Positions 1 through 43,194 of a stretch of 43,194 nucleotides of DNA are shown here, piece by piece. The notes under the pieces were generated by a model. It saw only the letters and a program-made list of their open reading frames with translations. It had not been told where the DNA came from and ran no database searches. Source of the stretch: Candidatus Parcubacteria bacterium (GTDB lineage: Bacteria > Patescibacteriota > Saccharimonadia > Saccharimonadales > 2-12-FULL-41-12); NCBI GenBank assembly GCA_019347895.1, contig JAHWKM010000010.1:1-43194 (forward strand). Direction: 5' to 3'. A program made the position numbers and the translations under genes. Within the stretch, counting starts at the first letter, position 1, and each line of letters begins with the position of its first letter.

Positions 1-29
1 TTTAAAGAGAATTATTTAAAAAATAAAAA

Positions 30-1373
30 ATGATAAACAAACTAATCGCAAACTTGGCTTTCAGCCCGAATTTAATTGAGGGTATAGACTTTTATACCAA
101 ACGGTTGAATCAGGAGAGCTCGATTAGAAAACTAGGACTGATATTCATTGTACTGGCGATGTTGGTACAAATGTTTGCCGCGGCTGTACCCCCGGAAAAA
201 TCACTGGCGCAATCGCCGGATAACGATGTAATAGTTGGCGGTGTTAGCAGCATGGGACAGCTCCAGAGCAAATGTTACTCGCATTCCAATGTTAGGGCGC
301 TATTCGCTAGATTCGGCTTAGCTTGCGGTGAAATAGAGACCAATAAGGTTCTTTCCGGCGGAGTAGATCATATAAATATTAATTTTAATTTTCAATATCA
401 AGGATCGCAAGGAACAAGAACCGTAGGCAGGACAAACTATAATCATGCGGGTACTAATAATTTGGGGAGTTTTAACGGGACAACCTATTTCAGCCGGCCA
501 GCCAACGTATGGAACGGCGGTACTCCGGCTTACTTTCTTGGCAAACACAAGGGCACAGACAATAATTACTACTACGTTTGGATTATAAAAGATTGCGGCA
601 ATATTGCTTACCGTCCCGCACCGTCCCCCCCGTCCCCCAGCCCAGCGCCGGCACCTAAACCAACGCCTGCAGCGGCACCTGTGCCCGCCCCCGTGCCAAT
701 CCCTGCCGTCGCACCGGTAGTTACGGCAGCGGCACCTGTGCCCGTTCCTGCAGAGCCGGTAACTTGTAAAGATACCAGCTCCTGCAAACCGCCCGAACTA
801 GATAAAGAGGCCCGCAATATTACTCAAAACCTCAGCTCGAGATTAACCAGCTCGACAAAAGCTAGAGCGGGCGATGTTATTGAATACACTCTGACAACAG
901 CCAATAAGAATGAGGTTGAGCTTGTTAAATACGATATAGAAGACAATATCGGTGATATTTTGGACTACGCCGATATCGATAAATCTTTCTTGTCCGAGCA
1001 AGGCGGAAGTTTTTCAGCGGACAAAAAAACGGTGGCTTGGACCGATCAAACTATCGCCGCCAACAGCAGCTCAAAAAAAGTTTTCCGTGTCAAAATGAAA
1101 AACCCTCTGCCCGCTACCAACCAGCCGAACGCCACGGCCCCCGATTTTGACTGCCGGATGGAAAACAGCTATGGAGCGCCTACCGTTATCCAGGTGGACT
1201 GCGCTGTCGTCAAAGCGGTGGAAACGCTTCCCAATACCGGTCCTGGTGAAACTATCGGTGCTACTTTTGCCGTCACCTTTATAAGCAGCTACTTTTTTGC
1301 CCGGAGCCGTTTACTGGCGAAGGAATTAAAATTTATAAAAAAAGACCATAAGTTCGCCGGGCGCACAAAATGA
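30..1373 (+). CDS. Surface protein with Pro-rich linker and LPNTG C-terminal anchor
   Basis: 447 residues. There is an N-terminal hydrophobic segment at about residues 33-55, ending near an Ala-rich site that could be a signal-peptide cleavage site. A globular region follows (about 60-195), then a long Pro/Ala-rich linker (about 200-245). The next domain, about 260-390, resembles the DUF11/isopeptide-type beta repeats of surface proteins. The C-terminus has LPNTG at residues 400-404, a hydrophobic stretch (about 409-424) and a basic tail, the order expected of a sortase sorting signal. No sortase gene is present in the window. The protein is probably exported and anchored to the cell surface. 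The next gene overlaps it by 4 bases (ATGA), so the two are probably translationally coupled. The globular domain is not recognised. Confidence 0.8.
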   Translation: MINKLIANLAFSPNLIEGIDFYTKRLNQESSIRKLGLIFIVLAMLVQMFAAAVPPEKSLAQSPDNDVIVGGVSSMGQLQSKCYSHSNVRALFARFGLACGEIETNKVLSGGVDHININFNFQYQGSQGTRTVGRTNYNHAGTNNLGSFNGTTYFSRPANVWNGGTPAYFLGKHKGTDNNYYYVWIIKDCGNIAYRPAPSPPSPSPAPAPKPTPAAAPVPAPVPIPAVAPVVTAAAPVPVPAEPVTCKDTSSCKPPELDKEARNITQNLSSRLTSSTKARAGDVIEYTLTTANKNEVELVKYDIEDNIGDILDYADIDKSFLSEQGGSFSADKKTVAWTDQTIAANSSSKKVFRVKMKNPLPATNQPNATAPDFDCRMENSYGAPTVIQVDCAVVKAVETLPNTGPGETIGATFAVTFISSYFFARSRLLAKELKFIKKDHKFAGRTK

Positions 1374-1933
1374 GCGAAAAAATAAAAACTAATGCTGAAT
1401 ATAGCCCGGATCAACAAAAGACCGAACGCTTCGATATCTCCTCTAGAAAAAACGAGTCGGTTAATGTTACTCACGAACATCAAGATAGAATAGGGGAAAT
1501 ACGCGGTACGATAGAAAAATCCGGCCATACATCGGAAGAAATTTCAAAAGACCACCATAGAGAAAAGCCACCTGAAGCCAATCTCCGGCCCGTCCAAATT
1601 GGTTCGCAGCTGCATTCACAAGCTTTAAGACAAAATCTTAAAAAGGTTCAATCGAACCTTCCGGTCTATCAGCGTCAATTCAGCAAATTCATACATAATC
1701 CTAAGGTTGAAAAATTAAGCGACGCGACCGGAACTACGATAGCCAGGCCAAGCGGACTTCTTTTTGCGGGTATATTTTCTTTTATAGCCAGTCTAGCGGT
1801 ATTAACTATATGCCGCTATTTTGGCTACGAATATAACTATCTAATCGGTTTGGCCAGTCTAGGCGGCGGATTTTTGGCCGGCCTATTTTTAGAGGCATTC
1901 TTAAAGATAGTAAAGAAATTTAGCGCCCGCTAG
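1370..1933 (+). CDS. Hypothetical protein with two C-terminal membrane segments
   Basis: 187 residues, not recognised. The first 125 residues are hydrophilic and charged, probably partly disordered or coiled. Two hydrophobic segments follow at about 128-148 and 156-176, then a short basic tail, so the N-terminal part and the tail should lie on the same side of the membrane. The start codon overlaps the stop of the LPNTG protein (ATGA), which suggests coupled translation and a shared membrane or surface role. It converges with the VirB4-like gene 7 bases downstream. Confidence 0.75.
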   Translation: MSEKIKTNAEYSPDQQKTERFDISSRKNESVNVTHEHQDRIGEIRGTIEKSGHTSEEISKDHHREKPPEANLRPVQIGSQLHSQALRQNLKKVQSNLPVYQRQFSKFIHNPKVEKLSDATGTTIARPSGLLFAGIFSFIASLAVLTICRYFGYEYNYLIGLASLGGGFLAGLFLEAFLKIVKKFSAR

Positions 1934-1940
1934 TTGACCG

Positions 1941-4796
1941 TTAGCTATGTAAATTGCCTTCCCGGTCTATATAGATGGTGTCTTCCTTGTCTCCGGCGGG
2001 CGTTAGAACCTTATCGTCTCGGTTTATTTTAAGCTCTCCTTCGCGTTTTGGCTGCAAGGTTGAAGCAGGAGTATTTTGCGGCTGGAACGGCTTGGGAGGA
2101 GCGGGTTTTGCCATTGGGACGGAATTAGGTGCAGGCGCAGGCGTAGTAGGAGCAGGAGCAGGCCGCGGAGCGGGAGGCGCCTGAGACCGGGCTGGAGCTG
2201 CAGGCTGACCTTGCCGTCTTTTATCAAGCCATTGATCCAGGAAAGATCCGCCGGCTTTAGCGTTTAGAGATTGAGCGGATTTAGCGCTTGACGGCGGTTG
2301 GCCGGGTTTCCCGAAGGAGCCTGAGCTCACGCCTGACGGAGAAGCAGGTAATTCTTGGGTTTTTAAGCGGCCGAAAATTTCTTTCTCCACCACTTGCCTC
2401 GGGCGGCCAAATTTGGCTGCTGACAGCTGCTTTAGGGCCCCGCCAAGCTCAGGATGAGGATCCCCTAGAGGAGGCAGGGTTGCCATACTAAAAGGCTGGG
2501 TAGGAACGCCGGATATTAATGTACGTACAATAGTGTTGTAATTAGGAACTCGAAGCAAATCATCACCGTCAAACAGGGGCTGGAAATACTTACTCAAGGA
2601 CTCAACGTCGTTTTGTCCTATTCTAAAGGCGATAATCGTACCCATGTTTCCGAAAACCGCATCGCGGATCTCTTCGGTCAGCTGGGTCGTAAACTGGTTG
2701 GCTACTATGAGGTTGAGGTGGTATTTTCTGGCTTCGGACATAATGGTGGCGAAGGATTCGGTTGAAAAGTTTTGAAACTCGTCAACATAGAGGCAAAAAT
2801 CTACCCGCTGGCTTTCGGGTATGTTAGCCCGGCTCATAGCGGCCGACTGGAACTTCATCACGAACATCATACCCAACAGCCGCGAGTTTAGATCACCCGT
2901 ACGCCCTTTAGAAAGGTTAACTAGCAAAATTTTCTTATTATCCATGATGTCGCGCAAATCAAACGCGCTATGTACCTGGCCAATAATATTTCGCATCATG
3001 GAGTTGGATAAAAAGGCGCCGAATTTGGAAACGAACCAGCTGACGACTTCGCCAAAATCGTTGGACCTCTGGGATTGCGGCATTTCCTTTTGCCAAAAAT
3101 CTAGCACATTCTGATCGGTCACATCCTTTAGCTTCTGGTTAACATATTCTTTATCCCGAAAAAGTTTTGGAATATCGATGAAACTCCCACTTTGTTTACC
3201 CGCCATAACTGTCAGAGCGGCATTTCTAAAGAGATGCTCGTAGCGGGGACCGATAATCCCCTGCCGCTGCGGATCGTAGAGCTTATAAAGCACGTTGATG
3301 ACTTCTTGGATAACAAAGTCTTTCTGGTCGTCGGTTTCTGCTTCGAAAATATTTAAACCCATAGGGTAATCAGTATCCGCCGGACAGAAATAAATAACGT
3401 CCTCGGCCCGCTCTCTGGGCACCATAGAAAGCAACTTTTCGGCCGTATCGCCGTGAGGATCTATAAACGCAAAACCATCGCCGTTGATCATATCCTGCAA
3501 AGCTAAATTTTCGAGAAATACGGACTTACCTACGCCGGTCTGCCCGACTACGTACATATGCCTATGGCGGTCAATATCGGCCAGCCTGATAGCTTTTTTG
3601 GTTGAACGAAAGATATTGTAGCCCAGAAGCAACCCTTTGTCGGGCATGTTTCTCGGCCCGTCAACCTGCTTAGAATCTTGCCGCGTGACCTGCGAAGTCG
3701 GGATATCGGTTTGCTGCGGAAAATGAAAAATTGTAGCCAGCTCTGTAGACGATAAAATATTTTTATTATGCGCCGGCGGGAAAAACCGCAATATATATGA
3801 AGTGACGAAGCTTTCAATATCTTGGGCGGGCGTATACTTGAAGCCATTTCTACCCGGTGCGTCATATATGGCAAAGCTAGCGATCAAATTATTCAGCATA
3901 GATTGCGACTTTTGAGCGATATTAGATGAAGTTATAACCCTTATACTCGTCTCAAAACCGGCTTTATTAGTCTTAGCTTCAATTGCGCCGACTATAGATT
4001 CCTCGTGCGATGAAAGCGGCTTGTCACTTGATCCGCCGCCTTTTTCTTCTGGCGGTTTCCAAAGAGCGCTCAGCGCTTTACCCAGCCATTTTAACGAGTC
4101 TATATCAAACGGCCCGCTCGTCTTACCTTCTCTTTTCTTTTTTGCTATTTCTGTAGCTTGCTTGCGCCAGCTATCCGGAGCCGGCCTGATTAATATCTGC
4201 ACGCCGGCGCCGTCTTCTTTATCTAACGTTGACAGGGCATTAAGCAATGAATTTATGGGGTCGCGCTTCAAGTCTTGATAGGTAGCAATAGGGTAGGCGA
4301 AATCTGTTTTAAGAGTGAATTCTCCGCCTAATGTAGCCGATATGCGCCCGACACTGCTAAAGATATTATAATCTTCAGCTTCCTCTAGCCTTGCCGTAGG
4401 GTAAGAACTGACAACCGCCTGTTTAACAATTTCTACCAGCCTTATCGGAACTGCCACATAAAATTCAATAAAGCCCTTATAGCCTATAATTTCAAAAGAC
4501 AAGTGTCTCTGCCCGTAAAATTTGTTTTTGAAACCCTTTTCCCACGTGCTCGCGATGATGCCGTACAGAATTTCAGCCTTAGACAGATTCTCATCAGTAA
4601 CATCCCTAACATCTCTTTGTCCCACGTCCGTGTCGTCGCTAGGCGGCGGCAAATGGATCTTTAGTAAAACCATTTTGAGACCGCGTTCGTAACTTTTTTG
4701 TTCCCTCAATACTTTTCTGGACTGGAAAAATATTATCGGTCCTGCTATTAGGCCAATGAAAATAATCGATGCCAGTACTGATATTAGTGCTTCCAT
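1941..4796 (-). CDS. VirB4/TraC-like type IV secretion ATPase (DUF87/HerA-TraG fold)
   Basis: 951 residues. An N-terminal membrane segment (about 5-25) is followed by a roughly 380-residue domain. The ATPase core has a Walker A motif GQTGVGKS at 418-425 and a Walker B aspartate/glutamate pair at D672-E673 in a LYVDEFQNF context. After about residue 800 the protein is Pro/Ala/Gln-rich and low in complexity. The core resembles the conjugative DNA-transfer ATPases (VirB4/TraC/TraG, HerA-like) that are widespread in CPR genomes. No other conjugation gene is present, so the role may be secretion, DNA or protein translocation, or coupling to the pilus machinery rather than conjugation. The small gene upstream (4815-5150) is 18 bases away on the same strand and probably in the same operon. 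The ATPase class is secure, the substrate is not. Confidence 0.85.
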   Translation of the reverse strand: MEALISVLASIIFIGLIAGPIIFFQSRKVLREQKSYERGLKMVLLKIHLPPPSDDTDVGQRDVRDVTDENLSKAEILYGIIASTWEKGFKNKFYGQRHLSFEIIGYKGFIEFYVAVPIRLVEIVKQAVVSSYPTARLEEAEDYNIFSSVGRISATLGGEFTLKTDFAYPIATYQDLKRDPINSLLNALSTLDKEDGAGVQILIRPAPDSWRKQATEIAKKKREGKTSGPFDIDSLKWLGKALSALWKPPEEKGGGSSDKPLSSHEESIVGAIEAKTNKAGFETSIRVITSSNIAQKSQSMLNNLIASFAIYDAPGRNGFKYTPAQDIESFVTSYILRFFPPAHNKNILSSTELATIFHFPQQTDIPTSQVTRQDSKQVDGPRNMPDKGLLLGYNIFRSTKKAIRLADIDRHRHMYVVGQTGVGKSVFLENLALQDMINGDGFAFIDPHGDTAEKLLSMVPRERAEDVIYFCPADTDYPMGLNIFEAETDDQKDFVIQEVINVLYKLYDPQRQGIIGPRYEHLFRNAALTVMAGKQSGSFIDIPKLFRDKEYVNQKLKDVTDQNVLDFWQKEMPQSQRSNDFGEVVSWFVSKFGAFLSNSMMRNIIGQVHSAFDLRDIMDNKKILLVNLSKGRTGDLNSRLLGMMFVMKFQSAAMSRANIPESQRVDFCLYVDEFQNFSTESFATIMSEARKYHLNLIVANQFTTQLTEEIRDAVFGNMGTIIAFRIGQNDVESLSKYFQPLFDGDDLLRVPNYNTIVRTLISGVPTQPFSMATLPPLGDPHPELGGALKQLSAAKFGRPRQVVEKEIFGRLKTQELPASPSGVSSGSFGKPGQPPSSAKSAQSLNAKAGGSFLDQWLDKRRQGQPAAPARSQAPPAPRPAPAPTTPAPAPNSVPMAKPAPPKPFQPQNTPASTLQPKREGELKINRDDKVLTPAGDKEDTIYIDREGNLHS

Positions 4797-4814
4797 TTAA
4801 AAATAAAACTCCGT

Positions 4815-5150
4815 TTAGTCAGCCGCAGAATTAGTATCCTTGTTGTATCTCTTTTTCATATAATCAGCCTTCATTTGTATTATGGCCCGCTGCTGCTCGT
4901 AGGGGTCGTCTTTGGTATGCTCAACGATTTGCTTAGCCCTTTCCACCCATTCCTTTTCAATCAAGTCTGAATCCGCTGCCTCCTCCGGCACTGGGATATT
5001 AGTAATCAACGCGCTGTTTGACGAGCTCTGGCTGTCATCGCTAGGTAAATTTTGTGCTTGGGGAGGCTGGCTGTTTGCGGCACTGTTGCCTGCAAACGGA
5101 GCGCCATCTTCAACCTTTGGTAAATTTACAGGTTTATCGTCTGGGTCCAT
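4815..5150 (-). CDS. Small acidic hypothetical protein upstream of the VirB4-like ATPase
   Basis: 111 residues. The first 65 residues are Pro/Ser/Asn-rich and look disordered. The C-terminal 45 residues are a charged, helix-forming block (EKEWVERAKQIVEH followed by a second helix with QQRAIIQMKADYMKKRY). No membrane segment or known catalytic motif is visible. It lies 18 bases upstream of the VirB4-like ATPase gene on the same strand, so it is probably co-transcribed and may be an accessory or partner protein. The function is unknown. Confidence 0.75.
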   Translation of the reverse strand: MDPDDKPVNLPKVEDGAPFAGNSAANSQPPQAQNLPSDDSQSSSNSALITNIPVPEEAADSDLIEKEWVERAKQIVEHTKDDPYEQQRAIIQMKADYMKKRYNKDTNSAAD

Positions 5151-5272
5151 ATATTCTCCCTCTGTTGGTTAATTATAGCAGAAATATATGCTTCCAAAAG
5201 CTCCATCTGTCAGCTAAAACTTCAGCTTTTGCCACTTTCAAATCTGAGTAACAGAGAGATACTAATTAGCTC

Positions 5273-5617
5273 TTATGTTTTTAGCTGAAATTTGCTTATA
5301 TAAAACGCCAGCATTATTGTGATCGCCACTGAAATCAAGCCATCCTGGAAAGTAAGCTGGTCAATTGATCGAAGCAATAAAAAATTTACGACGATAATTG
5401 CTAACACTGCGGAAAATATCTTAGTTTTTGCTGTATTCTTCTCTTCTAAGAAGAAATTTATCAAAAACTGCGTAAATATATATATCATAAATGTAATTAT
5501 TAAAAACGGCACCAATAAAAAATACAGGGGTGTATTGTCTGGATTAGTCGAAAGTAGAAATCCTGCAAGAAAAATCGTTAAAAATAATAAAAGACCAATT
5601 TTTATATTCATAAACAT
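5273..5617 (-). CDS. Small polytopic membrane protein
   Basis: 114 residues with four predicted membrane segments (about 5-22, 31-52, 66-83 and 91-108), almost no soluble part, and a basic C-terminus. The start could also be the Met at codon 3. There is no recognisable motif. It is 122 bases upstream of the small acidic gene on the same strand. A transcription terminator for the candidate RNA at 5653-5825 lies just before its start. The function is unknown. Confidence 0.6.
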   Translation of the reverse strand: MFMNIKIGLLLFLTIFLAGFLLSTNPDNTPLYFLLVPFLIITFMIYIFTQFLINFFLEEKNTAKTKIFSAVLAIIVVNFLLLRSIDQLTFQDGLISVAITIMLAFYISKFQLKT

Positions 5618-5652
5618 TACCGGTACAAAATATTATATTTCATTTTATGAAA

Positions 5653-5825
5653 TAACAAACCCCGCACGTGAATGCGGGGTTCATATTCTAGTCTTAGGCA
5701 ATATAATCCGCTCTTTAGGTATTACTTTTTAGCGTTTATTGCCGTCGACTTTGACTGACCGCTCAAACCTGCTTACTCGCAAGTTATGAGCGTTGTTTTT
5801 GTATGTTTTTATTTTTAACGCTACA
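5653..5825 (-). ncRNA. Candidate small RNA, unknown class
   Basis: No ORF of useful length lies here, yet transcription signals bracket it: a promoter at 5832-5860 and a terminator at 5658-5681. The predicted transcript of about 170 nt could form a 6-bp stem (AGCGTT with AACGCT) around an A-rich loop, then a nested stem (CGCTCA with TGAGCG enclosing CTTGC/GCAGG). It lacks the 5' and T-arm hallmarks of tmRNA and the signature loop of SRP RNA. A non-ATG reading frame of about 38 codons also crosses it, so a short peptide cannot be excluded. Confidence 0.4.
5658..5681 (-). terminator. Rho-independent terminator of candidate RNA
   Basis: A perfect 9-bp stem (5658-5666 with 5673-5681) with a 6-base loop, followed on the minus strand by a T-rich tail. 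It lies downstream of the candidate RNA that starts near 5825 and just ahead of the membrane protein gene ending at 5273. Confidence 0.6.
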
Positions 5826-5831
5826 GTCAGT

Positions 5832-5860
5832 ACTGTACTACATATCTATAGCAAAGTCAA
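5832..5860 (-). promoter_or_regulatory. Sigma70-like promoter for candidate RNA
   Basis: On the minus strand TTGACT (5860-5855), a 17-base spacer and TACAGT (5837-5832) match the vegetative consensus well, predicting a start near 5825. Confidence 0.5.
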
Positions 5861-6787
5861 GAGAGTTTATAGTCTAAGGCACAACATACTCTAAAAGTAA
5901 TGAAATTTCATTGTAAATTACACTATTAAAGTAGATGTAAAAAGTACTATGTAGCTAATGAAAAATGGATTATTAATGAATAAAATAAGTTTTTTAAATT
6001 CTTCATTGGAATCGGATTTAACTAAAACAACCACACTCTTATTATACAAATTAAAATGGCGTGAAGTTAAGGATTAATAATAGCTTTTCTCATGGTTAAA
6101 GCATCTTCGCAAGCACACTGGATTGGTTTTTGGCACTTCCGCGCAAAACAAAATATTCTACGGCAATTACGCAACCGTGGGCCTTAAATATTCCTATAGA
6201 CTCCATGACCAAGCGTTTTAGGCTTATTCGTTATTTGCCTACTTACTGCTGCAGCAAGCCGGCCAGGAAATAAGCATTAGTACTATAAGGCTAGCTTACA
6301 TGCAGAGTTCGTTTTTAAAATGAATATATTTTTCTACGTATTTCTTAAAGTATGGAGGTTTTATGACATCCGAAAAAATCTCTAAGACCTAAGAATAGAT
6401 TTTACGCGTAGAGATGTTTCGAATCTTGACACTATAGCTTGCACTTCGAGACACGCTAAATCTACTGTATTAAAAAATGTCTGTATATATTTTATGTCTG
6501 CAGTTGCAGATTTGTTTATTAAATTTAAAAGCTTTCTGGGGGCTATATACATAATATATGAGACTCCCTGCCCATCCTCTTAGATGCTGCCCGCATGAAC
6601 TTACTTTCATGTACTTAAACAAGTGCGTTTATTTAGTGCGTGTGCTTCACCCGCAGACTTCATGAAATATTGCTAAAATTATTTTTTGAAGGCCGGGCAC
6701 AAGGTTATAAAACTATAAGTTTCGACAGTCTTTAATCTTGCCATTTGCTAGTTTATAAAAAACATAAAAAAATTATTCAAAAAGTTA
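5861..6787. other. Long gene-free stretch with decayed reading frames
   Basis: No intact gene is visible in about 0.9 kb of AT-rich sequence. On the plus strand, 6084-6320 is one open frame broken only by a TAG at 6219. A second frame runs from an ATG at 6320 to TAA at 6383 and is then open to TAG at 6581 (65 codons). Neither resembles a family I recognise. They may be remnants of lost genes or chance open stretches. Confidence 0.3.
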
Positions 6788-6817
6788 TTGACAAGGCTTA
6801 AGCAGTATATGTAATAT
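6788..6817 (+). promoter_or_regulatory. Sigma70-like promoter upstream of comM
   Basis: A perfect TTGACA (6788-6793) is followed 18 bases later by TAATAT (6812-6817), predicting a transcript starting near 6824 and reading towards comM. Confidence 0.5.
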
Positions 6818-6823
6818 AGGTAT

Positions 6824-6985
6824 AGCACTTGAATAAAAAAAGTGCTCAAAAACAAAAACTTCTCTGTAAACAACGGCTTCTCGCAAGCCGTTGTTGCATA
6901 ACAAGAAACCAAAACCTAAAATCCAACACCAACATCAAATAAAAATAAGCTCTGGGAAAATCGACCCGGGGCTTATTTTTATTTG
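6824..6985 (+). ncRNA. Candidate small RNA or comM leader
   Basis: The transcript predicted from the promoter at 6788-6817 begins with a 7-bp hairpin (AGCACTT with AAGTGCT). A strong hairpin follows at 6870-6895 (AACAACGGCTT with AAGCCGTTGTT), then a terminator-like hairpin at 6941-6980 (AAAAATAAGC with GCTTATTTTT and a T-rich tail). No convincing ORF lies inside. comM starts 41 bases later and has its own possible -10 box at 7008-7013. It is either an independent small RNA or an attenuated leader. Confidence 0.4.
6941..6985 (+). terminator. Terminator-like hairpin before comM
   Basis: A 10-bp arm pair (6941-6950 with 6971-6980) with an inner GGG/CCC pairing and a following T-rich tract. It would end the RNA that starts near 6824. 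Confidence 0.5.
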
Positions 6986-7026
6986 TAGAATAATTAATAA
7001 ACTAGTATATAATTATCCAATATTTT

Positions 7027-8544
7027 ATGAGTCGATGTATAAAAACAATCCTTGGCGGCAATACAGGGTCTTTTGGAACAATTGTTGAAGTTGAATGCTA
7101 TCTTTCGAATTCCCTGCCCAATATAGTTATTGTCGGCGTGGCAACCAAGTCAGTCGACGAAGCAAAAGAACGAATACGGGGCGCTGTGGCTTCCAGTGAA
7201 ATTAAGCTGCCCAAAAAGCGTATTACTATAAACTTAGCACCCGCCGATATACCCAAGGAAGGTTCAAGCTTTGATTTAAGCATGGCACTTTCTATTATGC
7301 AGGCGGCCGGTTTAATAAACTATCGATTGGAAAAATATATAGTTATAGGCGAGCTTGGACTTGACGGTTCTATAAAACCGGTCAGAGGGATAATCGGCAA
7401 GATATTAGCCAGCAAGAGACTGGGGTTTAACAGATTTATTATTCCAGAAGCAAATTTTGAACAGGCTAGGTTAATTCCAGATATTAAGCTGTTCCCTGCG
7501 GCTAGTTTGAAACAACTGTATAAAGTTCTCTCTGAAAACAGAATTGAGTCGCTGCAGGTTAAGAATGATAGTCCCCGAACGGCAAAAACTAATCTAAGCG
7601 AGGATGACACCCTGTTTGAAGACGTATCGGGCCAGCTTCAGGCCAAGAGGGCTTTATTGATAGCAGCAGCCGGGCACCATAATATATTATTAAGCGGACC
7701 TCCTGGTACGGGCAAAAGTATGCTAGCGAAAGCTATGAAAACTATTATGCCGCCTCTAAGTTCGCGCGAGATGCTAGAGATAACCCATATACATAGCCTC
7801 GCTAATAGAGATTTCGACAGAATTATTACAGACAGACCGGTAAGAGCGCCTCACCATAGTTCCAGTCAGGTTTCTATAGTGGGCGGAGGCCAGCAGCTCA
7901 GACCGGGCGAAATAAGCCTTAGCCATCACGGAATATTATTCTTCGACGAGTTACCGGAATTTAGCAGATCTATTCTGGAAGCACTAAGGCAACCTTTGGA
8001 AGATCGAAAAATAAGCGTAGCAAGAGCTAAGGACAGCGTCGACTTTCCGGCTCATTTTTTATTGATTGGCACGGCTAACCCCTGCCCGTGCGGATATTAC
8101 GACACCAAAAAAGAATGTTCCTGCATGCCTAGCAATATCTTGCGTTACCAGAAAAGAATTTCAGGCCCGGTGATAGACAGAATTGACCTGTATGTTGACG
8201 TGGAGGAAGTAGAGCATACCCGCCTGCTTGATAAAAAATACCGGGAGCAAAGCAGCCAAGAACTAAGGTCAAAAGTAGTAGAAGCTAGAAGAAAACAATT
8301 TAAAACCAGAGGCAAGCTAAATAGCGAGCTTAGCAGCAAGGAAATGAAGAACTTGAGCAGACTAACGCCGGAGGCTAGAGTTTTGCTAAACCAAGCGGCT
8401 GCTAAGTTGAATTTGTCAGCTCGCGCCTATATGCGCTCCCTCAGGGTAGCTAATACGATCGCTGATCTCAGCGACAGGGAAGAGATTGGTCTGGCTGAAG
8501 TAACGGAAGCCTTGCAATACAGGAAGAAAACGGTTGTTTTATAA
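7027..8544 (+). CDS. comM: ComM/YifB-family Mg-chelatase-like AAA+ ATPase
   Basis: 505 residues, full length for the family. The N-terminal ChlI-type domain (about 1-170, with PNIVIVG) is followed by the AAA+ core with Walker A GPPGTGKS at 224-231 and Walker B FFDELPEF. The middle carries the NPCPCGYY and CxC cluster typical of YifB proteins, and the C-terminal Mg-chelatase domain ends near residue 500. ComM is a hexameric helicase that promotes branch migration when incoming DNA is integrated during natural transformation. Together with the pilus genes at 37-43 kb this points to competence. No Shine-Dalgarno sequence is visible. A -10-like TATAAT at 7008-7013 would give a very short leader. 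Confidence 0.92.
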   Translation: MSRCIKTILGGNTGSFGTIVEVECYLSNSLPNIVIVGVATKSVDEAKERIRGAVASSEIKLPKKRITINLAPADIPKEGSSFDLSMALSIMQAAGLINYRLEKYIVIGELGLDGSIKPVRGIIGKILASKRLGFNRFIIPEANFEQARLIPDIKLFPAASLKQLYKVLSENRIESLQVKNDSPRTAKTNLSEDDTLFEDVSGQLQAKRALLIAAAGHHNILLSGPPGTGKSMLAKAMKTIMPPLSSREMLEITHIHSLANRDFDRIITDRPVRAPHHSSSQVSIVGGGQQLRPGEISLSHHGILFFDELPEFSRSILEALRQPLEDRKISVARAKDSVDFPAHFLLIGTANPCPCGYYDTKKECSCMPSNILRYQKRISGPVIDRIDLYVDVEEVEHTRLLDKKYREQSSQELRSKVVEARRKQFKTRGKLNSELSSKEMKNLSRLTPEARVLLNQAAAKLNLSARAYMRSLRVANTIADLSDREEIGLAEVTEALQYRKKTVVL

Positions 8545-8576
8545 ATATTTTGACCCGTGCAAGCAGACTTTTTACT

Positions 8577-8622
8577 GTCTTCAATTATGTTGAAGACAAG
8601 CATTTTCATAGAAAATGCTATA
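8577..8622 (+). terminator. Tandem hairpins after comM
   Basis: Two consecutive hairpins, 8577-8597 (GTCTTCAA with TTGAAGAC) and 8599-8619 (AGCATTTT with AAAATGCT), sit between comM and infC. The tail has only a weak T tract, so termination is plausible but not certain. Confidence 0.4.
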
Positions 8623-8639
8623 AAAAGCCCACTACAGGG

Positions 8640-8668
8640 TTGACCCCTGTTTTTTAATCTGTTAGTAT
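8640..8668 (+). promoter_or_regulatory. Promoter of infC-rpmI-rplT
   Basis: TTGACC (8640-8645), a 17-base spacer and TAGTAT (8663-8668). The predicted start near 8675 gives a leader of about 28 nt ending in the AAGGAG ribosome binding site at 8690-8695. Confidence 0.6.
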
Positions 8669-8702
8669 TACAAACGAAGTCTTTTCGATAAGGAGATTAA
8701 GC

Positions 8703-9224
8703 ATTAGCAAACGAACCCGCCTCAACGGTGAGATCCGGGCGCAAAATTTACGTGTTATCGACAGTAACGGTGACCAGATCGGTGTATTATCGCGCGAAGA
8801 AGCCCTTCGTGCGGCCTACGATCAAGAGCTGGACCTCGTCGAGATATCGCCTAATGCAAATCCGCCGGTAGCAAAAATTGTTGACTGGGGAAAATACAAT
8901 TATCAGAAGACCAAGCAGCTTCAAAAAACCAAACGGAGCGCAAAAAGCCCGGAGTTGAAACAAATGCGTTTCGGGCTCAAGATAGGCGATCATGACCTCG
9001 GAGTCAAACTTAACAAGGTCGAAGGCTTTCTCGAGAACGGTCACAAGGTAAAATTAGTAATATTTTACAGAGGCAGAGAGATGGCTCATAAAGAGATCGG
9101 CTTTCAGCTGGCTAACAAAATCCTGGAGATTCTAGGAGATAAAGTTATTGTCGAGCAACAGCCCCAACTTTCGGGCAAACAATTAATATTAGTTATCAGG
9201 AGCAACACCCATGCCAAAACTTAA
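8703..9224 (+). CDS. infC: Translation initiation factor IF-3, AUU start codon
   Basis: 173 residues starting ISKRTRLNGEIRAQ if read from the ATT at 8703. IF-3 binds the 30S subunit, prevents premature joining of the 50S subunit and checks start codons. No ATG, GTG or TTG lies at the expected start. ATT is preceded by AAGGAG at 8690-8695 with a 7-base spacer, and starting there restores the whole N-terminal domain. An ATG-only annotation would begin at 8955 and lose half the protein. An AUU start of infC is known from E. coli, where IF-3 discriminates against it and so represses its own synthesis. The same autoregulation is likely here. The 3' end overlaps rpmI by 14 bases. Confidence 0.93.
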   Translation: MSKRTRLNGEIRAQNLRVIDSNGDQIGVLSREEALRAAYDQELDLVEISPNANPPVAKIVDWGKYNYQKTKQLQKTKRSAKSPELKQMRFGLKIGDHDLGVKLNKVEGFLENGHKVKLVIFYRGREMAHKEIGFQLANKILEILGDKVIVEQQPQLSGKQLILVIRSNTHAKT

Positions 9225-9405
9225 AGTTCATAGCGGTACGAAGGACAGAATACGGGTAACCAAGACTGGCAAGGTTTTGAGGCGCCATTCAACCTCGAAT
9301 CATTTTCTTCAGAAAAAAAGCACGTCCAGAAAACGAAGGTTTGCTGGTTTTGATAAGATTGTTGGCAACAGTAAGAACAACATTAAAAAGAAGCTTGGAG
9401 TCTAA
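9211..9405 (+). CDS. rpmI: Ribosomal protein bL35
   Basis: 64 residues, normal for bL35, highly basic, with the family start MPKLKVHSGTKDR and the HSTSNHFLQKKS block. It is a 50S component. It overlaps infC by 14 bases, so translation is probably coupled. The order infC-rpmI-rplT is the common bacterial arrangement. A repeat element follows directly after its stop. Confidence 0.95.
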   Translation: MPKLKVHSGTKDRIRVTKTGKVLRRHSTSNHFLQKKSTSRKRRFAGFDKIVGNSKNNIKKKLGV

Positions 9406-9411
9406 GATGAA

Positions 9412-9533
9412 AAATCCGAAATCAGAAACTAGAAATCCGAGACAAATCCGAAATCAGAAACTAGAAATTCTAAATGTTTCGAGTTTCGTTTTTCGAGTTT
9501 CTAGTTTGTTTCGAGTTTCGTTTTTCGAGTTTC
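9412..9533. repeat. Interspersed repeat between rpmI and rplT
   Basis: A 25-base unit occurs twice (9412-9436 and 9444-9468), followed by a 26-base unit rich in TTTCGAG also occurring twice (9476-9501 and 9508-9533). The two halves are roughly inverted relative to each other (GAAACTAGAAA against TTTCTAGTTT), so the element could fold into a long imperfect hairpin. A related arrangement is found at 19979-20106. Confidence 0.7.
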
Positions 9534-9561
9534 GTTTTTCTAAGCTCAAAGGAGCGACACA

Positions 9562-9906
9562 ATGAGAGTTAAGCGCGGCCAAGCGGCCCACAAAAAGCAC
9601 AATAAAATCCGCAAGGCTACCAAGGGAATGTCCAGAGCTAACCGAACCAGTGTTAGGCGAGGCAAGCAAGCCATAACCCGAGCACTGGTAAACGCAACCC
9701 GCGACAGGAAAAATAAAAAAAGAACCTTCAGGGTTCTTTGGAATACCCGGATTAATGCGGCGGCACGCTTAAATGGCACAACTTACAGCAGATTTATTAA
9801 CGGCTTAAAGAAAAACAATATTTCATTAGATCGAAAAATCCTGGCTGAATTGGCAGTAAATGAGCCTAAAGTCTTCAGCGAAATAGTTAAATCTGCCAGC
9901 AAATAG
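9562..9906 (+). CDS. rplT: Ribosomal protein bL20
   Basis: 114 residues, a normal length, with the basic N-terminal helix region ([16 protein letters not shown]) and the conserved block [20 protein letters not shown]. It is an early-assembly 50S protein that binds 23S rRNA. In other bacteria L20 also represses the infC-rpmI-rplT operon. No L20 operator could be identified here. A GGAG site 6 bases before the ATG serves as ribosome binding site. Confidence 0.95.
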
Positions 9907-9968
9907 TAGAGATTCCGCACTATCATTAATAATTGATTGCTTCAAATGATGGTATATTTATAATAAAT

Positions 9969-10271
9969 ATGTTTACAATAATACTCGCTATTATTTCCCT
10001 GCTGTTACCAGCATTCATCTGGTGGTCTCTACACAAAACAAAGCATTGGCCACCTGTCATACTCTCCCTAATAGCTTTGGTAACTTTCTGGGTTATTACC
10101 TTTTGTTTTCTAGTGTACTACGATATATTTTTGAAATCGGATTGCAATGACTGTGAACAAGGGGCAGGGTTAGGGACCGCATATGTAATCACTCCGATAT
10201 TTGCTACATACCTCTGCTTAGTTTTTGTTTTTAGTGTAAGTTGGACTATTGGCCGAATTCGTAAAAAATAA
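9969..10271 (+). CDS. Small membrane protein, three segments
   Basis: 100 residues from the ATG at 9969. A longer TTG-started form from 9933 is possible but would run through the promoter: TTGCTT (9937-9942), 16 bases, TATAAT (9959-9964), 4 bases before the ATG. That implies a leaderless transcript. Three hydrophobic segments are visible, plus two cysteines (DCNDC) in a loop. The function is unknown. A bidirectional terminator follows at 10271-10296. Confidence 0.55.
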   Translation: MFTIILAIISLLLPAFIWWSLHKTKHWPPVILSLIALVTFWVITFCFLVYYDIFLKSDCNDCEQGAGLGTAYVITPIFATYLCLVFVFSVSWTIGRIRKK

Positions 10272-10296
10272 AAACACCTATCTCTAGGTGTTTTTT
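10271..10296. terminator. Bidirectional terminator
   Basis: AAAACACCTA (10271-10280), loop TCTC, TAGGTGTTTT (10285-10294), flanked by A and T runs on both sides. It can end the plus-strand membrane protein gene and the minus-strand RNase P RNA. Confidence 0.75.
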
Positions 10297-10299
10297 AAT

Positions 10300-10898
10300 G
10301 TCAGATTGTCTATAAGCCGGGTTTTGTGCCTCCAAAATTGGAGCGCCGATCATCTATCTAGCCCTGAAATTACTCGCAGGGTCAAGCGGTTATTATAGAG
10401 TGCTTGCGGCGGGACACCTTATGCAAACATACTTCCTTGCAGCAGACAGGGTTTACCTCTTTTGATAGTCACCTATCAAAACTGTGAGCTCTTACCTCAC
10501 TCTTTTCACCCTTACCCAGCACCTGAGATGGTTCAATCTTACGATTGATAACTTTTGCGGGTTAACGCCAACCATCTCAGGTGCTGGGCGGTTTGGTTTC
10601 TGTGGCACTTTCCCTAGGGTTGCCCCCGGTTGCCGTTAGCAACTGTCCTTCCCTATGCTGCCCGGACTTTCCTCCCCGCACCTAAAATCGCTCAACAAAA
10701 ACCGAGTCTTTTCTTAAGTTCAACTAAACCGCGGCCAATTGTGGCCTTGATTATGTTGATAAAATCGCTTCTTTAGATCACTTGCGGATCCTATGTAGAA
10801 TTGCTCATCTTTAAAACTCCGCAATAGATACACATAATGCATAAAGCGATTTTATCATAGCGATTTAAGGTGCGGGGCGATCGGCCAACAATCTGACC
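10300..10898 (-). ncRNA. rnpB: RNase P RNA with long P3-region extension
   Basis: The catalytic RNA that matures tRNA 5' ends. Conserved region I (GAGGAAAGTCCGGGC) is at 10675-10660 and conserved region V (ACAAAACCCGGCTTATAG) near 10326-10309. The P1 helix pairs 10897-10888 with 10309-10300 and fixes both ends. About 599 nt is long for a bacterial RNase P RNA. Two extensions account for this. A 19-bp helix with one mismatch (10859-10877 with 10674-10692) carries a 166-base extension containing a 13-bp helix (10758-10770 with 10844-10856). A perfect 19-bp hairpin at 10515-10588 (arms 10515-10533 and 10570-10588) is probably P12. The promoter lies in the end of the upstream gene. Confidence 0.93.
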
Positions 10899-10905
10899 TT
10901 ATCTT

Positions 10906-10933
10906 ATTATACATTCTTTTCAGCCGCATCAAG
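10906..10933 (-). promoter_or_regulatory. rnpB promoter inside the RNase H gene end
   Basis: CTTGAT (10933-10928), 16 bases and a perfect TATAAT (10911-10906) on the minus strand. Seven bases separate the -10 box from the G at 10898, which is exactly where the P1 helix begins. The -10 box overlaps the stop codon of the preceding gene. Confidence 0.7.
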
Positions 10934-11575
10934 ACATTCATTGACCATGAAGTCGGCTAGTTTATTATTTTCCCTCAATATATGCTGGAAAGTAATCTCG
11001 CTGAAATTTTTTTCTAACTCTTTAACGACATGGTAGTGCGGTGCTAATTCGGCATTTTTGACCTTATATTCGCCTTTTATCTGCTTAATGATTAGCTCGC
11101 TGTCCATAAACACAGCTAACCTTTTAATACCAATTTCTTTTGCTAGCTCCAAGCCTTTTTTTATCGCCTGGTACTCAGCTTGGTTGTTGGTAGTTATACC
11201 GATATACCTGGAGGTTTTGATAATAACTTCATCATTCTCATCCAGTAAAGCTATGCCTATAGCAGATGGTCCTGGATTTCCCCTGGAACCTCCATCAGTA
11301 TAAAGTTTCGCAGTCTTCAGCTTGTTATCCTTGCCTCTGTCGGCATTGAATAATTCATCGACTCTAGCAGCAAAATCTTCATCCTTTTTAGTAACCGTAC
11401 CCCCTGCTGAATGCGTTGAGAGTTCTAGTTCCACTGTATTGTAAGTGTTTGTAATTGTCGGATGATGATTAGCCCGTTTGGCAATTTCGGCCACATTATT
11501 TATAAATTCAATAGCTTCATCAAAATCCTTGAACTTAAATTTTCTATAAAGTAATTTTTCTGTTTTTTGCCACAT
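10907..11575 (-). CDS. Pterin-4a-carbinolamine dehydratase/RNase HI fusion
   Basis: 222 residues with two domains. Residues 1-78 resemble pterin-4a-carbinolamine dehydratase (PCD/DCoH), with HHP at 37-39, the TYNTVELELSTHSAGG strand and His55. Residues 88-222 are an RNase HI fold with TDGGSRGNPGPSA and a complete acidic set D94, E134, D158 and D208, so RNA cleavage in RNA-DNA hybrids is expected. PCD normally dehydrates 4a-hydroxy-tetrahydropterin. No aromatic amino acid hydroxylase is visible here, so the first domain may serve as a dimerisation or binding module. The only spacer to rnpB is 8 bases. A -10-like box (TATAAA) ends 3 bases before the start. Confidence 0.85.
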   Translation of the reverse strand: MWQKTEKLLYRKFKFKDFDEAIEFINNVAEIAKRANHHPTITNTYNTVELELSTHSAGGTVTKKDEDFAARVDELFNADRGKDNKLKTAKLYTDGGSRGNPGPSAIGIALLDENDEVIIKTSRYIGITTNNQAEYQAIKKGLELAKEIGIKRLAVFMDSELIIKQIKGEYKVKNAELAPHYHVVKELEKNFSEITFQHILRENNKLADFMVNECLDAAEKNV

Positions 11576-11701
11576 ATGTTTATACCAGTTTAACCTACTA
11601 TTAAAGCAATATAAATGGTCGGCTAGGAGCGATTAATCTTGAACAGTTAGGCGCAGTAAGTCAACATCTGCTTTGCTTACGAACTTTTACAGGAGCTTGG
11701 A

Positions 11702-12190
11702 CTACGCTTGCTCAGTTTGCTCTTCCCAAGATATTCCAAGCCCCACAGTTTCTACAGCTAATCCCTCGGGAACAGGGAATCCATCTCTTTCAAAACGTTC
11801 CTTATTATTCGAACGATCGCCAAATTTCGTGACTTTATAACCTACCTCAGAAAAGTATTCTAGCAATTCGTCTCTTAAACCTCTCAATTCGTGTACTTCT
11901 ATTGGTCTGTGTACCGCTGTAGAGGAATTATAGGGATATATTGTCTGCCAGCTTTTCACTGTTCGCTCACGCCCTAAGCCTTTCTGTTCTTCAATATCTT
12001 CTTCTATCTCTTCAACTGCTGGTCCGAAAGATTCGGCTATAGAAGTTGCAACTCTTGCATCTCGTTCTAAACAAGCTTGTCTGTCGGCTACCCTTTCAGC
12101 CCTTACGCGAGCTGCTACTTCGTCAGGGTGAGCTTCAGACCCGCTGGCTTCATGTCTCTTTTCCCCTAGTGTTTCGCTTGAACCTACCAT
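11702..12190 (-). CDS. Hypothetical charged soluble protein
   Basis: 162 residues. The N-terminal half is Glu/Arg/Ala-rich and likely a long helix. The C-terminal half (about 80-155) looks globular, with no membrane segment or known motif. AGGAG precedes the ATG by 7 bases and a good promoter lies 100 bases upstream, so the gene is probably real. There is no homology I can recognise. The 126 bases between it and the fusion gene hold nothing clear. Confidence 0.65.
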   Translation of the reverse strand: MVGSSETLGEKRHEASGSEAHPDEVAARVRAERVADRQACLERDARVATSIAESFGPAVEEIEEDIEEQKGLGRERTVKSWQTIYPYNSSTAVHRPIEVHELRGLRDELLEYFSEVGYKVTKFGDRSNNKERFERDGFPVPEGLAVETVGLGISWEEQTEQA

Positions 12191-12288
12191 GATCTACTCC
12201 TATCTGTTGTGCGGCTCCGTCAAATCTTATTAAATCTTGTCCAAGTATCTGCTTAGAAACAAGCATATCCGCTTGCTCGTATTAACTT

Positions 12289-12316
12289 ATATTATCATGT
12301 TAATGCAAGATGTCAA
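12289..12316 (-). promoter_or_regulatory. Promoter of the 12190 gene
   Basis: On the minus strand TTGACA (12316-12311), 16 bases, TAATAT (12294-12289). It predicts a leader of about 90 nt that includes a short hairpin (GCAAGC with GCTTGT). Confidence 0.5.
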
Positions 12317-12362
12317 TAGAATCGGCTAGGGGCTCATCCTGGACAATGCTTTTGTTTTCAAA

Positions 12363-12400
12363 TGGTCGGGGTGACAGGACTTGAACCTGCGACCTCACGG
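12363..12400 (-). pseudogene. tRNA 3' half (T arm, acceptor, CCA)
   Basis: Variable-loop sequence AGGTC, a perfect T arm (12374-12390, TTCAAGT loop), acceptor strand CACCCCG, A and CCA. The preceding CCGTG (12400-12396) could pair with TGCGG of the 5' half at 12690-12686. Local sequence upstream cannot supply a D arm. It is either a remnant or the distal exon of an interrupted tRNA. Confidence 0.5.
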
Positions 12401-12508
12401 TCACCTCCGGCGACCCCGAAACTTCACGATTGGCAACTAGTGGCCATCGGAAGGTTTCCTTGCGAATTGCCGCTGGCAATTCTCACCCCAGCCGTGAATC
12501 AAAAATTC

Positions 12509-12536
12509 TGGTCAGGGTGAGAAGACTTGGACTTCC
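12509..12536 (-). pseudogene. Second tRNA 3' end fragment
   Basis: A T-arm-like segment (12520-12536, loop TCCAAGT), acceptor strand CACCCTG, A and CCA. The acceptor is perfectly complementary to CAGGGTG at 12716-12710, on the other side of tRNA-Pro. Confidence 0.45.
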
Positions 12537-12543
12537 GAAATTC

Positions 12544-12620
12544 TGGTCGGGGATACTGGATTCGAACCAGCGACCTCACCACCCCCAGCGGTGCGCGCTA
12601 CCAAACTGCGCCAATCCCCG
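12544..12620 (-). tRNA. tRNA-Pro(GGG)
   Basis: A complete cloverleaf: acceptor CGGGGAT/ATCCCCG, D arm, anticodon stem CACCG/TGGTG with loop CTGGGGG (anticodon GGG), T arm GCTGGTTCGAATCCAGT, discriminator A and encoded CCA (12546-12544). It is flanked on both sides by parts of other tRNAs. Confidence 0.93.
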
Positions 12621-12685
12621 AAAGCTCTGTAATTATATCAGTTCAAATCCAATATCTCACGGTCACGTTCCGCCCTCACCCTAGG

Positions 12686-12716
12686 CCGCACGCTTTACCA
12701 ACTAAGCTACACCCTG
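12686..12716 (-). pseudogene. tRNA 5' half (acceptor, D arm, anticodon 5' stem)
   Basis: CAGGGTG (12716-12710), TA, D arm GCTTAGTTGGTAAAGC (12707-12692), G and TGCGG (12690-12686). No complete tRNA follows directly. Complementary 3' acceptor sequences appear only beyond tRNA-Pro(GGG). Confidence 0.5.
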
Positions 12717-12737
12717 ATTTTTGTAATATTTCTGGGC

Positions 12738-12967
12738 TTGCACTTGAGTGATAGGTGCAATTTCTCTTTGAGGAATGGAACGAGCCGTAAATGAGTTACG
12801 GTGAAGTGAATCCCGCAAAAGAAAATTGTGCCTGGTGCCAAGAAGCCGAAGGTGCGGCCAGCTTTGCTGGACGGCAGTTTGGCTGGTGCATGTACCAGAA
12901 ACGGACCGGCTTGATTAACTTGGCAAATAACCAAGTGGGTGATCTCATAAAGCAACCACAGTTGCTT
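12738..12967. other. Hairpin-rich non-coding stretch
   Basis: At least five hairpins lie in 230 bases: 12738-12760, 12785-12801, 12858-12870, 12919-12935 and 12950-12967, with stems of 5-8 bp. Overlapping reading frames on both strands do not look like protein. The region sits between the site-2 protease gene and the proline tRNA locus. It may be a structured RNA of unknown class. I could not match it to tmRNA, SRP RNA, 6S RNA or a self-splicing intron. Confidence 0.35.
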
Positions 12968-13098
12968 AGAATATTGATCTCCCTAAAAATCAACTATTCA
13001 AGATAATCGTCTGCCGGCTACCCGCTCCTAGCCAGCTTCTATTATAATCGGCTCATCACGGCCGTGTCTGGTGTATTATCGGCTACAGAGCCTACCGA

Positions 13099-13746
13099 TT
13101 ACAGCAAGCCGCCAGCCGCCGCAGGCATAAGGAAGTCGTATATTGCCCGAGTGATGCTGCGTATTACACTGAAAATTCCGGGGAAAAATAAAATTACCGC
13201 CAGGATTATAAATACTCCGAACTGTTCAAGACTGGCCATTATTCTCTGCACCGGCTCCGGCGCAAAGGCATAAAACAGTCGAGACCCGTCAAGGGGCGGA
13301 ATCGGTATCATATTAAATACGAACAAGATAATATTAATAAATATAAAAGTGATGATAATAGTCCCAAGCAGCGTACCGACCGCCGGCGCCCCAAGCAGCC
13401 AGTATACAGCGGCACCAAGCGCCGCCAGAATAATATTGCTGATCGGCCCAATCACACCGACTAAGGCGGCGCCGAACTCCTCAAACCTGACGCGCGCCGG
13501 ATTGAACGGAACCGGCTTGGCTGCCAGGAATGGAAACCCGAAGACTATCAGCGTCAGCATCGGCATCAATATGGTCAAAAAGGGATCGATATGTTTGAGC
13601 GGATTAAGGGTAATGCGCCCCTCCATCTTGGCGGTGTCATCGCCCAGCCAGTTACCCATGTAGGCGTGCATCATTTCGTGGATTGAGATGGAGATAACCA
13701 AAACGACCATTAAAATCAATAAACTAAGGACATTTACGTCAAACAT
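13099..13746 (-). CDS. Site-2 protease family (M50) intramembrane metalloprotease
   Basis: 215 residues with about five membrane segments. The zinc motif HEMMH (23-27) lies in the first segment region, and the second motif NMIPIPPLDGSRLF provides the aspartate ligand. It belongs to the compact M50 group (FtsH-unrelated, often annotated as 'site-2 protease family') that cleaves membrane-spanning substrates, for example anti-sigma factors or signal-peptide remnants. No PDZ domain is present. The substrate cannot be inferred from neighbours. Confidence 0.9.
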   Translation of the reverse strand: MFDVNVLSLLILMVVLVISISIHEMMHAYMGNWLGDDTAKMEGRITLNPLKHIDPFLTILMPMLTLIVFGFPFLAAKPVPFNPARVRFEEFGAALVGVIGPISNIILAALGAAVYWLLGAPAVGTLLGTIIITFIFINIILFVFNMIPIPPLDGSRLFYAFAPEPVQRIMASLEQFGVFIILAVILFFPGIFSVIRSITRAIYDFLMPAAAGGLL

Positions 13747-13832
13747 TCTTAAATATTATAACAGCAACGTGCCTGCGGTTGCTCTTGCCATCGTTTATCA
13801 AGCTTAATTAATTTTAAGGATCTTCTGCAGGG

Positions 13833-13861
13833 TTGACTCTCCTCTGTTGCTAATATACAAT
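13833..13861 (+). promoter_or_regulatory. rpmB promoter, apparently leaderless
   Basis: TTGACT (13833-13838), 17 bases, TACAAT (13856-13861). The -10 box ends 8 bases before the ATG, so transcription should start at or within 1-2 bases of the start codon. Confidence 0.65.
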
Positions 13862-13869
13862 TAGCCTCT

Positions 13870-14085
13870 ATGCAAAAATGTGACATCACTGGGAAAGGCA
13901 AGCAATACGGCCATAATGTTAGCTTTTCGCTGCGCCGTACGAATAAAGTTTGGAAGCCAAATCTTCAGACTAAAACAATTATAGTTGACGGTAAAAAAAT
14001 TAAATTAAAGGTGAGCGCGGCCGGGATCAGAAGCCTCAAGAAAAAAGGCCTGCTCGAGCCCGGCAAAAGCCAGCCGCAGCCCTAA
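13870..14085 (+). CDS. rpmB: Ribosomal protein bL28
   Basis: 71 residues, starting MQKCDITGKGKQYGHNVSFS, which matches bL28. The GNNVS-like block is followed by KVWKPNLQ and a basic C-terminal half. It is a 50S protein. It is a single gene with its own promoter and no Shine-Dalgarno site, consistent with a leaderless mRNA. Confidence 0.93.
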   Translation: MQKCDITGKGKQYGHNVSFSLRRTNKVWKPNLQTKTIIVDGKKIKLKVSAAGIRSLKKKGLLEPGKSQPQP

Positions 14086-14126
14086 GCGATAAGCACTACG
14101 CGGGTGAATGCAGTGCTTAATACTTA

Positions 14127-14759
14127 CTACTGCTGCCTTTTCAAAATGACAAGGCGCGTACCTTCGGCAAACTCTCTGCCTTTTATTTTCAGCTCCTCCA
14201 GCTCTTCGGCCGGCTCCATGGAAAAGGTCTTGCGTACACTTTCCAGATCGGCCTGGGGCACTTCGTATTTTAGAGCTTTGTCGTCGTAATGCGTTGGGAT
14301 GACCAATTTCGGCTCAATCTTTTTAATCAGCTTTAAGGCGCCTATCGCATCAATGGTATAGCCGCTCCCGCCAACCGGTATTGTCAAAATATCCACCATT
14401 CCTATGGCTTCTAGCTGCTCGTCGCTTAAGTCCGGGTAGATGTGCCCCAGTACGCACACCCTTACATCGTCAATTATTAGCCTGAAGCAAACTGCCGATT
14501 TCACGTGCTCTTCATCGATATGGGCTCGTGCGGCCACCCCTTGTATTGAGACGTCCCTGATTTCGTATTCCCCCGGCGTATCAACCAAAAACTCACTTTT
14601 TGATGTAGGCGACAAAAGCTTTTTAGAAGTTAAAATTTCAATATCGGTCGGCTTTGAACTGCTCTTTTGGCCAAGTTTTTCCAAGTTGTCATCAATTACA
14701 ACGCTAACTTTTTTAGTTTGTAGCCGAATGCAGTTACCGCCAAAATACTTGATCTCCAC
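14127..14759 (-). CDS. MBL-fold protein lacking the HxHxDH metal motif
   Basis: 210 residues with the sequence pattern of UPF0173-like beta-lactamase-fold proteins: an MEIKYFGGN start, LVDTPGEYEI, then PVGGSGYTIDA and IPTHYDD near residues 145-175. The metal-binding HxHxDH motif that should follow the third strand is absent (TSKKLLSP occupies its place), so hydrolase activity is doubtful. It starts with GTG, whose G is shared with the TAG stop of the upstream winged-helix gene, so the two are translationally coupled. They probably act together. The role is unknown. Confidence 0.75.
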   Translation of the reverse strand: MEIKYFGGNCIRLQTKKVSVVIDDNLEKLGQKSSSKPTDIEILTSKKLLSPTSKSEFLVDTPGEYEIRDVSIQGVAARAHIDEEHVKSAVCFRLIIDDVRVCVLGHIYPDLSDEQLEAIGMVDILTIPVGGSGYTIDAIGALKLIKKIEPKLVIPTHYDDKALKYEVPQADLESVRKTFSMEPAEELEELKIKGREFAEGTRLVILKRQQ

Positions 14760-15391
14760 TATTTTTCCTTCTTCGGTATCTTGTTAGAGTTTTTCTGCGG
14801 CTCTTCTTCCGTTAACTTATCGCTTAACAGGCTGCTTCTATCTAGCAAAACTTGTTTTTTAGACTCTAAAACGCTTACTAAAAACCTATCATTTAGTTTA
14901 CGCCGGTAGTCGAACTCACTGGTTGTCATAACAACGTAGCGTATTTCCTTGCCTTCCTTCTTTTCTAATTCGGCTACATATTTGCCGAGCTGGGTCTGGT
15001 TTACATCTCCGACAATCAAAAGATCCACGCCGCTTTTTTCATCTCTAGTAAATTGACCCGTGAGAATGGCCAGGTCAACTCTTCCCAAGGTATTTAGCGG
15101 ATCCTTCTCTTCAGATTCATCGGTATCGGTTATTTTGGTTGAACCGAATATGGAGGCCAGGGCTTTATAGTGCTCGTGCTTTTGGTTTACTTCGTAATAA
15201 AGTTTGTTATTGGTATTTTCCGAGGAAATGATTCCGACGCTTAAAAGGTTAGACAGCTCCCTGCGAACAGAATTGATCTGCTCGTCAATTTTACGTGTAA
15301 TTTCGCGTACATAAAAAGACCGGTTGGGATTACCGTAAAACATTTGTAATAGCTTAACGCGAGTTTTCGACCCAAAAAGTTGCTCAATCAC
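14759..15391 (-). CDS. Winged-helix regulator with nucleotidyltransferase-like domain
   Basis: 210 residues. Residues 1-75 form a winged helix-turn-helix (MIEQLFGSKTRVKLLQMF, then VREITRKIDEQINSVRREL). The middle (about 100-170) contains DLLIVGD, reminiscent of minimal nucleotidyltransferase folds. The C-terminal tail is charged. It is probably a transcription factor or a DNA-end-sensing regulator. It starts with GTG. A near-identical start sequence occurs 116 bases upstream at the end of miaA, with a short ORF between. It is coupled to the MBL-like gene downstream. Confidence 0.7.
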   Translation of the reverse strand: MIEQLFGSKTRVKLLQMFYGNPNRSFYVREITRKIDEQINSVRRELSNLLSVGIISSENTNNKLYYEVNQKHEHYKALASIFGSTKITDTDESEEKDPLNTLGRVDLAILTGQFTRDEKSGVDLLIVGDVNQTQLGKYVAELEKKEGKEIRYVVMTTSEFDYRRKLNDRFLVSVLESKKQVLLDRSSLLSDKLTEEEPQKNSNKIPKKEK

Positions 15392-15507
15392 AGCGGTTCA
15401 CTCCGTTCACCTTTTGAGAGGGAATTCTCCCCTCCGGGCGCGCCGGGCGCGGAATAAATCCGACGCTCGGGCTGCTCTCCCCAAACTACAAAAATTTGCT
15501 CAATCAC
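15388..15507 (-). CDS. 39-codon ORF coupled to miaA and the regulator
   Basis: It starts with GTG at 15507 overlapping the miaA TGA (GTGA) and ends with TGA overlapping the regulator's GTG (again GTGA). It encodes 39 residues starting MIEQIFVVWGEQ, of which MIEQ and the bases around them duplicate the start of the regulator. The interior is GC-rich and unlike its neighbours. It probably arose by insertion of about 104 bases flanked by a 12-base direct repeat (15380-15391 and 15496-15507). Whether the peptide matters is unknown. Confidence 0.35.
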   Translation of the reverse strand: MIEQIFVVWGEQPERRIYSAPGAPGGENSLSKGERSEPL

Positions 15508-16391
15508 CTAGATATTGTACCAAACTTTTCTAAGAAGTCCGCTACTTGTTTTTCAGCCTCTGGGTAACTTTTTATCCATTTGGTATCTTTGTTTCTTTTG
15601 AACCAAGTTTTTTGCCGTTTAGCCAGTTGTTTATCGTTTTGAATGAATCTCGTTTTGGCTGCTTCAAAGCTAATCGTACCGTTAATGTATTCAGCCAGTG
15701 CCCTATAGCCGGGAGCCAGAAGCCCGGGGGCGTCTGGACCGTACTTTTTTATCAGACTTCTTGCCTCACTTTCTATCCCTTGACTAAACATCAGCTCAAT
15801 TCTGTCTTCAATTTTTCTGTCTAGCTCTTGCTTGGCAACTTCGATACCTAAAATCAACCTGTTTTTTTTCAATGGTTTTCGGTTATTAAACACTCCCCCG
15901 CGCTCCACGGCGCGGGCTAGATGCCGTTTGTTGTTAAAGTTAATTTCCTCTGGCGAGATACCGATTTTCGTAGCTTCGGCTTGAAGTTTTTTAATTTCCG
16001 TCGCCTCCAGACGGCTGCGTCTGGCCGGATCGGATTTATCAGAAAAATCAAAGTCATACATTAGACCGTCAACATAAAGCCCGCTTCCGCCTATCACTAG
16101 GGGGATTTTATTGCGAGACCGAATATCATCTATGGCTTCGAGCGCGCACCGCTTAAAATCAGCCGCCGAAAAATTCTTATCTGGATTAATCAAGTCCAAG
16201 CAATGATGTTCTACTTTTTCTTGATCTTCAGGCGTCGGCTTGGCCGTGCCTACATCCATTTGCTTATATATTGTCCGGGAATCAGCGCAAATTATCTCTC
16301 CGCCATACTTGCGAGCTAACTTCATGGCCAAGGTAGACTTGCCGCTGGCTGTGGATCCGACAATAGCAATTATCGGCTTGTCGGCTTCCAT
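15504..16391 (-). CDS. miaA: tRNA dimethylallyltransferase
   Basis: 295 residues, typical length. P-loop GSTASGKST at 12-20, DSRTIYKQMDVGTAKP and GGSGLY are the family signatures. MiaA adds a dimethylallyl group to A37 of tRNAs reading codons that begin with U. The start overlaps the MGMT-like gene by 22 bases, so thrS, the MGMT-like gene and miaA form one run on the minus strand. The stop TGA overlaps a GTG of the small ORF downstream. Confidence 0.95.
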   Translation of the reverse strand: MEADKPIIAIVGSTASGKSTLAMKLARKYGGEIICADSRTIYKQMDVGTAKPTPEDQEKVEHHCLDLINPDKNFSAADFKRCALEAIDDIRSRNKIPLVIGGSGLYVDGLMYDFDFSDKSDPARRSRLEATEIKKLQAEATKIGISPEEINFNNKRHLARAVERGGVFNNRKPLKKNRLILGIEVAKQELDRKIEDRIELMFSQGIESEARSLIKKYGPDAPGLLAPGYRALAEYINGTISFEAAKTRFIQNDKQLAKRQKTWFKRNKDTKWIKSYPEAEKQVADFLEKFGTISR

Positions 16392-16678
16392 AGCAACTTC
16401 TCTATATCAATAGTATAATTTTGGGCCACTGTAACTCCCTCGGCCTCCAAAGCCTTTTTATGGCTTTCCATGCCGCCAGGGTAGCCTCTGGCTAATCCGC
16501 CTTGTTTATTAACAACCCGCTGCCATGGCAAATCCGGGTCGCCAAAATGAGCTATACCGCCCACAATTCTCGCAGCTCTTGGATTTCCGCATAAAACTGC
16601 GATTTGGCCGTAGCTCATTACCCGGCCGCGCGGTATTAGCGACACCAAATCTTGGACACGATCCTTGAATTCGCTCAT
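16370..16678 (-). CDS. Alkyltransferase-like (ATL) DNA-binding protein
   Basis: 102 residues, the length of stand-alone MGMT C-terminal domains. The DNA-binding helix region (RGRVMSYGQIAVLCGNPRAARIVGG) is clear. The active-site PCHR motif reads PWQRV, with Trp52 instead of the alkyl-accepting cysteine. Such proteins (for example E. coli Atl) bind O6-alkylguanine without repairing it and hand the lesion to nucleotide excision repair. The gene lies just 2 bases after the thrS stop and overlaps miaA by 22 bases. Confidence 0.88.
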   Translation of the reverse strand: MSEFKDRVQDLVSLIPRGRVMSYGQIAVLCGNPRAARIVGGIAHFGDPDLPWQRVVNKQGGLARGYPGGMESHKKALEAEGVTVAQNYTIDIEKLLWKPTSR

Positions 16679-16680
16679 TG

Positions 16681-18558
16681 CTAGATGGAGGATTTATTAA
16701 CTCTGCCTTTGGCTTCGTTGTCCACTGTTTTGAGAAAGTCTTCAACTGAAAGTTCCGATTGTACCGGTATAACCACCAGATCGTTCCGAATTCTCGGCGC
16801 AACCCGGCCGCTGTTTATTTCTTTCTCCCCGACTACCAGTACGTACGGCACCTTTTCTACCTCGGCATTTCGGATTTTTTTGCCTACGGATTCATTGCTG
16901 TTATCAACTGTCAGCCTAAGCCCTGCTTCTTTAGCTTGCTCAAGTATGTTAGCGGCAAATTTGGTTGTCTCGAATTCCTGATTAACCGTAACAACTCGTA
17001 TCTGTTCCGGTGCCAGCCAGATAGGGAATTTTCCTACTGTATGCTCGATATAAACCGACAGAAATCTTTCAACCGACCCAAGCAGAGCTTTATGGATCAT
17101 AACCGGCCGTGTTTCCGAACCGTCTTCGGCGACGTATTTTAAGTCGAACCTTTCTGGCTGGACAAAATCCAGCTGGTCCGTAGCGCATTGCCATTCGCGC
17201 CCTAGCGCGTCAAGCACCATAATGTCTATTTTAGGCCCGTAAAAAGCGGCTTCCCCTTCGGCTGTTTCATAATCCAGCTGGTGTTTTTTAGCCACCCTTT
17301 CTAGTATTGCCTGGGCGTCTTGCCAGAGTTTTTTATCGCCAAGGTACTTGTCGGAGTCATCTCTAAAAGACAGCCGGGCGCGAAACTTCATATCAAGCGC
17401 GCTATACATATCCCTAACCATTTCCAGCACCGCGTCCATTTCTTGCTCAATCTGGTCTGGCCGACAAAATACGTGAGAATCATCAATTGAAATTGACCTA
17501 ACTCTAGCCAAGCCGTTTAATTCCCCCTTCTTTTCATCTCTGTACTGAGTGGTGGCTTCCATGTATCTCTGCGGCAAATCCCGATAACTTCTAGGCTTGG
17601 CGGCATAGATTTGCACATGATGAGGGCAATTCATAGGCTTCAGTACAAACTCATCGGATGTTTCTTGGCTTTGTACTAAAAATAATTCGTCGCCGAATTT
17701 ATCCCAATGACCTGACATTTCATACAGCTCTTTTTTGGTTATATGAGGGATACTTACCTTTTGATAGCCGTGCTTGGCCTGTAATTCCGAAGAAAAGTTA
17801 AGCAGCTCTTCTCTTAAGACCGTCCCTTTGGGCGTAAACAAGGGCAGTCCAGCGCCTACCAGGTCCGAGAATACAAACAGGTCAAGTTCGCGGCCTATTT
17901 TGCGGTGGTCGCGTTTCTTGGCCTCTTCGAGCATATCTAGGTGTTTTTGTAGCTCTTTATCTGTTTCGAAGGCTACGCCATAAAGCCGTTGCATCTGGGG
18001 ATTCTTTTCATTGGCCCGCCAATAGGCCCCCGCCACGCGCATCAGTTTGAAGGCGCCGACCTTGCCGGTAGTTTCCACATGCGGGCCGCGGCAAAGGTCA
18101 ATAAAACTGCCGTTTTTATAAAATGACACTTTGCCCACCTCGACATTTGTCGAGCTCACGCCGGATATACCGGCCGGCAGTCCCATCATGGATGTATCCA
18201 GCTCTTTGGCTAGTGTAGTGCCTTCTCTTTTTAGGTCGTTGAGCAACTCTTCCTTGTATGGCTGTTTATTTTGCTTAGCCCAAGCAATACCGGCATCTAT
18301 TGGCTGCTCTGATCTTTCGAATTTTTGGTCTTCCTCGATAATTTTCTTCATCTCTACCTCAATTTTGGGGAAGTCTTCTTCGGAAATTTTTGTTTCGCCT
18401 AAGTCAATATCGTAATAAAATCCGTTTTCCACCACCGGTCCGACGCCGAATTTAGCTTCCGGCCATAATCTTTGCACGGCTGCGGCTGTAATATGCGCCA
18501 AGCTATGTCTCATCGCTTCCAAACCATTGGCCGCGCTGTTTTGCTGATCTTTTTTCAT
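16681..18558 (-). CDS. thrS: Threonyl-tRNA synthetase
   Basis: 625 residues. It starts at the editing-domain region (MRHSLAHITAAAVQRLWP, with the HSLAH zinc-like motif) and lacks the N-terminal TGS domain of the E. coli enzyme. The catalytic core has MNCPHH, QYRDEKKGELNGLARVRSI and HRALLGSVERF-like motif 3 (HKALLGSVERF), and the anticodon-binding domain ends the protein. It charges tRNA-Thr. AAGGAG lies 4-5 bases before the ATG. A T-box leader upstream indicates control by uncharged tRNA-Thr. The following genes (ATL, miaA) are likely co-transcribed. Confidence 0.95.
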   Translation of the reverse strand: MKKDQQNSAANGLEAMRHSLAHITAAAVQRLWPEAKFGVGPVVENGFYYDIDLGETKISEEDFPKIEVEMKKIIEEDQKFERSEQPIDAGIAWAKQNKQPYKEELLNDLKREGTTLAKELDTSMMGLPAGISGVSSTNVEVGKVSFYKNGSFIDLCRGPHVETTGKVGAFKLMRVAGAYWRANEKNPQMQRLYGVAFETDKELQKHLDMLEEAKKRDHRKIGRELDLFVFSDLVGAGLPLFTPKGTVLREELLNFSSELQAKHGYQKVSIPHITKKELYEMSGHWDKFGDELFLVQSQETSDEFVLKPMNCPHHVQIYAAKPRSYRDLPQRYMEATTQYRDEKKGELNGLARVRSISIDDSHVFCRPDQIEQEMDAVLEMVRDMYSALDMKFRARLSFRDDSDKYLGDKKLWQDAQAILERVAKKHQLDYETAEGEAAFYGPKIDIMVLDALGREWQCATDQLDFVQPERFDLKYVAEDGSETRPVMIHKALLGSVERFLSVYIEHTVGKFPIWLAPEQIRVVTVNQEFETTKFAANILEQAKEAGLRLTVDNSNESVGKKIRNAEVEKVPYVLVVGEKEINSGRVAPRIRNDLVVIPVQSELSVEDFLKTVDNEAKGRVNKSSI

Positions 18559-18562
18559 ATTG

Positions 18563-18773
18563 CTCCTTAAATTAAAGACACGCCCCTATCAAAAATATTC
18601 TCGCATAATATTCTTGATTGGCGTGTCTCGGTCCCGCACTGTTGCGGGAGGTTCCACCTTGACAATGGAGCTTCTTTAACAAAGAAGCCTCAACTCTTGC
18701 CGCATTGGTTCTCGTACCTCTGCTGCCACTCCTACGGAACTCCTCGGCTGGTTAGACCGCATCATAGTTCAAT
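18563..18773 (-). promoter_or_regulatory. T-box riboswitch leader of thrS
   Basis: On the minus strand the conserved T-box AAGGTGGAACC lies at 18660-18650, followed by a CCCGC/GCGGG hairpin and a strong terminator hairpin (18627-18620 with 18584-18577). A stem-loop region upstream (about 18750-18695) could be Stem I. ACC, a Thr codon followed by A, sits at 18709-18707 after GAGA and is a candidate specifier. The bulge UGGA would pair with UCCA, and the tRNA-Thr at 22562-22487 indeed has discriminator U. Uncharged tRNA-Thr would therefore prevent termination and raise thrS expression. Confidence 0.75.
18577..18627 (-). terminator. T-box-controlled terminator before thrS
   Basis: GACACGCC (18627-18620) pairs with GGCGTGTC (18584-18577), with additional inner pairing of AATATT-rich arms, followed by TTTAATTT. 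The thrS start is about 19 bases downstream. Confidence 0.75.
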
Positions 18774-18779
18774 ACTTGA

Positions 18780-18807
18780 AGTTTAACACCTAGATAGAAA
18801 AAATCAA
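18780..18807 (-). promoter_or_regulatory. Possible promoter of the thrS leader
   Basis: On the minus strand TTGATT (18807-18802), 16 bases, TAAACT (18785-18780). A start near 18773 would give a leader of about 215 nt, long enough for a compact T-box. Confidence 0.35.
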
Positions 18808-18856
18808 TGCATTCTAGCTTTTGCCGGTAATTAGTGTCGGCTTACCCTGATAAAAT

Positions 18857-18990
18857 AAAAAGCAGCCTAGTATTCTCGCAATTGTACTCGGCTGCAGTTC
18901 TTCGCGAGCCTTCTCGCCATAAGGCTAAAAGCAGCTCGCAAAACCCACCCACATATCCTGATATCATCAGGAGTAGAGCTATCATAGCAA
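18857..18990 (-). ncRNA. Candidate attenuator or small RNA upstream of thrS leader
   Basis: On the minus strand a hairpin AGCCTT/AAGGCT is followed by a terminator (GCAGCC with GGCTGC, then TTTTTATTT, about 18893-18850). A possible -10 TATAAT lies near 19001-18996. A short ORF MWVGFASCF precedes the hairpins. It could be an independent RNA or the first part of a longer thrS leader. No family was recognised. Confidence 0.3.
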
Positions 18991-19181
18991 GGTTAGTATT
19001 ATAAGGCTAGTAATAAGCTATTGTACTTTTTACATCTCACCTGTGGATACCTTCAACCTTCATCGGCGTAGTTTTACTTTGGCCGCTATTTAGGCTATTA
19101 TCTTACCTGTTAAAGAGTGATTAGCTTCCGCCGCCGCTATGCTTCGGCGGACAGGTATTTGGCTAAATTAACAGAGTATTT

Positions 19182-19258
19182 GGGCACGTAGCTCAGTTGG
19201 CTAGAGCGCTTCCTTGACGTGGAAGAGGTCGGGGATTCAAGTTCCTCCGTGCCCACCA
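19182..19258 (+). tRNA. tRNA-Val(GAC)
   Basis: Acceptor GGGCACG/CGTGCCC, D arm GCTCAGTTGGCTAGAGC, anticodon stem CTTCC/GGAAG with loop TTGACGT (anticodon GAC), T arm with TTCAAGT loop, discriminator A and encoded CCA at 19256-19258. About 30 bases upstream is a GC-rich hairpin (TCCGCCG with CGGCGGA). Confidence 0.95.
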
Positions 19259-19269
19259 GAGTGCGCAGC

Positions 19270-19296
19270 AGGTGGGCGATATAGTATATCGCCCAC
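19270..19296. repeat. Perfect hairpin after tRNA-Val
   Basis: An 11-bp inverted repeat, GGTGGGCGATA with TATCGCCCACC, around a 5-base loop. It has no T tract, so it may be a processing or protective hairpin at the tRNA 3' end rather than a classic terminator. Confidence 0.5.
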
Positions 19297-19300
19297 CATA

Positions 19301-19329
19301 TTGACTGTATTTCTAACTTATGTTAAGAT
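19301..19329 (+). promoter_or_regulatory. Promoter of a small gene
   Basis: TTGACT (19301-19306), 17 bases, TAAGAT (19324-19329). The start near 19336 lies 17 bases before the TTG of the small ORF. Confidence 0.55.
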
Positions 19330-19352
19330 TTTTTCGTTAACGAGGACAGAGT

Positions 19353-19460
19353 TTGAGTATCAATTCAAAGAAGGTGCTCGACGGATTTAGGCTTTTTTAT
19401 GAAGAAATAGCTCCGTCGAAACCTATGCGCCGCATACGCCGAACACGCACATTATTATAA
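19353..19460 (+). CDS. Small basic protein, 35 residues
   Basis: TTG start preceded by GAGG (19342-19345) with a 7-base spacer, a good promoter upstream and a terminator hairpin downstream. The peptide begins MSINSKKVLDGF and ends with an Arg-rich segment (MRRIRRTRTLL). The basic tail suggests nucleic-acid binding, for example to the ribosome, but no family is recognised. The short length makes this tentative. Confidence 0.45.
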   Translation: MSINSKKVLDGFRLFYEEIAPSKPMRRIRRTRTLL

Positions 19461-19476
19461 AATAAACTGTTTTTTT

Positions 19477-19518
19477 ATAAGCCAGACTGTTTACACCACC
19501 GTAATCGCTGGCTTTTAT
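19477..19518 (+). terminator. Terminator after the 35-residue ORF
   Basis: AAGCCAG (19479-19485) pairs with CTGGCTT (19508-19514) and a T-rich tail follows (TTATGTTTTT). Confidence 0.5.
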
Positions 19519-19568
19519 GTTTTTACGCAGGTTTCGCAGATTTTTCCACTTGTAATTTTACCAGCGTA

Positions 19569-19586
19569 ATGACAACATATTGTCAT
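19569..19586. promoter_or_regulatory. Palindrome overlapping the nrdR start
   Basis: ATGACAA and TTGTCAT arms separated by CATA, covering the first two bases of the nrdR ATG. It could be an operator, possibly autoregulatory. It only loosely resembles the known NrdR box. Confidence 0.35.
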
Positions 19587-19998
19587 GATTTGTGTATTTT
19601 GCGGAAAAGAAACTAATGTAGTTAATTCTAGGCCTGGCAAGCGACACCCTTCCGTATGGCGACGCAGGAAGTGCGACTACTGTAAGGCGGCATTCAGCAG
19701 CCGCGAAAAACCAGATTTTGCCATTTCGGTAAGGGTTAAAAAGCAAGCGGGCATCTATGAGCCGTTTTTAGAAGATAAACTGTTTATAAGTATCAAAGAG
19801 TCGCTTTCGCATAGAAGTGACGCGCTGGAAGCCTCTAGGCAGCTTACAGATACCATTACGGCTCAAATATTTCCCCTTAAAGGTGGCTACCTAAAGCCTG
19901 AAGAGATCATAGCCACAGCTTATGCCGTAATCCGCCGCTTTGACCGCGCCGCCGCCACTTACTATAGGGCTCATCACAGGTTAGAAACTAGGAAATAG
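19585..19998 (+). CDS. nrdR: NrdR-type transcriptional repressor
   Basis: 137 residues. The N-terminal zinc ribbon has the pairs CVFC and CDYC with RRRKC and the FSSREKP motif. An ATP-cone domain follows (VRVKKQAGIYEPF to RRFDRAAATYY). NrdR senses ATP/dATP and represses ribonucleotide reductase genes. The family is usually about 150 residues, so this is slightly short. The last five residues (LETRK) are encoded by a repeat element. No ribonucleotide reductase gene is in the window. Confidence 0.88.
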   Translation: MICVFCGKETNVVNSRPGKRHPSVWRRRKCDYCKAAFSSREKPDFAISVRVKKQAGIYEPFLEDKLFISIKESLSHRSDALEASRQLTDTITAQIFPLKGGYLKPEEIIATAYAVIRRFDRAAATYYRAHHRLETRK

Positions 19999-20106
19999 TA
20001 AATAGAAAATAGCAGTGGCAATTAACGCCTGGAAATTCTTTTCCTCAGATCTTTTGCCCTAATCCCTACTTCCTAATTCCTATTTTCTAGTTGCTAATTT
20101 CTACTT
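19979..20106. repeat. Interspersed repeat between nrdR and glycosyltransferase
   Basis: GAAACTAGGAAATAG-like sequence at 19983-20012 is matched by a roughly inverted copy (TATTTTCTAGTTGCTAATTTC) at 20081-20101. It resembles the element at 9412-9533. It supplies the end of nrdR on one side and reaches the stop codon of the convergent glycosyltransferase gene on the other. Confidence 0.55.
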
Positions 20107-21681
20107 CTTCACGGCTTTTTCGGTAACATCAAACTTATCCAGGTATTTACCCAGAAATAACCTCGTCTGAGAATTAAGCGCCGCCGAAGAGCTGTAAATA
20201 ATGGTTGAAAGAGGCAACATCAGCCACTGCAGCAGCATTATCACATTTCTGTGGCGTTTATAGCGCTCCGGCTTAGGCGGCAACGATTTAAAGCTCAAAA
20301 ACATGGTAATAATCAGCCCTATCATAGCCACCCGATGAATATAACTGACAATATTCGGCAGCTGGTTAGCCGCGATATCTTCGGGATTAAACAAAACCGG
20401 TATAAAGGCGGAGAACGTAATCAGCAAAGGCGCGGTAGCCCAGCTAAGATGGCCTTCCATTAATCTGGCTATTTTGGAAAAAAGGTCAAACTTAGGCATA
20501 TTTTTTCTATTCAAAAAGCCTTTGGTTATTACAAAAGGTATATCAGAGGCGCCGTAAGCCCACCGGCGGATTTGGATAAATTGCATTCTCAGCGTACGCC
20601 TATAGCCCTCAGCCAGCACGGCATCCTGGTAAATTGGTATGTAAATCGGGTATGCCTCGTGCTTGCCGTCATAGCGGAAATAAGTCCGCCAGAACTGGTG
20701 TCCATCCTCTACTATGGTTCTTACGCTCCAAAAATCAGTGTCGATCAACGCCCGCATATTTTGAGCGTGCGAGGAAAAATTGCGTATTACGTGCGGTCGC
20801 ATGGTCAGAATAATATTCCAAAAGGAGTTGCCTGTGGCAATAACCCGCATCAGGGCCGGCGCGTCCCAAATATTATTGGTATACATCACAATCGGCTGAA
20901 AAGATATGTATTTGGGTTCCGGGCATAAACAGTAGGTATAGGTTAAAGCCGCCAGATAATTTTTATGCGGACGATTATCAGAGTCCAAGGTAGTGACTAT
21001 TACCTGGTTGGGGTCGTATTTCATTATTTCCAGCTTTTTTTGCATTATCCGGCCGGCGTGAGTGATATTCCCGCCCTTGCCTATCACCTCGCCCGGGATG
21101 TCTTTAGGGTGTTCGATGGCTTCGGCAAACATAAAATGGTCTTTGTATTCTTTTACTAAATCTTTTGCTAAATTTCGACTATATTCCGGCCCTCTTTCCT
21201 CATATGCGATAACTAGCATCACCTTCTTCATATCAAAGTTGGATTTAATGACGGATTTAATTGTTGGCTCGACGATGTCCCGGGATTCGTTATAGACCGC
21301 GACTATTAATAAATGCACGACCTCCTCGGGCTTCACAAGAGCCGGCTGGGTTTTTAGCCGCTCTATATTCTGGGCGTGCCATTTAGGGTTTTTTACTGTT
21401 TTTGTTCGGTTTTGTACGTCTTGTATCATCGAAGTCCAGTTATATTTTTGATGGTGCTGTGTAATTCTCCAGCCTTGGATTACCCTTACGTTAACCGCAG
21501 CAGCCCGAATAAACCAAACCAGCAGATAAGCCAAAACAAATAAGGCCGTGGCCTTGGGGCTAATCTGGCTAAGGATTATCGGCGTGGCTAGCAATGACCA
21601 GCTCATAATTGCCGGCAGGCGCTCTAAAAAGCGGTAGGTTTTTGATTTTGTTGATTTAAACGGAATTTCAATATTTTTCAT
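20101..21681 (-). CDS. Membrane glycosyltransferase, GT2 family
   Basis: 526 residues. Two membrane segments near the N-terminus (about 24-62) and three or more near the C-terminus (about 410-500) flank a GT-A domain. Key residues are the DSD-type TLDSDNRPH around residue 235, an ED pair in VEDGHQFWR and a QIRRWAYG (QxxRW) motif, as in processive GT2 enzymes. It probably builds a surface polysaccharide or glycolipid. The upstream gene on the same strand encodes a small membrane protein that may be its partner. Confidence 0.85.
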   Translation of the reverse strand: MKNIEIPFKSTKSKTYRFLERLPAIMSWSLLATPIILSQISPKATALFVLAYLLVWFIRAAAVNVRVIQGWRITQHHQKYNWTSMIQDVQNRTKTVKNPKWHAQNIERLKTQPALVKPEEVVHLLIVAVYNESRDIVEPTIKSVIKSNFDMKKVMLVIAYEERGPEYSRNLAKDLVKEYKDHFMFAEAIEHPKDIPGEVIGKGGNITHAGRIMQKKLEIMKYDPNQVIVTTLDSDNRPHKNYLAALTYTYCLCPEPKYISFQPIVMYTNNIWDAPALMRVIATGNSFWNIILTMRPHVIRNFSSHAQNMRALIDTDFWSVRTIVEDGHQFWRTYFRYDGKHEAYPIYIPIYQDAVLAEGYRRTLRMQFIQIRRWAYGASDIPFVITKGFLNRKNMPKFDLFSKIARLMEGHLSWATAPLLITFSAFIPVLFNPEDIAANQLPNIVSYIHRVAMIGLIITMFLSFKSLPPKPERYKRHRNVIMLLQWLMLPLSTIIYSSSAALNSQTRLFLGKYLDKFDVTEKAVKK

Positions 21682-21704
21682 TAGTGCTTAAAATTATTAG
21701 CCGC

Positions 21705-22055
21705 TTAAGTCAAGCTCATAAGTGACCTGCTGGCAAGCAAGGCAAAAGTAAAAGTGATCAAAGCTAGTAGCAAGACAACCATCGAGAAGCTCCGGTGAAT
21801 ATGGTAAACCTTAATGCTAACTACCAGATGGAATATGTAAACGATTAAAGCGAAAATAGCGAAGCTGACTATATCCAATACATCTCCGGCTAGATAACCA
21901 TCCAACCCTAGATTCGAGCGGTATTCCTTAATATAGCCGCCGGTATCACCCAGTGCCAGCAAGGAAGATACCGCCAATACTACCGCTAAAAAAGTATTGA
22001 TGGTTAAAATCAACAAAATTAAACGGTCCTGGAAAAAAGGTTTAGGAGTGGGCAT
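21705..22055 (-). CDS. Small membrane protein upstream of glycosyltransferase
   Basis: 116 residues with three hydrophobic segments (about 13-35, 58-80 and 91-110). It is 23 bases upstream of the glycosyltransferase gene on the same strand, so it is likely in the same operon. No known motif. Confidence 0.7.
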   Translation of the reverse strand: MPTPKPFFQDRLILLILTINTFLAVVLAVSSLLALGDTGGYIKEYRSNLGLDGYLAGDVLDIVSFAIFALIVYIFHLVVSIKVYHIHRSFSMVVLLLALITFTFALLASRSLMSLT

Positions 22056-22100
22056 TAATACTAATTATACGATGTTATCTAAGGATCTTCAAAAAAATTG

Positions 22101-22119
22101 TGGTGCGGATAGCGGGAAT
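22101..22119. repeat. 19-bp copy of the tRNA-Gly 3' end
   Basis: Identical to the 19 bases at 22348-22366, which are the CCA end, acceptor strand and part of the T arm of tRNA-Gly(CCC). The two copies flank about 228 bases with several hairpins (for example 22195-22211 and 22267-22292) and no gene. This is the pattern left by integration at, or partial excision from, a tRNA 3' end. Confidence 0.6.
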
Positions 22120-22347
22120 ACCTTGTATATTCTGCAGTGATGCTCGAAATAAAAATTTCTGCGCGTCACTTTGATTATCGTACCCGTGTCTCAGCAGCTC
22201 TTCTAGCTGCAAAATTACTGGTGCGGGATACGAGAAGGTTGTTGGCGCAACTTCCCTCGCTGCTCGGTAAAATCAAGCAAGCTTAATTTTACCTGCGCGG
22301 CTGCGTCCACCAAACTCGTACCTCTTGCTTCCGTCCTCCGTGGTAGT

Positions 22348-22421
22348 TGGTGCGGATAGCGGGAATCGAACCCGCGTCTCAACCTTGGGAAGGTCACGTC
22401 CTGCCATTGAACGACATCCGC
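22348..22421 (-). tRNA. tRNA-Gly(CCC)
   Basis: Acceptor GCGGATG/TATCCGC, D arm, anticodon stem TGACC/GGTTG with loop TTCCCAA (anticodon CCC), T arm CGGGTTCGATTCCCG, discriminator A and encoded CCA at 22350-22348. It lies 6 bases downstream of the interrupted tRNA-Thr. Confidence 0.95.
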
Positions 22422-22427
22422 TTTTGA

Positions 22428-22616
22428 AGCCGTCGACCGGACTTGAACCGGTGGCCTACTCTTTACCTGTCCGTCGTACATAACTTTGGAGCCGAAGGCG
22501 GGATTTGAACCCGCGACCTTCACTTTACGAAAGTGCTGCTCTTCCAACTGAGCTACTTCGGCATGTACTATGGAAGGCGGGCGAAAGAGCCGCTCTACCA
22601 GCTGAGCTACGACGGC
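22428..22616 (-). tRNA. Interrupted tRNA-Thr with a tRNA gene inside
   Basis: The 5' part (22616-22584) has acceptor GCCGTCG, TA, D arm GCTCAGCTGGTAGAGC, G, anticodon stem GCTCT and TT. The 3' part (22467-22428) has GGTAA, stem AGAGT, AGGCC, T arm (22452-22436), acceptor CGACGGC and U. All four stems pair correctly across the gap and the joined loop reads TTGGTAA (anticodon GGT; CGT if the junction is shifted). The 116-base interruption contains the complete tRNA-Thr(CGT). Its flanks pair (GTACAT with ATGTAC; CCTTCC with GGACAGG), which would hold the two halves together. It is too short for a group I intron. It could be a split or intron-like tRNA, or a pseudogene. Confidence 0.6.
22487..22562 (-). 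tRNA. tRNA-Thr(CGT)
   Basis: Acceptor GCCGAAG/CTTCGGC, D arm GCTCAGTTGGAAGAGC, anticodon loop TTCGTAA (CGT), T arm GCGGGTTCAAATCCCGC, discriminator U and encoded CCA at 22489-22487. It lies entirely within the anticodon-loop interruption of another threonine tRNA. Its UCCA end fits the UGGA bulge of the thrS T-box. Confidence 0.95.
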
Positions 22617-22654
22617 TTATACCATGTAATTTGCTCGCTCAATTATAGCAAAAA

Positions 22655-22682
22655 TTGACATATTTTATCTTTATGCTATAAT
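22655..22682 (+). promoter_or_regulatory. Strong promoter, leaderless
   Basis: Perfect TTGACA (22655-22660), 16 bases, TGC extension and perfect TATAAT (22677-22682). The ATG at 22692 is 9 bases beyond the -10 box. Confidence 0.75.
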
Positions 22683-22691
22683 TATAATATT

Positions 22692-22943
22692 ATGCAAAAA
22701 CCCGAAATACTATCAATACTACCCGAAGCACAGGGTGGACATGCAGATGTTAGGGCAGACCCAACCACAGATCGGCGGCTTTTGACTGAACAGGCGCTTT
22801 ATGACAGGTTAGGCGAACGATCTCCTTGGCTGAGGGAAGCTGATGATCCTGGGCCTATGGCAACATCGCAGCCAGATACACTCACGGAAAAACGACTTGT
22901 AGCTGAAGAAGCGGCTCAGGATTTAACCCAGCGTCTCTATTAA
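22692..22943 (+). CDS. Small acidic hypothetical protein
   Basis: 83 residues, acidic, with no membrane segment or recognised domain. The reading frame is supported by a near-consensus promoter immediately upstream, which also implies a leaderless mRNA and strong expression. It lies between the threonine and aspartate tRNA genes. Confidence 0.55.
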   Translation: MQKPEILSILPEAQGGHADVRADPTTDRRLLTEQALYDRLGERSPWLREADDPGPMATSQPDTLTEKRLVAEEAAQDLTQRLY

Positions 22944-23059
22944 CCGTCGCTGCTGCTATTCGCCTCTAGTTGTTTAAACCAATTAAACAAATAATTGCAT
23001 TTAACCCCTGTAACTGCTATGCTTTTGTTTGTCATTAGACATTACAAGAAGTGGGCTCG

Positions 23060-23095
23060 CCCCGTTAGAAAAGCGAGCTCACTTTTCTAACGGGG
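23060..23095. repeat. 14-bp hairpin overlapping tRNA-Asp 5' end
   Basis: CCCCGTTAGAAAAG (23060-23073) pairs perfectly with 23082-23095. The last bases of the second arm are the first bases of the tRNA-Asp acceptor stem, so the two folds exclude each other. Confidence 0.6.
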
Positions 23096-23170
23096 CTCGT
23101 AGTGAAGTTGGCCCATCACGCCTCCCTGTCACGGAGGAGATCGCCGGTTCGAATCCGGTCGGGCCCGCCA
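23093..23170 (+). tRNA. tRNA-Asp(GTC)
   Basis: Acceptor GGGCTCG/CGGGCCC (one G-U pair), D stem GTGA/TCAC, anticodon stem CCTCC/GGAGG with loop CTGTCAC (GTC), T arm GCCGGTTCGAATCCGGT, discriminator G and encoded CCA. GGGCCCGCCA from its end is repeated at 23203-23212. Confidence 0.95.
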
Positions 23171-23321
23171 GTCTAAATTCTAAATAGCTTATTAGGCTAG
23201 TAGGGCCCGCCACAGGCAAATCCTGCCAATGTATTACCTTATTAGTAACTTCGGTTTGTCCAATATGTATGGACGGATACACTACATTGACTTTTGAGAT
23301 AAGTAGGCATATTCTGCAAAT

Positions 23322-23546
23322 ATGAAGCAGGACAATCGCTATACACAAATTGAGGACTCGCAGATTATAGAAAAAACCGGTAAAAGTTCTAGGCAGTGGT
23401 ATGAACTTTTGGATAAATTTGGCGCCCCCACCAAGACAGGGACTGAAGTAACAGGACACCTTATTGAGAAGTACGGCCTAAGTAAGTACTGGTCACGCAC
23501 ACTATATATTCGCTATCAATGGGTGCGCGGCCTAAGAACAGAATAA
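23322..23546 (+). CDS. Small DUF4287-like protein
   Basis: 74 residues. The pattern IIEKTGKSSRQWYELLDKFG, then HLIEKYGLSKYWSRTL, resembles DUF4287/YdeI-associated domains of unknown function. It lies at the start of the accessory island, just after tRNA-Asp, and a short block matching the tRNA-Asp anticodon arm follows the gene (23571-23582). Confidence 0.6.
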   Translation: MKQDNRYTQIEDSQIIEKTGKSSRQWYELLDKFGAPTKTGTEVTGHLIEKYGLSKYWSRTLYIRYQWVRGLRTE

Positions 23547-23570
23547 ACAATATGATGGTTAGAAAATCCG

Positions 23571-23587
23571 CCTCCCTGTCCCGCCAA
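23571..23587 (+). repeat. tRNA-Asp fragment
   Basis: CGCCTCCCTGTC matches the anticodon arm of tRNA-Asp (23114-23125) and is followed by CCGCCA, like the tRNA's 3' end. It looks like an attachment-site or recombination remnant. Confidence 0.35.
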
Positions 23588-23678
23588 GCACAAGCATAAA
23601 TAGTTCATCGAAGTTATTTGCAGTAATCAACCACGTACGTATCTAAAAAATGTTACTTCGCTTGTTATTAAGAGTAGT

Positions 23679-23744
23679 TTGGGCGTTCCACCAGAAATCT
23701 ATGCTCTGGGACAAAGGAGGACTGTCCTCCTAAAACCTGCCCAA
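23679..23744 (+). other. Three-way-junction-like structure
   Basis: TTGGGC (23679-23684) pairs with GCCCAA (23739-23744), enclosing hairpins at 23691-23709 (CCAGA/TCTGG) and 23715-23731 (AGGAGGA/TCCTCCT). It lies in the roughly 300-base gap before the LexA-like gene. It may be a structured RNA or a protein-binding palindrome. No riboswitch class was recognised. Confidence 0.35.
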
Positions 23745-23807
23745 GTTCTATATGTACATCAAGAAGCCAGATAAATAAGCATAAGCGTTATAACATTGCG
23801 ACAGCTA

Positions 23808-23836
23808 TTGCAAATAATTCCGAAAATTATTACAAT
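23808..23836 (+). promoter_or_regulatory. Promoter and likely operator of the LexA-like gene
   Basis: TTGCAA (23808-23813), 17 bases, TACAAT (23831-23836), ending 8 bases before the ATG. A perfect inverted repeat AATAATT-N5-AATTATT (23813-23831) fills the spacer, ideal for autorepression. Confidence 0.6.
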
Positions 23837-23844
23837 GGTACTGT

Positions 23845-24453
23845 ATGGAAAAAACGAAATTAACTTACGAGCAACAGCGAGTTCTTAACGTAATGCGCCA
23901 TTACTACGCACTTCATGCTCACTTACCCACCTTGGGGTATATTCAGAAAAAATTGGGGTACAATCACCCCAGTTCAGTGCAGTATCACGTTGTTGCCCTG
24001 CGGGAAAAAGGTATGCTCGACCTTAAGCATCGCCGGCACACTGGAAGTGTGCGTGAGGTCCCTCTCATCGGAAGCGTCGCCACCGGACCGGCAATACTAG
24101 CCGAAGAAAATGTAGAAGGTTATGTGCCTGTAGCCGAAGAAAAACTACGATCGCGAAACGCTAAATACTTCTTTCTTCGAGCCAGAGGCGACAGTATGGA
24201 TAAGGCTGGCATAGAAGACGGAGATTACTTACTTGTACGCCAACAAGAGACCGCGCAGTCCCGCGATAAGGTAATTGCCCTGATCGGTGACGACGCTACC
24301 TGTAAGTTTTTAGAGTACACCGAGGATGGCGTACCAAAACTAATACCTGCTTCCACGAACGCAATGCACAAGCCCCAGGTTATGCTTGAAGACTTTTCTG
24401 TACTAGGTGTAGTTGAAGACGTAGTTAGTCCACAACGGAGGGCCGATGGTTAG
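23845..24453 (+). CDS. LexA-like self-cleaving repressor
   Basis: 202 residues, the length of LexA. Residues 1-65 form a LexA-type winged helix (LTYEQQRVLNVM, then YIQKKLGYNHPSSVQYHVVAL). Residues 72-195 are an S24 peptidase domain with Ser117 (GDSM) and Lys154 (ATCKF) at the expected places. The scissile bond is Thr80-Gly81 (SVATGP) rather than Ala-Gly, which may change the rate or trigger of autocleavage. The gene has its own promoter with a palindromic operator and ends in a terminator. It could be the host LexA or a regulator of the adjacent CBASS-like operon. Confidence 0.88.
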   Translation: MEKTKLTYEQQRVLNVMRHYYALHAHLPTLGYIQKKLGYNHPSSVQYHVVALREKGMLDLKHRRHTGSVREVPLIGSVATGPAILAEENVEGYVPVAEEKLRSRNAKYFFLRARGDSMDKAGIEDGDYLLVRQQETAQSRDKVIALIGDDATCKFLEYTEDGVPKLIPASTNAMHKPQVMLEDFSVLGVVEDVVSPQRRADG

Positions 24454-24463
24454 CTCCTAAAGC

Positions 24464-24492
24464 AAAAAGCAGCGTTGGCGCGCTGCTTTTTA
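24464..24492 (+). terminator. Terminator after the LexA-like gene
   Basis: AAAAAGCAGCG pairs with CGCTGCTTTTT around TTGGCG, followed by TTAATT. It separates the repressor from the CD-NTase operon. Confidence 0.75.
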
Positions 24493-24584
24493 ATTGCGAT
24501 GATCCAGCCTTTACTAGAACCGCTTTTTCTATTGTACATAAAAATTTAATAACATGCGAGGCGGCGCAGAACGAGGGTATCACA

Positions 24585-24650
24585 ATGAAGATAAATCCGC
24601 CGAAAAAACTTAAAGGTAAAAAGACAGAGGTGTCAGTATGGGCCTCGTAA
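24585..24650 (+). CDS. Possible 21-codon leader ORF
   Basis: ATG preceded by GAGGG. It encodes a very basic peptide (MKINPPKKLKGKKTEV...) and its TAA lies 10 bases inside the CD-NTase gene, in another frame. It could couple or regulate translation of the CD-NTase, or be chance. Confidence 0.25.
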   Translation: MKINPPKKLKGKKTEVSVWAS

Positions 24651-26119
24651 ATGATATATTTTTAGAGCTTCTTAGGGCCACGAAGGTATCAACTGACGCT
24701 TTGGCAGAGGCACGCAATCGGCGCGACTCTGTATTTGCAGCCGCCTTGACCTACGAGGGTGCCTACCGGACGATAAAATCAGGGTCAATCGCCCATGGGA
24801 CTGTATCAGGCACTATTTCAGATGCTGACGGAGCTGTAGTTTTAAGCCGAAAACAATATCCTGATTATGGTTCAGACGGAGAGAACAAAGGCCCTAGAGA
24901 GCTTGTAGAAGCAATTACCGATGACATGCGCAACTTAGTACAGCAAAACTATCCTAACGTAGGGGTCAGCACAAACCATAAAAGAGCAATATATTTCCGT
25001 TTTTTTGAGCCAATGGAGGATGGCCAAGATCCTACGGTAGACCTAGTAATAGCCCTTAACCGTAAGGACGAGCCGGGTTTATGGATTCCCCACTTGGGAC
25101 GTAACATTTGGCAGGCATCGCATCCTGAAAAGCATAGTGAGCTAGTTAAAGCGAAACGCGATGCAACTAATCACATAAGCACGAAGGTGGTAAGAATTAG
25201 TAAGCTCTATGCTAAACAATGGAAAACTCCTGGCTTACTGTACTCATTTCACCTGACGGCTCTCATGCTAGAAAGTCTTTCGTTCGGAGAATCCATAGCG
25301 GAGGGCTTCCAGGGATTGCTAACACACGCTTCCAGCACGCTCGCAAAAGGCAATACAAAAGATCCCGCAGGCGTATCCGAGCCACTAAAGCTCCCCTTGA
25401 GCCGCGAAAGAGATAAGGTAATTAAAAAGCTTAAGACTGCAGTTGATCATCTAGAAGCGGCACTCGATCTGGAAACCAGCGATGACGAAAACTTTGACGA
25501 TATTATGGTCAAACTCAAAAAGATATTTTGGCAAAGAGATATCCAAGAAAAACTTGAAGACGCTGCTCAAAAAGCACTGTTAGATCGAGCGATTGCCAGA
25601 ACCAGCACAGTCTCTAATTCATCGAAATTTGCAGTACCGGTTGCTTCAGCTGGTCTTGCGCGCCCTGTTATAAATGCGAGAGCATATGCATCTTCCAAAG
25701 CATCTACTATTAACCCTGTACATCCTGCGACCTGGTTTGAGGAACCGGAAACCAGAAGGATGTTTGAGTCAGGGCTTTCAGGAACTGACTTTACTGTACT
25801 TCATGCTGGTATAAGTAATGGTAAATGTATATATGTTGTGTCGATTCCAATTAAAGCATACCGTACCTCGACCTTGGTACGGATTGAATTCAATGGCAAA
25901 TCAGCGAGTGTATATGCTCCTGGTTTATCAGGGTTACGGCACGTTAATCCCCCGGCTCCGGAACAATCATTATGCCTTTGGTACCCCGGCGATGGAGCGG
26001 CTCGTAAGTGGAAATTTGAGTTCGGTATCGTACCCTTACTTGAATTAGTTCGACTTCACCTATATAAAGAGATGCGTTTTAAGGAAACCGGCCGCTGGCC
26101 AGGCGAAGAGGTGCACTGA
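24638..26119 (+). CDS. CD-NTase (CBASS-type cyclase) with E2-like C-terminal domain
   Basis: 493 residues. Residues about 20-210 are a cyclic-oligonucleotide synthase fold: GS at 49-50, first acidic pair D62-A-D64 and third acid D135 in TVDLVIAL, as in the OAS/cGAS-like CD-NTases of CBASS anti-phage systems. A helical region follows to about 320, with a variable linker. The last 130 residues are different. They end with a block containing H435 and C446 in SLCLWYP, then a helix, resembling bacterial E2-like conjugating domains. In known type II short CBASS the E2 protein is separate. Here it seems fused to the cyclase. GAGG lies 7 bases before the ATG. The stop is 1 base from the next gene. 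Confidence 0.75.
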   Translation: MGLVNDIFLELLRATKVSTDALAEARNRRDSVFAAALTYEGAYRTIKSGSIAHGTVSGTISDADGAVVLSRKQYPDYGSDGENKGPRELVEAITDDMRNLVQQNYPNVGVSTNHKRAIYFRFFEPMEDGQDPTVDLVIALNRKDEPGLWIPHLGRNIWQASHPEKHSELVKAKRDATNHISTKVVRISKLYAKQWKTPGLLYSFHLTALMLESLSFGESIAEGFQGLLTHASSTLAKGNTKDPAGVSEPLKLPLSRERDKVIKKLKTAVDHLEAALDLETSDDENFDDIMVKLKKIFWQRDIQEKLEDAAQKALLDRAIARTSTVSNSSKFAVPVASAGLARPVINARAYASSKASTINPVHPATWFEEPETRRMFESGLSGTDFTVLHAGISNGKCIYVVSIPIKAYRTSTLVRIEFNGKSASVYAPGLSGLRHVNPPAPEQSLCLWYPGDGAARKWKFEFGIVPLLELVRLHLYKEMRFKETGRWPGEEVH

Positions 26120-26120
26120 G

Positions 26121-26726
26121 ATGACTGAGATTTCAACCATCTTTGCGCAAATTCAGTATGAAGATTTAGTAAGTCTGGGCAAGCTATTGATAGCCTCAGT
26201 GGGCATACCTCTATTGCTCTTCTTCATAAGGCAGCTGTATAAAGATTTCAAGAAACGCCAAGATAGACGCCGAAAACTTTATGCGGAAGCCTTTTCAGCC
26301 TGCATGGAATATAAAGAATTCCCTTTTGTAATTTACCGGCGGGGTAAGTCAAATCCTGAAGCAGAGCGCATAAGGATTTCCGAAAACTTAAGAGAAGTAC
26401 AAAAACGAATATCTTACTACCAAGCTTGGATAAGGACCGAATCATCCTCAGTATCCGAAGTATACAATAAGTTGATTACCAGGCTCCGTGAGATTCCAGG
26501 TAAGAAAATGAATAAGGCATGGAAAGCTAAGCCTACCGAACGAGACGACCAAATGAATATAACCACACCAATTGATTGGAAAGATCTTAAAGATTTCGAA
26601 GATCAATACATTAATGCGGTTAGAAATGAGCTCCGGCTTTTTGGCGGAGTCAACATAAGGTTAAGTGTCTCGGTCCTAATGGTGTTACTGTTTTTGGCTA
26701 TTCTACTTATAAGCAAGGGCGTCTAG
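26121..26726 (+). CDS. Two-TM candidate CBASS effector
   Basis: 201 residues. One hydrophobic segment lies at about 17-37 and another at about 179-198, with a long charged helical region between. No enzymatic motif is seen. The gene starts 1 base after the CD-NTase stop, so the two are in one operon and probably coupled. CBASS effectors with membrane segments kill infected cells by membrane damage when a cyclic nucleotide binds. This protein fits that position but not a family I recognise. Confidence 0.65.
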   Translation: MTEISTIFAQIQYEDLVSLGKLLIASVGIPLLLFFIRQLYKDFKKRQDRRRKLYAEAFSACMEYKEFPFVIYRRGKSNPEAERIRISENLREVQKRISYYQAWIRTESSSVSEVYNKLITRLREIPGKKMNKAWKAKPTERDDQMNITTPIDWKDLKDFEDQYINAVRNELRLFGGVNIRLSVSVLMVLLFLAILLISKGV

Positions 26727-26777
26727 AATCATATCACTAGGTTGCTAACCTGCTCTACTCCCTTTTATAGAGTCGCT

Positions 26778-27533
26778 TTAAAAAATTTGTTCTCGCCACT
26801 TAGTCCATCTAAATTTAGCTATTTCAAGTTTCTCATTTTGAATTGTTTTATCTTTAAACACACCAATTTCGGTTACTTTGTATCCTTCGATTTGACCTTC
26901 ATTACCTACTTTTACCAGAAGGTATTTATTGCTATAATTTTGAATAATTGCGTGTTTTCCATCCGCAAACTGCACTGTTGCATAGTAGTCTTGTTCATAA
27001 GCCCAAAGCCGGCCAGTGGCATATGATATTGCACAGAGCAGAAATAGCGCAGCTATTATTAAAAAGAATGCCGGTTCTGAGACCTTTTCAACTGGTTGAT
27101 TCCTTTTATTTTTAAAAAATTTAATGAAGGCTTTTGGGGCAAACCACCGCAAAGCACCTAACAATACAGTAATTAATATGATGGCAGCAGATAATGGGGG
27201 TGGTAATATTAATATTCCAGCTGCAAGAAGTAAAAATACTAACGCCAAGAAACGAAGGCTCTTTATCCTTAATTTACCCGACTTGTACTCTTCGTAAATA
27301 ATGTAACCATAAGTGATTATTAAGATCAGGGCTGCAACTACAAAAACAAAGTTATCCAGTTTTATTTGAGCTAACTGAAATGGTACGTTATATACCGATA
27401 AATACGCGACCTCGAAAAAATAAGAACAGAGATAAGCCAGACTACTAAATATAGGTAAAAGAACTATATTTTTTTCGAGCAATTCCTTTATTTGGCGGAT
27501 TTGTTCCTGGTAGTTGGGCTCTTTTCTGCTCAC
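26778..27533 (-). CDS. Membrane protein of unknown function
   Basis: 251 residues. There is a short charged N-terminus, about five membrane segments (24-46, 61-80, 92-108, 112-130 and 152-172), and a C-terminal soluble domain of about 75 residues with beta-strand character (YATVQFADGKHAIIQNYSNKYLLVK). It converges with the CD-NTase operon. It is not recognised. It may be a sensor or an unrelated neighbour. Confidence 0.7.
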   Translation of the reverse strand: MSRKEPNYQEQIRQIKELLEKNIVLLPIFSSLAYLCSYFFEVAYLSVYNVPFQLAQIKLDNFVFVVAALILIITYGYIIYEEYKSGKLRIKSLRFLALVFLLLAAGILILPPPLSAAIILITVLLGALRWFAPKAFIKFFKNKRNQPVEKVSEPAFFLIIAALFLLCAISYATGRLWAYEQDYYATVQFADGKHAIIQNYSNKYLLVKVGNEGQIEGYKVTEIGVFKDKTIQNEKLEIAKFRWTKWREQIF

Positions 27534-27574
27534 AGGTATAGTTTATAAATATTAAGCGCTAGGAGCAATAAATG

Positions 27575-27650
27575 CTTCTCGAGTCCCGAAATAGTTCCAT
27601 ACTTCTAAGGTTACGGACCACCAAACTGAGCTATTAATAAACAACAAAAC
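27575..27650. other. Possible degenerate tRNA sequence
   Basis: On the minus strand TAGCTCAGTTTGGT resembles a D arm, but no acceptor or T arm pairs with it. It is weak and listed only because several other tRNA fragments occur in the window. Confidence 0.2.
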
Positions 27651-27696
27651 ACATATACAGAGTTTCTAGAGACTCTTTTTGTTATTATATAAACCT

Positions 27697-28170
27697 ATGG
27701 AAAATACATCAGGCAACGGGAAAAATCATAGGCTTAGGACGCTTTTGCTGGTCGCCGGCGGGCTGGTGGTACTTGCACTCGTAGCGGTCGCCGTTTATGC
27801 ATTGACCTACAAAGAAAAAGAAGCGGCGCAAACCAGTACTGCAGACTCCAGTTGCACAGACATGGCTAACACCGCGGACGTCCGTATAACCTACACCGCC
27901 AACCGCGAATTCCAGCCGTCCTGTTTGCGGGTAAAGCCAGGCACAGTGATCACCTACCAAAACGAGAGCGCACGAAAGCTGGAAGTCGGGGCTAATCCGC
28001 ATCCGCTTCACTCCAGTAATAAAGAAGTCTCTGGCGGAGCTTATGTATTGGAGGTGGAACCGGGCGGATCAAAACAAGTTACAGTCAATGAAACCGGCAC
28101 CAACGGTTACCATGACCATTTATTCTCGGATGCAACAGGCACTATAGTCGTCGATAGCCCAACTCTCTAG
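27697..28170 (+). CDS. Membrane-anchored cupredoxin-like protein
   Basis: 157 residues from the ATG at 27697. A TTG 18 bases upstream is in frame but lies in the -10 region (TTATTATATAA), so a leaderless ATG start is preferred. An N-terminal membrane segment (about 17-37) is followed by a cupredoxin-like beta domain on the outside, with conserved PGTVITYQNESA, PHPLHSS and GYHDHLF. Several His residues could bind copper, but the Cys ligand of type 1 sites is missing from the last loop. Two other cysteines (near 53 and 76) may form a disulphide. Confidence 0.75.
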   Translation: MENTSGNGKNHRLRTLLLVAGGLVVLALVAVAVYALTYKEKEAAQTSTADSSCTDMANTADVRITYTANREFQPSCLRVKPGTVITYQNESARKLEVGANPHPLHSSNKEVSGGAYVLEVEPGGSKQVTVNETGTNGYHDHLFSDATGTIVVDSPTL

Positions 28171-28172
28171 GA

Positions 28173-28238
28173 CTAAAAAATAAATGATAGTACGACGAAA
28201 AGGCCGATTATGGCTAGTATTGTCCAGATGATTCCCAT
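28173..28238 (-). CDS. Small hydrophobic protein, 21 residues
   Basis: ATG preceded by GGAGG (28250-28246) with an ideal 7-base spacer. The peptide MGIIWTILAIIGLFVVLSFIF is one membrane helix. It resembles short membrane proteins such as the lmo0937/DUF5670 type in composition only. It lies between the cupredoxin-like and MFS genes on the opposite strand. Confidence 0.5.
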   Translation of the reverse strand: MGIIWTILAIIGLFVVLSFIF

Positions 28239-28345
28239 ATCTTTACCTCCTGCTTAATGTACAAATGCTATCAGCGGTAACAAGTATAAGCAGTGAGAAT
28301 AGTTACAAGGTTGTTTTTATTTTGCAGGTTATAATTGTTTTTGAA

Positions 28346-29701
28346 ATGACAGATAAACAGAGGTTGGCGCTGGTAATCGCGGTTTTGGCATCATTTGTCA
28401 CCTTTTTGGATGCATCGGTTATAAATGTAGCTTTGCCGGCGATATCAGCAGAGCTTGGCGAAGGTCTAACCTTGAAGCAATGGGTGGTTGATGGTTATTT
28501 AATAACACTTGGCGCTCTGATGTTAATTGCCGGGTCACTGTCAGATTTGTTCGGACGTAAAAAGGTTTTAGCGATAGGACTATGGGGTTTTGCTATCACG
28601 TCTATTTTATGCGCCCTGGCGCCAAGCGGTGCTTTTTTGATAGTTGCCCGAATTTTACAGGGTGCGGCCGGAGCATTGTTAGTTCCTAGTTCATTGGCAT
28701 TAATTATCTCGGTTTTTTCGAGCGGCAAGCAAGGAAAAGCTATCGGAACTTGGACGGCTTGGACAGGGATAGCTTTTATAATCGGCCCTCTTCTGGGCGG
28801 GTTTTTAGTAGATATAGGCTCCTGGCGGCTAATTTTCGCCATTAATATTATCCCGATCTTAGTAACGCTTTGGTTGTTGCGCACACTGGAGCTAGAGGAG
28901 AACCTGGATAAAAGACCATCTGTTGATATAACTGGAGCGTTACTTGGAGCCATTGGATTGGGCGGACCAGTTTACGCCCTGATCGAGCAGCCGAATTACG
29001 GCTGGGGTAGCCCGCTAATATATGGTTCTTTGCTGATAGGCATTGCAGCTTTAGCGGCATTTTTTTGGCATGAAAGACGGACTCCAGCCCCTATGCTGCC
29101 GCTAAGTTTGTTTAAGGTCCGCAATTTCTCGGTTGGTAATTTGTCGACCGCGGCCATATATGGCAGCCTGGGCGTGCTTACGTTTTTACTAGCTGTTTTT
29201 GTACAACAAGTAGGCGGATATTCCGCGTTTGAGGCCGGTCTTACCCTTCTGCCGGTTACACTTATTATGTTTGTATTTTCGCCTTTTTTTGGCACCTTAG
29301 CGGATAAGTTCGGTCCGAGAATTTTCATGAGTTTAGGTCCGATCATTTGTGCCGGCGGTGTTTTGACATTCCTTTGGACCAACCAGTCGGTTAATTTTTG
29401 GTCGCAGATTTTGCCTGGAATATTAATCTTCGGTATCGGACTATCATTTACTGTTGCTCCGCTTACAACGGCTGTTTTAAGTTCAATTGAGGCCAAGCGG
29501 GCTGGTATCGGTTCAGCCATTAATAACGCGCTGGCGCGCATAGCCAGCTTAATTACAATTGCCACTCTCGGCTTTGTGGTTGGACCTGAAATCAATCTGG
29601 AAGGCTTTCACAAAGGCGTCATCTATATGGCAATATTGTTGGCACTCGGCGGAATAATCTCGTGCGTCGGCATCCGCAATCCTGCGAAATTCAAACAATA
29701 A
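28346..29701 (+). CDS. MFS exporter, DHA2 (EmrB/QacA) family
   Basis: 451 residues with about 14 membrane segments. The motif DASVINVALPAI in TM1 and GRKKVL between TM2 and TM3 are family signatures, with LQGAAGALLVPSSLALI (antiporter motif C region) in TM5. It is probably a proton-driven drug or metabolite exporter. The longer frame from 28265 is unlikely, because TATAAT (28330-28335) lies 10 bases before the ATG at 28346, giving a nearly leaderless mRNA. The 3' end overlaps the convergent DAG-kinase gene by 11 bases. Confidence 0.9.
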   Translation: MTDKQRLALVIAVLASFVTFLDASVINVALPAISAELGEGLTLKQWVVDGYLITLGALMLIAGSLSDLFGRKKVLAIGLWGFAITSILCALAPSGAFLIVARILQGAAGALLVPSSLALIISVFSSGKQGKAIGTWTAWTGIAFIIGPLLGGFLVDIGSWRLIFAINIIPILVTLWLLRTLELEENLDKRPSVDITGALLGAIGLGGPVYALIEQPNYGWGSPLIYGSLLIGIAALAAFFWHERRTPAPMLPLSLFKVRNFSVGNLSTAAIYGSLGVLTFLLAVFVQQVGGYSAFEAGLTLLPVTLIMFVFSPFFGTLADKFGPRIFMSLGPIICAGGVLTFLWTNQSVNFWSQILPGILIFGIGLSFTVAPLTTAVLSSIEAKRAGIGSAINNALARIASLITIATLGFVVGPEINLEGFHKGVIYMAILLALGGIISCVGIRNPAKFKQ

Positions 29702-30551
29702 TCTCCAACGATTTCTTAAGAATTTTATATTTTATGGGAAGCCTTAGAGTCACACTTTCGCCATCTATAGCCAACCTTATCTTTTTGTTATCACCTCTAA
29801 TTTCTATCTTCTTGGCTGCATAGCATGCAAAATCGCGGCTGTTTATTTTTCCAAATATGAGCCGCCAAAATAGTAATAGCATCTCTTTTTTTGTTTTTGG
29901 ATTCAAAAAATAGGCGTACATCTCGCCTTCATCAAGTTTACGGCGCTTGGCTAAGCCTATATCGTCCAGCTCATATTTGTTATTCGAAACAACCAGCAGG
30001 TTGGTTTTTATGCTGAATGATTTATTATTAATCTTAAGTTTAAAACGATAATTCTTAATTTCGGGTATGATATAAAAAGCGGAAATCAAACCAGCTGGCC
30101 ATTTGCCGATTTTATCCTGCAATGACTCTCTTTTTGTTAAAAAATGGGGATAAAAACCTATGACTGTATTGTTTAGAAAAATCCGATCGTTAGCTTTTCC
30201 CAGATCAATTTTCTTAACTCTACCCTTAAGCAATGTTTTCGCCGCTCCATCGAAATCCGTAGGGAATCCGACGTCCTTGGAAAAATGGTTAAATGTTCCC
30301 AGGGGTATAACTGACATTTTACGTCTAAACTTCAAGGCTGTATCTGCGACTGTATTAGCCGTACCATCGCCCCCCACCGCCACCAATATCGGCGCCAAAT
30401 CATCGTTGGAGAATCTTTCTATGGCTAACACGTCAATAAATTTATGGGTAATATTGTAATTTTTTAGTACCTTCTCCAATTCTATTTGCTTACTTTCTTG
30501 AAATCGCTTCGCTTTGGAGTTCAGACATATTGTAATGTGCGGTTTTTTCAT
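29691..30551 (-). CDS. Diacylglycerol kinase-family lipid kinase
   Basis: 286 residues with GGDGT at 60-64 and PLGTFNHFSKD, the nucleotide-binding signatures of DagK/YegS-type lipid kinases, and the usual C-terminal beta domain. It phosphorylates a diacylglycerol or another lipid alcohol. Its start overlaps the stop of the PAP2 gene by 4 bases. A lipid kinase coupled to a lipid phosphatase suggests that both act on one membrane lipid or lipid carrier. Confidence 0.88.
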   Translation of the reverse strand: MKKPHITICLNSKAKRFQESKQIELEKVLKNYNITHKFIDVLAIERFSNDDLAPILVAVGGDGTANTVADTALKFRRKMSVIPLGTFNHFSKDVGFPTDFDGAAKTLLKGRVKKIDLGKANDRIFLNNTVIGFYPHFLTKRESLQDKIGKWPAGLISAFYIIPEIKNYRFKLKINNKSFSIKTNLLVVSNNKYELDDIGLAKRRKLDEGEMYAYFLNPKTKKEMLLLFWRLIFGKINSRDFACYAAKKIEIRGDNKKIRLAIDGESVTLRLPIKYKILKKSLEIIV

Positions 30552-31078
30552 GGTTTTACTATGAACTTAATTACTAGAATTAATACTAAACCGCCCAGCA
30601 ACCAGCCGCCTAAAACGTCGCTTGGAAAATGGGCGCCCAGATAAATTCGGGAGATACCTATCAATAAGATCAAAAACGCCAGAAAACCTGCCAGTAGCCA
30701 CTTCCATGGATCAGAAATATAATTGACACATAAAAAAATTAAAAAACCCAGCACCAACAATGACGCATATGCATGTCCGCTGGGAAAGCTGTAAGTTTTA
30801 ACAAGCATATTTTCAACATAAATTGTTTCTGGGCGGGCTCGCTGCGTTATTAGTTTTATAATGCTGGCCATAGGTAAAAAGGCCAGGGTAGCAGCTTGAG
30901 CAATTACTAAATTGGCATGGCGCTGCGAATAGCTAACTGCCATCACTATTACTAAAATAAATGCCATGACTAACGGGGTACCAAGGTAAGACGCCCATAA
31001 CATAACTGGATGCAGCCACTGCGGTAATTTCTCTACTGCGCTAACAACTAAACGGTCAAATGTTTTTGGATAATTCAT
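30548..31078 (-). CDS. PAP2-family membrane phosphatase
   Basis: 176 residues with five or six membrane segments. The three phosphatase motifs are present: KLITQRARP, SFPSGH and RIYLGAHFPSD. Such enzymes dephosphorylate phosphatidate, undecaprenyl diphosphate or similar lipids. Its stop overlaps the start of the lipid kinase gene (ATGA). Confidence 0.92.
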   Translation of the reverse strand: MNYPKTFDRLVVSAVEKLPQWLHPVMLWASYLGTPLVMAFILVIVMAVSYSQRHANLVIAQAATLAFLPMASIIKLITQRARPETIYVENMLVKTYSFPSGHAYASLLVLGFLIFLCVNYISDPWKWLLAGFLAFLILLIGISRIYLGAHFPSDVLGGWLLGGLVLILVIKFIVKP

Positions 31079-31112
31079 CCTCTAATTATCCCAGACTTTG
31101 TTGTAAAATAGC

Positions 31113-31955
31113 TTACTTTTTGGCGCTGTGAATAACTCTTTGAGGGAATGGGATTTCGATTTTTTCTTTGTCGAAAGCTATTTTAAGCCGTTTGCGCAGT
31201 TCGCCGGTAACTCCCCACTGCATTATAGGTTTGGTGGTGCCGGTTATTTTAAGAATTATGGCACTATCGGCAAAGTCTTCCACCCGTAAAAACTGCGGGG
31301 TTTCGATAATTTTCCCACTCCAATCCGGATCTTTGGCCAGTTCCATGCAGGTTTTATTTATTACCTTGATGGCTTTTTCCAAATTAGTATCGTAGCTGAC
31401 ACCAATATCCAAATTAATGCCGGAATGTTCCTTGGAATAATTAGCCGTGATTTCGATATTGCCGTTGGGAACGGTATAGACAATACCATCAAGATCGCGC
31501 AATATCGTGGCCCGCAGGGATATTTTCTCGACTACGCCGATAGATTCGCTGTTAAGCTGTACTACGTCGCCTACCCGGTATTGGTTTTCGGCTATTATGA
31601 ACAAGCCGCTTATCATGTCCTTGACGAAGTTTTGGGCACCGAAACCCACCGCCAGACCTAGGATTCCGACACCGGCTATCAGCGGGGCTATGTTAACCCC
31701 CAGCTGAGAAACTATTACCAATAAGGCCATCGGCCAGATAAGCAGCGACATGGCTCCAATGATAATAGTGATTATGGTGTCTTCGCGTTTTCGTTCTTCT
31801 TCATAACTTTCTTGGCCGTTGCCGCGGACGGCTTTTTTAACGGTCTTGCGGACCAAGGCTCCGCCAAAAATACTTACTAGCCAGGCCCCGGCCAGAACTA
31901 AGACAATAGTTATAATCGTCGCTTGGTTGTCCGAAATCCACTCTTCCAATATCAT
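31113..31955 (-). CDS. MscS-family mechanosensitive channel
   Basis: 280 residues with three N-terminal membrane segments (13-33, 62-84 and about 90-115). The pore helix has GLAVGFGAQNFVKDMISGLFIIAENQY, then the MscS beta domain with VGDVV and PNGNI. It protects against hypo-osmotic shock. A single gene, 34 bases upstream of the PAP2 gene on the same strand. Confidence 0.93.
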   Translation of the reverse strand: MILEEWISDNQATIITIVLVLAGAWLVSIFGGALVRKTVKKAVRGNGQESYEEERKREDTIITIIIGAMSLLIWPMALLVIVSQLGVNIAPLIAGVGILGLAVGFGAQNFVKDMISGLFIIAENQYRVGDVVQLNSESIGVVEKISLRATILRDLDGIVYTVPNGNIEITANYSKEHSGINLDIGVSYDTNLEKAIKVINKTCMELAKDPDWSGKIIETPQFLRVEDFADSAIILKITGTTKPIMQWGVTGELRKRLKIAFDKEKIEIPFPQRVIHSAKK

Positions 31956-32119
31956 AAAATCCGTTTTGTTATTAATTGTTGTTACTCAACTGCCAGTATA
32001 GCAAAACTTCCGGCTATTTATTGCCGCTCAAAAACTTTCTTACAAAATTTACGAGCTTACTTCTTTTGGAGCAGGCTGGAATCTACTCCAAAGTGTGAAA
32101 GTCCTATAGAATAAATTTA

Positions 32120-33346
32120 GTGAAGGAATCAAGCTCCAAAATAGCGTTCGATAAACTCTTGAATATGCTGCCTATGCTTGAAAGGACCACTAAAAATGTA
32201 AGTTTGCTGGGCGGCACCGGCGGGGGCTGGCCGGCCAGGCTGGCCTTTAACCCCTGCGGCATCATAACTCTAATGGGTGCTGAAGCCGCGCCAGACAAAC
32301 TGATACGTTTTATTAACGAGCATAAAGGTAAGCTCACCGTTGGTTTTATTAGTTATGATTTTGGACTGCACCGTCAAGGAGTTAAAAGCGCTAAATCTGA
32401 TGATTTAAACTTACCGGACATATATTTTTTGGCTTACGACAATTATCTTGAGGCGGTTGGTGACCAAATAAAAAACGTCGGCGGGCCTGTTCCTTTGACT
32501 AAAAAATCTCCAAAAACATTCGACGCCATGCTTGATGATAATTTCCGCGCAACAATTAGTACTGATTCTTACAACGAAATGTTTGATAAAATAATCAGCT
32601 ATATAAAATCCGGTCATGTATACCAGATTAATTTGACCCACCGCTTGCAAGGCGCTTCCCGCCAAAATCCGAGAGTGCTGTTTTCGCAGATGGCAAAAAA
32701 AAATCAAGCCTCTATGATGGGATACATCGAGGGGGAGAATTTCGAGCTGCTTAGCGTATCCCCCGAGAGCTTTCTTAAAACCGATGGCGCCTTAATCACT
32801 ACCGCTCCGATAAAAGGCACGCGGGCCCGGACAGGTTTTGGCGACACCGATGAAAAAAAGCTGCTGGGTGATTTTAAAGAGCAAAGCGAACTAAGCATGA
32901 TAACCGATTTACTTCGAAATGATTTGGCTAAAGTCTCTAAAACCGGCTCGGTAAGAATTACTAAGCTGCGAACCACGCAAAAGCTAACCAGTGTGGTGCA
33001 CACCTTTTCGGAAATTACCGCGACACTAAAAAACGGCATTTCTCCAATTGAGGCCTTGTTGTCAATGTTACCCGGCGGGTCCGTTACCGGTTGCCCAAAA
33101 AAACGGGCGATGGAAATTATCGAAGAACTGGAACCCGCTCGCCGCGGCGTATATTGCGGAAGTTTGATTTGCATCGATCCTGACGGAAACCTGGATTCCA
33201 ATATATTGATCAGGACTATTCTCAAAAAGGGACAAAAGCTCGTTCTGCCCATTGGCGGCGGTATAGTTTTTGATTCAAATAAAAATAATGAGTATCAGGA
33301 GACCCTGGACAAAGCTAGCTCGATCACGGAATCGCTGCAATCTTAA
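32120..33346 (+). CDS. pabB: Aminodeoxychorismate synthase component I (PabB-like)
   Basis: 408 residues, GTG start. The chorismate-binding domain is complete: SVSPESFL, PIKGTRAR (PIKGT is the PabB version; TrpE has PIAGT), DLLRNDL and the C-terminal GCPKKRAMEIIEELE and LPIGGGI. It converts chorismate and ammonia to 4-amino-4-deoxychorismate, a folate precursor. No glutamine amidotransferase partner (pabA) or lyase (pabC) is adjacent, and the chorismate source is not evident in this reduced genome. Confidence 0.9.
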   Translation: MKESSSKIAFDKLLNMLPMLERTTKNVSLLGGTGGGWPARLAFNPCGIITLMGAEAAPDKLIRFINEHKGKLTVGFISYDFGLHRQGVKSAKSDDLNLPDIYFLAYDNYLEAVGDQIKNVGGPVPLTKKSPKTFDAMLDDNFRATISTDSYNEMFDKIISYIKSGHVYQINLTHRLQGASRQNPRVLFSQMAKKNQASMMGYIEGENFELLSVSPESFLKTDGALITTAPIKGTRARTGFGDTDEKKLLGDFKEQSELSMITDLLRNDLAKVSKTGSVRITKLRTTQKLTSVVHTFSEITATLKNGISPIEALLSMLPGGSVTGCPKKRAMEIIEELEPARRGVYCGSLICIDPDGNLDSNILIRTILKKGQKLVLPIGGGIVFDSNKNNEYQETLDKASSITESLQS

Positions 33347-33354
33347 ACTAAAAA

Positions 33355-34395
33355 CTAAAATGTAGCGTAGGTAACAGCCGGGCGCCGGTCTTTGATCGCG
33401 CCTAAGTAATCATTAATATCTTTGAAATTGAAGACGATGTGCGCCGCCTTGATCTTATCGTCTTTTTGTTCAAGATTTTTAACGATTTGCAGACCATACC
33501 CGATGTTAATCACCTTAGATATTTCCCCGGACTGCAGGCTAAACAGCGTTTGCACTGTTTTAGGAGAAACGTCACGGTTGTTTTTATCAATTAAAAATCC
33601 GAAGTTGCCGCCATTTTCTTTGGTGGCAGGGTCCTGTGATACTTCTTTGGCTAACTCGGAGAAATCCTTGCCCGATTCAAGCTGCCATAGCGCATCTTCA
33701 GCTTTTTGCTTGGCTTCTGTATCCAGCTCGGCTACTACTTTTTCATTTAGCAGCTGCTGCCTTAGAGTTCTTTTAAAATCATCGATTGACCAGTTCCAAA
33801 AATCGTGCAAAACCGCCTTCAGCTCATCGTCGGTGCTGCCCAGCCTGTTTTGGTTGCGATAAACTGCAATTTCATCGTTAACTTCCTGTTCCGATACCGT
33901 TAAGCCTTTTTGCTTGGCTATAATTTTGGCATAGGCGTCGTTAATCACTTTTTCCTGGGCCCGTTTTTTATAATCCGCCAGCTGCTGTTTGTATCTGTCG
34001 CTCTCAAAATCCACGTCAGCCTGAGTGCTGTAATAATGCGTATAGTGTTTTACTTCGAATAAATAGCTTTCATAGGAAACAAAATCAGTGCCGATTCGAG
34101 CTACCGGAAAAGGAACTACCTTTGTAACCTGGTACATAAAATCAGACGTTGACTTAAATTTGTACAAGGCCAGCGCGGTATAGCTGAAAAAAACTATGAG
34201 CGCGACCGCTAGAAGGCTTAAGGAAATCTTTACTAAACTGTGCTTGGAGTGCCGCAGGGGATAAATATATTTTCTAGCGCTGCCTAAGACTTCTTCCCGA
34301 TGCTCGGCAATATTCTCATTGGTTATTCGGTTAGCCGGAGGTTGCGCGTTTTTCTTGCGTACTTTTGGTACTGATATTTTTAATTTAGGCTTCAT
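33355..34395 (-). CDS. Membrane-anchored parvulin-type peptidyl-prolyl isomerase
   Basis: 346 residues: a basic cytoplasmic N-terminus, a membrane segment at about 55-77, a SurA N-domain-like helical region (about 95-240), and a rotamase domain (about 245-330) containing SQDPATKENGGNFGF and GYGLQIVKN. It should fold exported proteins on the outer face of the membrane, for example pilins or surface proteins. It starts 11 bases inside the PH-domain gene's end, so the two are likely coupled. Confidence 0.88.
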   Translation of the reverse strand: MKPKLKISVPKVRKKNAQPPANRITNENIAEHREEVLGSARKYIYPLRHSKHSLVKISLSLLAVALIVFFSYTALALYKFKSTSDFMYQVTKVVPFPVARIGTDFVSYESYLFEVKHYTHYYSTQADVDFESDRYKQQLADYKKRAQEKVINDAYAKIIAKQKGLTVSEQEVNDEIAVYRNQNRLGSTDDELKAVLHDFWNWSIDDFKRTLRQQLLNEKVVAELDTEAKQKAEDALWQLESGKDFSELAKEVSQDPATKENGGNFGFLIDKNNRDVSPKTVQTLFSLQSGEISKVINIGYGLQIVKNLEQKDDKIKAAHIVFNFKDINDYLGAIKDRRPAVTYATF

Positions 34396-34936
34396 CTGCT
34401 TCGTTTAACTGAGGCGGCGAGTTAATAATAATCCCTTTTTCTCTTAAAATTTCCAATATTTTTCGCTGAATTTTCTCGGGATGGTGTACTTCATGTATAA
34501 CCAAGTCTCCCACGAATGTCTGCATCTTTATTGTACCAAATCCCAGCACAGTTTCGTTAAAACCGGCAATCTGATAATTAACCATTTGGATCTGATTGAG
34601 AGCGATATCGACCACGCTTTTATTCCATAGGCCTTTTTGGCTAATTTGCAGCAAGCGCTTATCGGTAACGATGTAAACGCTAAAGTACCAGGTAATCCAA
34701 GCCGGCAACAGTATAAGAAAACACAAAACCAGGCCAATGCCCAGTCCGCCAAATAAAATATAATATTCGGGCTTTACAAGCGAAGGCACTACGCTCAGCA
34801 ACAAGGCTAAAAGCCCCAGCACCAGACCTTTGCGCATAACTATCGGGTGCTTGCGAAAAACATATAATACTTCTTCATCATCAAGCTGATCTTCAAAATA
34901 TTTTTTTTGGCTGGAATCAGTTTCTTTTTTGGACAT
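34385..34936 (-). CDS. Bacterial PH-domain membrane protein
   Basis: 183 residues from the ATG at 34936. An upstream in-frame start at 35011 is rejected because it lies inside tRNA-Arg. Two membrane segments (about 38-58 and 62-88) are followed by a bPH2-type domain (VYIVTDKRLLQISQKGLWNKSVVDIALNQIQMVNYQ). YdbS/YdbT-like proteins of this type have membrane-associated roles that are poorly defined. Confidence 0.85.
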   Translation of the reverse strand: MSKKETDSSQKKYFEDQLDDEEVLYVFRKHPIVMRKGLVLGLLALLLSVVPSLVKPEYYILFGGLGIGLVLCFLILLPAWITWYFSVYIVTDKRLLQISQKGLWNKSVVDIALNQIQMVNYQIAGFNETVLGFGTIKMQTFVGDLVIHEVHHPEKIQRKILEILREKGIIINSPPQLNEADEA

Positions 34937-34974
34937 CTTAGATTCTATTATACGGTAATTTTTACGGATTTTAT

Positions 34975-35050
34975 TGGTGACCCGGGAGGGAGTCGAACCC
35001 CCAACACCCACCTTAGGACGGTGGTGTTCTATCCATTGAACTACCGGGCC
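34975..35050 (-). tRNA. tRNA-Arg(CCT)
   Basis: Acceptor GGCCCGG/CCGGGTC, D arm GTTCAATGGATAGAAC, anticodon stem CCACC/GGTGG with loop GTCCTAA (CCT), T arm with TTCGACT loop, discriminator A and encoded CCA at 34977-34975. A truncated copy lies upstream at 35201-35253. Confidence 0.95.
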
Positions 35051-35200
35051 ACGTCTATTTAAATATTATACAAGGGTTCGAGTCCCTAGGATCGACTCAC
35101 CAGTAAATTTTCTTGAGAAAATTTCTCGCGAGCCCGCCTCGGCTCGGGCAATAATTTGCGCCGGGCCTCCGGCCTTGCGTCCCGCCCCTGGCGGGACGCA

Positions 35201-35253
35201 CCCCAACACCCACCTTAGGACGCCAAGCGTTCTATCCATTGAACTACCGGGCC
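35201..35253 (-). pseudogene. Truncated copy of tRNA-Arg(CCT)
   Basis: Same sequence as tRNA-Arg from the acceptor 5' strand through the variable loop, except that the 5' anticodon stem is altered so it no longer pairs. The T arm and 3' acceptor are replaced by a GC-rich hairpin (about 35177-35199). T-arm-like sequences precede both copies (35075-35095 and 35272-35292), so a unit of about 200 bases seems to be duplicated. Confidence 0.65.
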
Positions 35254-35328
35254 ATACCATGAACTATTATACAGGGGTTCGACTCCTGGATTCGACCCGC
35301 AAGTTAATTTTTGGCGGCCATTGTATCC

Positions 35329-35793
35329 CTATTCTCGCTCATGTGATTCATAAATGTGCATATATTCTGCTTTGTCATATTCAAATATCTCGCTTGGATC
35401 AAAAAAAAGTTTAACTTCTGATTCTCCCTTGGACTTACTGTCCGAAGCATGTATAAGATTGCGCCCCGTCCCTATTGATAAATCACCGCGGATTGTCCCG
35501 GCGTCGGCCTTGCGCGGGTTTGTGTCGCCGACCAGCAGCCTAACTGAGTTAACGCATTCATAGCCTTCCCAGGCCATTAAGACAACTGGCGAAGCCTTCA
35601 TAAACTTTTCCAAACCGGCGTAGAAAGGTTTTTCCAGATGTTCTTCGTAGTGCTCTTGGAGCAGTTCGCTATCCAAGCTTAGCATTTTTATGCCGACAAG
35701 TTTGAGGCCCTTGTTTTCCAGGCGCCGGATTATCTCACCGACAAGTCCTCTTTGCAAAGCGTCCGGTTTAGCTATAATCAAAGTTTTTTCCAT
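35329..35793 (-). CDS. ndk: Nucleoside diphosphate kinase
   Basis: 154 residues, full length. The N-terminus MEKTLIIAKPDALQRGLVGEI and the active-site His115 in NLIHASDS are diagnostic. It transfers phosphate between nucleoside di- and triphosphates. AAGGAA lies 4 bases before the ATG. Confidence 0.95.
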   Translation of the reverse strand: MEKTLIIAKPDALQRGLVGEIIRRLENKGLKLVGIKMLSLDSELLQEHYEEHLEKPFYAGLEKFMKASPVVLMAWEGYECVNSVRLLVGDTNPRKADAGTIRGDLSIGTGRNLIHASDSKSKGESEVKLFFDPSEIFEYDKAEYMHIYESHERE

Positions 35794-35869
35794 AAAATTC
35801 CTTATTTATTCTATTAATATTCTAACAGGTACGGGCGGATTGTGAATCAATATGTCGTACAATATAAGA

Positions 35870-36787
35870 ATGAAGGTCCAGGCATTAATAGTCGAGTTTT
35901 TGGAGTATTTAGAAATCGAACAAAACCGCTCGCAGAAAACTATTGCCAACTATGATCACTACTTGACCAGGCTGGTTGATTTTGCCGGCGATATCGATAT
36001 ATCGGACATTACTCCCGAATTAGTTCGAAAATGGCGGCTGTGGCTTAACCGCCTGGGTACAAATACTTCGGACGAACTGCAAAAATCAACCCAGAATTAT
36101 CATTTGATAGCACTCAGAAGTTTCTTAAAATTTTGCGCCAAAAGAGGCATTGACGCTTTGCCGGCCGATAAAATTGAGCTGGCTCGTACTCGACGGGCTA
36201 AGGTTACCTTTCTAAACCTTGATGAAATGTCACGATTATTAGCCGAACCTGATATTTCCACGACAAGCGGGCTGCGCGATAGGGCCATCCTTGAGCTGCT
36301 GTATTCCAGCGGCCTGCGTATTTCCGAGCTGGTAGGGCTTAACATAGACCATATTAATCTAAAAAGGCGCGAATTTATGGTCAGAGGCAAAGGCCAGAAA
36401 GATCGGCCGGTTTTTATTAGCCAGGAAGCAGCTGATTGGGTTGAAAAGTATCTGGCCGTGCGGACCGATAAAAGCCCGGCTCTATTCGCCCGGCTCGGCG
36501 GCCAAAAAAAAGCTGATAACAGCGGAAATTATTTGCGCCTGACGGCCCGCAGTATCCAGCGCATGGTTGAACGCTACGGCCGCCTGGCCGGTATTACCAA
36601 GCATGTTTCGCCCCATACCATGCGCCATAGTTTTGCGACGGATTTGTTGATGAACGGCGCCGACCTGCGGAGCGTCCAGGCCATGCTGGGGCACAGCAAC
36701 ATAGCTACCACGCAGATATATACCCACGTAACTGACCCTCACCTGAAAAACATCCACGAAAAATTCCACCGCAAAAACAATAGCTAA
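35870..36787 (+). CDS. Xer-type tyrosine recombinase
   Basis: 305 residues from ATG 35870. An in-frame ATG at 35852 lies among promoter-like sequences (TTGTGA 35840-35845, TATAAG 35863-35868), so the inner start is preferred. A SAM-like N-terminal domain is followed by the catalytic domain with Arg in LYSSGLRISELVGL, HTMRHSFAT, LGHSNIATTQIYTHV and the nucleophile Tyr in the latter. It probably resolves chromosome dimers at dif, working alone as in XerH systems. Integration at tRNA genes by such enzymes could explain the tRNA fragments here. Confidence 0.9.
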   Translation: MKVQALIVEFLEYLEIEQNRSQKTIANYDHYLTRLVDFAGDIDISDITPELVRKWRLWLNRLGTNTSDELQKSTQNYHLIALRSFLKFCAKRGIDALPADKIELARTRRAKVTFLNLDEMSRLLAEPDISTTSGLRDRAILELLYSSGLRISELVGLNIDHINLKRREFMVRGKGQKDRPVFISQEAADWVEKYLAVRTDKSPALFARLGGQKKADNSGNYLRLTARSIQRMVERYGRLAGITKHVSPHTMRHSFATDLLMNGADLRSVQAMLGHSNIATTQIYTHVTDPHLKNIHEKFHRKNNS

Positions 36788-36789
36788 AC

Positions 36790-37857
36790 TTAAGGGGTGC
36801 AGCTGGGGTCAGCAGTTACTTTATCAGGCCTTATTACTTCGAGCCGTTTACAAATACTATTAGTGGTTTGAAGTACAGCACCGGTAGAATCGAATTTGGC
36901 ACTGCTTAACGGTATACGCACCCTGATTCTTTTTAAAACGTCATTAGCCAGACCGGTTGAGTCAACCTCAAGCTGCGCCCGACTAAAGTTAACAATGTCG
37001 CCAGCTAACGTTACACCGCTGATTACAACCTTGTTTGCCTTATACAATGAACGCAGCTGCATATACAGTTTAAATTTATTGATATTAGTAATCTTGACCG
37101 TGCAAGCGTCAGCGTTACAAGTACCTGCCACTATGGCCCCTTGTCTTTCAAGCGATCCGCTGGCGCTGCCATATGTAATAGGAGTCGGCGCGCCCGACTG
37201 ATCACTTGGCTTTAAATAGGCCGCAAACGACTTATTTATTATGTCTTGACGATTAGCTCCGCTAGAGTCAATTAATGCCACCCGAAGCATTCCTGCTTCA
37301 CAGTTATCCTTTAGCTGGGGCGGAAATTTATCCAAGTCAACCGCCACTGGACAATCGCTAAAAACTGTGCCCCCGTTTGTCTTAGCCCAGGAAAAGGTCA
37401 GCTCCTTTATAATTTTTCCATCGGAATCTTCAATAGGCACAATCTCGGTCCTATTTACGTCTAAATCCGAAAACTCTATGGTTGCTGGATCCTGGTCATA
37501 CATCACACAGGAGTATCTTATGGCCTCGTCCTTATCGCTGACTCGGGCTGATTTGCCGGGAAATTGGTCGCCAGAGTTGGCATTTAATGGTGGTAGAGGC
37601 TGGCAATCATTCTTTTCTTTAGGAGCAGCGTCGGGATTTTCGACTATATAATCTTTAGCATCATTCATGCCGGATTCAGCCGCATAAAAAGCCTGGCTGT
37701 TTAGCTGGCGGTCAAGGGATTGGCGCTGCTCCCGGTTAGCATTTTGCGTCATTGCCAAAACTACCAGTGTCAGGATAGTCATTATAATTATTACTATTAC
37801 CATAGAGGCGATGCCTGATTGGTCTTTGTCAAGTTTGCGATTTTTTTTGATTTTCAT
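36790..37857 (-). CDS. PilX-like type IV pilus protein
   Basis: 355 residues. An N-terminal hydrophobic helix after DQSG (about 14-38) without Glu at +5 and the block SQAFYAAESGMNDAKDYI are typical of PilX N-terminal domains. The long C-terminal domain has several cysteines. It is the last gene of the pilus operon. Confidence 0.8.
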   Translation of the reverse strand: MKIKKNRKLDKDQSGIASMVIVIIIMTILTLVVLAMTQNANREQRQSLDRQLNSQAFYAAESGMNDAKDYIVENPDAAPKEKNDCQPLPPLNANSGDQFPGKSARVSDKDEAIRYSCVMYDQDPATIEFSDLDVNRTEIVPIEDSDGKIIKELTFSWAKTNGGTVFSDCPVAVDLDKFPPQLKDNCEAGMLRVALIDSSGANRQDIINKSFAAYLKPSDQSGAPTPITYGSASGSLERQGAIVAGTCNADACTVKITNINKFKLYMQLRSLYKANKVVISGVTLAGDIVNFSRAQLEVDSTGLANDVLKRIRVRIPLSSAKFDSTGAVLQTTNSICKRLEVIRPDKVTADPSCTP

Positions 37858-37877
37858 TGTATTAATTCCTTATATGG

Positions 37878-38516
37878 TTATTTTAACCGTTTACTAACCA
37901 CTGTGGCAAGTTGTGCTGTAGAGCAAAAATAGCTTCCGGCACCGCCCTTGCATCTCGCGTCGCCGGCAGAACCTATAAGGTTGCCGCTATCGTCATAATG
38001 CGTTAATAAATCATTGTCCCCATAAGCAACATTGATAAATATATTTGACTGATTAGGTGCCGTCGGCGGAGAAGTTATTGAAAAGTCCAAAAGCCTCATA
38101 TTATCTGCCAATAACTCCTTTCCAGTAAAATCGGGTATGCATTTAGTCAAATCATCCCCATCCCCCCGCGCGGTATGTACTAAGGCCCTTGCGTCAGCTA
38201 CATCAAGGTCAACCTTTGTATTGATTCTATAGCTGTAGACATCTACGCCAAAACAAAAAGCTTGTTCCCCGCCAGGAGCAGGCGGATCCTCAGTTCCCAT
38301 ATACCCCTTCGAGAACTGTATGGATCGGGAGATATCTTCCATGACCATTCTGGCGGCATTCTGTGTTTTGGCGCTGGTAATGCCCTTGTAATACAGGCGA
38401 CCTATAGCGATGACACTGCTGCTGGCAATTACTAAAACCAGACTAAAAATCACGGTCGCAATCATCAGCTCAACGACGGTAAAACCTTTTTGGTTGTTTT
38501 TTTTACCCCGTATCAT
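37878..38516 (-). CDS. PilW-like minor prepilin
   Basis: 212 residues. A class III signal KKNNQKG|FTVVELMIATVIF with Glu at +5 of the mature protein, followed by a beta-rich domain of about 170 residues containing several Cys. It overlaps the upstream gene by 4 bases (ATGA). It is probably a minor pilin that primes assembly. Confidence 0.85.
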   Translation of the reverse strand: MIRGKKNNQKGFTVVELMIATVIFSLVLVIASSSVIAIGRLYYKGITSAKTQNAARMVMEDISRSIQFSKGYMGTEDPPAPGGEQAFCFGVDVYSYRINTKVDLDVADARALVHTARGDGDDLTKCIPDFTGKELLADNMRLLDFSITSPPTAPNQSNIFINVAYGDNDLLTHYDDSGNLIGSAGDARCKGGAGSYFCSTAQLATVVSKRLK

Positions 38517-39076
38517 AATTGATCAGTTATTTCTTTTAGTAATTCATTTGACGCTTGCTCATCTAGGTTTCCATTGCGCTCTACAGCCGCAGTAACTACA
38601 TATGGACCCTTGACTGCGGCCACATTGTTTTCGTTATCCAGTTCAGAAAGATTGTCTTTAACCTTAGATTCATCTAAATGATGATGCAGCCACACCGTGG
38701 CCTTTGTAGTTCCGGCTATGTAGCCGCAGACAGAAGGGTCATAGTCTGGATGGTTTACTATTTTATAATTGTCGTCCTTTGAAGCTTGGTCGCCAAGCAG
38801 CTGTTTAGCCCGCTCGATGTTAAAGAAATAACACGCATTCTTACGGGCGATACCGCCTTCCGGCAGTTTATAGTAGTGCGGATCTTTCAGCAGTTCCGTC
38901 ATAACTTCTTCTGCTGTGGGCTGGGTCTGAGTTACAGCTTGATTTTCCGAGCTATTGCTTGATTTTCTGCTTGCAACAAACAATAAAGCGACGATTAAGG
39001 CCGCTAGTATTACTAGCAACAAAGCTAGAACCGTAAGTTTTTTTGATTTTGATAAATAAGTTAATTTTTTTTGCAT
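38513..39076 (-). CDS. Single-TM protein of the pilus operon
   Basis: 187 residues. One membrane segment (about 14-34) with no prepilin cleavage motif, then an extracytoplasmic domain of about 140 residues with two Cys. It is not recognised. Its position between pilin genes and the 4-base overlap with the PilW-like gene imply a role in pilus assembly or display. Confidence 0.7.
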   Translation of the reverse strand: MQKKLTYLSKSKKLTVLALLLVILAALIVALLFVASRKSSNSSENQAVTQTQPTAEEVMTELLKDPHYYKLPEGGIARKNACYFFNIERAKQLLGDQASKDDNYKIVNHPDYDPSVCGYIAGTTKATVWLHHHLDESKVKDNLSELDNENNVAAVKGPYVVTAAVERNGNLDEQASNELLKEITDQL

Positions 39077-39083
39077 AAGCTAC

Positions 39084-40496
39084 CTATAAGTCATATAATT
39101 TTATTTCGTATTTTCCAGAGGGATTACCGCCGGTAAAAGCAGCTCTCATAAACCAAAGTTCTCCGCCATTTCTTAGGTATAACCAACGGCCAGGAATATT
39201 CCCTATACCTAAGTTCTGCAGGCTGGCCCAGCAAGTAGTTTGATAATTGAATGTCAGGTTTCCATCGCTTGCCATCACAAGAAAAGCTCCGCCTGCACTA
39301 CCGTTACAAGAGGCTATAGTTTGAGAAGGATTATTGCCGATACCGCTCCTATAGAGGGCCAGGTCATTATTTCTATTTACTACTAAAGCCGTGGGGCAAT
39401 TGAACGCATCATTATAACAGCTGTTATTGTAGCCTCGGAGAGCACGTTTGTAATTTATGGCATTGCTGCTAGCTGCCACTAAATTTTCGGCATTTGGGAA
39501 AGGGTTACCGCTCGGAGCTATACGGTCAGTGACAGCCCAGCCGGTTAAATTAGCTTCGACGCTGCTGGCATTGCTTGAGCTGACGCGTAGTTCTGCCTTT
39601 TTTTCACCGGCATTTGACAATCTGTTATTACTTGGACCGCTGGGCGGGAAGAATTGGACTCTTACTGTGCAACTCTGGCCGCGAGTTAATACTGTTCCGG
39701 AAGTACAGCTATTGGAAATAATTTGGAAGCTGGAGGCATTACTGCCCGTAATGGAAGCTCCGGTAATGTTAAGCGAAGCAGGCGAATTTGACGGATTAGT
39801 AACGGTGAATAGTTGGCTCTTTTTTACATTGTAGGGTGCCGTATTGCCGTTATTATACATATGCCATGCCGTATAACTGTATGAATTAGGCGATATTAAA
39901 GGCGGGCTGGGAAAGCTTTCTTCTAAATCGTCAAGCGGGCCGCTGCAGCCATCATCAGGAGGAAAGCCATTATATCCTGTAAAATCAATCGTGCCATCGC
40001 CATCATTATCAATGGTGTCGATACATTGCGGAAGAGATGGCGGCGGCAGGGATGAAGCTATGTCGCCGGTGGCTGGCAGTTTGTAGGATAGCTTCAGCTG
40101 ATCGGTGCCGCCTTTGACATTGTCCCAATTAGTAAAGACTGTGTAGACATAGCCTTCTGTAGCGTTGCCGCTAACATCAATCTCCATGATATACCGAGCT
40201 TGGGGTCCAAATTCGCATTCGGCTGCGACTTTGGTGACTGTGCCGTCTAATTCTTTAAAGCAGCGATCAGTATCCTCCCATTCCTGGCCCTGTTCTGGAT
40301 CTACATAGCCCCGCAGAAGTTCTAGCTGCCTTTCAGATAATTTTTGAGCTTCTGACCTTTCTCTGGCCGCTATGTTAGTTTTGGCGCTGGTGTTGGCTAA
40401 ACCGTAGGAAATGCTAAGAACAAAGCTTAAGGCGGCTATAGACAGCAAGACTTCTATAATGGTGTCGCCTCTTGAATTTAGCCTTATTTTTTTCAT
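39084..40496 (-). CDS. Large minor pilin with lectin-like tip
   Basis: 470 residues. Prepilin signal NSRG|DTIIEVLLSI with Glu at +5, and the pilin helix to about 65. A DxDxDG calcium-type segment at 158-192 (IDNDGDGTIDF, then DDGCSGPLDD) follows. A domain resembling choice-of-anchor/HYDIN-type beta repeats spans about 205-325. Residues 335-450 resemble bulb-type (mannose-binding) lectins, with VVNRNNDLALYRSG and VMASDGNLTFNYQ. This would put a sugar-binding domain at the pilus tip. The gene follows the prepilin gene upstream with one base between them. Confidence 0.8.
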   Translation of the reverse strand: MKKIRLNSRGDTIIEVLLSIAALSFVLSISYGLANTSAKTNIAARERSEAQKLSERQLELLRGYVDPEQGQEWEDTDRCFKELDGTVTKVAAECEFGPQARYIMEIDVSGNATEGYVYTVFTNWDNVKGGTDQLKLSYKLPATGDIASSLPPPSLPQCIDTIDNDGDGTIDFTGYNGFPPDDGCSGPLDDLEESFPSPPLISPNSYSYTAWHMYNNGNTAPYNVKKSQLFTVTNPSNSPASLNITGASITGSNASSFQIISNSCTSGTVLTRGQSCTVRVQFFPPSGPSNNRLSNAGEKKAELRVSSSNASSVEANLTGWAVTDRIAPSGNPFPNAENLVAASSNAINYKRALRGYNNSCYNDAFNCPTALVVNRNNDLALYRSGIGNNPSQTIASCNGSAGGAFLVMASDGNLTFNYQTTCWASLQNLGIGNIPGRWLYLRNGGELWFMRAAFTGGNPSGKYEIKLYDL

Positions 40497-40497
40497 T

Positions 40498-41328
40498 TTA
40501 TTTACATTTGTTGCCTATTTTTGTATCTACGTCTACCAGCGACGAGCCTTTTCCGATAGTAATGGTAGCATGCCTGGCAGCAGATCCGCCACCGGACTCT
40601 TCAATGCAGATTGTCAGCACTTTATCAGCTAGGTTAGGGGTATCTATTACACTGCTATTGCCATTAGTATAACTTGATGAATTTTTGGTTATTGAGGCTA
40701 TTGATACTTGATTGGTGGTTGCCCCGCTGCCGCTAACCTTGCTGCCGCCAAAACCCGTATATACTGCGAATCCTTTCACGGAAGAAGCACCAATAATATT
40801 ACCATTGCCGACTACAATTTTTGCAATTCTTATACTGCCGTGTATGGTATTAGATTCGACAGCGCTATCAATAACACTGCGGGTATCGTCGGTATCAAAA
40901 ATTGCCCTATTTACAGCAGACGTTACCGAATTAGCTGGTTTACCTGTATTAGGATCATTCCTAAGGCCGACTATGGTGTATGTTTCATAAGTAGTGTCAT
41001 TTATTGCGAGATCCATATCTACTGCCCGCCCGATAAAAATGCAGTCTTGATTTTTGCCTTGCCCTTCCCATACATTACTTATAAAGGGTTTATTTGACTG
41101 TTTTCTGCAGCTAAAATTACCCCCGTTTGGGTAGTATCCGGTGCTCACATCGTTCAACACATCCTGAATCTTTACTTCCAGGTCGCGTACAGCTAGATTA
41201 AACTGGTTGCGGGTATTCTGCTGGCCGAAGCCAGTGACAGCCGCTATGAACAGGGCCGAGCTAACAATCAGAAAAATCATGACCTCTGTAATTGTATAGC
41301 CGCCTTGTAGCCGGCGTAAGCTGTTCAT
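40498..41328 (-). CDS. Minor prepilin
   Basis: 276 residues. Signal LQGG|YTITEVMIFLIVSS with Glu at +5. The beta-rich ectodomain has four Cys, including a pair near the C-terminus. It is likely a minor pilin. It sits directly before the lectin-tipped pilin gene and about 50 bases after pilD. Confidence 0.85.
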   Translation of the reverse strand: MNSLRRLQGGYTITEVMIFLIVSSALFIAAVTGFGQQNTRNQFNLAVRDLEVKIQDVLNDVSTGYYPNGGNFSCRKQSNKPFISNVWEGQGKNQDCIFIGRAVDMDLAINDTTYETYTIVGLRNDPNTGKPANSVTSAVNRAIFDTDDTRSVIDSAVESNTIHGSIRIAKIVVGNGNIIGASSVKGFAVYTGFGGSKVSGSGATTNQVSIASITKNSSSYTNGNSSVIDTPNLADKVLTICIEESGGGSAARHATITIGKGSSLVDVDTKIGNKCK

Positions 41329-41381
41329 AAGAGAGATTATAGCATAAGCATAACAATAGTTTTTAGAAGTTAACGGATAGT

Positions 41382-42215
41382 TTAATAGAAGAAGCTATTT
41401 AAGTACCAATCTACTATGCCCTGGCCGAACAGTTTGGTAATTATCCCGCCCGCTATCAGAAAAGGACCGAACGGCAGCCTGGCTTTAACAGTTAGCCCGC
41501 CCCCTATAATGCGAGGCAGTGAATAGGCCGTGCCCAGCAGAGAGGCTATAAAAAGCATTAAAAAAGCCGGCAGAGGTCCGCCGACTAAAATCCCCAGCAA
41601 AAATCCAAGCTTTACATCGCCGCCGCCAATCCATTGGCCGTCAGATAGCTGAAATAACAAGTAAAAGATTCCGGCGCCGATTAAAGCTCCCCAGAGGCTG
41701 GACGTTAGAGGATCGGCGCTAGAGGTTAGAATGGACTGCAGCAAGACATTCAAGCCGGCCAAGCCTAATAAAGGAAAGATGATTTTATTCGGCAGCAGCA
41801 TCCAGCGCAGATCATAAACCACCAGGGCTATAAGGCCCGTCAAAGCAGCTAGCCAGACGCCAAAATCAACCACTTCTGCCATTTCCAGGATTGAATCCTG
41901 GAAACCGGGCCAATACAAGTACGAAATAATAAAAAGGATGACTGTAGACAGCTCTACCAGCGGATACTGGAGGGAAATAGGCTCATGGCAATACCTACAT
42001 CTACCCCTTAGGTAAAGCCAGCTTAAAACCGGAATAAGATCATACATGCCCAATTTATGCCGGCAATGAACACATCTGGAGCGGCCGTTGACAATAGACA
42101 GCTGGGCTTTTTGTTTTTTATTCTTAGTTATTGACTGCTTATGCAGTCGCCAAACCAGAGCATTGATAAAGCTGCCAAAAGCTAACCCGAGTAAAGTTAA
42201 GCTAATTATAACCAT
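41382..42215 (-). CDS. pilD: Prepilin peptidase
   Basis: 277 residues with about seven membrane segments. The cytoplasmic zinc-binding CRHK...CRYC cluster with two Cys pairs lies near 48-76, and the aspartate motif GGGDVKLG is present. It cleaves and N-methylates the prepilins encoded beside it. Confidence 0.93.
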   Translation of the reverse strand: MVIISLTLLGLAFGSFINALVWRLHKQSITKNKKQKAQLSIVNGRSRCVHCRHKLGMYDLIPVLSWLYLRGRCRYCHEPISLQYPLVELSTVILFIISYLYWPGFQDSILEMAEVVDFGVWLAALTGLIALVVYDLRWMLLPNKIIFPLLGLAGLNVLLQSILTSSADPLTSSLWGALIGAGIFYLLFQLSDGQWIGGGDVKLGFLLGILVGGPLPAFLMLFIASLLGTAYSLPRIIGGGLTVKARLPFGPFLIAGGIITKLFGQGIVDWYLNSFFY

Positions 42216-42312
42216 TAACTTAGATTACCACCTATAGATTATTTAATTAAATGTAAACAGCTACCTGGAATAGGAAGCTGCTTATCGATTCACTTGTTTT
42301 TATTAAGTATAT

Positions 42313-42783
42313 CTAAGATTCTACGCACTGATTGACAGGAGTGCTTCCACTTTCCACCTTGAACAAGGCGGCTACTGCCCGGTTCTTTGCTACAGGAGAA
42401 TTACCGTTACATCCGGTGTTAAATGCAATGTTGATTGATCCAGGTGCTGCAGGTGCTGCACCTCCCGGAGCTACGCCTGTGCCAGCCCTTACTTTTGATA
42501 CGACCGGTGAAGTACCTGATGGGCCGCTAATTGTAACGTCCGTTCCAGAAACGTTAATGGTTGTAGGCAATTGGCCATTATTGTTGGCGACGAACTCGCT
42601 TACGCCGCTGAGCACATTGCCGGCGTCATTTCTAATGGCCGTGTTGCGAGAATTTCGCTGCAAGGCCGGCACCGCCAAGAAAACTATTAGCATAATAAGT
42701 CCGGCTATAGCCAGAACTATTAAGACTTCAATTATCGTGAAGCCCTTTTGGTTTTTTTGTAGTTTTTTCATAATTGTTTTCAC
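42313..42783 (-). CDS. Major type IV pilin
   Basis: 156 residues. Signal LQKNQKG|FTIIEVLIVLAIAGLI, Glu at +5, then a compact domain with a disulphide pair at the C-terminus (NTGCNG and VNQC). Small size and position directly before pilD and after pilC suggest the major subunit. A Gly/Ala/Pro-rich loop lies at about 100-115. Confidence 0.85.
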   Translation of the reverse strand: MKTIMKKLQKNQKGFTIIEVLIVLAIAGLIMLIVFLAVPALQRNSRNTAIRNDAGNVLSGVSEFVANNNGQLPTTINVSGTDVTISGPSGTSPVVSKVRAGTGVAPGGAAPAAPGSINIAFNTGCNGNSPVAKNRAVAALFKVESGSTPVNQCVES

Positions 42784-42847
42784 ACCCTGTTTAATTTAAC
42801 TTCTTATGCTTTGAATATTATATTAGCTTAAGCATTAATGCAAGTCC

Positions 42848-43194
42848 TTATCTGCCCCCTAGGTTTTGTCCGGCCAGACCGTAGATAGGCAATAATACCG
42901 CCGCCACTATAATAAAGGCGACTACCCCTAGAATAACCATTAAAACCGGCTCAATGATGGTGCTGATGGTCTTTATCTGGTTATCCACCTCTTTTTCATA
43001 ATAATCAGCCGTTTTTGCCAGCATATCTTCCATAGAGCCGGACTCTTCCCCGATTCTAAGCATATTAGGCACTAACGGCAGGAAGTTCGGGTCGCCTTCC
43101 AAGGCATCAGACAGGGATTTCCCGCCTTTTACCTTCTCTATGGCTTTTTTCATGGAGCGCTCAAGATGGACATTATTTATGGCTTTAGCGACTA
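42848..43194 (-). CDS. pilC: Type IV pilus inner membrane platform protein, partial
   Basis: The C-terminal 115 residues are visible. The frame is open to the window edge, so the true start lies outside. IGEESGSMEDMLAKTADYYEKEVD and the last membrane segment (PVLMVILGVVAFIIVAAVLLPIY) are typical of the PilC/GspF platform that couples the assembly ATPase to pilin insertion. It is the first pilus gene in this window. Confidence 0.92.
   Translation of the reverse strand, partial: VAKAINNVHLERSMKKAIEKVKGGKSLSDALEGDPNFLPLVPNMLRIGEESGSMEDMLAKTADYYEKEVDNQIKTISTIIEPVLMVILGVVAFIIVAAVLLPIYGLAGQNLGGR

Follow-up and report, generated by a model that had tools for sequence, protein, structure and literature searches.

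A complete tRNA-Thr(CGT) gene within the anticodon loop of a broken tRNA-Thr(CGT) gene: a probable tRNA gene replacement in a Patescibacterium

On the minus strand of a contig from Candidatus Parcubacteria bacterium, two halves of a tRNA gene enclose a complete tRNA-Thr(CGT) gene (positions 22616-22425). The window, that is, the whole stretch of DNA analysed here, is this 43-kb contig (43,194 nucleotides) of a 907-kb draft genome, which comprises 27 contigs and is 92.6% complete. We consider it likely, with a probability of roughly 0.77, that the resident gene was broken and replaced by an insertion carrying a tRNA gene with the same anticodon between inverted arms, and that the outer halves are not rejoined. 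At the level of sequence comparison, the insertion into a resident gene and the presence of a matching replacement are both demonstrated. Beyond this, we infer that the inner gene is expressed and suffices on its own; it presumably came from outside, and its arms would be part of a mobile palindromic cassette. The features of the locus and its neighbours are as follows.

22582-22616, minus strand: 5' half of the outer tRNA-Thr(CGT), with the 5' strand of the acceptor, the D arm, the 5' strand of the anticodon stem and loop bases TTCG (stem pairing; alignment to the unsplit Thr(CGT) of relatives)
22563-22581, minus strand: left linker CCCGCCTTCCATAGTACAT, in partial pairing with the right linker (linker pairing test, fold)
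22487-22562, minus strand: inner, intact tRNA-Thr(CGT) with encoded CCA (ARAGORN; Rfam tRNA, 68.9 bits)
22466-22486, minus strand: right linker AAGTTATGTACGACGGACAGG (linker pairing test, fold)
22429-22465, minus strand: 3' half of the outer tRNA-Thr(CGT), with loop bases TAA, the 3' strand of the anticodon stem, the variable loop, the T arm and the 3' strand of the acceptor (sequence, stem pairing)
22425-22428, minus strand: discriminator base T of the outer gene, followed by TCA where relatives have CCA (sequence)
22348-22421, minus strand: tRNA-Gly(CCC), conserved downstream neighbour of the Thr locus
23093-23170, plus strand: tRNA-Asp(GTC), conserved divergent upstream neighbour

The insert is 116 bp long (22581-22466) and consists of a 19-base linker, the 76-base tRNA and a 21-base linker. 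As the original prediction had stated, it holds an intact tRNA-Thr(CGT), and all four stems form in the outer tRNA, the acceptor and T arm perfectly. The acceptor has 7 of 7 pairs, the D stem 4 of 4, the T stem 5 of 5, and the anticodon stem 5 of 5, one of them G-U. The outer T loop reads TTCAAGT, and the joined halves are called as a single tRNA by ARAGORN. Folding the whole stretch gives the nested structure as the minimum-free-energy state, with outer arms, linker helix and inner cloverleaf, at a z of -3.97, although any tRNA would contribute much of that value. The statement that the ends of the interruption pair with each other held only in part. Such pairing is real and strong across the class of loci described below, but in the window copy it is weak, with a 6-bp core that about 8% of shuffled linker pairs equal or better.

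The outer gene had been taken for a tRNA-Thr(GGT) with the joined loop TTGGTAA. However, the position of the junction can be shifted by 2 bases: with 22582 placed next to 22465, the loop reads TTCGTAA instead, and ARAGORN accepts both. The unsplit orthologue in G005, a genome of the same family, reads CTCT TTCGTAA AGAG, and many genomes of the order have the same neighbourhood, with a divergent Asp(GTC), one unsplit Thr(CGT) and Gly(CCC). Because unsplit orthologues at the syntenic locus read TTCGTAA, the outer tRNA is a Thr(CGT); the 42 Thr(CGT) alleles of the order, together with the syntenic locus, rule out Thr(GGT). By this comparison, the outer halves are what is left of the Thr(CGT) gene resident at this locus, the break falling between anticodon positions 35 and 36. 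The outer gene is 89.5% identical, over the whole tRNA, to the Thr(CGT) of G005 and likewise 89.5% identical to that of G035. The outer and inner tRNAs are 78% identical to each other, making them distinct alleles with the same anticodon, and G006, which belongs to a different family, has a Thr(CGT) 92% identical to the inner tRNA.

Of the 35 tRNA matches that the genome gave, the inner gene is the sole Thr(CGT). Neither Thr(GGT), Thr(TGT), Ile, Trp nor Tyr tRNA genes were recovered among these 35 matches in the draft (92.6% complete); their absence presumably reflects assembly gaps or further interrupted genes. Because the assembly misses some tRNAs, arguments from the absence of other isoacceptors are weak. 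The proposed search for a second Thr(GGT) did come up empty, yet it is beside the point because the outer tRNA is CGT.

Similar arrangements were found in other genomes. An independent Thr(CGT) lies within a damaged Thr(CGT) in G113, between perfect 14-bp arms (TCCCGCACCTTTTT / AAAAAGGTGCGGGA), and G537 provides a third case of Thr(CGT) within Thr(CGT), with arms TCCAGC..TTTT / AAAAGCTGGA. Fragments of the Thr gene also occur beside intact copies, 5' fragments preceding the intact gene in G019 and G001 and 3' fragments trailing it in G002 and G064. For a wider survey we used a pattern of two D-arm motifs spaced 30-60 bases apart, which is tighter than tandem tRNA genes allow. This pattern was present in 6/393 genomes of the order and 8/240 of the phylum, and a reversed control pattern gave 0 in both. 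A GTDB-wide scan returned at least 116 stretches; among the matches listed, 105 have an intact inner tRNA, and in 32 of these 105 an outer 3' half is present as well, its acceptor and T arm matching. Removal of two tandem arrays from these 32 left a nested set of at least 30 loci in which both halves of the outer tRNA are present. Patescibacteria account for at least 21 of the 30 listed loci, and the rest to Clostridia (tRNA-Phe), Bacteroidota, Planctomycetota and Lentisphaerota, with four unassigned.

Three properties mark this class of loci. Among the matches listed, the outer anticodon stem was readable on both strands in 15 loci, and in 10 of them the outer loop was compatible with the inner anticodon, against 0.7 expected; two of the 10 (L150, L222) are tandem intact genes and thus false positives, without which the count is 8/13. 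An uninterrupted helix of at least 8 bp between left and right linkers was found in half of the listed loci (15/30) compared to 4% of mismatched pairs, a result reached in 0/5000 permutations. The outer genes are often decayed: an anticodon strand is missing, or the T loop or variable region contains extra hairpins, as in L156, L159, L161, L163 and L186; outer genes about as intact as that of the window exist too, for example in L213 and L228.

A nested tRNA-Met is present in G011 (L108) and G274 (L112), which belong to two families, and homology between the two loci extends through the linkers (85% over 155 bases), with a similar gene upstream in both. Their arm sequences differ while complementarity is kept. 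Going by this comparison, the structure may be maintained and not decaying; either selection on the RNA fold or DNA-level correction of palindromes could account for the complementarity. The corresponding pattern, TACCAN{8,38}AGGACTCATA, identified three real loci, in G011, G070 and G274; the further hits that were inspected (L235, L237, L238, L239) were discarded as nested cases, there being no tRNA nearby.

Several other observations were made in the course of the scan. Locus L161 contains at least four tandem tRNA-Val 5' halves, with one inverted arm, before an intact tRNA-Val(GAC), and a further hairpin in the outer T loop. In gut and rumen Clostridia, a nested tRNA-Phe with near-identical linkers recurs (L176, L205, L120, L179, L198, L206, L209), and in L176 and L205 the end of an apparent tyrosine-recombinase gene, going by our reading of the frame, lies beside it on the other strand. 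Viral contigs were considered as vectors and rejected: their 17 pattern hits were mostly phage tRNA arrays, protein or simple repeats, and no comparable cassette was recognised among them. In the open-access literature on bacterial tRNA genes and their mobile elements, we did not find the nested same-anticodon layout described.

Is the outer tRNA still made? Its gene ends in TCA, whereas CCA is encoded by 34/34 distinct other tRNAs of the genome. Neither the tRNA-splicing endonuclease (PF01974) nor RtcB (PF01139) had a match in this 92.6% complete genome, although archaeal positive controls matched the former and 9 control genomes the latter. We rejected a group I intron as well: the insert is too short for a self-splicing one, as had been pointed out, and the Rfam gathering scan of the window matched only tRNAs and RNase P and no intron family. 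The intron mode of ARAGORN produced spurious joins only. Nor is the arrangement conserved in relatives, a check that the original prediction had proposed. It is absent from the one same-genus genome compared, and of the 295 genomes of the order searched, only that of the window gave a full-length match, the 294 others having none. Furthermore, rejoining the outer tRNA would add nothing because the inner one has the same anticodon. Splicing of the outer tRNA is thus unlikely.

The original prediction had left two alternatives, a new kind of split bacterial tRNA or a gene broken only recently, its stems still perfect. The former fares poorly given the missing PF01974 and PF01139 matches, the TCA end, the redundant anticodon and the absence from the same-genus relative. 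A recently broken gene fits the outer halves best, and is favoured by the unsplit orthologues, the mutated CCA and the damaged outer copies elsewhere; the four perfect outer stems in the window also suit a functional gene and so count against reading the halves as a relic.

We weighed these data against four other explanations. In one, the nested gene is a functional split tRNA: after excision of the inner tRNA, the outer halves stay together through the linker helix and are joined by some endonuclease and ligase. Such a tRNA would have the four perfect stems seen here, a predicted fold in which the nested structure has the minimum free energy, linkers that are complementary across the class, and compensating arm changes of the kind that separate G011 from G274. 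Nevertheless, we regard it as very improbable: with the same anticodon inside, there is no decoding need for it, the enzymes searched for and a group I intron were not matched, the outer CCA is mutated, the one same-genus genome compared lacks the arrangement, and outer copies elsewhere are partly stemless or carry extra hairpins in the T loop or variable region. An assembly artefact or chimera is less probable still, and we give it almost no weight. The genome is a draft in 27 contigs, and a number of the pattern matches elsewhere fall on runs of N that mark scaffold gaps, but the window stretch contains no N, the flanking tRNAs are syntenic with those of relatives, and the same layout appears in independent assemblies from many labs.

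The two remaining explanations concern how the insert arrived, and we judge both unlikely and neither ahead of the other. The locus could be the remnant of an integrase island, in which a tyrosine integrase attached the island at the anticodon loop, the island gave a working tRNA, and the remainder was deleted later. The anticodon loop is among the known crossover sites (PMC4383910), the clostridial nested tRNA-Phe adjoins what appears to be the C-terminal part of a tyrosine recombinase (L176, L205), and tRNA 3' fragments lie near the Thr genes of several relatives. However, no island sequence is left, the two junctions share no repeated multi-base core, the only tyrosine recombinase of the genome is 14 kb off and may be a chromosomal Xer, and the insert has its own complete tRNA while both outer halves persist, unlike the textbook outcome of one complete and one partial gene. 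Alternatively, illegitimate recombination or tandem duplication, with no dedicated element, could have captured a tRNA gene, possibly from DNA uptake, at a break in a palindrome or anticodon-loop hairpin. Inner and outer genes that are near-identical in L161 and L108 agree with this, as do tandem 5'-half copies in L161 and L156, which unequal exchange would give. On the other hand, random capture would be expected to yield neither complementary linkers in most loci nor arm motifs (CCTGCCCGCC, CCCCGTTA) shared by unrelated genomes, and the inner and outer genes of the window are different alleles.

The replacement of a resident tRNA gene by an inserted one would proceed as follows. The vertically inherited tRNA-Thr(CGT) would have been broken within its anticodon by the 116-bp insertion, which would have brought another tRNA-Thr(CGT) allele between short inverted arms. 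The inner tRNA would then be freed from the transcript by RNase P and 3' trimming and would take over decoding, leaving the outer halves as a fresh relic that is never rejoined. Viable insertions would be those that supply the lost anticodon; they would survive because they compensate for the gene that they destroy. As a source of the insert, a reverse-transcribed mature tRNA was rejected because such a copy would encode CCA, and several inner genes (e.g., L129, L156) do not.

A textbook tRNA island restores only the 3' part of its target, and therefore one complete and one partial tRNA result. Tycheposons are tRNA-associated mobile elements of kilobase size with recombinases. They resemble the window in combining a complete tRNA gene with mobile DNA, whereas the window has a minimal cassette within another tRNA gene. 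REP/REPIN and Rickettsia palindromic elements are non-autonomous inverted-repeat elements, short palindromes that land in RNA genes; to our knowledge, none carries a tRNA between its arms. The window may likewise have short palindromic DNA in an RNA gene, and a Y1-type transposase is represented in the genome by two PF01797 matches. Inverted arms are highly significant class-wide, while those of the window copy alone are reached by about 8% of shuffles.

In islands that target tRNA genes (Islander type, PMC4383910; tRNA gene fragments, PMC9897764), as in the window, the target is broken at a known crossover site, a working tRNA arrives with the inserted DNA, and part of a copy is left behind. 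The tRNA gene with a fragment beside it that is expected of such islands is present as the inner tRNA and the outer 5' and 3' halves. In contrast, the halves are separated by just 116 bp, which hold no integrase, and the inner gene is not fused with the resident 5' part, since it has its own 5' half, which differs from that of the outer gene. The window further differs in that its insert is only 116 bp, a complete separate allele flanked by inverted linkers, with both outer halves kept. Archaeal split and intron-containing tRNAs share the disruption of the anticodon loop and the complementary sequences beside the break, but the window has a full tRNA inside and a redundant outer one, and no endonuclease or RtcB was found in its genome. 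Group I introns in bacterial tRNA genes are also inserted in the anticodon loop; the insert here is too short, has no Rfam match to them and holds a tRNA.

A few features point to a possible carrier. The arm motifs named above recur in unrelated genomes, and plain hairpins with related arm motifs occur without a tRNA in L156 and L193. One of the two matches to the Y1-transposase family has an in-frame stop. The only tyrosine recombinase domain of the whole genome (36209-36736, plus strand; 14 kb away, near tRNA-Arg(CCT)) is probably the chromosomal Xer recombinase. Integrases are known to cross over in tRNA genes at the anticodon loop, the T loop and the T/acceptor junction (PMC4383910). We view the inverted arms, shared motifs, tRNA-less hairpins, crossover sites and Y1 matches as clues to the carrier, none of them proof.

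Other short elements surround the tRNA genes of this region. Downstream of the tRNA-Gly gene are fragments of its 3' end, one at 22101-22119 of the window (minus strand; 19 bases exact, ATTCCCGCTATCCGCACCA) and another at about 22220-22235 (minus strand), separated by hairpin-rich stretches and resembling serial attachment-site scars. A short hairpin family (ACGCGCAGAAG..TTCGAGCA; ..GCGAAGCTATA adjoining a tRNA 3' fragment) was seen in several genomes of the order next to the genes for tRNA Asp, Thr and Gly (L065, L068, L072, L085, L089 and window 22100-22340), and at times, as in G006, a member of this family splits the T arm of a tRNA remnant.

The structure is real and uncommon, and it is a variant of a known theme, that of tRNA genes as landing sites. 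The surprising part is its recurrence across the phylum with same-anticodon inner genes and inverted linkers. We tentatively propose, as a possibility that falls short of even odds, that a class of minimal self-compensating mobile cassettes exists in Patescibacteria and some other bacteria, each a tRNA between inverted arms, which insert into the loop of a same-anticodon tRNA, kill and replace the gene, and hence can no longer be lost; the window would be among the freshest examples. Elsewhere, the described outcome is a large island with a whole gene at one end and a partial gene at the other. Here, a complete same-anticodon gene inside the loop of the broken one, in a phylum of tiny genomes, suggests a route for swapping essential single-copy tRNA genes. 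Nesting further accounts for tRNA 'introns' and half-tRNAs of a kind apt to be missed or misread by annotation tools, and the nested loci offer a testable system for what moves such small cassettes.
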